Source: Branchiibius hedensis (GTDB lineage: Bacteria > Actinomycetota > Actinomycetes > Actinomycetales > Dermatophilaceae). From it: 64,000 bases of DNA. Every line of letters starts with the position of its first letter. Within the stretch, counting starts at the first letter, position 1. Below, in pieces: positions 1 through 64,000 of the stretch. The position numbers and the translations under genes were made by a program. Location of the stretch: the NCBI RefSeq assembly GCF_900108585.1, contig NZ_UESZ01000001.1, forward strand, positions 1,054,001 through 1,118,000, read 5' to 3'. The notes beneath the pieces were generated by a model that ran no database searches, was not told the DNA's origin, and was given only the letters and a program-made list of their open reading frames with translations.

Positions 1-213
1 CATCAGCGCGAAGCCCACGGCCAGCGCCAGGAGGAGCAGCGGGAAGCTGCGCACGGACTCGATACCGGCGACCGCCAGCCCAGCGCTGAAGGCGACACCT
101 GCCACCAGCACCGACCAGAGCGCACTGGCCACGTCCCGCAGGAGGGGCAGGGCAGGGGATCGCGAACGGCCAGCTTCTTGGTCGGCCCAACCCGAGCGTG
201 GCAGTGGCGTCAC
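1..213 (-). CDS. Membrane protein, N-terminal part (runs off window)
   Basis: A GTG at 211-213 preceded by an AGGATGAGG-like ribosome binding site opens a frame that stays open to base 1 (71 codons). The first 30 residues are polar and Arg-rich. They are followed by two hydrophobic stretches (about residues 33-50 and 57-71) that look like transmembrane helices. The gene starts 31 nt after the stop of the RpiR-type regulator, so it is probably the third gene of the same minus-strand operon. A transport role would fit the context, but the visible part is too short to assign a family. The start is reasonably supported; the function is unknown. Confidence 0.5.
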   Translation of the reverse strand, partial: MTPLPRSGWADQEAGRSRSPALPLLRDVASALWSVLVAGVAFSAGLAVAGIESVRSFPLLLLALAVGFALM

Positions 214-244
214 GCCCTCATCCTGCCAAGGCATCGGCCATCAG

Positions 245-1090
245 TCAGGACGTGGGCGTCACCATTTCCTGGCCGCGCAGTTGGTCCAACCGTCGCAGCC
301 GGTCTCGGCCGGAGTACGCCAGGCGGGACACCGCGTCTCGCAGGAGCAATTCCACGATGACCGCGGTCGAGGTGATCCCACCAAAGGGGGAGGCCGACCA
401 ATCAGGGACCGTGAGGACGACGCTGGCGTCCGTCGCCGCGGGGGAGAGGCTGTGATCGGTGACCAGGATGACGGTCGCTTTGCGCGTTCGCGCGTAGCTC
501 ACGACGTCGATGGTCGAGGTTTGGTAGGTCGCCACGTCGAAGGCCATCAGCACTGACCGTGCGTCGAGGTCGACCAGCAGGCTTGCGTCAGTACCGAGCG
601 GGTCGCGAAGGAAGTGCGCTCCCGGGCGGACGGTGTTGAGCGCGGCAGCGAAGAGTTCGGCAATCGTCCCGGTGAATCGGCCTCCGACACAGAGGACTTC
701 GCGGCTGAGATCGCACAGCGCGGTCAGCGCCGCCTCCCATTCCGAGGGGTGTTGGGCGCGCGCGGTGTCGATCACCGAGTCTGCGAGTGCCTCGGCCGCT
801 GCGGCGATCGGACTGTTGCCACGGTCGATCTTGCGTTCCACGCGGGGGGTGCGGGCCAGGACATCGGCGGCGATCTCGTCGCGAAGTCTCAACTGAAGGT
901 CGGCGAAACCGTTGTAGCCCAGGGACGTTGCGAAACGGACAACGGTGGGGGAGCTCACCCCGGCCGTCTTGGCCAACGCCGCCGTGCTCCCCAGGCCGGC
1001 GCGCGGGTAATCGGACAGCAGGGCCCGCCCGACCTTGCGTTCGGCGGGGCTCAGGTCGCCCATGTGCTCCCGGATCGTGTCGTTGATCAT
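245..1090 (-). CDS. MurR/RpiR family transcriptional regulator
   Basis: This 281-aa protein has the two-domain layout of the RpiR family: an N-terminal winged HTH (about residues 1-77, ending near the typical SSPTVVRFATSLGYNGFADL region) and a C-terminal SIS domain (about residues 125-260) that in relatives binds a phosphosugar or related effector. The length is normal for the family. Its ATG overlaps the stop of the upstream class II amidotransferase gene (ATGA at 1087-1090), so the two are translationally coupled. The divergent glutamine-synthetase-like operon makes it a likely local regulator of both operons. A GTGTA/TACAC inverted repeat in the shared promoter region (1916-1933) is a candidate site. 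The effector cannot be predicted. Confidence 0.88.
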   Translation of the reverse strand: MINDTIREHMGDLSPAERKVGRALLSDYPRAGLGSTAALAKTAGVSSPTVVRFATSLGYNGFADLQLRLRDEIAADVLARTPRVERKIDRGNSPIAAAAEALADSVIDTARAQHPSEWEAALTALCDLSREVLCVGGRFTGTIAELFAAALNTVRPGAHFLRDPLGTDASLLVDLDARSVLMAFDVATYQTSTIDVVSYARTRKATVILVTDHSLSPAATDASVVLTVPDWSASPFGGITSTAVIVELLLRDAVSRLAYSGRDRLRRLDQLRGQEMVTPTS

Positions 1091-1893
1091 GCAGCCAGCT
1101 CCTGGGAGTCAATCGACAACTGCAGAGAGGCCAGGTCCACCGTGCTGATGGAGTCTTCCGGAAGGGCAGTCCAGGAGTCGCTGCCCAGCCCGGTCGAGGT
1201 GAATACCCAGCCCCCGCCAGGGACGGCTCGGTAGCTCATCCGGAAGTACACCTCGGAATGGTCCAGCGGCATGTCCTCGGTGCTGAGGCCACTTGCCATG
1301 AAGTCCTCCCACGGCACCCGCGCCAGACTGCTCGAGTGGATGACGCACAGCGAATCTGCTGTGAGGGCAACGGCGTTCAAACTAGCTTCGGGGTACGCCG
1401 ATCGAAGGGCTCGCACGGTCCGCGCCGCCGCGTCCCTCAGGTCGCCGGACTCCGACAGGTGACGTCGTAACAACGTGAAGTACATCTCGCTGTCCGTCGT
1501 ACCGGTGAGGCCAGCACGCTCGTCATCGGTCAGTAGTCGTTGCAGCGAGTCGGTGGGCACGATGGATCCGTTGTGGGCCAGCGCCAGAGTCCCGTCAGAG
1601 AACGGGTGGGCGTTCATCGCAGTGACCGCCATCGAGTCAGTGGCCAGGCGTAGGTGGACTATTCGCGCAGCCGCTGGATCGGACTCCAGGACACGCCGCA
1701 ATCGGTCCTGCGTGTGCGCCGGAGAGGCATCCCGGACCCGGTGCACCGAGCCGCCAGGTGCGTCGACCCATGCAGATCCCCACCCGTCGTCATGCAGCAG
1801 GGACATCCGCTCGAAGCGTCGGGCCAGCTGTGCGCCGAGCACCCGACGGGTCGTGAGCGCGGTCGGCGTGGCGTGGGCGAGGAGTCGGCACAC
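1087..1893 (-). CDS. Class II glutamine amidotransferase (EgtC/YafJ-like amidohydrolase)
   Basis: I place the start at the GTG at 1891-1893, because it puts Cys at position 2 (MCRLLAH), the N-terminal nucleophile of class II (Ntn) glutamine amidotransferases. A GGAGG lies 5 nt upstream. The frame remains open further upstream, but such starts would bury the cysteine. Other family signs are GWGSAW near residue 36, the RLAT...N.HPF block around residues 90-100 and HNGSI near 107. The product is 268 aa with no attached synthase domain, as in YafJ and in EgtC, which hydrolyses a gamma-glutamyl amide bond. Next to a glutamine-synthetase-like ligase, a role in removing gamma-glutamyl groups is an attractive inference. 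It is coupled to the RpiR gene through an ATGA overlap. Confidence 0.85.
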   Translation of the reverse strand: MCRLLAHATPTALTTRRVLGAQLARRFERMSLLHDDGWGSAWVDAPGGSVHRVRDASPAHTQDRLRRVLESDPAAARIVHLRLATDSMAVTAMNAHPFSDGTLALAHNGSIVPTDSLQRLLTDDERAGLTGTTDSEMYFTLLRRHLSESGDLRDAAARTVRALRSAYPEASLNAVALTADSLCVIHSSSLARVPWEDFMASGLSTEDMPLDHSEVYFRMSYRAVPGGGWVFTSTGLGSDSWTALPEDSISTVDLASLQLSIDSQELAA

Positions 1894-1915
1894 AGGGCCT
1901 CCGGTTGTTAAGGCG

Positions 1916-1933
1916 GTGTAACAAAAACTACAC
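1916..1933. promoter_or_regulatory. Candidate operator: inverted repeat in divergent promoter region
   Basis: Perfect arms GTGTA and TACAC flank 8 nt (ACAAAAAC). It lies between the divergent amidotransferase/RpiR operon and the glutamine-synthetase-like operon, 23 nt upstream of the former start and 60 nt upstream of the latter. A site for the neighbouring RpiR-type regulator would fit, but this is inference from position and symmetry only. Confidence 0.35.
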
Positions 1934-1993
1934 ACAGGAATTGATTCATGCGTTTGTACGAATTGTGACACTCTCTCGCGGCAGGATGAGCGC

Positions 1994-3346
1994 ATGGTGA
2001 GTGACTCAAGCGCTCTGTCCGCCCAGCGAGCCGAACTGGCCGCGGCCGGGGTGCGATTCGTTGCCGGTTGGGCGACCAACGCCTCGAACTTGGTGCACGC
2101 CAAGACCATGCCGCTGGAGCGCTTTGCCGACTTCGTCACCTCCGGTGCCGGGATGAGCCCGGTCTACAACGGGTACAGCCTGGACGCGAGTATTCAGTTC
2201 ACTCCCTATTACGGGGCGGTCGGAGACCTCCGGTTGCGTCTGGTCCCCGAGACGGTGCGCCTTCTCGGGGACGGTCTCGCGATCGGGGCAACGCGGGCAG
2301 TGGACCAGGACGGCGCAGCCGACCCGTGCGCGCCGCGCAACATCCTGGAACGAGTCGTGGCCGAGGCGATCGTCGCCGGGTTCACCCCACTGATCGGGCA
2401 TGAGTTGGAGTTCACTCTGGTCAACCCGGACGGCTCACTGATCGAGGTCCCGTCGTGGACGCCGTACGGCCTCGGTCCGGTGATCGGACTGCAGGGGTTC
2501 GTCGATGACCTGATCAGCCAGGGCGCGGTCGCCGGAGTCAGTTTCGAGCAGGTTCACGCCGAGTACGGCGCGATGCAGATCGAGGTGTCGTTGCCGCCCG
2601 CGGAGCCGGTCGTTGCTGCGGACACCGTCGTGGTGGCCAAGACCGTCATCGGTCGGGTGGCGCGCAAACACGGAATGTTGCCCAGCTTCTCTCCCGTGCC
2701 GATCGATGGTGGCGTCGGCAACGGAGCCCATCAGCACTTCTCGCTCTCTCGCGGGGATCAGTCGATCTTCGCCGGCGGGAGCGGCGCGCGAGGGATGACG
2801 CCGCAGGGGGAGAGTGCGATCGCCGGGGTTCTTCATGCGTTGCCCGAAGCGCAAGCCGTCTTCGCGGGGTCGGTGCTGTCGGGAACGCGGTTGGCCCCAG
2901 GCTTCTGGTCGGGCGCGACGGCGTGCTGGGGTACGGAGAACAGGGAGGCGAGTGTCCGTTTCCTGCAAGGGGGTTCGGCCAACCCGCACGGTGCGAACGT
3001 CGAAGTCAAGATCATCGATCCGTCGGCCAACCCCTACCTGGCATCCGCTGCCATCCTCGGCCTGGCGGTCCGCGGCGTTGCCAGCAGTGCGACGCTGCCG
3101 CCGGAGATCACCGAGGACCCCAGTGGGTTCAGCGACGAAGAACGCGCGGCTGCCGGCCTGCTGGTGTTGCCGAGCGACCACCGCACGGTTCTGGACGCTT
3201 TCGAAGGATCGGAACTGATGCGCGAAATCCTCGGACCACAATCCGTCGCCGCCCTTCTGGCCGTGCGTCGACACGAGAACGACGTCTACGGCGAAGTTGA
3301 GGCGAGCACGCGCAGCGAGACTCTGCGATTGGCGTGGACAGTGTGA
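1994..3346 (+). CDS. Glutamine synthetase family protein (gamma-glutamyl-amine ligase type)
   Basis: This 450-aa protein has the glutamine synthetase fold: a beta-grasp-like N-terminus and a catalytic domain with the metal/glutamate motif GHELEFTL (near residue 135), the ATP/substrate block GNGAHQHFSLS (about 241-251) and NREASVRF (about 315). It lacks a recognisable adenylylation tyrosine loop of GlnA1. It groups by gene context with GS-like enzymes that join glutamate to amines (PuuA, GlnA3/GlnA4 types) rather than to ammonia. The start is ATG with AGGATGAG upstream. The downstream amidohydrolase overlaps its stop, and an APC permease follows. Together with the adjacent amidohydrolase it reproduces, as two proteins, the fungal FluG fusion (amidohydrolase plus GS domain). 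The exact amine substrate is not known. Confidence 0.85.
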   Translation: MVSDSSALSAQRAELAAAGVRFVAGWATNASNLVHAKTMPLERFADFVTSGAGMSPVYNGYSLDASIQFTPYYGAVGDLRLRLVPETVRLLGDGLAIGATRAVDQDGAADPCAPRNILERVVAEAIVAGFTPLIGHELEFTLVNPDGSLIEVPSWTPYGLGPVIGLQGFVDDLISQGAVAGVSFEQVHAEYGAMQIEVSLPPAEPVVAADTVVVAKTVIGRVARKHGMLPSFSPVPIDGGVGNGAHQHFSLSRGDQSIFAGGSGARGMTPQGESAIAGVLHALPEAQAVFAGSVLSGTRLAPGFWSGATACWGTENREASVRFLQGGSANPHGANVEVKIIDPSANPYLASAAILGLAVRGVASSATLPPEITEDPSGFSDEERAAAGLLVLPSDHRTVLDAFEGSELMREILGPQSVAALLAVRRHENDVYGEVEASTRSETLRLAWTV

Positions 3347-4494
3347 GTATCAACGCGGTCCTCCGAGACACCGTCGAGCAGTTGCCGCTGATCGACCACC
3401 ACGTCCACGGCGCGCTGCGCGACACGCCGTCGCACGAAGAGTGGGCCAACAGCTTCATCGAAGCCGATACGCAACCCTTCCCGCCGCAATTGGATCCGCT
3501 GGACTCGCAACTCGGGTTCGCCGTACGCGCATGGTGTGCTCCTGTCCTTGAGCTACCTCGGCATGTCGATCCGCAGACCTACTGGCAGCGGCGTACGACG
3601 CTGGGCGAGCAGGAGGTGAACCGCCGGTTCCTCGCCGCTGCCGGGGTGCAACGGTGGGTGGTCGACACCGGATTCGCAACCGACACGATTCTGAGCCCCG
3701 AGCAGATGCACGAAGCCTCCGGCCAGCCCGCCGATGAGATCGTCCGGTTGGAAGTCCTCGCCGAGGAATTGCACGCCGCTGGAACCCTGCCGGCCGACTA
3801 CCCCGACGCGTTTCGGAACCTACTCAGCGCGCGCACCCGTGACGCGGTGGGTACCAAGACGATCCTGGCCTACCGATGTGGCTTCGACGTCGACTTGAGC
3901 CGACCGAGCGACGCGGCAGTGTCCAGCGCGTATCGCCAGTGGCAGCAAGGAGATTCACGGCTGACTGACCCGTTCCTCATCGCCTTCGGCATGCACGAAG
4001 CCACCCGCACCGGATTGCCGCTGCAAATCCACGTGGGGTTTGGCGACCGCGATCTGGATCTGCGGGCCGCCGATCCGCTGCTTCTCACCGACTTCCTCCG
4101 GGATCCGCAGGTGCAGCAGGCCAGCGTGCTGTTGTTGCACTGCTATCCCTACGAGCGGGCAGCGGGCTATCTGGCCCAAGCCTTCTCCAACGTCTATCTC
4201 GACGTGGGTCTGGCGGTGAACTATCTCGGGGCACGCTCAGCGGCAGTCATCGCCCGATCGCTGGAACTGGCCCCGTTCAGCAAGATCCTCTACTCCTCCG
4301 ACGCCTACGGTCCTTCGGAGTTGCATTACCTCGGCGCCCGTTTGTGGCGCAGCGGCCTGACCAAGGCACTGTCGCAATTCGTCGCCAGCGACGAATGGTC
4401 CGTGGACGACGCCGTCCGCATCGCCCACCTCATCGGTTCCGGCAATGCTCGCCGGGCCTATCCAGCTCTGAGCCTCAAGGAGCAATCCGTATGA
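3343..4494 (+). CDS. Amidohydrolase family protein (FluG N-terminal-like)
   Basis: This protein of about 383 aa has a metal-dependent TIM-barrel amidohydrolase (Amidohydro_2) pattern: IDHHVHG near the N-terminus (two metal-binding His), a mid-barrel HVGFGD (near residue 229), LLLHCYPYER (His, about 260-270) and SSDAYGPSE near 318 with the C-terminal metal Asp. I prefer the GTG at 3343, which overlaps the stop of the ligase gene as GTGA; a GTG at 3334 in the same frame is possible and would add three residues. In fungi the same domain is fused to the N-terminus of a GS-like domain (FluG). It may hydrolyse the gamma-glutamylated product or a downstream amide. The permease gene follows with an ATGA overlap, so the three genes form one operon. 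Confidence 0.82.
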   Translation: MSINAVLRDTVEQLPLIDHHVHGALRDTPSHEEWANSFIEADTQPFPPQLDPLDSQLGFAVRAWCAPVLELPRHVDPQTYWQRRTTLGEQEVNRRFLAAAGVQRWVVDTGFATDTILSPEQMHEASGQPADEIVRLEVLAEELHAAGTLPADYPDAFRNLLSARTRDAVGTKTILAYRCGFDVDLSRPSDAAVSSAYRQWQQGDSRLTDPFLIAFGMHEATRTGLPLQIHVGFGDRDLDLRAADPLLLTDFLRDPQVQQASVLLLHCYPYERAAGYLAQAFSNVYLDVGLAVNYLGARSAAVIARSLELAPFSKILYSSDAYGPSELHYLGARLWRSGLTKALSQFVASDEWSVDDAVRIAHLIGSGNARRAYPALSLKEQSV

Positions 4495-5969
4495 CCAGCA
4501 ACGAAACCACCCCGCGCGGACTGCGCCGCACGCTGTCGGTGTGGGAGGCGATCGGCGTCTCCGTCGCGCTCATGGCGCCCTCGATGGCCGTCAACATCAA
4601 CCCACAGGGCATCAGCAGTAGCGTCGGTCGCGCGGTGCCGCTGGCGTTCGCACTGGCGACGGTCAGCGTGCTGCTGATCTCCTGGACGTTCGTGCGTCTG
4701 ACCCAACGCTTCCACCACGCCGGCTCGGTCTACGGCTTCGTCGGTGCGACTCTCGGCCCTCGCGCTGGCATCTTCGCCGGCTGGTCATTGGTGGGGACCT
4801 ACCTGTTCTACGCCGTCGTAACGTCAACCGCCGCAGGACGTTTCATCAGTGAGGAACTGTCCGCGTGGGGTGTGTGGAAGAACGCCCCGGACTGGAGTTC
4901 CTTCATCTTCACCCTCCTGGCGTTGGCCATCGTGGTGTTGCTCGCGACCCGCGAAGCCCGCAACTCCACTCGTCTCCTGCTGACGATCGAGGCGGTCACG
5001 GTGACACTCATCGTCCTGGTGTCGGTTGTCGTTCTGGGCAAACTACTCGGCGGTGGCGGGCCGAGCGGTCAGAAGTTCGATCTGGCCGTCTTCTCCCTAC
5101 CGCCGGGGCTGGGCGCCTCGACCGTCTTTCTCGGTGTCGTCTTCGGTCTGCTCTCGTTCGCCGGGTTCGAGTCTTCGGCGACGCTGGGTGAGGAAGCCAA
5201 GAACCCTCGCCAGGACATTCCGCGCGCCATCCTGGGCACCGCGATCTTCGGCGGCGTGTTCTTCGTGGTGATCACGGCCATCGAGATGATGGGCTTCGGT
5301 GCTGACGACAAGGGCGTCGCTGCGTTCACTTCATCGGAGTCGCTGCTCGCGGACCTGTCCGGGGACTACCTGGCGGGCTGGGTCGGTCACGTCATCACGA
5401 TCGGTGCGACAGTCAGCGCCATCGGATGCGCTCTGGCGTGCGTGGTCGGCGCGTCGCGGCTGATTTTCGCGTTGTCCCGGGACGGGGCCGGGATCCGCTC
5501 GCTCAGTGCGGTCGATGAGCGCCACGGCGTACCTGTCCGCGCCGTGGGAGTAGTCGCCGGTGCGGCCGCGCTGATCGTGCTGCTGGCCTGGATTGTCCTG
5601 CGAGCACAGTCATTTGACGTGTTCCTCTACTCCGGCACGATCGGCACGCTCATTCTGATCGTCGTGTACATCTTGGCGACCGTCGGCGCCTACAAGTTGT
5701 GCTTCACGACATCGGGGCCGGGTGTCGGCGATCTGCAGGTGCGCCGCTGGGAGTTGGTCATCCCGGTCCTGGCCATCCTGGTGCTGGCCTACACCTTGTT
5801 CCGCAACGTCTACCCGTTCCCCTCGGGGGCCGGCTGGTGGGGGCCGGCCCCGGCCATCGCCTGGCTGCTGGCGGTGCTCGCGTTGGTCGTCGTACGCCGA
5901 TCGGCCACCGAAGAGGCGGGCCAGAAGCTCACTGCCTCAGAAGGTTTGACCGCTGCCAGACCGCAGTGA
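4491..5969 (+). CDS. APC superfamily amino acid/amine permease
   Basis: This 492-aa integral membrane protein has about 12 hydrophobic segments and the APC family hallmark near the N-terminus (GLRRTLSVWEAIGVSVALMAPS). A conserved core block (GFESSATLGEEAKNP, about residues 220-234) matches transporters of the amino acid-polyamine-organocation group. The ATG overlaps the amidohydrolase stop (ATGA) and has AAGGAG upstream. As last gene of the operon it probably imports the amine or amino acid processed by the ligase and hydrolase. It is followed by a strong hairpin at 6001-6032. Confidence 0.88.
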   Translation: MTSNETTPRGLRRTLSVWEAIGVSVALMAPSMAVNINPQGISSSVGRAVPLAFALATVSVLLISWTFVRLTQRFHHAGSVYGFVGATLGPRAGIFAGWSLVGTYLFYAVVTSTAAGRFISEELSAWGVWKNAPDWSSFIFTLLALAIVVLLATREARNSTRLLLTIEAVTVTLIVLVSVVVLGKLLGGGGPSGQKFDLAVFSLPPGLGASTVFLGVVFGLLSFAGFESSATLGEEAKNPRQDIPRAILGTAIFGGVFFVVITAIEMMGFGADDKGVAAFTSSESLLADLSGDYLAGWVGHVITIGATVSAIGCALACVVGASRLIFALSRDGAGIRSLSAVDERHGVPVRAVGVVAGAAALIVLLAWIVLRAQSFDVFLYSGTIGTLILIVVYILATVGAYKLCFTTSGPGVGDLQVRRWELVIPVLAILVLAYTLFRNVYPFPSGAGWWGPAPAIAWLLAVLALVVVRRSATEEAGQKLTASEGLTAARPQ

Positions 5970-6000
5970 CCTCCGGGCGGCAGCCGCCCCGCCGCATGAG

Positions 6001-6032
6001 AAAGGCCGCGAGCAACAGTGCTCGCGGCCTTT
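6001..6032. terminator. Bidirectional terminator hairpin
   Basis: AAAGGCCGCGAGCA and TGCTCGCGGCCTTT form a perfect 14-bp stem with a 4-nt loop. It lies between the convergent ends of the permease gene (5969) and the secreted-protein gene (6049). Each strand ends in a short T run, so it can terminate both. Confidence 0.85.
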
Positions 6033-6048
6033 CGATGAGCTCGCTGAC

Positions 6049-6723
6049 TCAGTTCGGCTGCAGGTCGACGGTGACCGCGTTGCCAGATCCGGTCGCGATG
6101 GTGTTGAGCAGCGGGGTGAGAATGCCGCAGTTGCTGAACTTGGGGATGGTCAGCTGACCCTTCGCGCTGATGGCGCCGAACAGGTTGACCTGCCCGGTGT
6201 CCAGGCGCGACAGGTTTCCGGACAGCTTCAGCGTCGTCGTGCTCGTCGTGCAGCTGCCGCTGATCAGGTTGATCGGCAGGCCGAGGGCGGTGGCCTTGGT
6301 GATCTGCAGACGCAGGTTCTGCGTCAACTCCAGATCGTTCTTCGTCGGGTCGAAGGTGCCCGTCGCGGGTCCCTGGGGAAGGATCCGAACCTCGAACGCC
6401 GCCAGCTTGAGATTGCCCAGCTTCGGTCCGGTGGTCAGACTCGCGTGGCCGGTCTGCGTCGTGATCGCAGAAGACACGGGAATCGGAAGCTTGCCCAACG
6501 GCACGGTGGTCGTGTCTGCGGCGGCAAACGTGACATTGGTGTTCAGCGTCTTCAGGTGAGTGGTGATCGTGCCCTTGTGGTGCAGCACCCACGGCGCAAG
6601 ATCGGCGGCCGACGCGCTGGGAGCCGTCGCGACCGCTGCGGCGACGCCGACGGCGGTGAGGCCCGCACCGACCAGGGCGCTGCGACGGGCAGTGGTTGAC
6701 GACAGGTGGATCGGGCGGAACAT
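6049..6723 (-). CDS. Secreted protein of unknown function
   Basis: This 224-aa protein has an export signal: a short basic N-terminus with TARR at about residues 11-14, a hydrophobic stretch and an Ala-rich cleavage region (SASA-AD near residue 39). The mature part of about 185 aa is rich in Thr, Leu and Gly, has no transmembrane helix and contains two cysteines (GSC and SNCG, about residues 170 and 199) that could form a disulfide. Its alternating polar/hydrophobic pattern suggests a beta-rich extracellular domain. I do not recognise the family. It is a single gene with its own upstream region, ending at the shared terminator. Confidence 0.7.
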   Translation of the reverse strand: MFRPIHLSSTTARRSALVGAGLTAVGVAAAVATAPSASAADLAPWVLHHKGTITTHLKTLNTNVTFAAADTTTVPLGKLPIPVSSAITTQTGHASLTTGPKLGNLKLAAFEVRILPQGPATGTFDPTKNDLELTQNLRLQITKATALGLPINLISGSCTTSTTTLKLSGNLSRLDTGQVNLFGAISAKGQLTIPKFSNCGILTPLLNTIATGSGNAVTVDLQPN

Positions 6724-7004
6724 GACGACTCCTTCGCGGCGGGGCGATCGGCGCGGTGGCGCCGGGCCTGCTGATGGGTACGTCGTCCGACGCTAGGTGG
6801 CTGGCGTCACATTCTCAACTTGAAGCTACCGATCAGTAGGGTCCGGGCAGCAGCCAACCACGGCCTGACCAGCGATGATGCAAACTCCGTAAAGATTTGG
6901 TCAGCAATGCAAAATGCGCCTGCCGTCGCGGATCACCGACCGTGGACGAGGTGGCCGCTGCAGTTCCTGGGTGTCTGCCGGGTCGGCGCGTCGGGGACGG
7001 CACA

Positions 7005-8060
7005 ATGACCGGGGTGGAGGTCGAACCGCACGCGCGATTCCGGGAGTGGACCGCCCACGGGCCGGTGCACATCGAGCACGATCCGCGCGTGCTGGACCAA
7101 CCGGGCTTCTGGGTCGTGGCCATCAGCTTCGAAGGTCACCTGACCGCAGTGCGCTTCGATGACGTACGCCGGGCCACACCGCGCGAGGTATCCGCACCAA
7201 CCGCGCCGCTGGCCAGGCCCGGACCTGGTGCGTGGCGCACCTCGCTGGACCGATCGGCGTACGTCGAGGGGGTGGTGACGGTGCGTGACGCCATCGCCGA
7301 CGGGACGGTCTACCAGGTCAACGTCTGCCGGGTCCTGGAGCGCGAGGTGCCGGTCGCTTTCGACCTGGACACCCTGGATGCGGCTGTCTGCCAGCGCAGT
7401 TCGGGCCGGTACGGCACGCGGGTCTTCGTGCCGGGCGCCGACCTGGACATCGTGTGTGCCTCGCCGGAGTTGTACCTGCGCCGGGTCGGCGAGCAGCTGA
7501 CGTCGGGTCCGATCAAGGGGACTGCGGTCACGTTGGAGGCGATGCTGGAGAAGGACTACACCGAGAACGTCATGATCACGGATCTGGTGCGCAACGATCT
7601 GCAGCGGGTGTGTCGCCCGGGGACAGTGCGCGTCGACGGGCTGTGCACACCGGAGGAATACCCCGGCAGTGTCCACCTGGTGTCCCATGTGGGCGGGACA
7701 CTCGCGGCGGACACGCCATGGGAGCAGATCCTGCACGCGTCCTTCCCACCGGGATCGGTGTCGGGTGCGCCGAAGCATTCGGCTCTCCAGGTGATCGCGT
7801 CGATCGAGCCACAGGAGCGCGAGATCTATTGCGGCGCAGTGGGGTACGTCGACAACCGAGATCCGTTGCGGCCCTGTGCGGAACTCGCTGTGGCGATCAG
7901 GACGTTCTGGCGGGTAGGGCACACCCTGCGGTTCGGGGTCGGCGCCGGCATCACCTGGGCCTCCGACCCGCAGGGGGAGTGGTGGGAGACTGACCTGAAA
8001 GCCAGGTGGTTGGTCGATCTGGCCGACGCGGTCATCGCAGACAGCCCGAGTCGGGCGTAG
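7005..8060 (+). CDS. pabB: Aminodeoxychorismate synthase component I (chorismate-binding enzyme)
   Basis: This 351-aa protein has the chorismate-binding domain: GPIKGTAV (about residue 168), DLVRNDLQRVC (about 192-202), FPPGSVSGAPK (about 246-256) and the closing FGVGAGITWASDP. Together with the aminodeoxychorismate lyase gene directly downstream, this points to PabB, which makes 4-amino-4-deoxychorismate for folate, rather than anthranilate synthase. It is shorter than the usual 450 aa because the N-terminal region is reduced. No glutaminase partner (PabA) is encoded nearby, so the ammonia source must come from elsewhere. The start chosen is ATG at 7005 with GGGGACGG upstream; the frame is open further 5' but without support. 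Confidence 0.87.
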   Translation: MTGVEVEPHARFREWTAHGPVHIEHDPRVLDQPGFWVVAISFEGHLTAVRFDDVRRATPREVSAPTAPLARPGPGAWRTSLDRSAYVEGVVTVRDAIADGTVYQVNVCRVLEREVPVAFDLDTLDAAVCQRSSGRYGTRVFVPGADLDIVCASPELYLRRVGEQLTSGPIKGTAVTLEAMLEKDYTENVMITDLVRNDLQRVCRPGTVRVDGLCTPEEYPGSVHLVSHVGGTLAADTPWEQILHASFPPGSVSGAPKHSALQVIASIEPQEREIYCGAVGYVDNRDPLRPCAELAVAIRTFWRVGHTLRFGVGAGITWASDPQGEWWETDLKARWLVDLADAVIADSPSRA

Positions 8061-8071
8061 GAGGAGACACA

Positions 8072-8920
8072 GTGAGCATGCGGGTGTGGGTCAACGGGCG
8101 CATCGTTGGCGACGAACCTAGTTTGAACGCGCTCGACCACGGGGTCACCGTGGGCGACGGGGTGTTCGAGACCTGCAAGGTCGTCGACTCGGGGGTGTTC
8201 GCGTTGCAGCGCCACCACGAACGGCTGGACCGCTCGTTGGCGGCGATGGGGCTGCCCGCCGCCGACCGGGGGATTCTCGATGAGGCGATCGGCGCCGTAC
8301 TGGAAGAGCCCATCACGTTCGGGCGGTTGCGCTACACCGTCACTGCCGGCGTCGGCCCGATGGGCTCGGATCGCGGTGACGCGCCACTCAGCTACGTTGT
8401 CGCCGCCGCCGAGGCAAAACCGTTCGCGCCGACCGCCAAAGTCGTGGTCGTGCCCTGGACCCGCAACGAACGGGGCGCTCTGGCGGGCGTGAAGTCCACG
8501 TCGTACGGCGAGAACGTGCTTGCGCTCGCCCGGGCCAAGGCCGAAGGCGGCAGCGAGGCGATCTTCGCCAACACCCGGGGCGAACTGTGTGAAGGCACCG
8601 GGAGCAACATCTTCGTGGTCATCGACGGGGTCGCCGTCACCCCGCCGCTGACCTCCGGGGCGCTGGCTGGGATCACCCGGGCTCTGACGTTGGAGGCCGC
8701 GGCCGCCGCGGGGATCCCGACCGCCGAGCGGGACCTGCCGATCGACGTACTCGACACCTGTGAAGAGGTCTTCCTCACCTCCACCACCCGCGACATCCAG
8801 CCGGTGCACGCGGTGGGCGAGCGGCGTATCGCAGCACCCGGACCGGTCACTACGCAACTGCAGGCGGCCTTCGCCGAGGTCTCCCGCGAGATGGGCGTCA
8901 CTCGCTTCGCGCCGGTATGA
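8072..8920 (+). CDS. pabC: Aminodeoxychorismate lyase / class IV aminotransferase
   Basis: This 282-aa PLP enzyme of fold type IV has the catalytic lysine in GVKSTSY (about residue 141), the EGGSEAIF and ELCEGTGSNIF blocks that bind the cofactor phosphate, and EEVFLTSTTRDIQPV near the C-terminus. Next to pabB it most likely eliminates pyruvate from aminodeoxychorismate to give p-aminobenzoate for folate; branched-chain or D-amino acid aminotransferase relatives are the alternative. GGAGGAG (8060-8066) sits 5 nt before the GTG at 8072, which I prefer over the ATG at 8078. Its stop overlaps the next start (ATGA). Confidence 0.85.
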   Translation: MSMRVWVNGRIVGDEPSLNALDHGVTVGDGVFETCKVVDSGVFALQRHHERLDRSLAAMGLPAADRGILDEAIGAVLEEPITFGRLRYTVTAGVGPMGSDRGDAPLSYVVAAAEAKPFAPTAKVVVVPWTRNERGALAGVKSTSYGENVLALARAKAEGGSEAIFANTRGELCEGTGSNIFVVIDGVAVTPPLTSGALAGITRALTLEAAAAAGIPTAERDLPIDVLDTCEEVFLTSTTRDIQPVHAVGERRIAAPGPVTTQLQAAFAEVSREMGVTRFAPV

Positions 8921-9363
8921 GCCAGCGCAAACCGAAGGACAGCAAGTGGTGGGTCGATGCTGACGAGGACCCCTGGGCCTGGCGACGGGCGCTGAAGTCC
9001 AACTGGACCACGCTGATCATCTACCGCACCGTCGTGATCGTCGTCGGGCTGGCGATCGTGGTGCTCGGGGTGATTCTGTTGCCGTTCCCCGGGCCGGGTT
9101 GGCTGGTGATCTTCCTGGGATTGGGCGTGCTGGCCTCGGAGTTCGAGCCGGCGGCCAAGCTGCGGTCGTACGCGATCAAGCAGGTCAAGAAGTGGAACGA
9201 GTGGCAGAAGCAGCAGTCGCTGTGGGTGCGCGCACTGCTCGGTCTGGGTTTGTTCATCCTGATCGTTGTGCTGTTCTACGCGCTGTTCGCGATCAGTGGT
9301 GTGCCGGTGTATTTGCCTGACCCGATTGAGAATTGGCTTCGTGGCCTCCCGGGCCTTCACTGA
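8917..9363 (+). CDS. TIGR02611/PGPGW family membrane protein
   Basis: This 148-aa protein has two hydrophobic hairpin segments (about residues 37-72 and 105-127) and the family signature PFPGPGWLVIFLGL between the first two helices. The N-terminus is charged (KPKDSKWWVDADEDPW), and a basic amphipathic stretch (IKQVKKWNEWQKQQ) links the helices. The function of this actinobacterial family is not known. The ATG overlaps the pabC stop, which puts it in the pab operon. No signal peptide is present. Confidence 0.8.
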   Translation: MSQRKPKDSKWWVDADEDPWAWRRALKSNWTTLIIYRTVVIVVGLAIVVLGVILLPFPGPGWLVIFLGLGVLASEFEPAAKLRSYAIKQVKKWNEWQKQQSLWVRALLGLGLFILIVVLFYALFAISGVPVYLPDPIENWLRGLPGLH

Positions 9364-10030
9364 GCGGGCCCAGCGATTCCGCGCGCTGGTCCTTGCCGTC
9401 GCTGACACGGATCCGGACACCGTGGACCGGATCATGCGCGAGATGGGTTCACGGCGCTTCTTCCTGGCCCCACTGGCGTGGGCGGCCGGATCCGTGGTCC
9501 TCATGCTGCGCGGGATCACCCTGATCCTGACCAACTGGCGCTTGACGTTGATCCAGCTCGTTCCGGCGATGCTCATCTGGCTGGGGATGTACGAGGTGAG
9601 CCGCTACGCGCTGCACGGAGCCGAGTTACGCACGTTGTCACCAGGCTGGCTGCTCGCAGGAAGCCTGCTGATCATCGCCGCGACGATGGCCTCCTTCTGG
9701 TGCAACACGGTCTTCGCCTTCGCGATCGACGCCGTCCCGCCCACGATCCGACCCGCCATCCAGGCCACGCAGCGGCGGATCTGGCCGGTCCTGATCGCCG
9801 GTCTGCTGGGTGGAGTGCTGCTGTCCTTCGCCGCGCTGGTCCTGCCCCGGTTCGGGAAGCGGTGGGTCTTCGAAGCGGTGCTGCTGGGCACGCTCGGTCT
9901 GTTGATCGTCGCGTTCGTCGCCGTACCCGCCCGGATCCTGCAGCGCCCGCCCCGCAAGTTGCCGCCGCGGGAAGCCGTTGGCCGCACCCGGGACTATCCG
10001 AAATTCGGTGTTTCTGGTCCTCATGGTTAG
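9341..10030 (+). CDS. Membrane protein, 3' end replaced by IS256 terminal sequence
   Basis: The chromosomal part (9341-9990) encodes a protein with four to five hydrophobic segments (about residues 45-62, 67-82, 103-125, 152-170, 185-205) and an Arg/Pro-rich cytoplasmic tail. The last codons, after GRTRD, are read from the inverted repeat of an IS256-type element starting at 9991 and stop at 10030, so the natural C-terminus is lost. The GTG start at 9341 overlaps the upstream gene by 23 nt; an ATG at 9434 is an alternative. I do not recognise the family. It may still function, as the cut lies beyond the last membrane segment. Confidence 0.55.
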   Translation: MASRAFTERAQRFRALVLAVADTDPDTVDRIMREMGSRRFFLAPLAWAAGSVVLMLRGITLILTNWRLTLIQLVPAMLIWLGMYEVSRYALHGAELRTLSPGWLLAGSLLIIAATMASFWCNTVFAFAIDAVPPTIRPAIQATQRRIWPVLIAGLLGGVLLSFAALVLPRFGKRWVFEAVLLGTLGLLIVAFVAVPARILQRPPRKLPPREAVGRTRDYPKFGVSGPHG

Positions 10031-11472
10031 TACTTCTCTGCGGTGGGCCAGCGGCCTTCGAAGACGGTCGCGAAGACGTTCAGCGCTGGCTTCCATCGCA
10101 TGGTCCATCGTGCCTGCCCCTTACCGGTGGGGTCCAGTGACCGGGTCACCAGGTACAGGCACTTCAGTGCGGCGTGCTCGTTGGGGAAGTGTCCCCGGGC
10201 TCGCACGGCCCGCCGGTATCGTGCGTTCAGCGACTCGATCGCGTTGGTGCTGAACAGAATCCGGCGGATCTCGACCTCATACGCCAGGAACGGGGTGAAC
10301 TGTTCCCAGGCGTTCTCCCACAACCGGATCAGCCCGGGGTAGCGCGCACCCCATACCGCGGCGAACTTCTCGAACTCGTCCCGGGCCGCTGCCGCGGTCG
10401 GGGCGGTGTAGACCAGTTTGAGTTCCCGGGCGATCTGGTCCCAGTACTTACGCGAGGTCAGCCGGAAGCTGTTGCGCAGCAAATGGATGACACATGTCTG
10501 CACGATGGCGTCGGGCCAGGTGGACTCCACGACCTCGGGTAACCCTTTGAGCCCGTCACAGACCACGAACATCGTGTCAGTGATGCCGCGGTTCTTCAGC
10601 TCGGTCAGCACCGCCAGCCAGTACTTGGCGCCTTCGCCGTCGCCGGGGGTGCCGGCCCACAACCCCAGCACGTCCTTGCACCCATCCACGCTGACCCCGA
10701 TCGCCGCGTAGAACGGGCGGTTGGCGACTTGCCCGTCGCGGACCTTGACCACGATCGCGTCGATGAAGATCGCCGCGTACACCGCGTCCAGTGGGCGAGC
10801 TAACCATTCGGTCATCTCCTCGCTGACCCGCTCGGTGATCCGGGCGATGGTGTCCTTGGACACCGACGCACCGTAGATCTCTTCCAAGTGGGCACTGATC
10901 TCCCCGGTCGTCAGCCCCTTGGCGGTCAGCGACAGCACCAGGGTGTCCAGGCTGGCGAGCTTGCGGTGATGTTTGGGCACGATCACCGGCTCGAATGTGC
11001 CCGCCCGATCCCGCGGGACGGTGATCTCGACCTTGCCGGCCGAATCGGTCATCACCGTCTTGGTGCGCGAACCATTGCGCACATTGCGCTGCTGGTCCAC
11101 CGGCACGGTCGCACCCGCCTCATCGGTCGACGGGTGGTGCTTGGGATGACCCAGGTGCTCGGTCATCTCCTCCTCCAGGGAGGTCTCCAGCACCATCTTG
11201 GTCAGCTTCTTCAACAACCCTTGCGGCCCGGCGATCGGGTCACCGTTGGCACGGGCCTGACGCACCAACGCAGCGATCGCCTCCTGCTCAGCCCGTTCGG
11301 CCTCCGAGCGCTTCGGTCGACGATCCCGCGGCCGCTTGCGACCAGCCGTGTCGTCCCGGGCCGGCTCGATCTGCTCCTGATTCATGCCCTGCAGTGTCAT
11401 GCGTGCCTACTCCGATCCCGCCCACAGCCGTGGGCGTGTCACGGACCAGAAACACCGAAACTGCGATAGTCC
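9991..11472. mobile_element. IS256-family insertion sequence, 1482 bp
   Basis: Its ends are 30-bp inverted repeats (9991-10020 and 11443-11472) that match at 26 of 30 positions: outer GGACTATC and inner TTCGGTGTTTCTGGTCC are identical in both. A single transposase gene on the minus strand fills the interior. No 8-9 bp target duplication is visible: the left flank ends CGCACCCG and the right flank begins CCAAGTGG. This suggests that flanking DNA was rearranged after insertion. The left end interrupts a chromosomal membrane-protein gene. Confidence 0.88.
10027..11400 (-). CDS. IS256-family transposase (Transposase_mut)
   Basis: This 457-aa transposase is full length for the family. It has an N-terminal DNA-binding region, the Asp of FIDAIVVKVRDG (about residues 205-216), the second Asp in VVCDGLKGLPEV (about 270), the zinc-type TCVIHLLRNS stretch that follows, and the catalytic Glu in STNAIESLNARYRRA (about 385). 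The DDE triad is intact and no frameshift is seen, so the element may be active. The last codons lie just inside the left terminal repeat. An internal ATG 15 nt downstream is an alternative start. Confidence 0.93.
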   Translation of the reverse strand: MTLQGMNQEQIEPARDDTAGRKRPRDRRPKRSEAERAEQEAIAALVRQARANGDPIAGPQGLLKKLTKMVLETSLEEEMTEHLGHPKHHPSTDEAGATVPVDQQRNVRNGSRTKTVMTDSAGKVEITVPRDRAGTFEPVIVPKHHRKLASLDTLVLSLTAKGLTTGEISAHLEEIYGASVSKDTIARITERVSEEMTEWLARPLDAVYAAIFIDAIVVKVRDGQVANRPFYAAIGVSVDGCKDVLGLWAGTPGDGEGAKYWLAVLTELKNRGITDTMFVVCDGLKGLPEVVESTWPDAIVQTCVIHLLRNSFRLTSRKYWDQIARELKLVYTAPTAAAARDEFEKFAAVWGARYPGLIRLWENAWEQFTPFLAYEVEIRRILFSTNAIESLNARYRRAVRARGHFPNEHAALKCLYLVTRSLDPTGKGQARWTMRWKPALNVFATVFEGRWPTAEKY

Positions 11473-11507
11473 CCAAGTGGATTTGGCCCCGGGATGACGG
11501 CCTGACT

Positions 11508-11527
11508 GGGCCCCGCTTTTGGCGGGT
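11508..11527. terminator. Possible terminator hairpin after the permease gene
   Basis: CCCGC (11512-11516) and GCGGG (11522-11526) form a short GC stem around TTTTG, about 55 nt beyond the permease stop on the minus strand. It lacks a clear T tract on either side, so the call is weak. Confidence 0.3.
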
Positions 11528-11580
11528 AGTTGTGGGCGCGTTGAGACGCGTGATCGTCGATGGTGGCGATCCGCGCGGCC

Positions 11581-12732
11581 TCAGTGGTGCGGGGGTGTGT
11601 CGGGGTCGCCGCCCATCGTGTGCAGCATGCTGGTTCCGCCGCTGCGGACGAACCGCGCGCACAGCAGGGCTGCGAGGGTCAGGAAGGCGATGTTGAGCCA
11701 GGCGGTGTAGTTCCAGCTGATTCCGGCGTCTCCGGTGAAGGCGTGCCCGGAGGCTGGGACGAGGTGGGCGAGTTGGAAGAGGATCTCGACGGCGTACCCG
11801 GCTGCCACCATGCAGATGTAGAAGACGCCGGTGATGCGTAGGGTCATGGTCCACCCGTAGTACTTGCGGTAGATGGCCAGGATGGGCAGGATCAGCAGGT
11901 CGGCGAATAGGAACGACACGACGCCGCCGAAGCTGATGCCGCCGTTCCACAAGACCGCCGCTAGCGGAACGTTGCCGATGGAGCAGACGAAGCTGGCGAT
12001 CGCGATGACGGGGCCGATGATCGGCCCCCAGATCGCCGACCAGACCGGGTGACCGTTCAGGAACAGGTGCTGCCAGAAGCTCTGCGGTACCCAGGCGGCG
12101 ACTGCGCCGGCGATCAGCAGCCCGATGACGATGTCGCGGATGACTGCGGCCCACTCCATCACGAAAATGTGACTCACGGCGGTGATCCCGCGCGGAGAGG
12201 CGAGCCGGGACCAGAGCGAACCCTCGCCGGTGATGGACATGTCCATCGCGGCGTGGCCTTCCATGGACCCGGCGATCCCTTTGTCGGCTTGGGTGCGGGC
12301 GTCGCGGATCAGTTTGTCCCGCAGCACGATCCGGAACACCAGGGCGACCAGGATGATGATGATGGGGCCGCCGACGAACTCGGCCAGGGTGAACTGCCAG
12401 CCCAGCAGCAGCGCCAGGATGATGCCGAGCTCGACGACCAGGTTGGTGGAGGCGATCTCGAAGACCATCGCCGCGGTGAAGCTGGCACCCTTGCGAAACA
12501 GCGACCGGGCCAAGGCGACCGCGGCGTACGAGCACGACGAGGAGGCGACGCCGAGCCCGGTGGCCTTGGCCAGGGTGGCCGGGCGGTCGTCACCCAGCAG
12601 CCGGGAGACCTGCTCGCGGCGCACCACCGCTTGCACGAGGGAGGCGAGCAGGAAGCCCAGGATCAGCGACCAGCAGATCTGCCAGGCCATCATCCCGGCC
12701 ATCCGTAACGCATCGAGCACCCAGTTCAACAT
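11581..12732 (-). CDS. DUF318/ArsP-type permease, probably metal related
   Basis: This 383-aa membrane protein has about eight to ten hydrophobic segments, with two conserved Cys-containing motifs typical of this permease family: SSSCSYAAVAL (about residues 63-73) and SFVCSIGNVPLAA (about 242-254). A His/Met-containing cytoplasmic loop (MEGHAAMDM, about residues 155-163) lies between the halves. It follows the DUF1541 lipoprotein gene by 82 nt on the same strand, behind a CsoR-like operator. Copper or another soft metal is therefore the likely link; relatives include organoarsenical permease ArsP. GGAG lies about 10 nt before the ATG. The substrate is inferred from context only. Confidence 0.75.
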   Translation of the reverse strand: MLNWVLDALRMAGMMAWQICWSLILGFLLASLVQAVVRREQVSRLLGDDRPATLAKATGLGVASSSCSYAAVALARSLFRKGASFTAAMVFEIASTNLVVELGIILALLLGWQFTLAEFVGGPIIIILVALVFRIVLRDKLIRDARTQADKGIAGSMEGHAAMDMSITGEGSLWSRLASPRGITAVSHIFVMEWAAVIRDIVIGLLIAGAVAAWVPQSFWQHLFLNGHPVWSAIWGPIIGPVIAIASFVCSIGNVPLAAVLWNGGISFGGVVSFLFADLLILPILAIYRKYYGWTMTLRITGVFYICMVAAGYAVEILFQLAHLVPASGHAFTGDAGISWNYTAWLNIAFLTLAALLCARFVRSGGTSMLHTMGGDPDTPPHH

Positions 12733-12814
12733 TTCGGGTCATCTCCTCCAGCGCCGGACAGTACGCGCCGGGCGGGTCAGGTGACGCACGGGCAGCGGCT
12801 AGGGCGATCGGCTA

Positions 12815-13447
12815 CTACTTGGCTGCCTTCATCTCGTCCTGGACGACCCACTTGTGGTTCTTCATGGTCATGCCACCGGCGGTGTAGTCCACGACGTAGA
12901 CGGTTTGGTCGGTCGAACTGGTGATCGTGGCGGTCGCACCCTTCATCCCGGGCATGTGGTCCGCGGTCAGAGTCACCTTCTTGCCGTCGGGTAGCCGGCG
13001 GGTGCCGGCATCCTTGATTTCCTGTTGGACGACCCACTTATGGTCTTTGACCATCGCCCCGCCGGTGGTCGGGGTGTAGTTCACTGCGTAGGTGAAGGTC
13101 GAGTACGCGCCCACGACCGTCGCCCGGGCACCGTCCATCCCGGGCATGTGGTTCGCGGTCAAGATCACCGTGCTACCGACCGGGTACTTCGGATGGCCGG
13201 CCGGCTTCATCCCGGCCGGTACCGGACCGCTGTCGCCGTGGTGCATCGGCATCGATGACGCCATGGAGGGCATCGAAGAACTCATCGACGAGTTCATCGC
13301 CGTGTGGTCCATGGCCTGACTGGAACCGGTGGTCGCGCCCTGGCTGCCGGAGCCACCCGAGCACGCGGCCAGCACCAGAGCAGTAGCGCTGGCGGCCACA
13401 GTGAGCAGGGTTCGTCGGGGCAGTTTCGAGATCGAAGGTGTGATCAT
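12815..13447 (-). CDS. Met/His-rich lipoprotein with two DUF1541 (YdhK) repeats
   Basis: This 210-aa protein has a lipoprotein signal peptide with lipobox LAAC (Cys near residue 29). A linker rich in Met, His and Ser follows (about 44-72; for example MPMHH). Two tandem copies of the DUF1541 domain come next, at about residues 90-146 and 154-207. Each copy carries a T-A-(N/D)-H-M-P-G-M motif and ends in a (D/N)HKWVVQ block. Met/His patterns of this kind bind Cu(I)/Cu(II) in other periplasmic proteins, so an extracytoplasmic copper-binding role is likely. It is the first gene of a two-gene operon with the permease. The start codon lies so close to the predicted -10 that the transcript may be leaderless. 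Confidence 0.8.
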   Translation of the reverse strand: MITPSISKLPRRTLLTVAASATALVLAACSGGSGSQGATTGSSQAMDHTAMNSSMSSSMPSMASSMPMHHGDSGPVPAGMKPAGHPKYPVGSTVILTANHMPGMDGARATVVGAYSTFTYAVNYTPTTGGAMVKDHKWVVQQEIKDAGTRRLPDGKKVTLTADHMPGMKGATATITSSTDQTVYVVDYTAGGMTMKNHKWVVQDEMKAAK

Positions 13448-13457
13448 TCACCGAATG

Positions 13458-13474
13458 ATACCCCTAGGGGGTAT
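13458..13474. promoter_or_regulatory. CsoR-type copper operator (ATACCCC-TA-GGGGGTAT)
   Basis: A 17-bp near-perfect palindrome of A/T-rich ends around a C run and a G run, the pattern of CsoR/RcnR-family operators in copper-responsive promoters. It lies just upstream of the lipoprotein gene and overlaps a possible minus-strand -10 element (TATCAT at 13455-13460). No CsoR gene is present in the window. Confidence 0.7.
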
Positions 13475-13504
13475 GGACGTTGAGTGGGGGTTGTCGGTCG
13501 ACGT

Positions 13505-14314
13505 TCAGCTGGTCGATTGCCGCGCGTGCGCGAGCCGGTAGCTGGTGGTGCCGGTTTCGATAATGGTGCCGTGGTAAGTGAGGCGGTCCACAATCGCGGC
13601 GCACAGACGAGGGTCGGTGAAGGTGTCGGTCCACCCGGAGAAGCTCTGGTTGCTGGCGATCGCGATCGAGTTCTTCTCTTCGCGTTCGGTGAGGACCTGG
13701 AAGAGCAGTTCCGCGCCGCGGCGGTCTAGTTCCATGTAGCCCAGCTCATCAATGATGAGCAGGTCGACGCGGCCGTAGCGGGCGATCGTCTTGGCCAGGA
13801 GCTTGTCGTCGGCGGCTTCGACCAGCTCGTTCACCAACCGGGTGGCCAGGGTGTACCGGACCCGGAAGCCTTGCTCGGCAGCCGCTGTCCCGAGGCCGAT
13901 GAGCAGGTGGCTCTTGCCGGTGCCGGAGTCGCCGATCAGGCACAGCGGTTCGCCTTTGCGGATCCAGTCGCCCTTGGACAGCTGGTGGATGGTCGCGGCC
14001 TCGATCGCTGGGTTGGCCTCGAAGTCGAAGTCGCCCAACCATTTGGCCCGTGGAAACTGGGCGGCCTTGACCCGGCGGACTGAGGAGCGGCGGTCGCGGT
14101 CGTCAACTTCGGCCAGCAGCAGCTCGGCCAGGAACCCCGGGTAGGACAGCTGCTCCTTCTTGGCCACCCCGATCGCTTCATCGAGCACGCCGCGGATCGT
14201 CGGCAGTCGTAGCCGGCGGCAGGCCTGATCGACCGCGGCCAGGGCTGCTTCCTCAGTCAGACCACGCCGTCGGCGCAGGGTCGGGGTGATCGTGCTCGCG
14301 GGTGCATTGGGCAT
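13505..14314 (-). CDS. istB: IS21-family helper ATPase IstB
   Basis: This 269-aa AAA+ ATPase has Walker A GDSGTGKSH (about residues 117-125), Walker B LLIIDELGY (about 180-188) and a sensor motif IAIASNQSFSGW (about 215-226). It serves as the transposition helper that selects targets and stimulates IstA. The ATG overlaps the istA stop by one base (TGATG). Full length, no damage seen. Confidence 0.93.
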   Translation of the reverse strand: MPNAPASTITPTLRRRRGLTEEAALAAVDQACRRLRLPTIRGVLDEAIGVAKKEQLSYPGFLAELLLAEVDDRDRRSSVRRVKAAQFPRAKWLGDFDFEANPAIEAATIHQLSKGDWIRKGEPLCLIGDSGTGKSHLLIGLGTAAAEQGFRVRYTLATRLVNELVEAADDKLLAKTIARYGRVDLLIIDELGYMELDRRGAELLFQVLTEREEKNSIAIASNQSFSGWTDTFTDPRLCAAIVDRLTYHGTIIETGTTSYRLAHARQSTS

Positions 14315-16017
14315 CAGCTGGTACTCGCCTTCGTCAGATCGGCTGTCGAGGTCGCTGCCGCGGCGCGGCGGGGTAGGAGTTCGTCGTAGGCGGCCACGGA
14401 CGGCAAGGGCCGGGTGTCCGCCGGCAGGCCCGCGATGACCGCGGCCGGGTCGGTCAGGCGTCGTTGGGTGAGACTGACAACACGGTGCTCACCCACGTCA
14501 CCTTGAGCAGCGGGGTGACGGTCAGAACTGGCCCCACCTTCGCCAGCAGCGGCGGAGTCGAGGGTTGCGGCGTGTCGGCGTGCTTCGACCGCGACCACCT
14601 CGGCGGTGACCGCGCCGACCGTAAGTGCAGCGGTGATCCCGGCGGCCACCGCCTCGGCCGGCAACGACCGGTGCAGTAGCAGGACGTCGATGAGTTCCCG
14701 GGTGCCCTCGGCATCGCCGTTGACTTTCCGGGAGGCGGCCCAGAACGCGTCATGCGCCGCCGTGAACGTTCCCGCGGCCCGGGCGGCTGCCAGTGCGGTC
14801 GACCCGGGTAGCGCGCCCGGCTTGTGTTTCAACACCTCGAGGTAGTGGTCGAGGTTGACGACGTGGCCGCCGCGGGAGGCGACCCGCGGGTGGGTGGCCA
14901 CGGTGGTGTGGCCTTCGAACACGATCAGGTGCGAGGCCCGCAACGAGACCCGGACTGTGCGGCCGATCAGGTGCGCGGGGACGGAGTACTTCATCATCCG
15001 CACGGTGATCATCGCTGACCGGTCCACTCGTGGGTGCAGCACCAGCCCGGGGTCGAACCTGTCGACCGGCAACGGGGACAACATATTTTGTTCCGCCTGG
15101 TAGTCGGTGCCGATGGTGTTCAGTTTCCCGGTGATCCGCCGGCTGTCGTCGGCGGCCTCCCAGGCACGGATCTTCTCGTTCAGCTCCTCCAGCGACTCGA
15201 CTTCGGGCATCGGGGTCAGGTGGTTGCGGCGGAACCAGCCGACCTCACCTTCGACGCCGCCCTTTTCGTGCGCGCCGGCGATGCCGGGCTGGCAGTAGAA
15301 GGAGTCGAAACCGTAATGCGATTTGAACAGCACCCACCGGTCGTTCTCTTTCCGGCGGCGGTCGCCGCCGTGCAGCACGGCCAGCACTGCGGAGGTCAGG
15401 TTGTCGTACCGGATATGCCGGGTCGGGATGCCTCCGAGGGTTTCGAAGGCGTCGATGTGGCCTTCCAGGAACGCTTCCTGCGCGCACGTCGGGTACACCC
15501 GGTGGATTGCTTTCCCCGAGTATGAGAGCCGGTAGATGAACATCTGGCACTTGGTCTTCACGCCGTTGATGACGACCCAGACTTCGCCGAAATCGACCTC
15601 CGCCTCCTCACCCGGCTCGTGTATCTGTGGGACGAAGGCGGCCTCTTCGACCCGGCGACCGCCTTCGAGGTCTATTTGTGCCCGGCGGACCCGCACGTAG
15701 TCCCGCACGGTCGAGTACGACAGGCCAGTTGCGGCGTGCTCGTCGATCAACCGGGCCAGGATCCTGGTCGCGGTATGCCGCTGCTTCCTGGGCGCATCCA
15801 GATCGGCACGGAGCATGTCGTCGATCGCGTCCTTGAACGGGTCCAACCTTGGCGAGGACCTCGTCGGCGTCTTCCGTGCCGGTGGCATCGCCGACGCCAA
15901 CGCTTGCCGCACCGTGCGCCGATGCACCCCATGCCGCTTCGCTAGTTCCCGGATCGAGAGCTCCTCGACCCGTGCGTCCCGGCGGATCGCCGCGAACAAC
16001 TCCACCCGTGACTCCAT
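14314..16017 (-). CDS. istA: IS21-family transposase IstA
   Basis: This 567-aa transposase has an N-terminal HTH (IRELAKRHGVHRRTVRQAL, about residues 20-40) and an rve-type DDE core: Asp in EVDFGEV (about 140), Asp in HIRYDNLTS (about 200) and Glu in EKGGVEGEVG (about 250). A Mu-type C-terminal beta-barrel region follows. I start at the ATG at 16015-16017 (MESRVELF); the frame is open 13 codons further upstream but lacks support. The gene appears intact. Confidence 0.92.
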   Translation of the reverse strand: MESRVELFAAIRRDARVEELSIRELAKRHGVHRRTVRQALASAMPPARKTPTRSSPRLDPFKDAIDDMLRADLDAPRKQRHTATRILARLIDEHAATGLSYSTVRDYVRVRRAQIDLEGGRRVEEAAFVPQIHEPGEEAEVDFGEVWVVINGVKTKCQMFIYRLSYSGKAIHRVYPTCAQEAFLEGHIDAFETLGGIPTRHIRYDNLTSAVLAVLHGGDRRRKENDRWVLFKSHYGFDSFYCQPGIAGAHEKGGVEGEVGWFRRNHLTPMPEVESLEELNEKIRAWEAADDSRRITGKLNTIGTDYQAEQNMLSPLPVDRFDPGLVLHPRVDRSAMITVRMMKYSVPAHLIGRTVRVSLRASHLIVFEGHTTVATHPRVASRGGHVVNLDHYLEVLKHKPGALPGSTALAAARAAGTFTAAHDAFWAASRKVNGDAEGTRELIDVLLLHRSLPAEAVAAGITAALTVGAVTAEVVAVEARRHAATLDSAAAGEGGASSDRHPAAQGDVGEHRVVSLTQRRLTDPAAVIAGLPADTRPLPSVAAYDELLPRRAAAATSTADLTKASTS

Positions 16018-16063
16018 CCCCAAACCCCATCCCGTCGAACCAGTAGATGAAGCCAAGGCTCAG

Positions 16064-16153
16064 GTGGGGCCAGATCAAACCGTCATAACCGCCCCCGGCA
16101 AGTCGCAAGTGGGGCCAGATCAGACCGTCACAGTGGGGCCAAACCAACCTGTC
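16064..16153. repeat. Three direct repeats at the istA-side end of IS21
   Basis: Repeat units begin at 16064, 16109 and 16133. All contain GTGGGGCCA followed by an A/C-rich spacer and end in GTCA. They are spaced 45 and 24 nt apart. Their position at the element tip fits transposase-binding sites. Confidence 0.75.
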
Positions 16154-16313
16154 ACAACCACCACGTCGGCACCAACGGCAAAATCTCCCTACGCCGCGCC
16201 GGCAAAATGCACCACCTCGGCATCGGCACCGAACACCACGGCAAACCAGTCGTCATCATCGTCACCGAAACCACCGTCACCGTCATCCACCAAGGCACCG
16301 GCCACGTACTAGC
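16154..16313 (+). pseudogene. IS481-family transposase C-terminal remnant, first part (element A)
   Basis: Read from the CAC codon at 16154, the frame gives NGKISLRRAGKMHHLGIGT and then a stretch ending GTGHVL. This is the C-terminal beta domain of larger IS481 transposases. All upstream sequence was removed at the IS21 boundary. The frame is interrupted at 16313 by a second IS481 element. The remainder of the same reading frame resumes at 17414. Confidence 0.75.
16308..16313. repeat. Target-site duplication ACTAGC, left copy
   Basis: ACTAGC here and at 17414-17419 flank the IS481 element B exactly. Removing B and one copy restores the reading frame of the interrupted older transposase. Confidence 0.88.
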
Positions 16314-17413
16314 TGTACTGCCCCGGGACGTTAGGAACGGTTCTCGGCCTGTCGGCGTGACTTGAGGAAGACCTCCGGGTGAGGTGTGAAGCGACGAAGC
16401 AAACACATCCCCAAACCCGGAGGTCCTCATGGTCCACGCTAATGCCCCGCTTTCTGCGACTGGTCGCCTGCGCCTGGCGCGGTGCGTGGTGGACGATGGG
16501 TGGCCGTTGCGGCGGGCCGCAGACCGGTTCGGGGTCTCGGTCACCACCGCGCACCGCTGGGCGGCCCGGTACCGCCAGCATGGTGCGGCGGGGATGTGCG
16601 ATCGTCCCAGCCGGCCCCAGTCATGTCCGCACCGCACCAGTAGGCGCCGGGAACGGCGAGTCCTGGGGTTACGGGTTTCGCGGCGGTGGGGGCCGGCCCG
16701 GATCGCCTACCACCTGGGGATGAATCCGGCCACGGTGCACCGCATCCTGACCCGGTACCGGTGTCTTCGGTTGTCCTGGACGGACCCGGCCACTGGTGCC
16801 CCGGTACGGGCCGGTCGTCGAAAGGTGGTGCGCTACGAACGCGACGCCCCGGGTGATTTGGTCCACGTGGACATCAAGAAGCTGGGCCGCATCCCCGATG
16901 GGGGTGGACACCGGGTCCATGGCCGCGCTGCGGGGAAAGCTAACTCCCGTGCTACCTCCAGCAGTGGGCGGGGGTATGCCTACCTGCACCACGCGGTCGA
17001 TGACCACTCCCGGTACGCCTACTCAGAGATCCTGGCCGATGAGAAGAAGGAGACCGCGACCGCGTTCATGCAACGGGCGGTGGCGCACTTCGCGCAGGTC
17101 GGGATCACCACGGACCGGGTGATGACCGACAACGGGTCCTGTTACCGCTCCCACCTATTCCGGAACATGCTGCAGGACCATGGGATCACCCATAAACGCA
17201 CCCGCCCCTACACCCCGAAAACCAACGGGAAAGTCGAGCGGTTCAACCGGACCCTGACCGAGGAGTGGGCCTACGCCCGCCCCTACACCAGCGAGACCGA
17301 ACGCGCCGCCGCGTACGAGGACTTCCTGCACATCTACAATCACCACCGCGCACACACCGCGCTCAAAGGTGGCTCACCCGCAGACCGCGTACCCAACCTG
17401 GCGGGGCACTACA
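16314..17413. mobile_element. IS481-family insertion sequence B, 1100 bp
   Basis: The ends are short inverted repeats: TGTACTGCCCCG on the left and GCGGGGCACTACA on the right, which read inward share TGTA.TGCCCCG. A 6-bp duplication ACTAGC flanks both ends. One transposase gene on the plus strand fills the element. It sits inside the transposase gene of an older IS481 element. Confidence 0.9.
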
Positions 17414-17418
17414 ACTAG
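16429..17418 (+). CDS. IS481-family transposase
   Basis: This 329-aa transposase has an N-terminal HTH (about residues 13-45, RLRLARCVVDDGWPLRRAAD), a second HTH around 75-95, and an rve-type core with Asp in LVHVDIKKLG (about 144), Asp in RVMTDNGSCY (about 227) and Glu in NGKVERFNRT (about 264). The DDE triad is complete. The TAG stop at 17416-17418 is not part of the element: it lies in the target duplication just beyond the right terminal repeat, so the C-terminus depends on the insertion site. Confidence 0.93.
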   Translation: MVHANAPLSATGRLRLARCVVDDGWPLRRAADRFGVSVTTAHRWAARYRQHGAAGMCDRPSRPQSCPHRTSRRRERRVLGLRVSRRWGPARIAYHLGMNPATVHRILTRYRCLRLSWTDPATGAPVRAGRRKVVRYERDAPGDLVHVDIKKLGRIPDGGGHRVHGRAAGKANSRATSSSGRGYAYLHHAVDDHSRYAYSEILADEKKETATAFMQRAVAHFAQVGITTDRVMTDNGSCYRSHLFRNMLQDHGITHKRTRPYTPKTNGKVERFNRTLTEEWAYARPYTSETERAAAYEDFLHIYNHHRAHTALKGGSPADRVPNLAGHYN

Positions 17419-17419
17419 C
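17414..17419. repeat. Target-site duplication ACTAGC, right copy
   Basis: Right-hand copy of the duplication made by IS481 element B. It supplies the TAG stop codon of the B transposase. Confidence 0.88.
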
Positions 17420-17507
17420 CACCAACACCATCGACCCCACCCGCACCTACTGGCGCAACAACGACAAAGCGCCCGGCCGATGGCCGAGCGCTAAGCCCAA
17501 ACTATGA
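17414..17507 (+). pseudogene. IS481-family transposase remnant, last part (element A)
   Basis: After removal of element B, the frame from 16154 continues here as ATNTIDPTRTYWRNNDKAP and ends at the TGA 17505-17507. The T(I/L)DPTR.Y block is the usual closing segment of this transposase type. This confirms that element A once continued through the B insertion point. Confidence 0.75.
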
Positions 17508-17551
17508 ACGATGACCCGACTCACCTATGAACGGTGTCTCGACTCATCACA
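17502..17551. repeat. Terminal direct repeats at the right end of IS481 element A
   Basis: Two tandem units, one starting at 17502 (CTATGAACGATGACCCGACT) and one at 17525 (CTATGAACGGTGTCTCGACT), precede TCATCACA. The final ACA (17549-17551) is the complement of a TGT terminus. The next base, 17552, is the first base of the tRNA-Val CCA end. Confidence 0.65.
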
Positions 17552-17628
17552 TGGTGGACGTAAAGGGACTCGAACCCCTGACCTCTCGCGTGTGAAGCGA
17601 ACGCTCTAACCAACTGAGCTATACGTCC
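17552..17628 (-). tRNA. tRNA-Val (anticodon CAC), CCA encoded
   Basis: All four arms fold: acceptor GGACGTA with TACGTCC, D arm GCTC...GAGC, anticodon stem TTCGC/GCGAG around loop TTCACAC, and T arm AGGGG TTCGAGT CCCTT. The anticodon CAC reads GTG. The discriminator base is A, and CCA follows at 17554-17552. The 3' end points toward the IS island, and the terminus of an IS481 element begins immediately after the CCA. Confidence 0.95.
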
Positions 17629-17747
17629 AGGTCGGTCGCGGAACCAGCCGCGCCGAAGGGAAAGACTACTAAGCCACCGTCCAGATCCGAAATTGGCCGG
17701 TCACCTGGGCCTTCCTTGTCGCCGTCGACTTCTGGCAGCCTCGAGGT

Positions 17748-18077
17748 ATGGACCAGATCGAGCTGCTGTCGCGAGTCCGCGAGCGTCTCCTGACGGCCGG
17801 TGACGTGCAGGAGAAGCGGATGTTCGGCAGCATCGCCTTCATGGTCAACGGCACGCTGCGGCTCGCGGTGGGGCAGAAGGACGATCGGCTGATGATGGTC
17901 CGCGTTGACCCGAGCGAGTACGACGCGGCGTTGGCCAAGCAGGGAGCCTCACCGGCCGTCATGAAGGCCCGAACCATGCGCAACTACGTGTTCCTCGCTG
18001 ACGCAGCGGTCGAAGAGGACGTGGACTTGCAGTGGTGGATCGATCTGGCGTTGCGGTCGCCGGACGCGAGCCACTAG
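17748..18077 (+). CDS. TfoX N-terminal domain family protein
   Basis: This 109-aa protein matches the TfoX_N domain alone: KRMFGSIAFMVNGTLRLAV (about residues 24-42), a mid segment DDRLMMVRVD, and RTMRNYVFLADAAV near residue 75. The C-terminal domain of full competence regulator TfoX is absent, as is common in actinobacterial relatives, whose function is not established. The ATG at 17748 is the only sensible start. It is a single gene convergent with the DoxX gene. Confidence 0.8.
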   Translation: MDQIELLSRVRERLLTAGDVQEKRMFGSIAFMVNGTLRLAVGQKDDRLMMVRVDPSEYDAALAKQGASPAVMKARTMRNYVFLADAAVEEDVDLQWWIDLALRSPDASH

Positions 18078-18084
18078 TACCCGC

Positions 18085-18507
18085 TCAGCGATCCTTCCAC
18101 AGCACCCGGACGGCGTCCGTCGCGGCGAGCGCCCCAGCCACCAGCAACGGTTGGAAGACCAGCCGGATCGCCCGCTTGGTGTCAGTGTCGAGGCCGAATC
18201 CGTCCTTGTGCTCGGTGAATTGGGCGATGTTGCCGGGGAACACTGCCACGAAGAACGCGCCTGCGGTGGCGCCCACGTACGCTCGAGCTGGCTGCTTCCA
18301 GGTGGTCAGAAGCGCTGTACCCAAAGCGATCTCAACGACGCCGGAGGCCAGTACGACGAAGTCGGTGTTCGCGGGGAACCAATCCGGCACCTGCGCCTGG
18401 AACTCCTGCCGTGCGAAGGTGAGGTGGCCGACCCCGGCGAAGGCGAGAAAGCCACCGAGAGCTGCTTGTCCGGCAATACGGGCTTTCGAACCGAGCGAAC
18501 GCGACAC
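18085..18507 (-). CDS. DoxX family membrane protein
   Basis: This 140-aa protein has four hydrophobic segments (about residues 12-30, 47-65, 72-92, 112-130) and the DoxX-type start GGFLAFAGVGHLTFAR. GTG at 18507 has GGAGG 8 nt upstream, which excludes the longer frame. Members are small integral membrane proteins, some linked to redox or quinone metabolism; a precise role cannot be given. Confidence 0.72.
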   Translation of the reverse strand: MSRSLGSKARIAGQAALGGFLAFAGVGHLTFARQEFQAQVPDWFPANTDFVVLASGVVEIALGTALLTTWKQPARAYVGATAGAFFVAVFPGNIAQFTEHKDGFGLDTDTKRAIRLVFQPLLVAGALAATDAVRVLWKDR

Positions 18508-18594
18508 GGGCAACCTCCAGGTGGGGGAACGGAATTGACGAGCCCAGTGTGTCGCACCCACCCGCCACCTCACCCTTCTGGTCGGCTCTGGAAA

Positions 18595-18627
18595 CACGAT
18601 GACCGCCCCCGAGGAGCGGTCATCGTG
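18595..18627 (-). terminator. Terminator hairpin
   Basis: CACGATGACCGC and GCGGTCATCGTG form a 12-bp stem with a 9-nt loop, followed on the minus strand by GTTTCC. It lies 16 nt beyond the end of the DoxX remnant and probably ends the transcript of the esterase gene. Confidence 0.75.
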
Positions 18628-18642
18628 GCGCGATCGGTGGTC

Positions 18643-18920
18643 TCAGACCAGCCAGCGGGCTTTGCCGACGATTTTCTCCCAGAGCAATCCGAACCCGAGG
18701 GTTCGCCCAGCGAGGAATGCCGCACAGACGATCCCGGCCAACGCGTAGACCACGTGGTAGTCGACGATCGGGTTGGTCGACCCGCTGGGGTCACCGGTGG
18801 AGGTGACCTTGTCCAGCGGCCATTCGGCCATCCACATCATCGCCATCAGCGCGACGTTGGCAATTGCGGCGATCCGCAGGCCGATACCCAAGATCAGCGC
18901 CAGGCCGATCGCGGCGAGCC
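18643..18920 (-). pseudogene. DoxX family protein, C-terminal remnant
   Basis: The minus-strand frame ending at 18643 encodes the last 90 or so residues of a DoxX-type protein. It shows [14 protein letters not shown], then MWMAEWPL, STNPIVDYHVVYALAG and the final RWLV, which is the usual C-terminal arrangement of larger DoxX proteins. The N-terminal half is missing: upstream, the frame runs into the 3' end of the esterase gene with no start codon or ribosome binding site at the join. An internal ATG at 18891 gives an 82-aa frame, but it begins in the middle of a helix. A deletion joining two genes is the simplest explanation. Confidence 0.65.
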
Positions 18921-20282
18921 GCGGTAGGCCGCTGGCACCTTGGCGAGGTCGACTTTGAGCAGTTGCAAAGTGTCCTGGGTCCCGTCCGGCAGCGTCTTGG
19001 TGTGCAGCTGGAACGGCGCCGCAGCGTTGGTCACGCCGTCGATTCCGAAGTCACTGTCGTTGGCGATCACGACCTCGCGGCCGCCGTGCAACACCGCCAC
19101 GCCCTCGACTTTGTCGTGCCCGTAGAACTTGCCGGTCGGGTCGATGGCCGTCACCAGGCCGGCCACGTCGAGGAACAGAGAACTGGTGACCGGGGTAATT
19201 CCGTTCTGCTCCAACGCAGTTGACGCGTTGACCGTCGACTTCTTGCCGGCGATCGCTTCCACTGTTTGACCGTTCACGAGCAGGCCACCAGCTCCTGCGA
19301 CGTACGTCGAGCCGGCAACCCTGCTGCTCGGTCCCACGTCCGTGGCGCCCGTGAGGTCGATCTTGAACAGCTTCTTGTTAGCGCCCGGCTCCAGGTTGCC
19401 GTCCCGCTCGTCGACCAGGAACTGGGTGTTGCTGATCGCAGAGATCTCGCTGGCCGCGGTCGTGACGTCCTCACTGCCGTGGTGCAGCAGGTAGACGAAC
19501 TCCTTGGTTGCGCGGGTGCGCAGATCTACGGTCACGATCCGAAGAGCGCTGGCCTTCTTGGCTTTTGGGCCATCGGGGGTGTTCAGGCCGGACTGCATGA
19601 TGCCGACCAGGGTGCGTCCGTCGGGCGTGACGGTCAGACCCTCCATGCCGCGGTTGGGTTCACGATTCTTCAACTCCGCCGGCAGCGTCCCGTCGTAGGG
19701 GGAGAGCCGCTCGATCTGTCGACCCCACCGATCGAAATGAGTGATGAACGGGCCGTATTCGTCACTGACCCAGAAGGTTCCGTCCCGCAGCGCCACCAGG
19801 CCCTCCGGGTCGTAGCCGTAAGGACTCGCGGGCAGGACGTTGCCGTCGAGGTCGGTGATCGTCTCTCCTGTGCTGGCCTGCGAGTTGACCTGACCGTTGT
19901 ACGGCGTGCCGTTCGCCGCTCGTAACGGGATGGTGCGCAACAGGATTGCCCGACCGTGGATCAGGAGGAACTCACCGATACTCGGGGTGAACTTCGGCAA
20001 CGGCTCGATCTTGCTGCCGTCCGGTCCGTCCACGTTCGGTCCCCGGTCGGTCAGCCCGTAGAAGAGGACGTCGGAGCCGGGCTTGGCAACCCACGACGAC
20101 CCCCAGCCGGAGCCGTCGATCCGCACCCCGCCGATCGTGGCCAACGGGGGCAGGTGCTGGGAGTAGACCTCGACCGCGTCTCTGGCCGACGGTGCCCGAT
20201 GGGCTTGCGCGGGGACACTGGTCAGAAAGGCGCAGGCGGTGAGCGCAGCGGTGGCGGTGGCAAACAGGCGACGGTGGGACAC
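18894..20282 (-). CDS. Secreted esterase-like phytase family protein
   Basis: This 462-aa protein has a signal peptide (cleavage near VPAQA-HR, residue 27) and a long extracellular domain of the esterase-like phytase type. That domain starts [14 protein letters not shown], followed by [12 protein letters not shown] (about residues 75-86) and [20 protein letters not shown] (about 158-177). It continues through [13 protein letters not shown] and [12 protein letters not shown] near the end. The repeats resemble beta-propeller blades, possibly calcium dependent. The last nine residues after KVPAAY overlap sequence of the adjacent DoxX remnant, so the C-terminus may have been altered by a deletion. 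Confidence 0.78.
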
Positions 20283-20325
20283 GGCGTACGCGCTCCTTGG
20301 GGGTGACGGGAAACCAGATGGTGGT

Positions 20326-20350
20326 GGCGGCCCGTATCACCCGGGCCGCC
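20326..20350. other. GC-rich hairpin between divergent genes
   Basis: GGCGGCCCG and CGGGCCGCC form a 9-bp stem around a 7-nt loop, 45 nt upstream of the esterase start and 170 nt upstream of thrS. No T tract follows on either strand. I see no T-box signature, so its role is unclear. Confidence 0.3.
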
Positions 20351-20517
20351 GCAGGTCAGGCAACTGCCGGCCGGTGACGGGCACACGTCGGCGCCGTGGC
20401 CGCGGCGTGAACAGCCGGTGGCGGATTAATCGATGCAAGCCTGGCGCCGGTTGGCCGATAACCTGGGTCGAGCGCCGCGCCCGTGGCGCGTCACCCGAGA
20501 ACGCGAGGAGAACGCCC

Positions 20518-22500
20518 GTGTCTGCCCAGGTCCCTGCCCCCATCGCCGGAAGCGAGCGAGCGGCGCTGCAGGGCACTACCGGCACGGAGCTCTTCGGCGA
20601 CGACAAAGCGATCGTCGCGATGCGCGTCAACGGCCAGTTGCAGGACCTTTTCCGCGAGCTGCCCGCCGATGCGAAGGTCGAGCCGGTGCGCATCGACGAG
20701 CCGGACGGCCTGAACATCCTGCGGCACTCCGCCGCCCACGTGCTGGCCCAGGCCGTGCAGCAGATCAACCCGGACGCCAAACTGGGGATCGGACCGCCGA
20801 TCACGGACGGCTTCTACTACGACTTCGATGTCGCGACGCCGTTCGTCCCTGAGGACCTCAAGGCCCTCGAGAAGGCGATGCAGAAGATCATCAACGAGGG
20901 GCAGACGTTCTCCCGGCGCGTCGTCTCCGATGAGGAAGCGCGCGCCGAACTGGCCGACGAGCCGTACAAGCTCGAGCTGATCGGGCTCAAGGGCAACGCG
21001 GGTGAGGCCGCCGAGGGGGCGGACGCGGAGGTCGGCGGAGGCGAGCTGACGATCTACGACAACCTGCGTCGCGACGGGTCGCGGGCGTGGGGTGATCTGT
21101 GTCGCGGGCCGCACCTGCCCTCGACCAAGCTGATCGGCAACGCGTTCAAGCTGACCCGCTCCGCCGCGGCGTACTGGCGCGGAAGCGAGAAGAACCCGCA
21201 GTTGCAGCGGGTCTACGGCACGGCGTGGCCCAGCAAGGACGAACTCAAGGCCTACCTGGACCGCCTCGCCGAGGCCGAGAAGCGCGACCACCGCAAGCTG
21301 GGCGCGGAGTTGGACCTGTTCTCCTTCCCCGACGAGCTGGGCTCCGGGCTGCCGGTCTTCCATCCCAAGGGTGGGGTGATCAAGCGGGAGATGGAGGACT
21401 TCGTGCGGCGCCGGCACATCGAGGAGGGCTTCTCCTACGTCGGCAGCCCGCACATCACCAAAGAGGGCCTCTTCCACACCTCCGGCCACCTGCCGTACTA
21501 CGCCGACACGATGTTCCCGCCGATGGAGCTCGAGGGCGCGAAGTACTACCTCAAGGCCATGAACTGCCCGATGCACAACCTGATCTATCGGTCGCGCGGG
21601 CGGTCCTACCGCGAGTTGCCGATCCGGTACTTCGAGTTCGGTTCGGTCTACCGCTACGAAAAGTCCGGTGTGGTGCACGGTCTGACGCGGGTGCGGGGTC
21701 TGACGCAGGACGATTCGCACTCCTACTGCACCCCCGAACAGGCGCCGGCCGAGGTCAAGCATCTGCTGGACTTCGTGCTGTCGGTGCTGCGTGACTTCGG
21801 CTTGGACGACTTCTATCTCGAGTTGTCCACGCGGGACACCGAGGGCGACAAGAAGGACAAGTTCATCGGCTCCGATGAGGAGTGGGAGATCGCGACCAAG
21901 GTCCTGGAGGACGTAGCGAAGGAGTCCGGGCTGGAACTGGTGCCCGATCCGGGCGGCGCGGCGTTCTACGGTCCGAAGATCTCGGTACAGGCACGGGATG
22001 CGATCGGGCGTTCGTGGCAGATGTCGACGATCCAGTACGACTTCAACCAGCCGCGCGGTTTCGAATTGGAGTACCAAGCGGCTGACGGTTCGCGGCAACG
22101 GCCGGTGATGATTCACTCGGCCAAGTTCGGCTCCCTGGAGCGCTTCTTCGGGGTGCTCGTCGAGCATTACGCCGGCGCCTTCCCGCCGTGGCTGTCCCCG
22201 GTGCAGGTGCTCGGCGTGCCGGTCGCCGAGGAATTCGCCGACTACCTCGGCGGGGTGCTGGACACGCTGGCAGCGCAAGGGGTCCGGGTCGAACTCGACG
22301 ACTCCGACGACCGGTTCCCCAAGAAGATCCGCAACGCATCCAAATCCAAGGTGCCGTTCGTGCTGATCGCGGGGGAGGAGGACCGATCGGCCGGTGCTGT
22401 GTCCTTCCGCTACCGCGACGGTTCGCAGAAGAACGCCGTACCGCTGGCTGACGCGGTAGCCGAGATCACCTCAGCGATCGAACGCCGCGCCCAGGTCTGA
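20518..22500 (+). CDS. thrS: Threonine--tRNA ligase
   Basis: This 660-aa protein has the full ThrRS architecture: an N-terminal TGS domain (about residues 1-65), an editing domain with HSAAH (about 71-75), a class II catalytic core with motif 2 [13 protein letters not shown] followed by [15 protein letters not shown] (about 376-405), and a C-terminal anticodon-binding domain ending [14 protein letters not shown] at 20518 has AGGAG 8 nt upstream; the open frame before it has no support. It charges tRNA-Thr in the cytoplasm. It heads the region shared with mycobacteria (HIT protein, pgsA, acyltransferase, pimA), although a GNAT and a Ddn-like gene are inserted here. Confidence 0.96.
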
Positions 22501-22540
22501 GGCGGTCCGTTCGCCGGTCGGGTGTGCTTCGATGCGAGGC

Positions 22541-22999
22541 ATGAGCGACGTCCGCATCATCCCCGCCACTCGCGATGAGGGCCTGATCGTGGCGGCGCTC
22601 GCCCTCCAGATGGACCTGGAGGACGACGCCGCCACGCCGCGTCCCGGTTTCATCACCGAGTACGCCGATGCCTGGCTGGCCGACTACGCCCGCCGACCGA
22701 CGTGGCTGGCTTTCGGTCCCGAGGGTGAGGCGGTCGGCCTGGTGCAGGCGGCCCTCATCACGAAGCTGCCGTCGTTGCGCAGGCCGGTCGTCAGTTGGCT
22801 GCACGTTGGCCAGGTCTTCGTGGTCCGCGCTCACCGCGGGCACGGTCTCGCCGGGCGGATGCTGACGGACGTGCAGGACTGGGCTCGTCGCCATCAGGTC
22901 GACCGCATCCAGCTCAACGCCCGGCAGCAGGCCCGCAGCGTCTACGAGCGGGCCGGCTTCACCCCGGCCGCGGACCGGCTGATGGAGTGGCGCCCCTGA
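22541..22999 (+). CDS. GNAT family N-acetyltransferase
   Basis: This 152-aa protein has a GNAT fold: the acetyl-CoA binding motif QVFVVRAHRGHGLAGRML (about residues 88-105, with R-x-x-G-x-G/A) and a C-terminal ARSVYERAGFTPA block. The first 60 residues are variable, as expected for the acceptor site. The substrate is unknown. I choose ATG at 22541 over the ATG three codons upstream. It is convergent with the Ddn-like gene. Confidence 0.82.
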   Translation: MSDVRIIPATRDEGLIVAALALQMDLEDDAATPRPGFITEYADAWLADYARRPTWLAFGPEGEAVGLVQAALITKLPSLRRPVVSWLHVGQVFVVRAHRGHGLAGRMLTDVQDWARRHQVDRIQLNARQQARSVYERAGFTPAADRLMEWRP

Positions 23000-23021
23000 T
23001 TCAACCGAGAGGGCTGCAGGA

Positions 23022-23480
23022 TCAGCCGACCGTGCGGACCGGCTCCACCACGAACACCGGGATCTGCCGGTCGGTCTTCGTCTGGTAGTTCGCGTACTCC
23101 GGGTACGCAGCCACGGCGCGATCCCACCACTGCTCGCGCTCCGGGCCGGACAGCTCACGGGCGATCCCGATCAGTTGGGTGGTGCCGTCCTGGACCTCGA
23201 CCTCAGGGTTAGCCTGCAGGTTGTGGTACCACGCGGGGTGCTCCGGCGCGCCGCCCTTGGAGGCCACCACGCCGTACGAGCCGTCGTGCTCTACGCGCAT
23301 CAGCGGCACCCGGCGCAGCAGACCGGATTTACGCCCACGGATGGTGTAGACCACGATCGGCCGGTCCATCACCTGGACCGACTCGGTGGTACCGGTCTTG
23401 TCGATGGTCTCCAGCTGGCCACGGACCCACTCGGTCTTCTCTTCGGCGATTTCGCCCGGCAACGCACTCTTGAAGGTCAT
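23022..23480 (-). CDS. Deazaflavin (F420)-dependent nitroreductase family protein
   Basis: This 152-aa protein belongs to the Ddn/split beta-barrel family. Conserved features are RGRKSGLLRRVPLMRVEHDG (about residues 49-68), VVASKGGAPEHPAWYHNL (about 71-88) and a C-terminal RQIPVFVVEP. Relatives use reduced F420, a cofactor of actinobacteria, to reduce quinones or nitro compounds. I prefer the ATG at 23480, preceded by GGCGGG, over one five codons upstream. Confidence 0.82.
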   Translation of the reverse strand: MTFKSALPGEIAEEKTEWVRGQLETIDKTGTTESVQVMDRPIVVYTIRGRKSGLLRRVPLMRVEHDGSYGVVASKGGAPEHPAWYHNLQANPEVEVQDGTTQLIGIARELSGPEREQWWDRAVAAYPEYANYQTKTDRQIPVFVVEPVRTVG

Positions 23481-23545
23481 ATTCCCGCCAACCATGTGCG
23501 CCCGGCGATCATTCCGCGCCGGCCCGCACTGCCTAGGATCCAGCT

Positions 23546-24085
23546 ATGGAGCGCGACGACGACTTCGCCCGGGTGCCCGATGGGTTCGAGCGGCTGTGGA
23601 CCCCGCACCGGATGGTCTACATCGACACCCCGAAGCCGGAGAACGACGACTCCGACGCGTGCCCGTTCTGTGTCGCACCGACTCGCAGTGACGCCGACGG
23701 GCTGATCGTGCACCGCGGCGACCTGTGCTTCGTGGTGCTCAACCTTTTCCCGTACAACCCCGGCCATCTGCTGATCTGCCCCTACCGGCACGTTCCGCTC
23801 TACGTCGACCTGACCGACGAGGAGACGGCTGAGTTCACCGCCCTCACCAAGGCCGCCATCGCAGCGCTCACGACAGCCTCGGCGCCCGACGGGTTCAACC
23901 TGGGGATGAACCAGGGTGCCGTCGCCGGGGCCGGGGTCGCCGCGCACCTGCATCAGCACGTCGTCCCTCGCTGGGGCGGCGACGCGAACTTCCTGCCGAT
24001 CGTCGCCCAGACCAAGGCGTTGCCGGTCCTGTTGGAAGACACTCGCGAGCGCCTGATGGCCGCTTGGCCGGAAGCGCAGGCCTGA
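23546..24085 (+). CDS. HIT domain protein (Ap4A phosphorylase type)
   Basis: This 179-aa protein has a histidine triad HLHQHVV (about residues 134-140), an N-terminal CPFC zinc-type motif (about 39-42) and the LNLFPYNPGHLLICPYRHV core. By synteny it corresponds to mycobacterial Rv2613c, a diadenosine tetraphosphate phosphorylase that lies between thrS and pgsA; the conserved spacing supports the same role here. Start ATG at 23546. It precedes the phosphatidylinositol operon by 21 nt and is probably co-transcribed with it. Confidence 0.86.
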   Translation: MERDDDFARVPDGFERLWTPHRMVYIDTPKPENDDSDACPFCVAPTRSDADGLIVHRGDLCFVVLNLFPYNPGHLLICPYRHVPLYVDLTDEETAEFTALTKAAIAALTTASAPDGFNLGMNQGAVAGAGVAAHLHQHVVPRWGGDANFLPIVAQTKALPVLLEDTRERLMAAWPEAQA

Positions 24086-24106
24086 ACCCGTAGGCTCAGC
24101 AGCACC

Positions 24107-24736
24107 ATGCTCAACCGATTCGCCCGGGCCCTGTTCACGACGTTGTTCGCCCCCATCGCCCGGTTCCTTCTGAAGCTGGGCATCAGTCCCGATGCCGTCA
24201 CCATCGTCGGGACGCTCGGGGTGTGCGTCGGCGCCCTCGCGTTCTACCCGCGCGGCTCGTTCTTCTGGGGCACGATCTTCATCACCTGCTTCGTGTTCTC
24301 CGACATGATCGACGGCAACATGGCCCGCCAGTCCGGGCGCTCCAGCGTGTGGGGCGCCTACCTGGACTCCACCCTGGACCGGGTCGGTGACGCCGCGATC
24401 TTCAGCGGCCTGATCCTGTACTACGCCGGCAAGGGCGACAACATGGTCATGACCGCCCTCGCGCTGGCCTGCCTGGTGCTGGGCAGCGTCGTGTCCTACG
24501 CCAAGGCCCGGGCCGAGGGTCTGGGCATGACCGCCAACGTCGGGATCGCCGAGCGCGCTGACCGGCTCGTCGCGGTGCTGGTGACCACCGGGCTGGTCGG
24601 GATCCCGTTCCTGCATCTGCCCACCGCAGTCCTCGGCGTGGTGCTCGCGCTGTTGGCCGTGGCCAGCCTGATCACCGTGATCCAACGGATGCTCACCGTG
24701 CGTCAGCAGGCGCTCGCGGCGGAGACCGGGGCGTGA
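24107..24736 (+). CDS. pgsA: Phosphatidylinositol-phosphate synthase (CDP-alcohol phosphotransferase)
   Basis: This 209-aa membrane enzyme has about six helices. The CDP-alcohol phosphotransferase signature D-x2-D-G-x2-A-R-x8-G-x3-D-x3-D is complete: it begins DMIDGNMAR near residue 66 and ends GAYLDSTLD near 90. In this actinobacterial position (after the HIT gene and before patA and pimA) the enzyme joins CDP-diacylglycerol and inositol-1-phosphate, giving phosphatidylinositol phosphate, the anchor for PI-mannosides. Its stop overlaps the next start (GTGA). Confidence 0.9.
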   Translation: MLNRFARALFTTLFAPIARFLLKLGISPDAVTIVGTLGVCVGALAFYPRGSFFWGTIFITCFVFSDMIDGNMARQSGRSSVWGAYLDSTLDRVGDAAIFSGLILYYAGKGDNMVMTALALACLVLGSVVSYAKARAEGLGMTANVGIAERADRLVAVLVTTGLVGIPFLHLPTAVLGVVLALLAVASLITVIQRMLTVRQQALAAETGA

Positions 24737-25677
24737 GCCGCCGCAGCGAGCTGACCGGGGCAGCGACCGTCGCGGGCTATCGCGCCGGGTGGGGGTTGGT
24801 ACGGCGGTTGCCCGAGCGATCGGCGTACGCCGCGTTCCAGGTGATCGCTGACCGCGCCTACGCGCGGGGCGGCAAGAGCGTCCAACGGCTGCGGTCCAAT
24901 TACGCCCGGGTCCGTCCGGAACTGGATGAGCCGGCGCTCGAGGCGTTGGTCAAGGAGGGGATGCGCTCCTATCTGCGGTACTTCTGCGACGCGTTCCGGT
25001 TGCAGTTGCAGAACCGCGAATCCCTCGACGGCATCGTCGAACTGGAGGATCACGGTGACGACATCCGGGCCCAGGTGGGAGCCGGCAAACCGTTGGTCGG
25101 CTTCCTCGGCCACATGGGCAACTGGGATCTGACCGGTGCGTGGGCGACCTACCACTTCGCGAAGGTGACGACGATCGCCGAGCGGCTCAAGCCCGAGGAG
25201 TTGTTCGAGGAGTTCCTGGAGTTCCGGGAGAGTCTGGGCATGACGATCGTCCCGCTCACCGGTGGCAGCGCGCCGTACGCTGCCATGCGCGACGCGCTGA
25301 ACGAGGGTGGCTTCGTGCCGTTGCTCGCTGATCGTGACCTGACCTCGCACGGGGTCGAGGTGCAGCTGTGCGGGCATCGGGCCAAGGTGGCCGCCGGACC
25401 GGCCCGACTCGCCCTGGAGACCGGCGCCGCGCTGCACACCATCGCCATCCGCTACCGACCGTTGCCCGGCCGCGCGATGCAGGGCATCACCGCCCACATC
25501 GGCCCCCGGGTCCCGGTGCCGGACGGAGTCGACGACACCGAGAAGGTGCGGTTGATGACCCAGGCCTGTATCGACGTACTGGGTGAGCAGATCAGGTTGC
25601 ACACCGCGGACTGGCACATGATGCAACGGGTCTTCCTCGACGACCTGGATCCGGCGCGCACGAGGGACGCGCGGTGA
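24733..25677 (+). CDS. patA: Phosphatidylinositol mannoside acyltransferase
   Basis: This 314-aa protein belongs to the LpxL/HtrB-type acyltransferase family. The catalytic HxxxxD motif is HMGNWD (about residue 127), followed by a conserved block starting VPLTGGSAPY (about 173) and LLADRDLTSHGVEV (about 198). Synteny with mycobacterial Rv2611c (PatA), between pgsA and pimA, indicates that it acylates the mannose of PIM at the inner face of the membrane. No true transmembrane helix is seen; association with the membrane is expected. GTGA overlaps link it to both neighbours. Confidence 0.86.
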   Translation: MSRRSELTGAATVAGYRAGWGLVRRLPERSAYAAFQVIADRAYARGGKSVQRLRSNYARVRPELDEPALEALVKEGMRSYLRYFCDAFRLQLQNRESLDGIVELEDHGDDIRAQVGAGKPLVGFLGHMGNWDLTGAWATYHFAKVTTIAERLKPEELFEEFLEFRESLGMTIVPLTGGSAPYAAMRDALNEGGFVPLLADRDLTSHGVEVQLCGHRAKVAAGPARLALETGAALHTIAIRYRPLPGRAMQGITAHIGPRVPVPDGVDDTEKVRLMTQACIDVLGEQIRLHTADWHMMQRVFLDDLDPARTRDAR

Positions 25678-26885
25678 GGGTCGGGATCGTCTGCCCGTAC
25701 GCGATGGACGTGCCCGGTGGCGTGCAGTTCCACGTGCGCGACCTGGCCGAATACCTGCTGGCGGCAGGACATCACGTCAGCGTGCTGGCGCCCGCAGATG
25801 AGGACACTCCGCTGCCGCCGTACGTCGAGAGCGCCGGCAAGGCGGTGCCGGTGCCCTACAACGGGTCGGTCGCTCGGTTGCTGTTCGGCCCGGTCACCGC
25901 GGCGCGGGTCTCGCGATGGGTCGAGCGCGGCGAATTCGACGTGGTCCACGTGCACGAACCGATCAGCCCCAGTCTGTCCATGCTGGCGATGTGGGCGTGT
26001 GAGGGGCCGCTAGTGGCGACGTTCCACACCAGCAACGCGCGCTCGCGAACCTTGAGCACGTTGCAACCGTTGATGCAGTCGGGCCTGGAAAAGATCCGTG
26101 GCCGGATCGCCGTGTCCGAGGCCGCCCGCCGGTTCCTGCTGTCGCATGTCGACATGGACTGCACCGTCATCCCCAACGGCGTCTACGTCGATGACTTCGC
26201 CCGCGCACACGTCACCCCGGGTTGGCGGGGGACACCGCAGCGGCCGACCATCGCCTTCCTCGGACGGATCGAGGAGCCTCGCAAGGGCATCGCGGTGCTG
26301 CTCGAAGCCCTCCCGCAGGTGCTGCTGAGCTATCCCGGCCTGCGGGTGCTGATCGCCGGGCCGGGTGATCCGCGGGAGGTGATGTCCGGGCAACCGGAGC
26401 AGGTCAAGCAGGCGTGTGAGTTCCTCGGTCCGGTCACCGATGAGCAGAAAGCTTCGATGCTGCACTCGGTGGACGCCTACATCGCGCCGAACACCGGCGG
26501 GGAGAGTTTCGGCATCATCCTGATTGAGGCGATGAGCGCGGGCGCCCCGGTCATCGCCAGCGACATCGAAGCCTTCGATGCGGTCCTGCGCGGTGGGCTG
26601 TGCGGCGCCCTGTTCGCCAACGAGGACCCGTCGTCCCTGGCCGGCCAGATCGAGCGCGTACTGCGCGACGGCGACCTGCGCGCCCGGCTGCGCTCCGCTG
26701 GTCTGCAGCGGGCGAGGGAGTTCGACTGGTCGCGGGTGGCCACTGAGATCATCAATGTGTACGAAACCGTCATCGCCGCAGAGCCTCGCCCGGCCATGAT
26801 GGAAGAGGCCGCACCGAGTACCACGCGGCGGGGGATGCGGTTGTCGGCTGTCCGGCAACTGCGCAGACTGACAGGAGGCGACTGA
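25674..26885 (+). CDS. pimA: Phosphatidylinositol alpha-mannosyltransferase
   Basis: This 403-aa GT4 glycosyltransferase has the N-terminal acceptor-side start GIVCPYAMDVPGGVQFHVRD, the middle linker FLGRIEEPRKGIAVLLEALP (about 195-215) and the nucleotide-sugar site GGESFGIILIEAMSAGAPVI (about 274-293, with E-x7-E). It corresponds to PimA, which moves mannose from GDP-mannose to phosphatidylinositol as the first step of PI-mannoside synthesis. GTG start overlapping the patA stop; the stop overlaps the next ATG by one base. Confidence 0.9.
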   Translation: MRVGIVCPYAMDVPGGVQFHVRDLAEYLLAAGHHVSVLAPADEDTPLPPYVESAGKAVPVPYNGSVARLLFGPVTAARVSRWVERGEFDVVHVHEPISPSLSMLAMWACEGPLVATFHTSNARSRTLSTLQPLMQSGLEKIRGRIAVSEAARRFLLSHVDMDCTVIPNGVYVDDFARAHVTPGWRGTPQRPTIAFLGRIEEPRKGIAVLLEALPQVLLSYPGLRVLIAGPGDPREVMSGQPEQVKQACEFLGPVTDEQKASMLHSVDAYIAPNTGGESFGIILIEAMSAGAPVIASDIEAFDAVLRGGLCGALFANEDPSSLAGQIERVLRDGDLRARLRSAGLQRAREFDWSRVATEIINVYETVIAAEPRPAMMEEAAPSTTRRGMRLSAVRQLRRLTGGD

Positions 26886-27478
26886 TGCAGACGCTGGGGT
26901 GGATCGCACTCGCGATCGCGATCATGGCCGTGATCGCCTGGTATTTGTCCTACAACGCAGCCCGGCTCGACCGGCTGCACGCCAAGGTCGAAGGATCGGT
27001 GTCGGCGCTGGACGCCCAACTGGTGCGGCGCGCCGAGGTATCGGTCGAACTGGCCAACTCCGGTTTGATCGATCCGGCCAGTGCCCTGTTACTCGCCGAA
27101 GCGGCCAGTGAGTCCCTGGACATCTCCGATGCGGCCGCGGTGCGTGCGGAAGTCTCCGAGCAAGGCGTCGATGCCCATCGTGCCCAGGTCGAGACCAACC
27201 TGACCAAGACCCTGGGCGCGGTCCTCAGTGCGGAGGTGGTGGAGTCGATGCGGGCGCGGGACGGCTACGCGGTGGAGCAGATCGACCGGGTCCAGGCGGC
27301 CTGTCAGCGGGTGCAGTTGGCGCGCCGGTTCTACAACGATGCCGTCGCCGATGTGCAGAACATGCGCGCCCAGCCGTTGGTGCGGGTGTTCCGCCTGGCC
27401 GGGCACACCGACCTGCCGCAGGTGCTCGACTTCGACGACACCGTCCCTCAGGTCGCGATCCCGGTGCCGGAGGCCTGA
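26885..27478 (+). CDS. LemA-like membrane-anchored protein
   Basis: This 197-aa protein has a single N-terminal transmembrane helix (residues 5-24) and a helical domain. Two LemA-type landmarks are visible: SALDAQLVRRAEV (about 41-53) and LARRFYNDAVADVQ (about 143-156), the usual closing helix of the family. The start codon overlaps the pimA stop (TGATG), so it is made with the PI-mannoside enzymes. LemA proteins have no established biochemical role; a link with the envelope is plausible. Confidence 0.68.
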   Translation: MQTLGWIALAIAIMAVIAWYLSYNAARLDRLHAKVEGSVSALDAQLVRRAEVSVELANSGLIDPASALLLAEAASESLDISDAAAVRAEVSEQGVDAHRAQVETNLTKTLGAVLSAEVVESMRARDGYAVEQIDRVQAACQRVQLARRFYNDAVADVQNMRAQPLVRVFRLAGHTDLPQVLDFDDTVPQVAIPVPEA

Positions 27479-27564
27479 GCGCGGCAGGAGGTCCTCCTGT
27501 CCGTTTCATGCCAAATGCTGGTCGGTGGCACGTAGCTGCCTGCAGCGGCCTCTAGCCTGATGGC

Positions 27565-28455
27565 ATGACGAACGAGACGACGGGAACCGCGCGGGTCAAG
27601 CGCGGGATGGCCGAGATGTTGAAGGGCGGCGTCATCATGGACGTCGTCACGCCCGACCAGGCGAAGATCGCCGAGGACGCCGGTGCTGTCGCGGTGATGG
27701 CGCTCGAGCGGGTCCCCGCCGACATCCGCGCCCAGGGCGGCGTCTCACGGATGAGCGACCCGGACATGATCGACGGCATCATCTCCGCCGTGTCCATCCC
27801 GGTAATGGCCAAGGCCCGCATCGGTCACTTCGTCGAGGCACAGGTCTTGCAGAGCCTCGGGGTCGACTACATCGACGAGTCCGAGGTGCTGACCCCGGCC
27901 GACTACAGCAACCACATCGACAAGTGGGAGTTCACCGTCCCCTTCGTGTGCGGTGCGACCAATCTCGGTGAGGCGCTGCGCCGGATCACCGAGGGTGCGG
28001 CGATGATCCGCTCCAAGGGTGAGGCCGGCACCGGGGACGTGTCGAACGCGACCACCCACATGCGGCAGATCCGTCAGGAGATCCGGCGGTTGACCTCGCT
28101 GCCCGAGGATGAGCTATTCGTGGCCGCCAAGGAGCTGCAGGCGCCGTACGAACTGGTCAAGGAAGTGGCATCCCTCGGGACGCTTCCGGTTGTGCTCTTC
28201 ACCGCCGGCGGCATCGCGACCCCCGCGGACGCGGCGATGATGATGCAGTTGGGCGCCGAGGGTGTCTTCGTCGGGTCCGGCATCTTCAAGAGCGGCAACC
28301 CCGCCGAGCGCGCCGAGGCGATTGTGAAGGCCACGACGTTCTACGACGACCCCGATGTGATCGCCAAGGTCTCCCGCGGCCTGGGTGAGGCGATGGTCGG
28401 CATCAACGTGGAGGAGATCCCGCAACCGCACCGCCTGGCCGAGCGCGGCTGGTAA
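27565..28455 (+). CDS. pdxS: Pyridoxal 5'-phosphate synthase, synthase subunit
   Basis: This 296-aa TIM-barrel enzyme carries the family start [19 protein letters not shown], an [18 protein letters not shown] block, the active-site lysine in VMAKARIGH (about 83), a second one in [12 protein letters not shown] (about 150) and [20 protein letters not shown]. With PdxT it makes PLP from ribose-5-phosphate, glyceraldehyde-3-phosphate and ammonia. Full length. Unlike in mycobacteria, where one gene separates pdxS from pdxT, about 4.3 kb lies between them here. Confidence 0.96.
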
Positions 28456-28464
28456 CGCGTTACC
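28451..28464. repeat. 14-bp perfect palindrome holding both convergent stop codons
   Basis: GGTAACGCGTTACC is its own reverse complement. The TAA of pdxS (28453-28455) and the TAA of the phosphatase gene (28460-28462 on the minus strand) lie in its two arms. It may act as a weak transcription barrier or protein site, or be chance. Confidence 0.5.
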
Positions 28465-29233
28465 GGGTGAGCCGGTCGCGCAGCCGGTCGACCTCGTCCT
28501 GGGACCAACCCTGGTCGCGTAACCAACCGGCCGCGCCACCCCAACCGTCGGCCAGGGCGGTGAGGATCGCCAACGCCGAATCCGCGTGCGGCGTCTGGTC
28601 GGCCAAGGTCTGGGTCGCGAGGGCCTCGCCGTACGACGGGCGCTGGGACAACCGGGCCACGATCGCGGCGAGCCGCTCCTGGGTGAGAGCGTAGTCGGCG
28701 GCGATCTCGGTGTGCGGCACTCCCGCAACATCCAGCGCCATCGCCACGACGGTGCCGGTGCGGTCCTTGCCGGCTGCACAGTGCACCACGGTGGCTCCCG
28801 AGGCGTCAGCAATGGCCGACAGGGCCCCGGAGACCGAGTCCGGTCGATGTTCGAGATAACCCAGGTAGTTGCGTGCCCAGAAGTCGGCGTCGCGGACCCG
28901 GCGCGGCGTCGTGCCCAGGGCTCGCTGCGCCACGTCCTCGGTCGATTCGTCGCCCTTCTCCCGCAGCAACGAGTGGTGATGATGGGTCACCGTGCTGACC
29001 TCGCGCATCGGACCGGGCCCCTCGAGGTGCAGCTCGCGGTCGGCGCGCAGGTCCACGATGTCGGTGACGCCGAGGTCGTCGACCAGGCGTCGCACGTCTT
29101 GCGCGGTGAGGTCCTGCAGGTTGTCCGACCGGATCAACCGGCCGAACTGGGTGCGACCGCCGTTCGCCGTCGGCAGCCCGCCGACGTCGCGCATGTTGAC
29201 CAGGCCGTCGAGATCGATCCATCGTCGTGTCAC
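28460..29233 (-). CDS. Tyrosine-protein phosphatase (Y_phosphatase3 type)
   Basis: This 257-aa protein has the phosphatase loop HCAAGKDRTG (about residues 146-155; C-x5-R) and the family N-terminus DGLVNMRDVGGL...FGRLIRSDNL. A general acid region and an HSLLREKGDE segment lie between them. The GTG at 29233 gives the usual N-terminus (MTRRWIDLDG); the longer open frame upstream is not supported. Members act on phosphotyrosine or phosphoinositides. Given the PI-mannoside genes nearby, a lipid substrate is possible but speculative. Confidence 0.82.
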   Translation of the reverse strand: MTRRWIDLDGLVNMRDVGGLPTANGGRTQFGRLIRSDNLQDLTAQDVRRLVDDLGVTDIVDLRADRELHLEGPGPMREVSTVTHHHHSLLREKGDESTEDVAQRALGTTPRRVRDADFWARNYLGYLEHRPDSVSGALSAIADASGATVVHCAAGKDRTGTVVAMALDVAGVPHTEIAADYALTQERLAAIVARLSQRPSYGEALATQTLADQTPHADSALAILTALADGWGGAAGWLRDQGWSQDEVDRLRDRLTR

Positions 29234-29313
29234 CTGTGAATCGTAGGCACGTGCGGAGGGTGCTTCCGGTAAGGGTGGTTCACGACAGCCCCGCACGGCG
29301 TAGCGTTCCTCGC

Positions 29314-30719
29314 GTGACAAGCACTGAGCGCACCGACCCGCCAGCCATCACCACGGTCGGACAGTTGCGGGCCAGCGGCCACGTTCACCGCACGGTGCGG
29401 GAGGAACTGCGCGCGAATCTGCTGGCGGCACTCGCCTCCGGCCAGGACCCGTGGCCCGGGATCCAGGGGTTCGACGACACCGTGCTGCCGCAGCTCGAAC
29501 GCGCGTTGCTCGCCGGCCACGACGTCGTCCTCCTCGGCGAGCGGGGGCAAGGAAAGACCCGGCTCCTTCGGACGCTGCCGTTGTTGCTGGACGAGTGGAC
29601 CCCGGTGATCGACGGTGCCGAACTGGGGAGCACCCCTACGACCCCATCACCACCGAATCGCGGCGCCGCGCAGCCGAACTCGGCGACGACCTACCCGTGG
29701 CGTGGCGGCACCGATCCGAGAGGTACGCGGAGAAGCTGGCTACCCCTGACACCTCCGTGGCCGACCTGGTGGGTGACGTCGATCCGATGAAGGTCGCCCA
29801 GGGCCGCAGCCTGGGTGACCCCGAAACCATCCACTTCGGCCTGATCCCACGGGCGCACCGCGGGATCGTCGCGATCAACGAGCTACCGGATCTGGCGGAA
29901 CGGATCCAGGTCGCGATGCTGAACGTGATGGAAGAGAAGGACATCCAGATCCGCGGCTATCTGGTCCGGTTGCCGTTGGACGTGCTCGTCGTCGCGAGCG
30001 CCAACCCGGAGGACTACACCAACCGTGGGCGCATCATCACCCCGCTGAAGGACCGCTTCGGGGCGCAGGTGCGAACCCATTACCCACTGGACCTGGCCGG
30101 TGAGGCCGCGGTGATCGAGCAAGAAAGTGCGGTCGTGGCCGAGGTCCCCGCATCGGTGCTCGAAGTCATCGCCCGCTTCACCCGGGCCTTGCGGGAATCC
30201 TCCGCCATCGATCAACGCTCCGGTGTCTCAGCCCGATTCGCGATCGCCGCCGCCGAAACGGTGGCCGCCGGCGCGTTGCACCGAGCCACGGTCAGTGGCG
30301 AGGCAGCGGCGGTCGCGCGCGTCGTGGATCTACCGGATGTGCTGGATGTGCTCACCGGCAAGGTCGAGTTCGAATCCGGTCACGAAGGCCGGGAGCGACC
30401 GGTGCTGGAGCACCTGCTGCGCACCAGCATCGCGGACACCGTCCGGGGCACGCTGGCCGGAGTGGACCTCGCGATGCTGGTCGCGGCGATCGAGGATGGC
30501 GCCCAGATCGAGACCGGCCCGCGCACACCGGCGCAGGAGGTGCTGGCCCAACTACCCGCGATCGGCGAGTCGGATCTCTACGACCAGATCGAGCAGCGCT
30601 TCGAGGCGACATCGCCGGGGGAGCGGGCCAATGCGATGGAGTTCGCACTCGAGGGCCTCTATCTGGCGCGACGGATCGGCAAGGACGCCGACGAAACCGG
30701 CCACACGACGTACGGATGA
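29314..30719 (+). pseudogene. MoxR/Mg-chelatase-type AAA ATPase, frameshifted
   Basis: Two frames together encode one AAA+ protein of about 468 aa. The first (29314 to about 29625) holds the Walker A GERGQGKT (about residue 76) and ends in VIDGAELG. The second continues from EHPYDPITTESRRRAAELGD to the end, with the ATP-site helix MLNVMEEKDIQIRG, the sensor ASANPEDYTNRGR and a long C-terminal lid. The expected CTG-GGC-GAG is CTG-GGG-AG, so one base is missing near 29625-29628. This may be a sequencing error or a true null. The next gene (VWA protein) overlaps its stop (ATGA), as usual for MoxR/VWA pairs. Confidence 0.8.
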
Positions 30720-32671
30720 TGAGCAGTTCTCGCGGCGACAGCCGCTACCACCGCTACTCCGGCGGTCCGGACCCGTTGGCGCCGCCGGTGGATCTGGCCG
30801 AGGCCCTCGATGCCGTCAGCGAAAGCGTCATGGCCGGGTACTCGGCGGACCGGGCGTTGCGCGAGTTCCTGCGCCAGGGTCCGCAGGGGCGCCGGGGCCT
30901 GGACGATCTGGCGGCGCAGGCGATGCGCAGGCGCCAGGACCTGCTGGAACGCAGCAACCTCGGGGGCACCTTCGATCAGATCCGCCAGCTCCTGGATGAG
31001 GCGGTGCTGGCCGAGCGGCAACAACTTGCGCGCGATCTTGACGATGACGCCCGGTTCGCCGAGATGCGGATCGAGAACCTTCCGCCGTCACCGGCGGCCG
31101 CCGTGACCGAACTCGGCGACTACCAGTGGCGCAGTTCGGATGCGCGGGAGAAGTTCGAGCAGATCAAGGACCTGCTGGGCCGGGAGATGCTCGACCAGCG
31201 CTTCGCCGGGATGAAGCAAGCCCTGCAGAATGCCACCGATGAGGACCGCCAAGAGGTCAGTGAGATGCTCTCCGACCTCAACGACCTGCTCGATAAGCAC
31301 GCCCGCGGTGCGGACACTCCGGCGGACTTCGATGAATTCATGGCCAAACACGGCCAGCACTTCCCCGAAGCGCCGCGCAACATCGAGGAACTGCTCGATT
31401 CGCTGGCCCAGCGCGCCGCGGCCGCCCAACGGCTGCGCAACTCGCTGACCCCGGAGCAACGCGCCGAACTCGATGAGTTGGCGGCCTCGGCGTTCGGCTC
31501 GCCGCAGCTGATGTCACAACTGTCGCAACTCGATTCGCTGTTGCAGGAGCTTCGTCCGGACGCCGGCTGGGGTGGTTCGGAGGCGATGGACGGCGAGCAG
31601 GGCCTGGGCCTGGGGGACGGCACGGGGGTGCTGCAGGAAGTCGCTGCGCTCGACCAACTGGCCGAGCAACTCTCCCAGTCCTACGCCGGGTCGCAGATGG
31701 CCGACCTGGACCTGGATGCGTTGACCCGGTTGCTCGGGCCGGAAGCGGCCGACGCCGCACGGCACCTGCAAGACCTGGACGCCGGGATGCGCCAGCGGGA
31801 CATGCTGCACAAGGACGCCGACGGGGACCTTCGATTGTCCCCGCGCGCGATGCGCGAACTGGGTAAGACGCTGCTGCGCGACATCACGCGATCTCTGTCC
31901 GGTCGGGACGGGTCGCGGCAGGCGATGCGCGCCGGTCTGGCCGGAGAAGCGACCGGGGCGAGCAAGCAGTGGGCCTTCGGCGACACCGAGCCCTGGGACG
32001 TATCCCGCACGATGACCAATGCGGCGCTGCGGCGGGCCGTGGACGGTGGCCCGGTGCTGGTGATGGACGACGTCGAGGTGCAGGAGACCCAGGAACGCAC
32101 CCACGCAGCGGTCGCGCTCCTGGTCGACACGTCGTTCTCGATGGCGATGGATGGGCGTTGGCTGCCGATGAAGCGCACCGCGGTCGCGCTGCACCACCTG
32201 ATCCAGACCCGCTTCCGCGGTGATCAACTGGACCTGATCGCGTTCGCCCGGCGGGCCGAGCGGATGCCGATCGAAACCCTGACTTCCCTTGCGCCGGAAT
32301 GGGATAAGGGCACCAATCTGCATCACGCCCTGCTGCTGGCGCAGGAGTTCTTCCGCAAGCACCCGGCCGCCCAACCGGTCCTGCTGATCGTCACCGACGG
32401 CGAGCCCACCGCCCACATCGAACCCGATGGTGAGGTCGCCTTCGCCTACCCGCCGCACCCGTTGACCGTCGCCTACAGCGTGCGGGAGTTGGACGCGGTG
32501 ACCCGCCTTGGTGCGCGTACGACGATCTACCGCCTCGGCGAGGACCCGTCCCTCGAGCGCTTCCTGAACCAACTCGCGGACCGGGTCGGTGGCACGGTGG
32601 TCGCGCCCGAACTGGACGACCTGGGTGTCGCGGTCGTCGACGGCTACCTGTCGAACCGGGCACGGCGCTGA
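30716..32671 (+). CDS. VWA domain protein, partner of MoxR-type ATPase
   Basis: This 651-aa cytoplasmic protein has a long helical, charged N-terminal region (about residues 1-440) and a C-terminal von Willebrand A domain (about 464-640) with the metal-binding MIDAS motif DTSFSM (about 471-476), TNLHHAL and VTDGEP. MoxR/VWA pairs act as chaperone-like systems that insert metals or activate enzymes. The start overlaps the ATPase stop. If the frameshift in the ATPase is real, this protein would lack its partner. Confidence 0.83.
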
Positions 32672-32745
32672 CGGTCCGGTCGGATCGCTTCTCGTTTGCC
32701 GGGACCCGCAGGCTTCGTGGGCCGCGTCCGGCCTATTGTCGGCGC

Positions 32746-33345
32746 ATGACCGTCATCGGGGTGCTCGCGTTGCAGGGCGACGTGCGAGAGCACCAGAGTG
32801 CCCTCGAGGGCGCCGGCGCCCAAGCCCCTGCGGTACGTCGACCGGCGGAGTTGGCGGTTCTCGACGGGTTGGTCATCCCCGGGGGTGAGTCGACGACCAT
32901 CGACAAACTCATCACAACCTTCGAACTGCGAGAACCGTTGCGGCAGAGACTTGCCGACGGGATGCCGGTGTACGGCTCGTGTGCCGGGATGATCCTGCTG
33001 GCGAGCACCATCCTGGACGGTCGCCCCGACCAGGAACCGCTGGCCGCGATCGACATGACGGTCCGGCGCAACGCCTTCGGCCGCCAGGTCGACTCCTTCG
33101 AAGCCGACCTGGCGGTGGCCGGGGTCGATGGTGACCCGATTCGGGCCGTCTTCATTCGAGCGCCGTGGGTGGAGTCCGTTGGCGACGGCGTCGAGGTCCT
33201 GGCCAGCGTGACCGGACCGGACGGCGGGACTCATCCGGTCGCCGTACGTCAAGGCAACGCACTGGCGACCTCGTTCCACCCGGAGGTCACCGGTGACCAC
33301 CGGGTGCACGCGTTGTTCGCCGAGATGGTGCGCGCGGCCGGTTAG
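32746..33345 (+). CDS. pdxT: Pyridoxal 5'-phosphate synthase, glutaminase subunit
   Basis: This 199-aa class I glutamine amidotransferase has the nucleophile in GSCAGM (Cys about residue 79), VIPGGESTT (about 43-51), FIRAPW (about 144) and the catalytic SFHPEV (His about 178). It supplies ammonia to PdxS. The ATG follows a 74-nt gap after the VWA gene. The stop overlaps by three bases the end of the convergent narK gene. Confidence 0.95.
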
Positions 33346-34700
33346 ATCCGCTCGGGCGCCATGACCGACCCACGCCGGGCGTAGACCACCCAGGTGAGCG
33401 CCATGAGAAGCAGATAGACGACGGTCAGGTTGATCAGACCCTGGTGCACCCCGAAGATCGCGAAGTTGCGGGGGATCAGGAACGACCCCAGCGCACCCAC
33501 GGCTCCGGCGATGCCGATGGTGCCTGCAGCCGTGCGCCTGGCGCGATCCCGGCTGGCGTCGTCGTGCTCGCCGACGTGATAGACCGCCGGGATCATCCGG
33601 TAGACGCTGCCGTTGCCGATCCCCGACGCTGCGAACAGCACGAGGAAGAGCAGCAGGAACACCGCGAAGGGCACCTTGCCCAGGCTGGCGACAAGCGCGA
33701 TCGAACCCGCGGCCATCACCGCGAACGCGCCGATGGTGATCCAGCGGCCACCGAAGCGATCCGCGAGCATGCCGCCGACGGGCCGGACCAGTGCGCCGAC
33801 CACGGCACCGATGAAGACGATCTGCAACGGGATGTGCGGGTACAGGTCGGAGGTCAGTTTGGGGAAGGTGAAGGACAGTCCGAGGAAGGAGCCGAAGGTG
33901 CCCAGGTAGATCAACGACAGAATCCAGTTGTGCCGATAACGGGCGGCCATCGCGAAGGTGACCAGGTCCGCGTGCGCGCTGGCGAGGTTGTTCATGGTCA
34001 GGTAGGCCAAGACGGCTGCCACGATGACCAACGGGATCCAGATCAATCCGGCCCGGTACAGGGCGATGCCGGCCGTGGCGGCGCTGCCCGCACCGATCAC
34101 AAAGGGCACCACGAGCACCACGATCCCCGAGCCGATGTTGCCGCCCGCCGCGTTGATGCCCAACGCCCGACCACGTTCGCGTTGTGGGTAGAAGAAGGAG
34201 ATGTTGACCATTGAGGAGGCGAAGTTGCCGCCACCCAGTCCGGCCAGACTGGCCACCGTGAGCAGGACGCCATAGGGGGTGTCCGGGTGCTGCACGACCC
34301 AGGTCAGCGCGCTCAGCGGGATCAAGAGCAGCAACGCGGAAATGACGGTCCAGTTCCGGCCACCGAAGATCGGCGGCATGAAGGTGTAGAGAATCCGCAG
34401 GGCAGCACCCAGCAGACCGGGTAGCGCGATGAGCCAGTAGAGCTGGTTGTTGGTCAGGTCGAAGCCAGCCGCACCGAGTTTGGGCACGACGATGCTCCAG
34501 ATGCCGAGGGTGACAAAGCCGAGGAACTCGGCGAACACCGAGCCGATCAGATTGCGGCGAGCGATGCCTCGGCCGACCGACTCCCATTGAGCGGTGTTCT
34601 CCGGGTCCCAGCCGTCGATCCAGCGACCGGGACGAAGGGTCAGTCCGGCGAGGTCTGGGTCTTCCGATGTGTCCTGCACAGGTGGCGATGTGGTGGTCAT
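33342..34700 (-). CDS. narK: Nitrate/nitrite transporter NarK
   Basis: This 452-aa MFS transporter has about 12 membrane segments. It carries the nitrate signature [15 protein letters not shown]-type region (here [18 protein letters not shown]) in the fifth helix and a matching glycine-rich motif [15 protein letters not shown]. The loop [15 protein letters not shown] is the MFS motif. GGGAGG lies 6 nt before the ATG at 34700; an adjacent ATG at 34703 is equally open. It is divergent from the nirBD operon and imports nitrate for it. Confidence 0.92.
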
Positions 34701-34885
34701 CATGGTCCTCCCTGAGATGGGCTGCGCGGGCAAGGGGTGAAAGTAGTTGCAGCGCAGGGTGATACAAAGATCCGGCGACGTTGCTCGGAAGCTGATGACG
34801 GTGAAACTAGAAGCCGCTGGTTTCGCCGGCCGACCCGCGCAGTAACCGGCGCGCAACGTTCTGCTCACCGATGCTCAGCGGGCGT

Positions 34886-34899
34886 TGTGAAACCTCACA
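34886..34899. promoter_or_regulatory. Candidate operator in narK-nirB intergenic region
   Basis: TGTGA and TCACA form a perfect inverted repeat around AACC. A second half-like TGTGA follows at 34916. It lies about 90 nt before nirB and 185 nt before narK. The spacing of 4 differs from CRP sites (6). The regulator is unknown; NnaR or a CRP/FNR-type protein could bind. Confidence 0.35.
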
Positions 34900-34989
34900 C
34901 CCGGTCCGGCAGCGCTGTGAGGCGAACTTCTCATCACCGTTACGTGCAGGCGCATCAGGGCGAAACACGACGACGACACCGTTGATGGC

Positions 34990-37644
34990 ATGGAACGCAA
35001 GAAGCTGATCGTCGTCGGCGCCGGGATGGTTGCTCGCCGGGCCGTGGAAGCACTGGTCGAACGCGGCGCCACCGATGAGTTCGACATCGAGGTCTTCGGT
35101 GAGGAGTCCCGCCCGCCGTATGACCGCGTAGCGCTGACGTCGTTCTTCACGCACTACGACCCCGACGCGCTGCTGCTGGGCGACCAGGACCTGTGGTCCC
35201 AGCCCGGCGTGCGACTGCGCCGCAATCTGCAGGTCACGCAGATCGACCGGGTAGGGAAGTGTGTGACGGCCAACGGGGTTCGTCACCCGTACGACACGTT
35301 AGTGCTGGCGACCGGCTCCTACGCCACTAAACCGCCCATCCCGGGTAACGACCTGACCGGTTGCTTCGTCTACCGCACCGTGGACGACGTTGCCGAGTTG
35401 CGCGCGTTCGTCCGCGAACGCGGTACGTCGCTGCGCCGCGACGTACGCGGGTTGGTCGTGGGCGGCGGGTTGCTGGGCCTGGAGGCCGCCGGGGCGCTGC
35501 GGGAACTGGGCGCCGAATGCACCGTCGTGGAGTTCGCCGATCGGCTGATGCCGCTGCAGGTCGACGCGGCCGGCGGCGCTGCTCTGCGACGGCTCATCGA
35601 GCAACTCGGTGTCGAGGTCCGCACCGGCACGGCGTCGAGCGCGATCACCGCGAACCGGCACGGCCAGGTCTCCGGCGTCACCTTCGCCGACGGCGAGCGG
35701 CTGGGAGTCGACGTGGTGGTCTTCGCGACCGGCGTACGACCACGAGACGAACTGGCCCGCGAGAGCGGCCTGGAAGTGCACCCCCGCGGTGGCGTCATGG
35801 CCGACGAGGCCTGTCGCACCAGTGACGAGAACATCTACGCCATCGGTGAGGTCGCATGCATCGCCGACCGCGTGTGGGGCCTGGTCGGCCCCGGCTACAC
35901 GATGGCCGAGGTGACCACGGATCGCATCCTGGGCGGCCACGCCACCTTCACCGGGGCGGACCTGTCGACCAAGTTGAAGCTGATGGGCGTGGACGTCGCC
36001 AGTTTCGGAGACGCGTTCGGCGCAACCGGTGGCAGCCTGGAGGTGGCGTACGCCGATCCGGTGGCCGGGGTCTACAAGAAATTGGTCATGAGCGATGACG
36101 CCCGCACCCTGCTCGGCGGCATCCTGGTCGGCGACGCCACGGCGTACACCTCGTTGCGCCCGATGGTCGGCGCCGAACTGGGCGCGGACCCCTCGACGTG
36201 GCTGCTACCCGAAGGTGCCGCGCCGGCCCCCTCGGCCACCCTGCCGGACGAGGCGATCGTCTGCTCGTGCAACAACGTGTCGGCGGGGACCATCCGGTGC
36301 GCCGTGTCCGAGGGTGGCTGCACGGACCTCGGCGCAGTCAAGGGATGCACCAAGGCAGGCACCAGCTGTGGCTCGTGCGTGCCGCTGGTGAAGAAGCTGG
36401 TGGACGCCGAGTTGACCGCTGCCGGCGTCCAGGTCAGTAACGCCCTGTGCGAGCACTTCGACGTCAGTCGTGCCGAGCTCTTCGAGATCGTCCAACTCAG
36501 TGGTATCTCGACGTTCAGCGAGTTGCTCGCCCGACACGGCCGAGGAAATGGCTGCGACATCTGCCGACCCGTCGCGGCCTCGATCCTGGCCGGTCGGCCC
36601 GGTGCGCACGTCCTGGATGAGGCCACCTCCGCGCTGCAGGACACCAACGATCACGTGATGGCGAATCTGCAGAAGGACGGCACGTATTCGGTGGTGCCAC
36701 GGATCCCGGGCGGAGAGATCACCCCGGAGGGTTTGATCGTCATCGGCCAGATCGCCAAGGACTTCGACCTCTATACCAAGATCACCGGCGGCCAGCGGAT
36801 CGATCTCTTCGGGGCCCGGATCGAGCAGTTGCCGGTGATCTGGCAGCGGCTGATCGACGCCGGATTCGAGTCCGGACACGCCTACGGCAAAAGTCTGCGA
36901 ACGGTGAAATCCTGTGTGGGACAGTCGTGGTGCCGGTACGGCGTCCAGGACTCGGTCAGCATGGCGATCCTGCTGGAACTGCGTTACCGGGGTCTGCGCT
37001 CGCCGCACAAGATCAAGCTCGGCGTCTCCGGTTGTGCTCGCGAATGCGCCGAGGCGCGGGGCAAGGATGTCGGCGTCATTGCCACCGAGAAGGGCTGGAA
37101 CCTCTACGTCGGCGGCAACGGCGGCTTCACCCCACGACACGCCCAACTGTTCGCCGAGGACCTGGACGACGACCAGTTGATCCAAGCCATCGACCGGTTC
37201 CTGTTGTACTACGTGCGCACGGCGGACCGCCTCCAGCGCACCGCGCCCTGGATTGAATCCATCGAAGGTGGACTGGCGCACGTGCAGGACGTGGTGCTAC
37301 GGGACTCCTTGGGGATCGGTGCGGATCTGGACGCGGCCATGGCGACCCACGTCGCTGCGTACCGCGACGAATGGGCGCAGGCGCTGGCCGATCCGGCCAA
37401 GCTGAGCCGCTTCACCTCGTTCGTCAATGCACCTCAGACGCCCGACCCGGATCTGGCGTACGTGCCCGAGCGGGGGCAGCGACGCCCCGCGGAGCCGGTG
37501 CTGATCGCGAACCCGACGATCCCGGTACGCCGATCCGAACCGTTCGTGGGCGACCCACCGAGCCGCGAATCCGGGCAGAATGACTCAACATCAGCACGTC
37601 GCAACGGCGCGACTCTCGCACGTGACCGGGAGGAGCGATCGTGA
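34990..37644 (+). CDS. nirB: Assimilatory nitrite reductase, large subunit
   Basis: This 884-aa protein has the NirB domain order: an FAD/NADH pyridine nucleotide oxidoreductase part (about 1-310, IVVGAGMVA and LVVGGGLLGLEAAGAL), a BFD-like [2Fe-2S] module (CSCNNVSAGT about 424, CTKAGTSCGSC about 455), and the siroheme/[4Fe-4S] reductase part with SCVGQSWCRYG (about 641) and GCARECAEA (about 681). It reduces nitrite to ammonium with NADH. The last 60 residues are a polar tail. GTG of nirD overlaps its stop. Confidence 0.95.
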   Translation: MERKKLIVVGAGMVARRAVEALVERGATDEFDIEVFGEESRPPYDRVALTSFFTHYDPDALLLGDQDLWSQPGVRLRRNLQVTQIDRVGKCVTANGVRHPYDTLVLATGSYATKPPIPGNDLTGCFVYRTVDDVAELRAFVRERGTSLRRDVRGLVVGGGLLGLEAAGALRELGAECTVVEFADRLMPLQVDAAGGAALRRLIEQLGVEVRTGTASSAITANRHGQVSGVTFADGERLGVDVVVFATGVRPRDELARESGLEVHPRGGVMADEACRTSDENIYAIGEVACIADRVWGLVGPGYTMAEVTTDRILGGHATFTGADLSTKLKLMGVDVASFGDAFGATGGSLEVAYADPVAGVYKKLVMSDDARTLLGGILVGDATAYTSLRPMVGAELGADPSTWLLPEGAAPAPSATLPDEAIVCSCNNVSAGTIRCAVSEGGCTDLGAVKGCTKAGTSCGSCVPLVKKLVDAELTAAGVQVSNALCEHFDVSRAELFEIVQLSGISTFSELLARHGRGNGCDICRPVAASILAGRPGAHVLDEATSALQDTNDHVMANLQKDGTYSVVPRIPGGEITPEGLIVIGQIAKDFDLYTKITGGQRIDLFGARIEQLPVIWQRLIDAGFESGHAYGKSLRTVKSCVGQSWCRYGVQDSVSMAILLELRYRGLRSPHKIKLGVSGCARECAEARGKDVGVIATEKGWNLYVGGNGGFTPRHAQLFAEDLDDDQLIQAIDRFLLYYVRTADRLQRTAPWIESIEGGLAHVQDVVLRDSLGIGADLDAAMATHVAAYRDEWAQALADPAKLSRFTSFVNAPQTPDPDLAYVPERGQRRPAEPVLIANPTIPVRRSEPFVGDPPSRESGQNDSTSARRNGATLARDREERS

Positions 37645-38012
37645 CCGCACTGGAAACCCCGACAGCATCCAACACCGCGATCTGGACCCAGGTGTGCTCC
37701 GTCGACGATCTGTGGATCGACCGAGGATCGGCTGCACTGGTCGGGACGCAGCAGATCGCGTTGTTCCGATGTAGCGACGGCGAAATCTACGCGGTCGGGC
37801 ACCGGGATCCGTTCACCGGGGCCAACGTGATGGCCCGCGGTTTGGTCGGCAGCAGGGGCGGGGTACCCACCGTGGCTTCCCCGCTGCACAAACAGACATT
37901 CGATCTACGCACCGGTGAATGCCTCGACGATCCGTCGAACTCACTTCGGGTGTGGCCGGTGCAGATCCGGGACGGTCGTGTCTGGGTGCTGGCCACCTCC
38001 AGCGCCGGATGA
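37641..38012 (+). CDS. nirD: Nitrite reductase, small subunit
   Basis: This 123-aa protein has a Rieske-like fold without the metal ligands, as normal for NirD. The landmark sequence is HRDPFTGANVMARGLVGSRG (about 53-72), followed by VASPLHKQTFDLRTG. It binds NirB to form the nitrite reductase. GTG overlaps the nirB stop (GTGA), and its stop overlaps the next ATG. Confidence 0.92.
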   Translation: MTALETPTASNTAIWTQVCSVDDLWIDRGSAALVGTQQIALFRCSDGEIYAVGHRDPFTGANVMARGLVGSRGGVPTVASPLHKQTFDLRTGECLDDPSNSLRVWPVQIRDGRVWVLATSSAG

Positions 38013-39130
38013 ACGCCCACCCGCCAGTCCTCGCCGGCACCCGGATTCTCGTGACGGCCCAACGGCGTTCAGCCGACTTGGCCAGCGCGTTACAACGTCG
38101 GGGTGCCCGGGTCGAGGTCGCGCCCGCGCTGGGAGTCGAGTCGCACATCGACGAGCCCTCTCTCATCGCGCGCAGCCGGACATTGATCAAGAACCCCGCG
38201 GACATCGTGGTGGTCACCACCGGCGTGGGCTTCACCAGTTGGTTGGAGACGGCGGAGGCGGCGGGCCTGCTGCCGGGGCTTGAGGCGTCGTTACGAAAGG
38301 CACGGATCGTGGCTCGCGGTCCTAAGGCGCGAGGGGCTATCCAGGCTGCCGGTCTGACCCCGGACTGGGTAGCCGAATCCGAGACCTCGGCGGAGTTGGG
38401 GGAGTTCCTGGTCGCTGAGGGTGTCGATGAGCAACGCATCTTCATCCAGCAGCACGGCGCCGGCGACGACGGCCTCACGGCTGCTCTCACCGAAGCAGGC
38501 GCAACGGTGACCACCCTGGTCATCTACCGCTGGGGTCCGTCGCCGGACCCGGAGGGTCTGCGTCGCTCGATCCTGGAAACCGCTGCAGGACAGTTCGATT
38601 GCGTTACCTTCACCTCGGCTCCGGCGGCGGCGGCGTGGATCGCCGAAGCACGGGCCAACAACGTCCTGGACGACATCCAAGCCCTCGTGGCGGCCGACCG
38701 ATTGCTGGTCGCGACGGTCGGCCCGATCACGGCGGCACCGTTGGTGACGGCGAAACTCGCTCCGCTGGTGCCGGATCGAGGTCGCCTCGGGGCGCTGATC
38801 CGCGCTGTGGTCCTCTTCTACAGCGATGAGGACCACGCCACCGAGGTGGTCGATGGTCAGTTGCGCGTGCGAGCGTCGGCGGCCACGCTCGACCACGTCG
38901 TCCTGCCCATCTCTCCCAGCGGGTTGGAGGTACTGCGGCTGCTGGCCGCCCGGCCCGGCGCGGTGGTCGCCCGCGAAGACCTGCTGGAGGTGTTGCCCGG
39001 TGACTCGGCCGATCCGCACGCCGCTGAAGTAGCCGTCGCGCGGCTACGGGAGAGCCTTGGCAACTTGCGGGTCGTGAAAACCGTGGTCAAGCGTGGGTAC
39101 CGCCTTGATGTGGTGCAGGAGTCGGGATGA
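38009..39130 (+). CDS. nnaR: HemD-like/winged-helix regulator NnaR
   Basis: This 373-aa fusion protein has an N-terminal uroporphyrinogen-III synthase-like domain (about residues 1-265; VTTGVGFTSW, RGPKARGA) and a C-terminal OmpR/PhoB-type DNA-binding domain (about 285-370, ending VVKTVVKRGYRLDVV). The actinobacterial family includes NnaR (MSMEG_0432/Rv0260c), which activates nitrate assimilation with GlnR. I start at ATG 38009, which overlaps the nirD stop (ATGA). Whether the HemD domain makes uroporphyrinogen III or only senses a tetrapyrrole is not resolved by the sequence. Confidence 0.88.
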   Translation: MNAHPPVLAGTRILVTAQRRSADLASALQRRGARVEVAPALGVESHIDEPSLIARSRTLIKNPADIVVVTTGVGFTSWLETAEAAGLLPGLEASLRKARIVARGPKARGAIQAAGLTPDWVAESETSAELGEFLVAEGVDEQRIFIQQHGAGDDGLTAALTEAGATVTTLVIYRWGPSPDPEGLRRSILETAAGQFDCVTFTSAPAAAAWIAEARANNVLDDIQALVAADRLLVATVGPITAAPLVTAKLAPLVPDRGRLGALIRAVVLFYSDEDHATEVVDGQLRVRASAATLDHVVLPISPSGLEVLRLLAARPGAVVAREDLLEVLPGDSADPHAAEVAVARLRESLGNLRVVKTVVKRGYRLDVVQESG

Positions 39131-42100
39131 GCGTGCCGGACCGGACCGCGATACCCAGCGTCTGCGGCTATTGCGGCGTCGGCTGCGGACTCACCGTGAG
39201 CCAGAAGGACGGCAAGCGGTCCTTGGCCGGCCGACCCGATCACCCCGCCAACGCCGGACGTCTGTGCACCAAAGGCACCACGACACTGGACCTGCTCAGC
39301 AGCGGCGGCCGGATGGCCACGGCGACGCAGCGGCTGACGCGGGACGTTGACCGAGAATCTGTCGGCCTTGAGCAGGCCTTGGACGCGGCCGCCACGGGTC
39401 TGCGAGCAGCGATCGAGGCGCACGGCCCCGACGCCGTCGCAATCTATGTCTCCGGTCAGATGTCTCTCGAATCCCAATACCTTGCAACGAAATTGGCCAA
39501 GGGCTTCATGCGGACCACCAACCTGGAGTCGAACTCCCGGTTGTGCATGGCCAGCGCCGGCACCGGTTACAAACAGTCGCTGGGCGCCGATGGCCCGCCT
39601 GGTTCCTACGACGACTTCGACCACGCCGATCTGTTCCTGGTCATCGGCTCCAACATGGCCGACGCCCACCCGATCCTCTTCCTACGGATGATGCAACGCG
39701 TCGCCGCGGGTGCGCGGCTGATCGTTGTCGACCCGCGACGTACCCGCACCGCTGAGGCAGCCACCCTGCACCTGCAGATCGAGCCGGGCACCGACCTGGC
39801 CCTGCTCAACGGGCTGCTGCGCCTACTGGTGGATGCAGACGCGATCGATCAGAGGTTCATCGACGAGCACACGACCGGTTGGTCAGAAGTGCTGGACCTA
39901 CTGGGCGACTTCTCGGTCGACAGGGTCGCGGAACTCACCGGTCTGGCGGCCGATGATCTGCGCACCGCGGCCCGCTGGATCGCCGAATCCGCCGACTGGA
40001 TGACCTGCTGGACGATGGGCCTGAACCAATCGACGCACGGCACGTGGAGCACCAACCTGATCTGCAACCTGCATCTGGCGACCGGGGCGATCCTGCGGCG
40101 CGGTAGCGGGCCGTTCTCCCTGACCGGGCAGCCGAACGCCATGGGCGGCCGGGAGATGGGCTACATGGGTCCAGGCTTGCCCGGGCAACGCACGGTGCTG
40201 GACGCGGCCGATCGGGAGTACTGCGAGCAGCAATGGGGACTGGCGCCGGGTGCCCTCCGCAGCGACGTCGGTCGCGGCACCATCGAGATGTTCCGGGACA
40301 TGGCCGACGGCAGGATCAAAGCGGCCTGGGTGATCTGCACGAACCCGGTCCACTCGGTCGCCAATCGCACGACGGTGATCGAAGCGTTGGAGCGCTGCGA
40401 GCTGGTGATCGTGCAAGACGCCTACGAGCGCAACGAGACGATTTCGTACGCCGACCTCACCCTGCCGGCGTCGCTGTGGGCTGAGTCCGAGGGAGTGCTG
40501 GTCAACTCCGAACGCACCCTCAATCTGGCCCAACCGTTCGCGGTTGCTCCCGGTGACGCGCGCCCCGACTGGTGGCTGATCGCCCAGGTGGCGCAGCGGA
40601 TGGGCTACCCCGGTTTCGACTTCTCCAGCGCTGAGGAGATATTTGACGAACTGCGGCAATTCCACAATCCCGCAACGGGATACGACATCCGAGGTATCAC
40701 CTACGACCGCCTGCGCGAGCAACCGGTCCAGTGGCCCAACCCGCCCGAAGACACCGAGCCGCGGCACCCGATCCGCTACCTGAACGACGGTCGCAGCCAG
40801 CGCGTGCTGCGTCGCGCGGACGGCTCGGTCTTAGCGATCGCCTTTCCGCGTCCCGACGGACGGGCGGCCTTCCTGGCGCGCCCGCATCTGCCGCCGGCGG
40901 AACTGCCCGACGACGAGTTCCCGATGGTGCTCAACACCGGTCGCCTGGCCCACCAATGGCACACGATGACCAAGACGGGCCGGGTCTCGACCCTCAACCG
41001 GCTGAACCCGGCGCCGTTCGTGGAGATCCACCCCAGCGATGCCGCCCGGCTGCAGCTGGCCGACGGATCACCGGTCCGCCTCACGACCCGGCGTGGGGAG
41101 GCGGTGCTCCCGGCGTTGAGCAGCGACCGGGTCCGGGAAGGGTCTTGCTTCGTCCCGATGCATTGGGCCGACGAATATGGTCCGTTGCTCGCCGTGAACG
41201 CACTGACCAACGACGCCACGGACCCGATGTCGCTCCAGCCGGAGTTCAAGGTGTGCAGTGTGCGGCTCGAACCGTCCCTGGTCCCATGTGCCATCGCCAC
41301 TGCGACGCCGGCGGCAGTCGCGGCACCGGTGGACAAGGGCGCGGTCCAGATCGCATGGGCCTCCCAGACCGGCACTGTCGAGGAGTATGTGCCCGACCTG
41401 GTGCAGCAGTTGGCCGATTGCGGGGTCCGGGCAGTGCCGGTCAACATGGCTGCGTTGACGACCGCTCACCTCGCCGGCACCGTGCTGTTCGTCACCAGTA
41501 CGACCGGTGATGGCGAACCTCCCGACGACGCAAAGGAATTCGTGGAGTTCCTACGTGGTGCCGACCGGCACGCGCTGGGGACCTTGCAGTACGCCGTGTT
41601 GGCCTTCGGCGATCCTGCCTACCGGTCGTTCTGCGGCTTCGGACGCGCCCTCGACGACCGGCTGGCTGAGGTCGGCGGGACGCGGTTGAGGGTGCGAGGG
41701 GAGTGTCCGCCGGACTTCGACGCGACCGCCGCGGCCTGGGTGGGCGAGGTCGTGGCGGCGCTGCGAGCAACCGGGCGCGTGCCGCACCGGGCGCCGGTGA
41801 GCACCCGCGAGCTGGCAAGCGAAGCGGGAGCCAGCCGGCCGGCGTACGGGAGAAAGAACCCACTGGCGACCACGCTGCTGGCCAATCACACTCTGGGACA
41901 GGAGGGTTCAGCCAAGGAGGTACGGCGGGTGGCCTTCGAGCTGCCCGCCGGCACCTTGAGCTACGAGGCGGGTGACGCCCTGGCGGTGCTGCCGCGCAAC
42001 GATCCGGCGTACGTCGAGGAGTTCCTGACCGTTTGCGGTCTGAGCGGCGATGAGCACGTGACGATCGGCGGCACCGGACTGTTGCTGGGCGACGCGCTGG

Positions 42101-42951
42101 CCTCGCGGCTGGAGATCTGTTCGATCACACCGCAGGTGGTTGCCTTCGTCGCCGAGCGGCGCGGCGACGAGGACCTGGCCGCCGTGAGCCGGCTGGACAG
42201 CGCCGCGTTCACGCGGTGGCGATGGGGTCGGCAACTGGTCGACCTCTTGCACGAACATCCGGTGCGCGCCACCGGAGCGGAGTGGCTGGCGGTACTCGAC
42301 GCACTGACCGCGCGGCAGTACTCGATCTCCTCCAGCGCCCAGGAGGATCCGCGGCGGGTGGAGATCACCTGCTCGGTGGTGCGCTTCCAGGCGGCCAGGT
42401 CGCGACGCGGCGGCGTCTGCTCAACGTTCCTTGCGGATCGAGCCAGCGAGGCGGTGAGCATCTTCGTGCAGCGACAACGACACTTCCGACCACCGTCCGA
42501 TCGGTCCGCGCCCGCGATCATGATCGGCCCGGGCACCGGCGTGGCACCGTTCCGCGGTTTCCTGCGCGAACGTCGCGCCGCGGGCCATGACGGGCGCAAC
42601 TGGTTGCTCTTCGGGGAGCAGCACGAAACGACCGACTTCTACTACCGCGACGAGTGGCGCGAGTTACTCGCGGACGGCACGCTGAGCCGGTTGGACACAG
42701 CGTTCTCACGCGACACCGATCGCAAGGTCTACGTGCAGGACCGGATCCGTCAGCACGGCGAAACGATGTGGCAATGGCTGGAGCAGGGCGCGCACGTCTA
42801 CATCTGCGGCGACAAATCCCGGATGGCTCCGGACGTCGAGGCGGCGCTGCGCTCGGTGGCGGTCACGCACGGTCGGATGGGCGAAGCACAGGCACACGAC
42901 TGGTTGCGCGAGCTGTCCGCGCAGCGCCGGTACGCGCGCGACGTCTACTGA
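39127..42951 (+). CDS. Assimilatory nitrate reductase fused to sulfite reductase-type flavoprotein
   Basis: This 1274-aa protein joins two enzymes. Residues 1-710 form a molybdopterin oxidoreductase of the NasA/NarB type: CGYCGVGCG binds [4Fe-4S] with a fourth Cys in GRLCTKG, and the molydopterin dinucleotide domain contains GRLAHQWHTMTKTGR (about 606-620). Residues about 738-880 form a flavodoxin (WASQTGTVEE, TSTTGDGEPPDDAK), and about 910-1274 an FAD/NAD(P)H reductase like CysJ (RQYSISSS, MIGPGTGVAPFRGF, YICGDKSRMAPDV). Such fusions occur in Actinobacteria. Electrons from NAD(P)H could go through FAD and FMN to the Mo site in one chain. ATG overlaps the nnaR stop. Confidence 0.9.
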   Translation: MSVPDRTAIPSVCGYCGVGCGLTVSQKDGKRSLAGRPDHPANAGRLCTKGTTTLDLLSSGGRMATATQRLTRDVDRESVGLEQALDAAATGLRAAIEAHGPDAVAIYVSGQMSLESQYLATKLAKGFMRTTNLESNSRLCMASAGTGYKQSLGADGPPGSYDDFDHADLFLVIGSNMADAHPILFLRMMQRVAAGARLIVVDPRRTRTAEAATLHLQIEPGTDLALLNGLLRLLVDADAIDQRFIDEHTTGWSEVLDLLGDFSVDRVAELTGLAADDLRTAARWIAESADWMTCWTMGLNQSTHGTWSTNLICNLHLATGAILRRGSGPFSLTGQPNAMGGREMGYMGPGLPGQRTVLDAADREYCEQQWGLAPGALRSDVGRGTIEMFRDMADGRIKAAWVICTNPVHSVANRTTVIEALERCELVIVQDAYERNETISYADLTLPASLWAESEGVLVNSERTLNLAQPFAVAPGDARPDWWLIAQVAQRMGYPGFDFSSAEEIFDELRQFHNPATGYDIRGITYDRLREQPVQWPNPPEDTEPRHPIRYLNDGRSQRVLRRADGSVLAIAFPRPDGRAAFLARPHLPPAELPDDEFPMVLNTGRLAHQWHTMTKTGRVSTLNRLNPAPFVEIHPSDAARLQLADGSPVRLTTRRGEAVLPALSSDRVREGSCFVPMHWADEYGPLLAVNALTNDATDPMSLQPEFKVCSVRLEPSLVPCAIATATPAAVAAPVDKGAVQIAWASQTGTVEEYVPDLVQQLADCGVRAVPVNMAALTTAHLAGTVLFVTSTTGDGEPPDDAKEFVEFLRGADRHALGTLQYAVLAFGDPAYRSFCGFGRALDDRLAEVGGTRLRVRGECPPDFDATAAAWVGEVVAALRATGRVPHRAPVSTRELASEAGASRPAYGRKNPLATTLLANHTLGQEGSAKEVRRVAFELPAGTLSYEAGDALAVLPRNDPAYVEEFLTVCGLSGDEHVTIGGTGLLLGDALASRLEICSITPQVVAFVAERRGDEDLAAVSRLDSAAFTRWRWGRQLVDLLHEHPVRATGAEWLAVLDALTARQYSISSSAQEDPRRVEITCSVVRFQAARSRRGGVCSTFLADRASEAVSIFVQRQRHFRPPSDRSAPAIMIGPGTGVAPFRGFLRERRAAGHDGRNWLLFGEQHETTDFYYRDEWRELLADGTLSRLDTAFSRDTDRKVYVQDRIRQHGETMWQWLEQGAHVYICGDKSRMAPDVEAALRSVAVTHGRMGEAQAHDWLRELSAQRRYARDVY

Positions 42952-43047
42952 GTGCTGGCTCGGGCCCCGTCGCCGCTCCCTTTAGACTGATCCACGCTCC
43001 GGCGCGGATCGGCCGGCGCGCGATCACGAGGAAGCGGTAACAGGGAC

Positions 43048-43803
43048 ATGAGTGGTCACTCCAAGTGGGCGACAACCAAGCACAAGAAGGCGGCAATCGA
43101 CGCCAAGCGCGGCAAGTTGTTCGCCAAGCTGATCAAGAACATCGAGGTCGCGGCCCGCTCCGGCGGTGGCGACCCGGCGGGTAACCCCACGCTCTACGAC
43201 GCCATCCAGAAGGCCAAGAAGTCTTCGGTCCCCAACGACAACATCGACCGCGCGGTCAAGCGTGGCTCGGGCGCCGAGGCCGGTGGCGCGGAGTACCTGG
43301 CGCTGACCTACGAGGGCTACGCCCCCGGCGGTGTCGCGTTGCTGATCGAGTGCCTGACCGACAACAAGAACCGCGCCGTGGCCGAGGTGCGCACCGCCCT
43401 GCAGAAGAACGGCGGCTCGATGGCCGACAGCGGTTCGGTCGCCTACCTCTTCCACCGCAAGGGTGTCGTGATCGTGCCCAAGGCGGGCAAGAGCGAGGAC
43501 GACATCCTGGAGATCGTCCTCGATGCCGGTGCCGAGGAGGTCAACGACTTGGGGGAGTCTTTCGAGATCGTCTCGGAGGCCACCGATTTCGTGGGTGTCC
43601 GCGAGGCGTTGCAGGCCGCCGACGTGGACTACGACTCCGCAGAGGCGTCCTGGCTGCCGACGATGGAGATCGAGCTGGATGCCGACGGCGCCAAGAAGAT
43701 GTTCCGCATCATCGAGGCGCTGGAGGACAGCGACGACGTGCAGAACGTCTACGCCAACGGCGATGTGTCCGATGAGGTGCTCGCCGAGCTCGACGAGGAC
43801 TGA
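43048..43803 (+). CDS. yebC: YebC/PmpR family protein (TACO1-like)
   Basis: This 251-aa protein is full length, with the invariant start [20 protein letters not shown] and the middle block [19 protein letters not shown] (about 110-128). The family acts in translation of difficult stretches and some members bind DNA as regulators. As in many bacteria it lies just upstream of ruvC. Confidence 0.93.
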
Positions 43804-43900
43804 CGAGCCGGGAGGACTGAGCGGCGCGTCGCTCACCGTCGAGGCCGTGACCGGCGGGTAGCGTGAAGCGAACACCTGTTCGTATCGATGGGAGTGGCGC

Positions 43901-44422
43901 GTGCGAGTTCTCGGGGTCGACCCGGGTCTGACCCGGTGCGGTCTGGGCGTGGTCGAGGGCGGGCTCGGGACGCCGCTGCGGTTGGTCGAGGTGGGTGTGG
44001 TCCGTACGCCGATCGACCAGGAGCCAGCCTTGCGGCTGCTCACGCTGCAGACCGAGATCGACGACTGGTTGGAGCGGCTTCGCCCCGATGCGGTCGCCGT
44101 CGAACGGGTCTTCGCCAAAGCCAACATCAAGGGGATCATGGGCACCGCCCAGGCCTCGGCGGTCCCGATGCTGGCCGCCGCCCGGCGCGGTCTGCCGTTG
44201 GCGATGCACACCCCCTCGGAGGTCAAAGCGGCCGTGACGGGCAACGGCCGGGCCGACAAGAACCAGGTCACGGCCATGGTCACCCGGATCCTGCGACTGC
44301 AGGTCGCGCCGAAACCGGCGGACGCGGCCGATGCCATCGCTCTGGCGATCTGTCACTTGTGGCGCGGCGCCGCCCAGGACCGCATTGCCCAAGCCGTCGC
44401 CCTGCAGCGGGCCGCGCGATGA
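43901..44422 (+). CDS. ruvC: Holliday junction resolvase RuvC
   Basis: This 173-aa nuclease has the four acidic catalytic residues in [12 protein letters not shown] (Asp about 7), [14 protein letters not shown] (Glu about 68) and [14 protein letters not shown] (two Asp, about 142-145). It cuts Holliday junctions processed by RuvAB. GTG start; the stop overlaps the ruvA ATG (ATGA). Confidence 0.95.
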
Positions 44423-45015
44423 TCGCCTCGCTGGCCGGCACCGTGGCCGCCGTCGGGCTGGATCACCTGGTGATCGAGGTCGGGGGAGTCGGCCTGCTGG
44501 TGCACACCACGCCCGCGACAGCATCCGCGACTCGTCCCGGCACGGCCAGCCGGTTGGCTACCTCGCTGGTGGTCCGCGAAGACTCCCTGACCCTGTTCGG
44601 CTTCGACACCGCGGCCGAGCGGGATCTGTTCGAACTGGTGCAGACCGTGTCAGGGGTCGGGCCGCGTTTGGCGTTGGCCATGCTGGCTGTGCACGCGCCG
44701 GACCCGTTGCGCGCGGCGATCGCCGGCAGCGACGTGGCGGCACTCACGAAGGTCCCGGGTATCGGCAAGAAGGGTGCTGAGCGGATCGTCCTGGAACTCA
44801 AAGACAAAGTCGGCGCCCCCGCGGGCGCGCCGGGCGCCGTACCGTCCATCACCCCGTCGCTGTCGACGGATCAGGATCAGGTGGTCGAGGCGCTGGTCGG
44901 TCTGGGGTGGAACGCCAAGCAGGCCGGTGACGCCGTGCTGGCGGTCACCGCCGAAGTCGACGGACTGGATGTGGCCGAGACCTTGCGGGCGGCGTTGCGC
45001 CGCCTGGGCCGGTAG
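44419..45015 (+). CDS. ruvA: Holliday junction branch migration protein RuvA
   Basis: This 198-aa protein has three domains: an N-terminal OB-fold ([13 protein letters not shown]), a tandem helix-hairpin-helix ([13 protein letters not shown], about 77-90, and [19 protein letters not shown], about 112-130) and a C-terminal domain of about 45 residues that contacts RuvB ([12 protein letters not shown]). It binds Holliday junctions and loads RuvB. ATG overlaps the ruvC stop. Confidence 0.95.
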
Positions 45016-45023
45016 GGCGATCG

Positions 45024-46124
45024 ATGACCGACGACGCATACGAGGACTCCTCGATCGACGCCACCGCGCGCGTGGTGGACCCCGGCGGTACCGACGACGA
45101 GCGCCGCTTCGAGGCCGCGCTGCGGCCCAAGCGGCTCGCCGATTTCCCCGGCCAACCGCGGGTGAGCTCCCAGTTGGCGCTGGTGCTGGAGGCCGCGCGC
45201 CGTCGCGGCGCACCGCCGGACCACGTGCTGCTCTCCGGGCCGCCGGGTCTGGGGAAGACCAGTCTGGCGATGATCATCGCGGCCGAATTGGAGCAACCCA
45301 TCCGGATCACCAGCGGACCGGCCATCCAGCACGCCGGTGATCTCGCGGCGATCCTGTCCTCGCTCGCCGAGGGTGAGGTCCTCTTCCTCGACGAGATCCA
45401 CCGGATGGCCCGCCCGGCCGAGGAAATGCTGTATCTGGCCATGGAGGACTTCCGGGTCGACATCATCGTCGGCAAGGGACCGGGCGCCACTGCGATCCCG
45501 TTGCAACTGCCGCCGTTCACGGTCGTCGGTGCGACGACCCGGGCCGGGTTGCTGCCGGCACCGTTGCGCGACCGGTTCGGCTTCACCGGGCACCTGGACT
45601 ACTACTCGGGCGCGGACCTGGCCACGATCCTGCACCGCAATGCCGCGCTGCTGGATGTCGAGTCGACCCCGGACGGCATCAGCGAGATCGCGTCGCGCTC
45701 CCGCGGCACGCCGCGGATCGCCAACCGCCTGCTGCGCCGGGTGCGTGATTATGCGCAGGTGCACGGCACCGGCGTGGTGGACCTGGACGCTGCCCGCACG
45801 GCGCTGGCGCTGTTCGACGTCGACGTCAGCGGGCTGGACCGCCTGGACCGCGGCGTCCTGGAGGCGCTGTGCAAGCGGTTCGCCGGTGGTCCCGTCGGGC
45901 TGACCACGCTGGCCATCGCGGTCGGTGAGGAGCCGGACACCGTCGAGACCGTTGTCGAGCCCTACCTGGTGCGCGAGGGCTACTTGATCCGTACGCCGCG
46001 TGGCCGGGCCGCATCCGACAAGGCGTGGGAGCACCTGGGTCTGGCCCCTCCCGAACCCACCGCTCCCACCTCCGCGGGCACCCCCACTCTGCCGTTCGGA
46101 AGCGACGAGGGCCGCTTCGGCTGA
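45024..46124 (+). CDS. ruvB: Holliday junction branch migration helicase RuvB
   Basis: This 366-aa AAA+ ATPase has Walker [11 protein letters not shown] (about residues 70-79), Walker [10 protein letters not shown] (about 120-128), a [18 protein letters not shown] sensor/arginine finger block and the C-terminal winged helix (GFLIRT-like [10 protein letters not shown]). It moves branch points with RuvA. It starts 8 nt after ruvA. Confidence 0.96.
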
Positions 46125-46256
46125 CCCTGTCCGGGAACCGAAGTTGGGTGGGTCACGTTGCTCACCTAGACTCGGGCGTCGGTGCCCCTGCACCAGCCGT
46201 CCCGGTTGGCGAAGGTGTCGCGCCCGGCACGACCACGACGTAAGGACTTGGACTTC

Positions 46257-46712
46257 ATGCCTTTCTTGGCAACCGCCGGATCCTCCTCAGGGGGCGGATA
46301 CGGCAGCTACCTGATCCTGCTGCTCCCTCTGGTGCTCCTGGGCTACCTCTTCTGGACCCAGCGCAAGCGTCAACGGGCCACCCAGGAGCAGCAGGCTGAG
46401 ATCACCGTCGGCAGCGAAGCCGTCACGACCTCGGGCATCTACGGCACGGTGACCGCCGTCCAGGACCCGGTCATCTCGCTGGAGGTGGCACCAGGGCTCA
46501 CCCTCAACGTCGATCGCCGCGCGATCCTGCCCCGTGCTGCCCTGGGCGGGCGCACCCGGGCTGGCGTTGTGCCGCCGATCCCGGCCGGCCGGTACGGCGA
46601 GTTGCCGGCTGGTGCGACCACGGCGCCGGTGCAGACGCCCGAGCAGGGCACGACGTACGGTCAGGCGGTCGACCAGACCGAGCAGCCGGGACAGTCGCAG
46701 GACAAGGACTGA
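46257..46712 (+). CDS. yajC: Sec translocase accessory subunit YajC
   Basis: This 151-aa protein has one transmembrane helix (about residues 17-36), then QRKRQRATQEQQAEITVGSE and the YajC hairpin TTSGIYGTVTAV (about 62-73). A Thr/Gln/Pro-rich tail ends it. It associates with SecDF. The ATG at 46257 has AAGGA about 10 nt upstream. Confidence 0.9.
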   Translation: MPFLATAGSSSGGGYGSYLILLLPLVLLGYLFWTQRKRQRATQEQQAEITVGSEAVTTSGIYGTVTAVQDPVISLEVAPGLTLNVDRRAILPRAALGGRTRAGVVPPIPAGRYGELPAGATTAPVQTPEQGTTYGQAVDQTEQPGQSQDKD

Positions 46713-46715
46713 TCG

Positions 46716-48704
46716 GTGGCAAACAACGCCCGGCGCTCACTGCAGGGACACCCCAAACGGGCTCTGTTGAGCCTGCTCGCCATCGCGGCAGCACTCTTCC
46801 TCGGGATTGGCGCCACTGTCGCCTGGGGTAACCCGCAAGGTCAATGGACCCCCAAGCTCGGCCTGGACCTCGAAGGTGGCCGGCAGATCATCCTGCAGCC
46901 GCAGGTCGGCAAGGGGGAGTCGGTCAACTCCGGGCAGATGCAGCAGGCGGTTGACATCATCCGCAAGCGGGTCGACGCCACCGGCGTCGCCGAAGCCGAA
47001 GTGACCACTCTGGGGTCGGACAGCATCGTCGTCTCGATCCCGGGTGACCCCTCCGAGGACATCCTCAACTCGTTGGCGCAGTCCTCCCAGTTGGCATTCC
47101 GGGCGGTGATTGCCTCGACGCAGATCAGCAACGAGCAGATCACCCCGACCCTGCCCACGCCGTACACTCCCACGCCGACGAGCACCTCGACAGCCTCGGG
47201 ATCGGCCACCTCCTCGGCCAGCCCGACTGCCTCGGCGACCCCAACATCCGCTGCGAGCGCCTCACCCACCGCGGCCAATGCGCCGCTGCCGCAAGCGTTC
47301 CCGGCGGCGACGACCACCGCGACGCCCACTCCGACTCCGACGTCGACCTCGGCCGCCGCGAGCACCACCGCAGCCACCGCGTCCGCGACGCCCACGGCAT
47401 CGGGTACGGCGACGTCCGGCGCAGCTGCTGACACCAAGCCCAAGAACGCCAGTGACACCGCATGGCAGAGTCAGCCGGTCGCGCAGTACTGGATCGACAC
47501 CGGCTATGTCACCAAGGGTCAGACCTACAACGACCTCTACACGGCGTTCTCCTGCACCAACAACAACCCGGCGGTCGGCCCGACGGCCACCCAGTGGCGG
47601 GAAGCGGCCGCTTCGGCGCCGCTGAACCAGCCGAGCGTGGGCTGTGACGCCGCGAACAAGTACCTCATGGGCCCTTCCGAGGTCAACGGATCGCAGATCA
47701 CCGACGCCAGCTACGGACAGAAGACCAACTCCGCCGGTGTGGCCACCGGCGAGATCGTCGTCAACCTGTCCTTCAACAGCGCGGGCGCCAAGGCCTTTGG
47801 CGAGGTTTCCACTCGACTGCTGAGCCTGCAGAGCCCGCAGAACCAGTTCGCGATCGTCGTGGACGGCGGCGTGATCTCCGCGCCCCAGTCGCAGAGCGCG
47901 ATCACCAACGGTCAGGCGCAGATCTCGGGTTCGTTCACCGAGGACAGCGCCAAGACGTTGGCCGACCAGTTGAAGTTCGGCGCGTTGCCGTTCTCCTTCA
48001 ACCAGGTCTCCTCCGAGCAGATCAGTCCGCAGCTGGGTTCGGATCAGCTCAAGTGGGGTTTGATCGCCGGTCTCATTGGTCTTGCGCTCGTGGTGATCTA
48101 CTCCCTCTTCCAGTACCGCGCGCTGGGTCTGGTCACTGTGGCCTCCCTCGGTGTTGCCGCCCTGTTGTCGTACGGCGCGGTGACCTTCCTGGGGTGGGCG
48201 AACAACTTCCGCCTCACGATGGCCGGTGTGACGGGTCTGATCGTGGCGATCGGTATCACCGCGGACAGTTTCATCGTCTACTTCGAGCGAGTCCGCGATG
48301 AAGTGCGGATCGGCCGGCCCCTGCGGGCGGCGGTGCAAACCGGGTGGGCCCGCGCGCGCCGTACGATCATCATTTCTGACGCGGTGAACTTCCTGGCAGC
48401 AGCGGTCCTTTACATCCTTTCCGAGAGCAACGTGAAGGCCTTCGCCTTCACTCTCGGGCTGACCACGATCATCGACCTGATCGTCGTCACGATGTTCACG
48501 CATCCGGTGCTGACGCTGCTATCCCGCACGCAGTTCTTCGGCGGTGGGCACAAGTGGAGCGGCTTCGACCCCGAGCGACTGGGTGCGCGCACGGTGACCT
48601 ACGCCGGTCGGGGCCGGGTGACTATCGCGGACCGCAAGGCCGCCGAGCGTAAGGGCAGTGACAGCGATGCGGATGCGGTCGCTCCGGCAGGAGGGAACGC
48701 CTGA
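46716..48704 (+). CDS. secD: Protein translocase subunit SecD
   Basis: This 662-aa protein has the N-terminal helix (about 17-36), the D1 motif LGLDLEGG (about 50), a large extracytoplasmic domain and five C-terminal helices (about 450-620) containing LIVAIGITADSFIVYFERVRDE. Residues about 142-245 form an insertion made almost only of Ala, Thr, Ser and Pro, longer than in most SecDs. With SecF it uses the proton gradient to pull exported proteins. GTG start; its TGA overlaps the secF ATG. Confidence 0.93.
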   Translation: MANNARRSLQGHPKRALLSLLAIAAALFLGIGATVAWGNPQGQWTPKLGLDLEGGRQIILQPQVGKGESVNSGQMQQAVDIIRKRVDATGVAEAEVTTLGSDSIVVSIPGDPSEDILNSLAQSSQLAFRAVIASTQISNEQITPTLPTPYTPTPTSTSTASGSATSSASPTASATPTSAASASPTAANAPLPQAFPAATTTATPTPTPTSTSAAASTTAATASATPTASGTATSGAAADTKPKNASDTAWQSQPVAQYWIDTGYVTKGQTYNDLYTAFSCTNNNPAVGPTATQWREAAASAPLNQPSVGCDAANKYLMGPSEVNGSQITDASYGQKTNSAGVATGEIVVNLSFNSAGAKAFGEVSTRLLSLQSPQNQFAIVVDGGVISAPQSQSAITNGQAQISGSFTEDSAKTLADQLKFGALPFSFNQVSSEQISPQLGSDQLKWGLIAGLIGLALVVIYSLFQYRALGLVTVASLGVAALLSYGAVTFLGWANNFRLTMAGVTGLIVAIGITADSFIVYFERVRDEVRIGRPLRAAVQTGWARARRTIIISDAVNFLAAAVLYILSESNVKAFAFTLGLTTIIDLIVVTMFTHPVLTLLSRTQFFGGGHKWSGFDPERLGARTVTYAGRGRVTIADRKAAERKGSDSDADAVAPAGGNA

Positions 48705-49855
48705 TGGCCAGCTTCGCCAAATTCGGTAACGACCTGTTCACCGGTCGCCGGCAGATCGACTTCATCGGCAAACGCCGCCGCTGGTATCTGGTCAGCCTGG
48801 TGCTGATCGTCCTGGCGCTGATCGGCATCTTCGGCCGTGGGCTGAACTTCTCGCTGGAGTTCACCGGGGGTTCCGAAGTCCGCGTGGCCTCGGTCAGTTC
48901 GGCGCAGATGGCCGACTACGACCAGCGCGCCCGGGACACCGTGCGCCAGGCCACCGGCTCCGATGACAACCTGATCATCACCAAACTCGGCGACGACACC
49001 GTGCGCGTGCAGTCCGAGAAGCTTGGCAACGGTTCCGCCGCAGCCACCGAGCAGGTGCGCGTGGCGCTGGCCAAGCAGTTCCAGGTCCCCGAGAGTGCGG
49101 TGACCACACAGTTCATCGGCCCCTCGTGGGGGGAGACCGTGACCCGCAAGGCGATCATCGCGTTGATCGTCTTCCTGGTGTTGGTGTCGGTGGTGCTGGC
49201 GATTTACTTCCGCACCTGGACGATGGCCGCAGCGGCCGTCATCGCGCTGCTGCACGACCTGATCATCACCGTTGGTATCTACGCCCTGACCGGCTTGGAG
49301 GTCTCGCCGGCCACGATGATCGGGTTCCTGACCATCCTGGGCTACTCGATGTACGACACCGTCGTTGTGTTCGACAAGGTGCGCGAGAACACCCAGGACG
49401 CCGCCCGGACCGGGCGCCGCACCTACGCCCAGGCGGCCAACTACGCGGTGAACCAGACGCTGGTGCGCTCGATCAACACCTCTGTGGTGGCGCTGCTGCC
49501 CATCGCGGCGTTGCTGATCATCGGCTACTTCTTCATCGGCCCGGGCACTCTGTTGGACCTGTCGTTGGCGTTGTTCATCGGTATCGCGGTCGGCACCTAC
49601 TCATCGATCTTCGTGGCGACGCCGGTGCTGGCCTCCTTGCGCAGCCGGGAGCCGGCGATCAAGGAGCAGGACCGCCGGGCGCTGGCTTACCAGGCCGCCC
49701 AGGCCAAGGCCCTGGACGAGGTGGGCGGGGAGCACCGCAGCGCGGAATCCATCTCCGGTGTCATCGAGCCGGAGCAGGAGAAAGCGGTGGCAAGCGCACA
49801 CTCGCGGGCGCGCACCCGTCGAGACATCCACCCCCGGGCCAAGCGGGAGGACTAG
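48704..49855 (+). CDS. secF: Protein translocase subunit SecF
   Basis: This 383-aa protein has six helices: the first at about 25-45, followed by SLEFTGGSEVRV, and the remaining five between about 145 and 310 with the signature GYSMYDTVVVFDKVREN (about 208-224). The long C-terminal basic tail (about 320-383) is cytoplasmic. It forms the SecDF complex with the upstream gene product, coupled by a 1-nt overlap. Confidence 0.94.
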   Translation: MASFAKFGNDLFTGRRQIDFIGKRRRWYLVSLVLIVLALIGIFGRGLNFSLEFTGGSEVRVASVSSAQMADYDQRARDTVRQATGSDDNLIITKLGDDTVRVQSEKLGNGSAAATEQVRVALAKQFQVPESAVTTQFIGPSWGETVTRKAIIALIVFLVLVSVVLAIYFRTWTMAAAAVIALLHDLIITVGIYALTGLEVSPATMIGFLTILGYSMYDTVVVFDKVRENTQDAARTGRRTYAQAANYAVNQTLVRSINTSVVALLPIAALLIIGYFFIGPGTLLDLSLALFIGIAVGTYSSIFVATPVLASLRSREPAIKEQDRRALAYQAAQAKALDEVGGEHRSAESISGVIEPEQEKAVASAHSRARTRRDIHPRAKRED

Positions 49856-49861
49856 GCGGCG

Positions 49862-50380
49862 ATGGTCAAGGAACTCATCCTGGAGCACACCCGGGACGTC
49901 GCGGACTTTCCGGAGCCCGGGGTGCAGTTCAAGGACCTCACGCCGCTGTTCGCGGCGCCGGAGGCGTTCCGCTCGGTCGTGAGCGACATCGGCTCGCGCT
50001 ACCGCGGCACGGTCGATGTCGTCGTGGGCATCGAGGCGCGTGGGTTCATCCTGGCCGCTCCGGTGGCAATGGCGATGGACCTGCCGTTCGTGCCGGTCCG
50101 TAAGGCCGGCAAGCTGCCCGGACCCACCCTGCGCCAGGAGTATTCGCTGGAGTACGGCACCGCCACGATCGAGGTGCACTCGGATTCGTTGCGGGCCGGC
50201 CAACGCGTTCTGCTCCTGGACGACGTCCTGGCGACCGGCGGAACGGCTGCTGCGGCGGCAAGCCTGATCCAGCGCACCGGCGCGAAGGTCGCCGCGATCG
50301 AGATGCTGATGGAGCTCGGCTTCCTCGACGGCCGGGCCAAGTTGGCCGAGTACGACGTGAACTGCCTGGTGTTGGTCTAA
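49862..50380 (+). CDS. apt: Adenine phosphoribosyltransferase
   Basis: This 172-aa enzyme has the PRPP site VLLLDDVLATGGTAAAA (about 115-131) and the purine-side VGIEARGFILAAPVA (about 57-71). It salvages adenine to AMP with PRPP. Located between secF and rel, as in other Actinobacteria. Confidence 0.94.
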   Translation: MVKELILEHTRDVADFPEPGVQFKDLTPLFAAPEAFRSVVSDIGSRYRGTVDVVVGIEARGFILAAPVAMAMDLPFVPVRKAGKLPGPTLRQEYSLEYGTATIEVHSDSLRAGQRVLLLDDVLATGGTAAAAASLIQRTGAKVAAIEMLMELGFLDGRAKLAEYDVNCLVLV

Positions 50381-50459
50381 GCGCGACACGATGTGGCGCA
50401 CAGTGCACTAGCCAGCTGTTCGGCGACGGGCTGGTTGAGAGGGCAACTAGACTTCTGTC

Positions 50460-52856
50460 ATGACGGATGCGGGACGCGGCGATCGAGGGCAAGGCACGCC
50501 GACCGCCGCCCGGGTGCGCAACCGCCTGGTGCGCCTGGGGCAGCCCCGCACCAGCACCAACCGGGTTCTCGAACCGCTGCTGCGCACGGTGCGCGCGACG
50601 CACCCCAAAGAGGACCTGTCGGTCATCGAGCGGGCCTACGAGGTCGCCGAGCGGGCGCACCGCGGACAGATGCGCAAGAGCGGCGATCCGTACATCACCC
50701 ATCCGCTGGCCGTCTGCACGATTCTGGCCGAACTGGGCATGACCCCGCCGACCCTGGCGGCGGCGCTGTTGCACGACACGGTCGAAGACACCGAGTACTC
50801 CCTCGAACGCCTGCGCGCTGACTTCGGCGACGAGATCGCCGGGATGGTCGACGGCGTCACGAAGCTGGACAAGGTCACCTACGGTGACGCGGCGCAGGCC
50901 GAGACGGTCCGCAAGATGGTCATCGCGATGGCCAAGGACATCCGGGTCCTGGTCATCAAACTGGCCGACCGGCTGCACAACGCACGCACCTGGCGTTACG
51001 TGTCGCAGGCCTCCGCCCAGCGCAAGGCCACCGAGACCCTGGAGATCTACGCCCCGCTAGCCCACCGCCTGGGTATGAACACCATCAAGTGGGAGTTGGA
51101 GGACCTGTCCTTCGCCACGCTCTACCCAAAGGTGTACGACGAGATCGCCCGCTTGGTCGCTGAGCGGGCACCCGCCCGCGAGGAGTACCTCAGCAGCGTC
51201 CGGGAGCAGGTGACGGCGGATCTGCGGGCCGCGAAGATCAAAGCGACGGTGACCGGTCGACCGAAGCACTACTACTCCGTGTACCAGAAGATGATCGTGC
51301 GCGGCCGTGACTTCGAGGAGATCTACGACCTCGTCGCGGTGCGGGTGCTGGTGGAGTCGGTGCGCGATTGCTACGCGGTGCTGGGCACCTTGCACACCCG
51401 GTGGAGTCCGCTGCCCGGGCGGTTCAAGGACTACATCGCGATGCCGAAATTCAACATGTACCAGTCGTTGCACACGACGGTTGTGGGGCCTGAGGGCAAA
51501 CCGGTCGAAATCCAGATCCGCACCTATCAGATGCACCGCCGCGCGGAGTACGGCGTGGCCGCGCACTGGAAGTACAAGGACGATGCGCGCAACGCGGCCG
51601 CCGGTATCGACGGCAGCGACGGCAAGTCCGGGTCGCTGAACGAGATGGCCTGGCTGCGGCAACTGATGGAGTGGCAACGGGAGACCGCTGACCCGGGGGA
51701 GTTCCTGGATTCGCTGCGCTTCGACGTGGGGTCACGCGAGGTCTACGTCTTCACGCCGAAGGGCGCGATCATCGGCTTGCCCGCCGGGTCGACTCCCGTC
51801 GATTTCGCGTACGCCGTGCACACCGAAGTCGGGCACCACACAATCGGGGCGCGCGTCAACGGTCGACTGGTCCCGCTGGAGTCGCCGCTGGAGATCGGTG
51901 ACTCGGTCGAGATCCTCACCTCCAAAGCTGACAACGCCGGCCCCAGCAGGGACTGGTTGTCCTTCGTCCGCAGTCCCCGTGCCCGCAACAAGATCCGGCA
52001 GTGGTTCTCCAAGGAGCGCCGCGAAGAAGCCATCGAGCGCGGCAAGGACGCGCTGGCCAAGACGCTGCGCAATCAGGGTCTGGGCATCCAACGGCTCATG
52101 TCACCGGAGTCGATGCGTTTGGTCGCCGATCAACTGCACTACGCCGACATTGATGGCTTGTACGCCGCCGTCGGTGACGGGCACGTCTCGGCCGAGCACG
52201 TGGTCAGCCAACTCGTCGCAGCGCTCGGGGGAGAGGATGCGACCACCGAGGACCTGGCCGAAGCGACGACCCCGACCACCTCGCGCTCGGTGCGCACTCG
52301 CTCCGCCGACCCGGGGGTCACCGTCGTGGGCGCGGACGATGTGTGGGTGAAGCTGGCTCGCTGCTGCACGCCGGTGCCCGGTGACGACATCATCGGTTTC
52401 GTCACGACCGGTAACGGCGTGTCGGTGCACCGCCGGGACTGCGTCAACGCCCAGCAGTTGCTCAAGCAGCCGGACCGGATCATCCCGGTGGAGTGGGCCC
52501 CGTCGTCGGCGAGTGTCTTCCTGGTCCAGCTGCAGGTCGAGGCGTTGGACCGCAACCGGCTCCTGTCCGATGTCACGCGGGTGCTGTCGGACCAACACGT
52601 CAATATCCTGTCGGCGAGTGTCGCGACCAGCCGCAACCGAGTTGCCATGTCCCGCTTCACGTTTGAGATGGGTGACCCCAGCCACCTCGACCATGTGATC
52701 AAGGCTGTGCGCAAGATCGACGGCGTCTTCGACGTCTATCGCATCACCGGTGGTACCCAACGCCCCGCCACCGAGGACGCGGTCGATGCCGTGACGGGTC
52801 AGCCGGCCGACGGGACGACGCAGCCGACCGTCGCCGGCGAACCGGTGGACCGCTGA
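50460..52856 (+). CDS. relA: Bifunctional (p)ppGpp synthetase/hydrolase Rel
   Basis: This 798-aa protein has all the domains of long Rel enzymes. The N-terminal HD hydrolase (about 60-215) carries [11 protein letters not shown] near 102. The synthetase domain (about 240-385) carries [13 protein letters not shown] near 266. TGS (about 425-490), a zinc-finger/conserved-Cys region ([10 protein letters not shown] about 635) and an ACT domain (about 700-780) follow. It makes and degrades the alarmone in response to amino acid starvation. ATG at 50460. Intact HD motif, so both activities are likely. Confidence 0.95.
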
Positions 52857-52879
52857 TCGCCAACACCGCGCGACGGCTC

Positions 52880-53269
52880 TTGGGGCGGGTCAGCGCGGCC
52901 GACGTCGTCGATGTCTTCGTCTACGTCGTTGTCCTCAACCTCGCCATCGAGTACTTCCCGCGCGTCGTGTCAGAGTCCTTCACGATGTCGTTGCTTACGG
53001 CGGTCCTGCTCAAGGTGGTCCTCGAAGGGGTGGTCTTCCTCAAGGATCGGGTGAAGGCCAGATCCAAAGCGGCAACGACGCCTGCGGGCAAGACCGTTGC
53101 CGCAGTTGCGCTGTGGGCGTTGCTGTTTGGCAGCAAATTCGTCGTACTCGAAATCATCGGATGGGTCTTCGCCGGCCACGTGAAGCTCGGCGGCTTCTTC
53201 GCGGTGACCGGGTTGATCCTGGTGTTGATGGTCGCCCGCTCCGCCGTCCGTCGACTGCTGGTCTGTTAG
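52880..53269 (+). CDS. Small integral membrane protein
   Basis: This protein of about 129 aa has three hydrophobic segments (about residues 11-28, 37-50, 80-120) separated by a basic loop KDRVKARSKAATTPAGK. The only start in range is a TTG at 52880, 23 nt after the rel stop, and no clear ribosome binding site is seen. The family is not recognised. It could be read with rel. Confidence 0.5.
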   Translation: MGRVSAADVVDVFVYVVVLNLAIEYFPRVVSESFTMSLLTAVLLKVVLEGVVFLKDRVKARSKAATTPAGKTVAAVALWALLFGSKFVVLEIIGWVFAGHVKLGGFFAVTGLILVLMVARSAVRRLLVC

Positions 53270-53307
53270 CGTGCGATGACCCAGCAACGACCAGGAGGCG
53301 TGAGCCG

Positions 53308-53595
53308 GTGCCTGTCAGCCGCCGCACTCTGGCAGTCAATACCGCCTGGGTGGCACCGGTATTGTTTGTCGGAGTCGTAACGCCGGTAGCGTCGGCGTCC
53401 TCCGGGCCCGCACCGAACTCCAGCGCAAACTACTTCTGGGACGCCGAGTCGCAGGACACCTACACCCGCCTCGAACCGGCCGCTGGGGATCTGCGTTTCA
53501 ACTATTCCACGCAGATCAGTTACCAGGCCGATCCGTACGTGCCTCCGCCGGATGGCGCCTGCCTTGAGGTGACCATCTCGTCACCCAACTGGTGA
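53308..53595 (+). pseudogene. Secreted protein, N-terminal part (possible frameshift)
   Basis: GTG at 53308 with AGGAGG 9 nt upstream opens a 95-codon frame with a signal-peptide-like N-terminus (cleavage near ASAS-SG, residue 31) and one cysteine (DGACLEV). It ends at a TGA (53593-53595) that overlaps a GTG of the following frame. The following frame has no signal peptide and holds the complementary cysteine, so I suspect one secreted protein of about 170 aa split by a 1-nt change near 53590. Two separate coupled genes are less likely but possible. Confidence 0.45.
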
Positions 53596-53831
53596 CCCAG
53601 GAAATGCTGGTGACTGCCGACTGGGTCAAGGTGTCGCCGGACGGCAACGGGCCGAGCACGACGTTCACCTATCGCAAGTGCCCCAGCGCGCAGGGTGGCG
53701 GCTTGTCGGTGAACTTTGTCGGGTCTGAGGCTGGACCGATCGACAGCTCCAGCAGCATGTTGCTGACCAACGGTGGCGACACAACGTGGAGCAATTTCAC
53801 CTCGGACGCGTCCACCACGCTGGTCGCGTAG
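53592..53831 (+). pseudogene. Secreted protein, C-terminal part (possible frameshift)
   Basis: This 79-codon frame starts at a GTG overlapping the stop of the preceding signal-peptide frame. It shows a beta-rich composition (TTFTYRKCPS, GGGLSVNFVGSEAG) and no export signal, membrane helix or ribosome binding site of its own. The simplest reading is that it continues the secreted protein upstream after a frameshift. Confidence 0.4.
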
Positions 53832-53841
53832 CGCGCAGCGG

Positions 53842-55113
53842 TCAACTCAGGAACGCCGTAAGAGCGGCGGCGTACATCTTCTGGTCGGCGACTCCGGTCA
53901 CCTCGCGCGCCGAGTGCATCGATAACATCGCGGCCCCGAAATCGACGGTGGTCACGCCGGTCAGCGCAGCGGTCATCGGGCCCACGGTCGACCCGCAGGG
54001 CAGGTCCGAACGCACCACGAACTCCTGGCACGGGACCCCCGCCCGTGCGCACGCGTCCTTGAACGCGGCGGCACCCACCGCGTCGGTGGCGTACCTCAGG
54101 TTGGTGTTGATCTTCAGCACCGGGCCACCGTCGATCGCGATCTGGTGCTGCGGCTCGTGCCGGTCGGCGTAGTTCGGGTGCGTCGCGTGCGCCATATCGC
54201 CCGAGGCGACGATCGAACCGGCCAGGGCCACATGCAGATCCTCGCGGTTGCCGCCGAGGGTCAGCACGATCCGCTCCAGCACGGTCATCAGCAGGTTGGA
54301 GAACGCGCCGCGCTCGGACATCGAGCCGATCTCCTCGTGATCGAACAACGCGATGAGGCGGGTGCCCGGGTGACCGATCGGCTGGTCGACGGCCGCGATC
54401 AACGCCTCGGTCGCGGCGTACGACGTGGCCAGATTGTCCAACCGGCCACTGGCCAACAGTTCCTGGTTGCGCCCGATCAGGGCTGGTGGTTGGGCGTCGT
54501 GGGTCATCGCGTCCCAGGCCAGGACATCGCCCGGCTCCACGCCGACCAATGAGGCGAGGTACGCCGCGAAGTCACCGGGCGCGCTACCCAACCCCCAGTG
54601 CGCGGCCAGGTGCTGCTGGGCGTTGAACTGCTCACCCTCGCGGACACTGCGGTCCAGGTGGATCGCCAGACGGGACACCCGCAGGATCGGGTCGTCGACC
54701 TGGAACAACCGCTCCTGCCGTTGGAGGTAACCGTCGTTGACCACGACGCGCCCGGACAGGCCCAGGTCGCGATCCAACCAGCTGTTGATGATCGGGCCGC
54801 CGTAGACCTCGACTCCCAGCAGTTGGTGACCGGCGCGCGCGAAGTCCGGGCGCGGCTTGATCCGCAGGTTGGGGGAGTCGGTGTGCGCCCCGACGATCAG
54901 GAAGCCGTCCGAGGGTAACTGCGCCTGCTCGGTGGACCAGGCGATCAACGAGCCGCCGCGGCGGATGAAGTACCGCCCACGCTGATGCTCCCACGGGGCG
55001 ATCTCCATGAGTTCCTGGAACCCGGCGGCTTCGAGCAACCGGGCGCTGGAACGCGCCGCGTGGAACGGTGAGGGTGACTCCCGCAGGTACTCCAGCAGGC
55101 CGTCCGTCGACAT
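53842..55113 (-). CDS. M18 family aminopeptidase
   Basis: This 423-aa enzyme has the two-domain M18 structure and metal ligands: VGAHTDSPNLRIKPR (His/Asp, about 83-97), an LDNLATSYAATEALIAA block, FDHEEIGSMSERGA (Glu pair, about 268-281), DMAHATHPNYADRHEP and the C-terminal ATDAVGAAAF and MHSAREVTG. It is a cytoplasmic aspartyl-type aminopeptidase. ATG at 55113; the open frame upstream is out of the DUF349 frame and is a shadow. Only 2 nt separate it from the DUF349 gene, so they form an operon. Confidence 0.92.
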   Translation of the reverse strand: MSTDGLLEYLRESPSPFHAARSSARLLEAAGFQELMEIAPWEHQRGRYFIRRGGSLIAWSTEQAQLPSDGFLIVGAHTDSPNLRIKPRPDFARAGHQLLGVEVYGGPIINSWLDRDLGLSGRVVVNDGYLQRQERLFQVDDPILRVSRLAIHLDRSVREGEQFNAQQHLAAHWGLGSAPGDFAAYLASLVGVEPGDVLAWDAMTHDAQPPALIGRNQELLASGRLDNLATSYAATEALIAAVDQPIGHPGTRLIALFDHEEIGSMSERGAFSNLLMTVLERIVLTLGGNREDLHVALAGSIVASGDMAHATHPNYADRHEPQHQIAIDGGPVLKINTNLRYATDAVGAAAFKDACARAGVPCQEFVVRSDLPCGSTVGPMTAALTGVTTVDFGAAMLSMHSAREVTGVADQKMYAAALTAFLS

Positions 55114-55115
55114 CC

Positions 55116-56492
55116 TCAGGCGTCCAGGTCGCCGGCGCTGGCCCGGACCTGCTCCAACCAGGCGCTGCGGGCTGCGAGGGCTTCCTGCAGTTCCTTCACC
55201 TTCTTGTCGTTGCCTGCGGCAACCGCTTTGTCCAACTGCTTCTGCACGTCGGCCAGGCCCTTCTCCAACTGCTCCACCATCGACCGGGCGCGGGCGGTGA
55301 TCTCCGGGTCGGTGCGCTTCCACTTGTTCTGCTCGGCGTCCCGGACGGCTTGCTCGATGCGGCGCATCCCGCGCTCGATACGGTCCATGTCCTTGCGCGG
55401 CACCTTGCCCGCGGCATCCCAGGCGTCCTGGATCGGTCGCAAGGCCGCCTTGGCGGCGTCGACGTCCTTGACCTTGCCGTCTGCGGGCACGATCTTCTGT
55501 GCCTTGGCCAGCAGGTCCTCCTTGACCTTCAGGTTCGCTTCGAACTCCTCGTTCTCGGCGGCGACCACGGCGTCCTTGGCGTTGAAGAACGCGTCCTGGG
55601 CGGCCTTGAACTGCGCCCACAACGCGTCATCCTCGGAGCGGGAAGCCCGACCGGCCTTCTTCCACTCACCCATCAACCGCTTGAAGGCGCCGGCGGTGGC
55701 GTTCCAGTCCGTCGAGGTGGACAGTTGCTGAGCTTCAGCGACCAGTTTGGTCTTGGTCGCCTTGGCCTCACCGTGCTCCTGGTCGAGTTTGGCGAAGAAG
55801 TTGCGCCGGGTCTTGTCGAAGCCGTTGCGGGCGTGGCTGAACCGAGTCCACAGCGCGCTCTCCACGTCCTTGTCCAGGCGGGCGCCGCTGCGCTGCGCGG
55901 TCTTCCACTCATCGAGCAGCTCGCGCATCCGGCTGGTCGCGGACTTCCACTGCATCCGCTCGGGCGCGGTGGCGGCGAGCGCTTCCGCCTCGACGACCAG
56001 CTTCTCGCGGTCTTCGGCGGCCTGGGCCTTGGCCGCGGCACGAGCCTCACCCTCGACCTGACCTTTAACGGCTAACGCGGTCGCAATCTGCTCCACGAGG
56101 CCGTCGAGGGCCGCCAGGTCACCCACGACGTGCGCTTCGGCCACCTGTGTGCGCAGGGCGGCGAGTTGCTGCTGGCCGCTGGCGGTCGACAGGTCGGTCT
56201 GGGTGACCCGCTGCAGCAGCAATCGCGCCGAACCGGCCAGCTCGTCGTACTTGCGCGCGAAGAACGCGATGGCCTCTTGCGGGGTCGCATCCGGATAGGT
56301 GCCGACCTCACGCTCACCGTCCGGGGTGCGGACCATCACCACACCCTCGTCGGTCACCCGGCCGAACGATGCCGCATCGCTGGTGGGCGCCGCCGTGGCC
56401 GTCACGGTCGGGCCTGCCGCGGCAACCGGGGCGATACTCGCCGGGGAGGGCCGAGGAGCAGGTGGCGTGGGCTTCGGAGCGTCGGAAGACAT
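55116..56492 (-). CDS. DUF349 repeat protein
   Basis: This 458-aa protein begins with an Ala/Pro-rich disordered segment (1-40), then a small region GVVMVRTPDGEREVGTYPDA, followed by a long alpha-helical part (about 85-458). That part contains several DUF349 repeats, recognised by W-rich spacing such as LWTRFSHARNGFDKTRRNFF (about 238-257), LMGEWKKAGR and LWAQFKAAQDAFF. Coiled coils are likely throughout. The function is unknown; proteins of this family are cytoplasmic. The start is the ATG at 56492. Confidence 0.83.
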   Translation of the reverse strand: MSSDAPKPTPPAPRPSPASIAPVAAAGPTVTATAAPTSDAASFGRVTDEGVVMVRTPDGEREVGTYPDATPQEAIAFFARKYDELAGSARLLLQRVTQTDLSTASGQQQLAALRTQVAEAHVVGDLAALDGLVEQIATALAVKGQVEGEARAAAKAQAAEDREKLVVEAEALAATAPERMQWKSATSRMRELLDEWKTAQRSGARLDKDVESALWTRFSHARNGFDKTRRNFFAKLDQEHGEAKATKTKLVAEAQQLSTSTDWNATAGAFKRLMGEWKKAGRASRSEDDALWAQFKAAQDAFFNAKDAVVAAENEEFEANLKVKEDLLAKAQKIVPADGKVKDVDAAKAALRPIQDAWDAAGKVPRKDMDRIERGMRRIEQAVRDAEQNKWKRTDPEITARARSMVEQLEKGLADVQKQLDKAVAAGNDKKVKELQEALAARSAWLEQVRASAGDLDA

Positions 56493-56613
56493 CAGATGAC
56501 CTTTGTGTCGGTGAAAGAGCGCCTGCGGGGTTGTCAGTTCCCCGCCGCCAGCCAGTCTAGGCCGGGCGTGGCCCCGCTCACGTGGGTTGGGCGTACGGCT
56601 ACGCTCGATCATC

Positions 56614-57306
56614 GTGCTGCTCTATGCCATCCCGGCTCCCGTGTTCGGGACCAACTGCTACGTGCTGGGTACCGGTGTCGGGCAGGAGTGCGTGGTCGTG
56701 GATCCCGGGATCGGGGTCTACGAGCCGCTGATGGAGCTGCTGCGCGAGCAGAAACTCAAGCCGACTGCCGTCCTGCTGACGCACGGCCACCTGGACCACA
56801 CCTACAGCGTGACGCCGGTGTGCGGCGGCACGATCGGTGCCTACATCCATTCTGAGGATCGCTACCGGTTGGTCGATCCGCTGGCCGAAGTCGGTCCGCA
56901 GCTGTTGATGGGTCTGGAGCAGCAGTTCGGTCAGCGGGCCACGTGGGCGCAGCCAGACGACGTACGGGAAATCGGTGACGGGCAAACTCTCGAACTGGCG
57001 GGCCTCACGTTCGACGTACGACATGCGCCGGGTCACACCGAAGGCAGCGTGATCTTCGGTCTGGGGGTCGTCCCCGACCAGGTCGCTGACTCCGGTCTGG
57101 CCCGCACCGCCCTGTCCGGAGACGTCCTGTTCGCGGGATCCATCGGCCGCACCGACCTACCGGGCGGCTCGCACCCCGCGATGCTCGAGTCGCTGCGCAC
57201 GGTTGTCCTTCCCCTGGCGGACGCGACACTCGTCCTGCCCGGTCATGGCAGCGCAACAACCATGGCGAACGAACGCGCCACCAACCCCTACCTACAGGGT
57301 CTGTAG
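56614..57306 (+). CDS. MBL-fold metallo-hydrolase (glyoxalase II-like)
   Basis: This 230-aa protein has the metallo-beta-lactamase motif THGHLDH (about residues 55-61), later ligands APGHTEGS (about 137) and SGDVLFAGSIGRTDLPGG, and the final LPGHGSATTMANER. The pattern resembles glyoxalase II and related hydrolases. I prefer the GTG at 56614 over upstream starts. It is divergent from the DUF349 gene. Confidence 0.86.
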   Translation: MLLYAIPAPVFGTNCYVLGTGVGQECVVVDPGIGVYEPLMELLREQKLKPTAVLLTHGHLDHTYSVTPVCGGTIGAYIHSEDRYRLVDPLAEVGPQLLMGLEQQFGQRATWAQPDDVREIGDGQTLELAGLTFDVRHAPGHTEGSVIFGLGVVPDQVADSGLARTALSGDVLFAGSIGRTDLPGGSHPAMLESLRTVVLPLADATLVLPGHGSATTMANERATNPYLQGL

Positions 57307-57337
57307 CCCCCTGGAAAAGCCCCAGTAGGCTCGGGCG

Positions 57338-57895
57338 GTGCCGCCTCCCCGCCGTTCGGACATTGCCACCGTGGAACTGATCGGTGGCATCGAGAAGCGA
57401 GAGCTTGTCCTTGCCGACCCGGATCCGGACTGGCCGCGGATTTTCCAGATCCACGAATACCGCATCCGAACTGCGCTGGGCAGTACAGCCGTGTCGGTTG
57501 AGCACATCGGCTCGACGGCGGTCCCGGGACTCGCGGCCAAGCCGATCATCGACATCCTCGTGCTGGTCCATGACATCACGGCGGAGGAGGACTATCTGCC
57601 GCCACTGGTCAACGCGGGATATGTCGTCCGCGTCCGCGAGCCGGGGCACCGGTTAGTGCGAACGCCGAGCCTGGACACGCACGTGCACATCTTGCAGGTG
57701 GGTGACCCCGCTGCAGCCGACTATCTGCTGCTGCGGGACCACCTTCGCACCGATGAGGCCGACCGTCTGCTGTACGAGCGCGTCAAACGGGACCTGTTGG
57801 CTCGGAGTTGGGAGGACATGAACGCCTACGCCGATGCCAAGACCGAGGTCATCGCGGCGATCAAGCAGCGGGCGCGCGAGGGCCGCTTGCAGTAG
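57338..57895 (+). CDS. GrpB family protein (nucleotidyltransferase-like)
   Basis: This 185-aa protein has the GrpB/UPF0157 pattern: VEHIGSTAVPGLAAKPIIDI (about 51-70) and a mid block HVHILQVGD followed by RDHLRTDEADRLLYERVKR. The fold resembles nucleotidyltransferases; a CoA-related or dephospho-CoA role was proposed for some members, but activity here is not known. GTG start at 57338. Confidence 0.85.
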   Translation: MPPPRRSDIATVELIGGIEKRELVLADPDPDWPRIFQIHEYRIRTALGSTAVSVEHIGSTAVPGLAAKPIIDILVLVHDITAEEDYLPPLVNAGYVVRVREPGHRLVRTPSLDTHVHILQVGDPAAADYLLLRDHLRTDEADRLLYERVKRDLLARSWEDMNAYADAKTEVIAAIKQRAREGRLQ

Positions 57896-58061
57896 TTCGG
57901 TTATCTGCACTTACTCGGACGTTTGCGGCGGTGATTTCCGAGTTAGTGCCGATTGCCGAGTATCTGACGGCTACGGCGGCCGACCGTTTTGCTCTTCGTG
58001 GCCCGCAGCGGCGAGCATGGAGCACGAGCACAGAACCAACGGATGAGGACACCGACGCATC

Positions 58062-59405
58062 ATGGCCAGCAAGGTCACGCCAATCAGCGGCTTCCAGGAA
58101 TGGTTGCCGGCCCAGCGCATCGCCGAGCAGTACGTGCTCGACACCATCCGCGAGGTTTTCGAACTGCACGGCTTCGCCTCGATCAACACCCGTGCGGTGG
58201 AGCCCGTCGACCGGCTCGCCGGCCAGGGCGAGGACGCCGACAAAGAGATCTACGGCGTACGTCGATTGGCCGCCGAAGCGGGTGAGCCCACCGAACTGGG
58301 CCTGCACTTCGACCTGACCGTGCCGTTCAGCCGGTACGTCGTGGAGAACGCCGGGAAGCTGACCTTCCCGTTCCGCCGCTATCAGATCCAGCCCGCCTGG
58401 CGCGGTGAGCGCCCGCAGCGCGGCCGCTACCGCGAGTTCATCCAGGCCGACGTCGACATCGTCGACACCGGCGAGTTGCCCTTCCACTACGAGGTCGAAC
58501 TGCCGCTGGTCATCGCCGACGTCTTCAGCCGGTTGCCGGTCGGGGAGTACGTGATCCTGGTCAACAACCGCAAGATCTGCGAGGGCTTCTACCGGGGCCT
58601 GGGCATCGAGGATGTCGTGCAGACGCTGCGCACCATCGACAAGCTGGACAAGATCGGCGCCGACGGCGTGACCAAGGTGCTGGGCGAGCAGGGGCTGAGC
58701 GCCGAGCAGATCCGGCAGTGCCTGGCGTTGGCGCAGATCTCCAGCACCGACACCTCCTTCGCCGACGAGGTCCGCGCGCTCGGGGTCAGTCACCCGCTGC
58801 TGGACGAAGGACTGGAGCAGCTCACCGCGATCATGGCCGTCGCCGGTGAGCTGGCACCCGGCGTCCTGCGCGCGGAGCTGAAGATCGCCCGTGGTCTGGA
58901 CTACTACACCGGCACGGTCTACGAGACGTTGCTGTTGCGCCAACCGGAGTACGGCTCGATCTGTTCCGGGGGCCGGTACGACGCCCTGGCCTCGGACGGC
59001 AAACGCACCTATCCGGGGGTCGGGATCTCGATCGGGGTCTCGCGGCTGCTGGGTCTGCTGATCGGCGAGGAGGGTCTGACCGCTTCCCGGGAGACCCCGG
59101 TCGCGGTGCTGGTGGCGGTGAACGACGAAGCGCAGCGGACGGATTCGATGCGGATCGCCACGGCGTTGCGGACCCGCGGTATCAACACCTTGGTGGCGCC
59201 GAAGGCCGCGAAGTTCGGTAAGCAGATCCAGTTCGCCGACCGGCGCGGGATCCCGTTCGTGTGGTTCCCGGGCGCGGGCGAGGCCGGTCAGGACCAGGTC
59301 AAGGACATCCGCAGCGGTGAGCAGGTCGACGCCGACCCGGGGTCCTGGTCGCCTGATCAGCAGGACCTGCGACCGACGCTGGTCAGCCCGGACTCAGTCG
59401 GCTGA
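58062..59405 (+). CDS. hisS: Histidine--tRNA ligase
   Basis: This 447-aa class II synthetase has motif 2 RRYQIQPAWRGERPQRGRYR (about residues 106-125), the histidine motifs LKIARGLDYYTGTVYE (about 274-289) and CSGGRYDAL, and a C-terminal anticodon domain (about 345-430). It is of the type common in Actinobacteria. ATG at 58062 with GGATGAGG upstream. Its last 12 nt overlap the end of the convergent gene. Confidence 0.95.
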   Translation: MASKVTPISGFQEWLPAQRIAEQYVLDTIREVFELHGFASINTRAVEPVDRLAGQGEDADKEIYGVRRLAAEAGEPTELGLHFDLTVPFSRYVVENAGKLTFPFRRYQIQPAWRGERPQRGRYREFIQADVDIVDTGELPFHYEVELPLVIADVFSRLPVGEYVILVNNRKICEGFYRGLGIEDVVQTLRTIDKLDKIGADGVTKVLGEQGLSAEQIRQCLALAQISSTDTSFADEVRALGVSHPLLDEGLEQLTAIMAVAGELAPGVLRAELKIARGLDYYTGTVYETLLLRQPEYGSICSGGRYDALASDGKRTYPGVGISIGVSRLLGLLIGEEGLTASRETPVAVLVAVNDEAQRTDSMRIATALRTRGINTLVAPKAAKFGKQIQFADRRGIPFVWFPGAGEAGQDQVKDIRSGEQVDADPGSWSPDQQDLRPTLVSPDSVG

Positions 59406-60017
59406 CACCCCTGGCACCGCGCGGCGTAAGCCCAACTGCGCCAGTCGGAGGTCGGCCAGGCCGCGCACGGCAGTGGGGTCGGCATGCTGCCAGGCGCCCA
59501 CGGGGTCCGGATGCACCGCGAGCAACGAGGCCGGCTTGGAACTCTCCAGGGCGTCCCACGCCAGGAGAGTGTCGCCGCCGGGCATCTGCATCCGCCGCTT
59601 CGCCACCGACGCGCGGCGCACCCACGGCAACCGCAGCCCCAGCCACAGCATCACGGCCACGAAGATCGAGCTGAGCGCGATCGTCGCGGCCAGCAACCAG
59701 CCGAGCCGGTCGATGTTGACGGCGAAGGTCTGCCCGGCGTCCCGGACGCTGATGCCTGCGCCGGCAGCGGACTGGAACGGCTCCTGCAGGCTGGACCCCA
59801 CCAGCGGGATGTCGCTCGCTTTCTGGGCCAACGTGCGCATCTGCTCATCGAACGTCGACCCGCCGTCCCGCATCTGCCGCCCCGCGTCCGCGAGGTCACG
59901 CATGCGCGCCCCGACGGTCCAGGCCAGCCAGCACAACACGACGCTCCACACCAATAGCAGGACGTCGATGACGATTTGGATCGTGCGCCGGGTGGGGGTG
60001 TTGGAGTACAGCGTCAC
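59394..60017 (-). CDS. Membrane protein of unknown function
   Basis: This 207-aa protein has a first helix at about 14-35 and a second at about 105-128, separated by about 70 residues of extracytoplasmic sequence ([14 protein letters not shown]). A C-terminal cytoplasmic tail follows, rich in Arg and Leu. GTG start at 60017 with GGGAGG upstream. It is a single gene between hisS and xerD. The family is not recognised. Confidence 0.7.
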
Positions 60018-60095
60018 GGCAACCTCCGGGAGGACAGGGACCGGACACGCCGGACCGGTTGTGCTGCGAACCTAGCGCAGTACCCGCGGCGGACA

Positions 60096-61028
60096 ATGGG
60101 CACCGTGGTGACCCTTCTGGAACGCGCAGCGGGCGGCTGGTTGGACCATCTGCGCGTGGAGCGCGGCGTGTCGGTCCACACCCTGCGGGCCTACCGCCGC
60201 GACCTGGGCCGGTACGCCGAGTACCTCACCAGTCGTGGGGTGAGCGACCCCGCGGCCGTCGCCGAACGCGACATCAGCGATTTCCTGGCGGCGCTGCGCG
60301 AAGGGGACGCCGACCACCCGCCCCTGGCGGCCAGCAGCGCCGCCCGCACCCTGGTCGCGGTCCGCGGTTTCCACAAATTCCTGGCGCTGGAAGGCGACAC
60401 TCAGCAGAACGTCGCGGCCGCCGTACAGCCCCCTCGTCCGCCGGCGCGGTTGCCCAAGGCGATCAGCATCGACGAGGTCGAGCGGTTGCTGTCGGTAGCC
60501 AGCACCGGTGACACCCCGGCCGCATTACGTGACCGGGCGTTGCTGGAGTTGCTCTACGGCGTCGGCGCTCGGGTCAGCGAGGCGACCGGACTGGACGTCG
60601 ACGACGTGGACCTGGAGCAGGATCTGGTGCGGGTCTTCGGCAAGGGCGGCAAGGAACGCCTCATTCCGTTGGGGCAGTATGCCAAAGAGGCGCTGATCGC
60701 CTACCTGGTGCGGGCGCGACCGGTCCTGGTCGCGGGCGGTAAGGGCACGCCGGCGTTGTTTGTGAACCAACGCGGCGGCCGGTTGTCGCGGCAGTCGGTG
60801 TGGAACATCATCCAGGCCTGCGGGCAGCGCGCCGATCTGGACGCCCACCTGAGCCCGCACACGTTGCGGCACTCCTTCGCGACCCACTTGCTCGACGGTG
60901 GCGCGGACGTGCGGGTCGTGCAGGAACTCCTGGGTCACGCCTCGGTCACGACCACCCAGATCTACACGATGGTCAGTGCCACCCACCTGCGCGAAGTGTT
61001 CGCGGCGGCCCATCCCCGGGCCCGGTGA
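60096..61028 (+). CDS. xerD: Site-specific tyrosine recombinase XerD
   Basis: This 310-aa protein has a SAM-like N-terminal domain (about 10-95, with [16 protein letters not shown]) and a catalytic domain with the R in [11 protein letters not shown] (about 158), K in [12 protein letters not shown] (about 190), [13 protein letters not shown] (about 254-266), [14 protein letters not shown] and the nucleophile Tyr (about 289). It resolves chromosome dimers. ATG at 60096. Adjacent to parA/scpAB, a usual actinobacterial order. Confidence 0.93.
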
Positions 61029-61097
61029 TCCGGCGAGTCCTGCATTAGGGTTGGGGCGATCGGCGCGACGCCGAACGATCACGACCCGGGAGTGTTG

Positions 61098-61952
61098 GTG
61101 TCCAAGAAGGAGAAGCTCGGCCCGACCGGCCGCCCCCTACCGTCCTTCCCGATTCCGCGGCCGCTGGCGCAGCACGGTCCGGCGCGGATCATCGCGATGT
61201 GCAACCAGAAGGGCGGCGTCGGCAAGACCACCAGCACCATCAACCTGGGTGCCGCACTGGCCGAATACGGCCGCAAGGTGCTGCTCGTGGACTTCGACCC
61301 CCAGGGTGCGCTGTCGGTCGGGCTCGGAGTGCCGACCCACGAGCTGGACACCACCGTCTACAACCTGCTGGTCGAGCGTGGGCACGACATCCACGACGTC
61401 ATCCAGCCCACGAACACCCCCGGCCTGGACGTGCTGCCGGCCAATATCGACCTGTCCGCGGCCGAGGTGCAACTGGTCAACGAGGTCGCCCGGGAGATGG
61501 TGCTGGCCCGGGTGCTGCGACCGGTCGCCGACGAGTACGACGTGATCCTGATCGACTGCCAGCCCTCCCTCGGTCTGTTGACGGTCAACGCCCTCACCGC
61601 CGCGCATGGCGTACTGATCCCGTTGGAGTGCGAGTTCTTCGCGATGCGCGGGGTGGCGCTGCTGATCGACACCATCGACAAGGTCACCGACCGTCTCAAC
61701 CCGCGTCTGGAGATCGACGGCATCCTGGCCACGATGTACGACGGGCGCACCCTGCACAGCCGTGACGTGCTCGCCTCCGTGGTGGATCACTTCGGGGACA
61801 AGGTCTTTCACACTGTGATCGGGCGCACGGTGAAATTCCCCGACGCCACGTTGGCCGCGCAGCCGATCACCGCGTACGCCTCCTCGCACGGTTCAGCGGA
61901 GGCCTACCGGCAGTTGGCCCGCGAGCTGATCGCGCGCGGCGCGGCGGCGTGA
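61098..61952 (+). CDS. ParA/Soj-type ATPase
   Basis: This 284-aa P-loop ATPase has the deviant Walker A NQKGGVGKTTST (about 35-46, with two lysines), DFDPQGALSVGL (about 66-77) and IDCQPSLGLLTVNAL (about 153-167). As in other Actinobacteria, this copy lies between xerD and scpA and may help chromosome organisation with ScpAB; no parB is next to it. GTG at 61098 with GGGAG upstream is preferred over GTG 61092. Confidence 0.88.
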   Translation: MSKKEKLGPTGRPLPSFPIPRPLAQHGPARIIAMCNQKGGVGKTTSTINLGAALAEYGRKVLLVDFDPQGALSVGLGVPTHELDTTVYNLLVERGHDIHDVIQPTNTPGLDVLPANIDLSAAEVQLVNEVAREMVLARVLRPVADEYDVILIDCQPSLGLLTVNALTAAHGVLIPLECEFFAMRGVALLIDTIDKVTDRLNPRLEIDGILATMYDGRTLHSRDVLASVVDHFGDKVFHTVIGRTVKFPDATLAAQPITAYASSHGSAEAYRQLARELIARGAAA

Positions 61953-62863
61953 CCGAGACCGGCGTGGCCGAGACCGACGTGACGTCGGAGTCGGCCCCGG
62001 CGGAAACACCCGGCGGGGTCATCACCCGGCGCGGCGCGGCCCCGTTCGAGGTGCACCTGGACGTCTTCTCCGGCCCGTTCGAGTTGCTGCTCGGTCTGAT
62101 CTCCAAACACAAACTCGACGTCACCGAAGTCGCGATCTCCAAGGTCACCGACGAGTTCATCGCGCACATCCGGGCCGGCCGGCAGGACTCGGCCTGGGAC
62201 CTGGACCAGGCCTCGGAGTTCCTGTTGATCGCCGCGACGCTGCTGGACATCAAGGCGGCGTCGTTGCTGCCCGCCAGCGGCGACCTCGACGATGAGGATC
62301 TGGCGCTGATCGAGGCGCGCGACCTGCTCTTCGCGCGGCTGCTGCAATACCGCGCGTTCAAGGAGGTCGCTAGCTTCCTGGACGAACGCTCGCTGGTGCA
62401 CGGCCGGATGACCGCCCGGCAGGCCGGTTTGGAGGAGCAGTTCGCCTCCTTGCTGCCGGAACTGGTCATCACCATCACCCCCGAGCAGTTGGCCAAGATC
62501 GCCGCCCGCGCCCTCACGCCCAAACCGGTGCCAGTCGTGGGGTTGGAGCACCTGCACGCATCGCAGGTGTCCGTGCGCGAGCAGGCCGCGATCGTCGTGG
62601 ACCGGTTGCGCGCGGCGGGGACGGCGTCCTTCCGGGATCTGGTGCGTGACGCGGACAGCACGCTGGTCATCGTGGCGCGGTTCCTGGCGCTGCTGGAGTT
62701 GTTCAAGGAGGCCGCGATCGCCTTCGACCAGGAGGAATCGCTGGGGGAGCTGACCGTGCGATGGACCGGGCACGAGGGTGCGGTCACCGTGAGTGCGGAA
62801 TTCGACGAGACCGACGATTCGGCAGATCCGGCTCCGGCGCAGGACAATGGCAGCCATGAGTGA
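61949..62863 (+). CDS. scpA: Segregation and condensation protein A
   Basis: This 304-aa kleisin has the N-terminal FEVHLDVFSGPFELLLGLIS block (about residues 31-50), ISKVTDEFIAHI and EFLLIAATLLDIKAASLLP, and a C-terminal winged helix (about 215-275) that contacts the SMC head. GTG overlaps the parA stop (GTGA); the stop lies beyond the scpB ATG by 5 nt. It forms the SMC-ScpAB complex. Confidence 0.94.
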   Translation: MTETGVAETDVTSESAPAETPGGVITRRGAAPFEVHLDVFSGPFELLLGLISKHKLDVTEVAISKVTDEFIAHIRAGRQDSAWDLDQASEFLLIAATLLDIKAASLLPASGDLDDEDLALIEARDLLFARLLQYRAFKEVASFLDERSLVHGRMTARQAGLEEQFASLLPELVITITPEQLAKIAARALTPKPVPVVGLEHLHASQVSVREQAAIVVDRLRAAGTASFRDLVRDADSTLVIVARFLALLELFKEAAIAFDQEESLGELTVRWTGHEGAVTVSAEFDETDDSADPAPAQDNGSHE

Positions 62864-63458
62864 GGTGGAGCAGGAGGAGACCCCGGTCCTGGACCTGACG
62901 TCCCTGCCGGGTGGCCGCCGCGCTGCACTGGAAGCGGTCCTCATGGTCATCGACCAGCCGATCAGTGCCGCCGAACTCGCCGAAGCCCTTGAGCTGGATC
63001 CCGCGGACGTGACCGCGGATCTCGAAGCGCTCGCTAGCGAGTACGCCGAGGCGGACCGCGGTTTTGCGTTGCGCAGCATCAACGGCGGCTGGCGGATCTA
63101 CAGCCGCGGGGACCTGGCGCCGGTCGTGGAGAAGTTCCTGCTGGATGGTCAGCAGGCCAAGCTCACCCAGGCCTCGCTCGAGACGCTTGCCGTCATCGCC
63201 TACCGGCAACCGGTCTCCCGGGCCCGGATCAGCGCGGTCCGCGGCGTCAACGTGGACGGCGTCGTGCGCACCCTGCTCACCCGCGGCCTGATCACCGAGG
63301 TCGGTGAGGACGGTGAGGGCGGCGCGACGCTGTACGGCACGACCACCTTCTTCCTGCAACGCATGGGGTTGTCCTCGCTGGACGAACTCCCGCCGCTGGC
63401 GCCTTACCTGCCGCCAGCCCATGTGATCGACGAACTGATCGAACAAGGACACGGATGA
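62856..63458 (+). CDS. scpB: Segregation and condensation protein B
   Basis: This 200-aa protein consists of two winged-helix domains (about 20-95 and 100-175) with ALEAVLMVIDQPISAAELAEA and the closing block LAVIAYRQPVSRARISAVRG (about 122-141). It binds ScpA. ATG at 62856; an ATG at 62847 is possible. The stop overlaps the rluB start (ATGA). Confidence 0.93.
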   Translation: MSEVEQEETPVLDLTSLPGGRRAALEAVLMVIDQPISAAELAEALELDPADVTADLEALASEYAEADRGFALRSINGGWRIYSRGDLAPVVEKFLLDGQQAKLTQASLETLAVIAYRQPVSRARISAVRGVNVDGVVRTLLTRGLITEVGEDGEGGATLYGTTTFFLQRMGLSSLDELPPLAPYLPPAHVIDELIEQGHG

Positions 63459-64000
63459 CGCCCCCGAAGAAGAAAGCAACCAGCGGCCGGGGCAAACCGG
63501 CCGGGCGGTCGTCTGCTCCCAAGCGCGGCGGCAAGCCCACCGCGAAGAAGGCGCAGCAGCCCGCCAAACCGAAGCAGCCCGCCAAGGATGTGCACGACCC
63601 CGACGGCGTGCGGCTGCAGAAGCTGCTCGCCGCCGCTGGTGTCGGTAGCCGGCGCGCCTGCGAGGAGTTGATCGTGGCCGGCCGGGTCATGGTCGATGAC
63701 CAGGTCGTCACCGAGCTCGGCGTGCGCGTCGACCCCGACAAGCAGGTCGTGCACGTCGACGGCGACCGGGTCCAACTGGATGCCTCCCGGGTCTACCTGG
63801 CCTTCAACAAACCGCTCGGCGTGGTCTCCACGATGAGCGACGACATGGGTCGCGACTCGGTGGGCCAGTTCGTCGACCAGCGCAAGGAGCGCCTCTTCCA
63901 CGTGGGCCGGCTCGACGCCGACACCGAGGGGCTGCTGCTGCTCACCAACGACGGTGAGCTGGCCAACCGACTGCAACACCCGTCGTACGGCGTGCCGAAG
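63455..64000 (+). CDS. rluB: Pseudouridine synthase RluB (partial, runs off window)
   Basis: The visible 182 codons start with a Lys/Pro/Ala-rich tail (about 1-48), then an S4 RNA-binding domain (about 52-105, RLQKLLAAAGVGSRRACEEL) and the start of the catalytic domain with the active-site block VGRLDADTEGLLLLTNDGEL (Asp in the RLD motif, about residue 154). It modifies 23S rRNA. It sits after scpB as in most bacteria. ATGA overlap with scpB. Confidence 0.9.
   Translation, partial: MTPPKKKATSGRGKPAGRSSAPKRGGKPTAKKAQQPAKPKQPAKDVHDPDGVRLQKLLAAAGVGSRRACEELIVAGRVMVDDQVVTELGVRVDPDKQVVHVDGDRVQLDASRVYLAFNKPLGVVSTMSDDMGRDSVGQFVDQRKERLFHVGRLDADTEGLLLLTNDGELANRLQHPSYGVPK

Follow-up and report, generated by a model that had tools for sequence, protein, structure and literature searches.

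A lipoprotein gene of CopL type and a PF03773 permease gene, adjacent on the chromosome of Branchiibius hedensis, probably form one module of a scattered copper regulon, in which a RicR-like CsoR encoded elsewhere would act in trans on genes of envelope copper defence. We give this reading a probability of about 0.8; copper as the substrate of the permease, taken separately, is proposed with less confidence than the regulon reading as a whole. In the window, that is the whole stretch of 64 kb analysed here, the pair has the look of an orphaned copper operon, and it is the rest of the genome that makes it appear as a module of a CsoR regulon. It also joins DUF1541 and PF03773, two poorly understood families, in one putative transcription unit. 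This pairing supports copper as the job of this actinobacterial PF03773 clade and, if rv2963 of Mycobacterium tuberculosis falls in that clade, it would bear on the role of this RicR-regulated putative permease.

The Gene Pair and Its Operator

Both genes lie on the minus strand and both reading frames are open and intact. The product of the lipoprotein gene (12815–13447) has 210 amino acids, with two DUF1541 stretches that correspond to PF07563 in a Pfam search (E 6e-49) and a Met/His-rich linker; no other Pfam family is found in it at E 0.001. A lipobox-like LAAC motif can be recognized by eye, and this motif, the tandem DUF1541 arrangement and the conserved HM.GM and HKW motifs are those of the CopL/YdhK type. 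Residues 62–208 align to the solved structures of Bacillus subtilis YdhK (4mdw, 2ky9 and 4fib, E 4.1e-47), likewise a tandem DUF1541 protein, which these entries label as uncharacterized. The permease gene (11581–12732) encodes 383 amino acids matching PF03773 (ArsP_1), which we take to be the former DUF318, with an E-value of 1.6e-71 and a score of 241.3 bits, above the Pfam cut-off of 32.3. Cys67 (in SSSCSY), Cys250 (in FVCSIG), His160 and Met15 are invariant in all 37 permeases compared, a pattern that fits a soft-metal substrate without proving it. The first-pass annotation had described a lipoprotein with two DUF1541 domains and a Met/His-rich linker together with a DUF318 permease bearing two Cys motifs, and both descriptions hold.

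The operator, of CsoR/RicR type, is a 17-bp palindrome at 13458–13474, ATACCCCTAGGGGGTAT, which reads ATACCCCCTAGGGGTAT on the minus strand. Its core, TACCCNNNNNGGGTA, has the form TACCC-N5-GGGTA, presumably the CsoR/RicR operator consensus. One match to this core is found in the window versus 0.02 expected from shuffles, which bears out the 17-bp operator initially noticed ahead of the pair. The ATG of the lipoprotein lies 11 nt past the 15-bp core, and a −10-like TATCAT, recognized by eye, overlaps the operator end. A palindrome of this type is thus present at the promoter, as it would be in a CsoR/RicR-controlled operon, and we infer from the sequence that the pair is under the control of this candidate operator.

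Work on Staphylococcus aureus (PMC5947656, PMC8546587, PMC10233261) describes CopL as a predicted surface lipoprotein that is repressed by CsoR; copper binding and protection from copper are reported, and mutants are copper-sensitive. In that species, csoR is encoded apart from the copper operons, and the CsoR sites resemble the TACCC-N5-GGGTA palindrome. The picture for CopL is complicated by the report that copXL restored on a plasmid could itself raise copper sensitivity. The copXL (copBL) operon of strain USA300 resembles the present pair in its tandem-DUF1541 CopL, its CsoR operator, its separate csoR acting in trans and its carriage on mobile elements. The partner of CopL is different, a P1B-ATPase there and a PF03773 permease here, the CopB-type ATPase of B. 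hedensis being encoded elsewhere on the chromosome.

Regulator and Pumps Elsewhere in the Genome

The initial statement that neither a CsoR nor a Cu-ATPase is present is correct for the window, the reading frames of which include no relative of csoR, copZ, copA or copB (phmmer with the genome's own proteins, E 1e-4). It does not extend to the genome (4.0 Mb in four contigs), where one CsoR-family gene and two Cu-ATPases stand behind the same exact operator. The search for csoR elsewhere, proposed as a check in the first-pass annotation, thus ended with a single gene of PF02583 (the CsoR family) genome-wide, far outside the window and followed by the gene of a CopZ-like HMA protein. The best NCBIfam model for its product is RicR (NF052430), with 143.7 bits; since this score is under the curated cut-off of 175, the regulator is only named CsoR/RicR-like. 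Its best match among solved structures is the CsoR of 4adz (E 2.3e-32), which we take to be the Streptomyces lividans protein. YCID and HC are kept, and the aligned Cys, His and Cys of 4adz are presumably the copper ligands. The genome therefore holds a CsoR-family repressor with the Cys-His-Cys residues, as is expected where an operon is CsoR/RicR-controlled.

The exact operator occurs at seven sites in the 4.0 Mb, against one for the reversed control pattern. Four of these sites precede csoR-copZ, a CopA-type Cu-ATPase, a CopB-type Cu-ATPase and the CopL-permease pair. The CopA-type enzyme has an HMA domain and the CopB-type enzyme a Met/His-rich N-terminus, and the two ATPases score 521 and 564 with TIGR01511 (cut-off 397). 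The layout is common to the four operators, with the 15-bp core, a −10-like sequence at once and then the start codon. The distance from core to ATG is 9 nt for csoR, 10 nt for copA (counted to its second ATG), 13 nt for copB and 11 nt for the pair, and the −10-like sequences overlapping the core end at the four promoters are, by eye, TATCCT, TATTAT, TATAGGGT and TATCAT. These short leaders fit leaderless transcripts, which are common in actinobacteria. Around the remaining three sites, no gene like csoR, copZ, copA, copB, CopL or the permease lies within about 1.5–2.5 kb on each side. One of these three exact copies (L067:2468–2482) overlaps a tRNA-Gln gene of the genome, lying across its 5′ end.

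Such an arrangement resembles the RicR regulon of M. tuberculosis, where scattered genes under one CsoR-family repressor (PMC10961391) include the putative permease gene rv2963 and lipoprotein genes, lpqS among them. The likeness extends to the B. hedensis regulator, which matches the RicR model best; its score under the RicR cut-off is a difference. We take rv2963 to be a PF03773 member, and lpqS to encode another kind of lipoprotein, apart from rv2963.

The Pair in Other Genomes

Among 80 named CopL loci, the best 80 of 133, the permease adjoins CopL in two, namely in Flexivirga caeni, with the exact operator, and in Williamsia sterculiae, with one mismatch. All three pairs, including that of B. 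hedensis, have the operator, two exactly and one with a mismatch, and the pairs lacking metal operators that would have spoken against the first-pass annotation were not encountered. No IS element is seen between the operator and pair and the upstream gene in F. caeni or W. sterculiae. The upstream neighbour of the pair in F. caeni is a cation-efflux-like gene, unlike in B. hedensis. Because F. caeni (exact operator) and W. sterculiae (one mismatch) carry the pair with no IS element seen in between, a lost csoR or pump need not be assumed. Nor is there a need for the earlier suggestion that upstream genes of the operon may have been lost to the IS21 element next to the operator, since the operator, CopL and permease of F. 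caeni follow a different upstream gene.

A further 36 loci were drawn from the genus Flexivirga (G026) and the family of G140 (43 places listed, 36 with loci). The permease is found with CopL in two of these matches, both at the F. caeni and W. sterculiae positions, and no new genome was added. None of the CopL loci of other relatives (n = 14) has the permease. CopL is lacking from the stretch examined at all 33 distinct permease loci of other genomes, and at six of these loci the stretch includes a relative of csoR, copZ, copA or copB. Across 394 genomes of the class, DUF1541 was detected in 3, the permease (E 1e-30) in 49, and the two together only in the window's genome. In 78 relatives the corresponding numbers are 11 and 6; the window's genome has both, as does G004, where the DUF1541 gene and the permease are about 21 kb apart.

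Neighbours were recorded for six query proteins (csoR, copZ, copA, copB, CopL and the permease). In the further 36 loci, CopL is followed within 400 bp by CopB at 10 and by the permease at 2; the other 24 have none of the six query proteins there. In the best 80 of 133 loci the permease follows at 2, CopB and CopA at 1 each, and no query protein at 76, and CopA stands directly upstream of CopL in 7 of them. By these counts copper genes look freely mixed, the CopL-permease pair being one uncommon mixture. At two permease loci (L185 and L186) the permease comes after a csoR gene, with the operator before csoR. Elsewhere, in Flexivirga meconopsidis (L075:4869–7240), a second operator comes after CopL, and then a multicopper oxidase. 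On plasmids of Micrococcus luteus (L210:1–8044) and Rhodococcus pyridinivorans (L211:4627–10426), CopL (YdhK family) lies beside metal ATPases, with exact operators nearby.

The 300 bp ahead of CopL contain the exact operator in 28 of these best 80 loci, versus 1, 0 and 0 for three control patterns, and the 300 bp ahead of the permease contain it in 6 of the 33 distinct loci, with controls at 0 (8 of 36 rows when three repeats are counted, L069–L071 being identical to L154–L156). It is absent from this interval in 52 of the same 80 CopL loci and in 27 of the 33 distinct permease loci, the upstream stretch being shorter than 300 bp in three of these 27. With two mismatches allowed, the numbers rise, those of the controls included, to 41 of the best 80 of 133 for CopL (controls 17, 5 and 4) and to 11 of the 36 rows for the permease (controls 1, 0 and 7).

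The trees group the permease of the window with that of F. caeni (support 99/98), and its CopL with that of F. caeni as well (100/90). W. sterculiae lies close by in either tree, and a lone permease behind the operator (L154) falls beside it; sister Flexivirga have CopL without the permease. The three paired rows need two label changes in the permease tree and in the CopL tree; in the latter, where the bootstrap had not settled, the two changes are forced by starred branches. Left out of the trees were the repeats L069–L071, L212, L214, L217 and L218, and the permeases of less than 300 aa, L180 and L183. The pair may have arisen once and been split afterwards, or it may have two origins.

The Permease and Its Relatives

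The likeness of the permease to the SO_0444 family of Cu/Zn efflux transporters is a weak model match, of 64 bits with NF033936, far under the cut-off of 300, and the SaoE model matches as weakly (65.5 bits, cut-off 325). In the report on SO_0444 (PMC3219624), this transporter is tied to zinc and copper both, and the predicted regulator there is ZntR-like. A search of the PDB gave no sequence relative for the B. hedensis permease at E-values up to 0.1. A structure prediction was tried on three sequences and set aside, its mean pLDDT of 39 being too poor for use.

A relative with 69% identity is found on a Mycolicibacterium aubagnense plasmid, beside a multicopper oxidase and with the exact operator some 50 bp before its annotated start. 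The copper cluster of this plasmid (L207:267–7278) comprises a metal ATPase, an MPT63-family protein, the multicopper oxidase and the permease with its operator. For other plasmid-borne relatives, in Streptomyces and Frondihabitans, the annotation shows no copper gene in the neighbourhood. Literature searches gave no title on the DUF318/PF03773 permease family for DUF318, only type VI effectors and nothing on a CopL-permease pair for PF03773 with copper, and nothing for RicR with TACCC.

Proposed Mechanism and Alternatives

The palindrome overlaps the −10 of a promoter with a short leader. When copper is scarce, a repressor of the CsoR family, from its gene elsewhere on the chromosome, would occupy this palindrome and block RNA polymerase. 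Binding of Cu(I) to the Cys-His-Cys sensor would release the repressor, and the lipoprotein and permease would then be made together with CopA, CopB and CopZ, each from its own copy of the operator. The lipoprotein would bind copper on the outward side of the membrane, as proposed for S. aureus CopL, and the permease would move copper or a copper complex outwards, alongside the ATPases. The envelope copper-handling pair behind a CsoR-type operator, as first suggested, is thus probable, but not as a separate system devoid of regulator and pump, both of which the genome carries behind the same exact operator. A more specific division of labour can be conceived, with CopL and the permease as a dedicated ATP-independent copper export unit. 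The lipoprotein would there take Cu(I) from the permease on the outside, via the two invariant Cys motifs and the Met/His loop, in replacement of the CopL-CopB partnership; we consider this unlikely.

The pair could also be CsoR-regulated with only the lipoprotein handling copper, the permease moving something else, such as an arsenical, zinc, a thiol or a metallophore. PF03773 is named ArsP_1, and ArsP exports organoarsenicals; the absence of a PDB sequence relative at E 0.1 leaves room for this, as does SO_0444, matched weakly by its model and tied to zinc as well as copper (PMC3219624). However, permeases of the clade stand alone behind the same operator at 6 of the 33 distinct loci, one lies beside the multicopper oxidase of the M. 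aubagnense plasmid, and the Cys, Met and His residues are invariant, so that a substrate other than copper seems possible but doubtful.

The regulon reading, which we prefer, supposes that the promoter next to IS21 would be active. The pair might instead be a stranded remnant, its promoter cut off by IS21 and its genes silent or driven by the element. IS21 does start no more than about 35 bp from the operator, and the hexamer at the −35 distance matches the consensus poorly, but neither frame is broken, the operator is kept along with the −10-like sequence, and the −35 is weak by eye also at the F. caeni pair and at copA and copB of the genome; we regard such silencing as conceivable, though rather improbable. 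An operator serving a CstR-type persulfide sensor, with the pair devoted to sulfur stress, would look much the same, as CsoR and CstR share their operator style. The sole PF02583 protein nevertheless keeps the Cys-His-Cys of CsoR and matches RicR and CsoR best, and the other sites at copper genes precede csoR-copZ and two copper ATPases, which makes this last possibility very remote.

Flanking Insertion Elements

The IS21-family element upstream of the operator (13505–16056, minus strand) comprises istB (13505–14314) and istA (14314–16056). On its right side, six related IS21 copies are similar to it only from 13509–13526 on; the right end probably lies within 13475–13509, and the 18-nt gap between operator and IS21 given in the first-pass annotation is possible. 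The left end is near 16160. With IS21 abutting the operator, the −35 region may have been lost or replaced. An IS256-family element, also on the minus strand (9990–11473, inverted repeats 9990–10020/11443–11473), lies downstream of the permease gene, 107 bp from its stop codon. The 3′ end of the gene at 9357–10030 enters the IS256 inverted repeat, and this gene is, by this overlap, probably truncated. Left of IS21, the stretch 16160–16308 looks by eye like the 3′ part of a further transposase gene, which suggests insertion upon insertion. An IS481-type element starts at about 16309 (16309–17500), and bases 16309–16450 are repeated at no fewer than 18 other places of the genome, with 97–100% identity.
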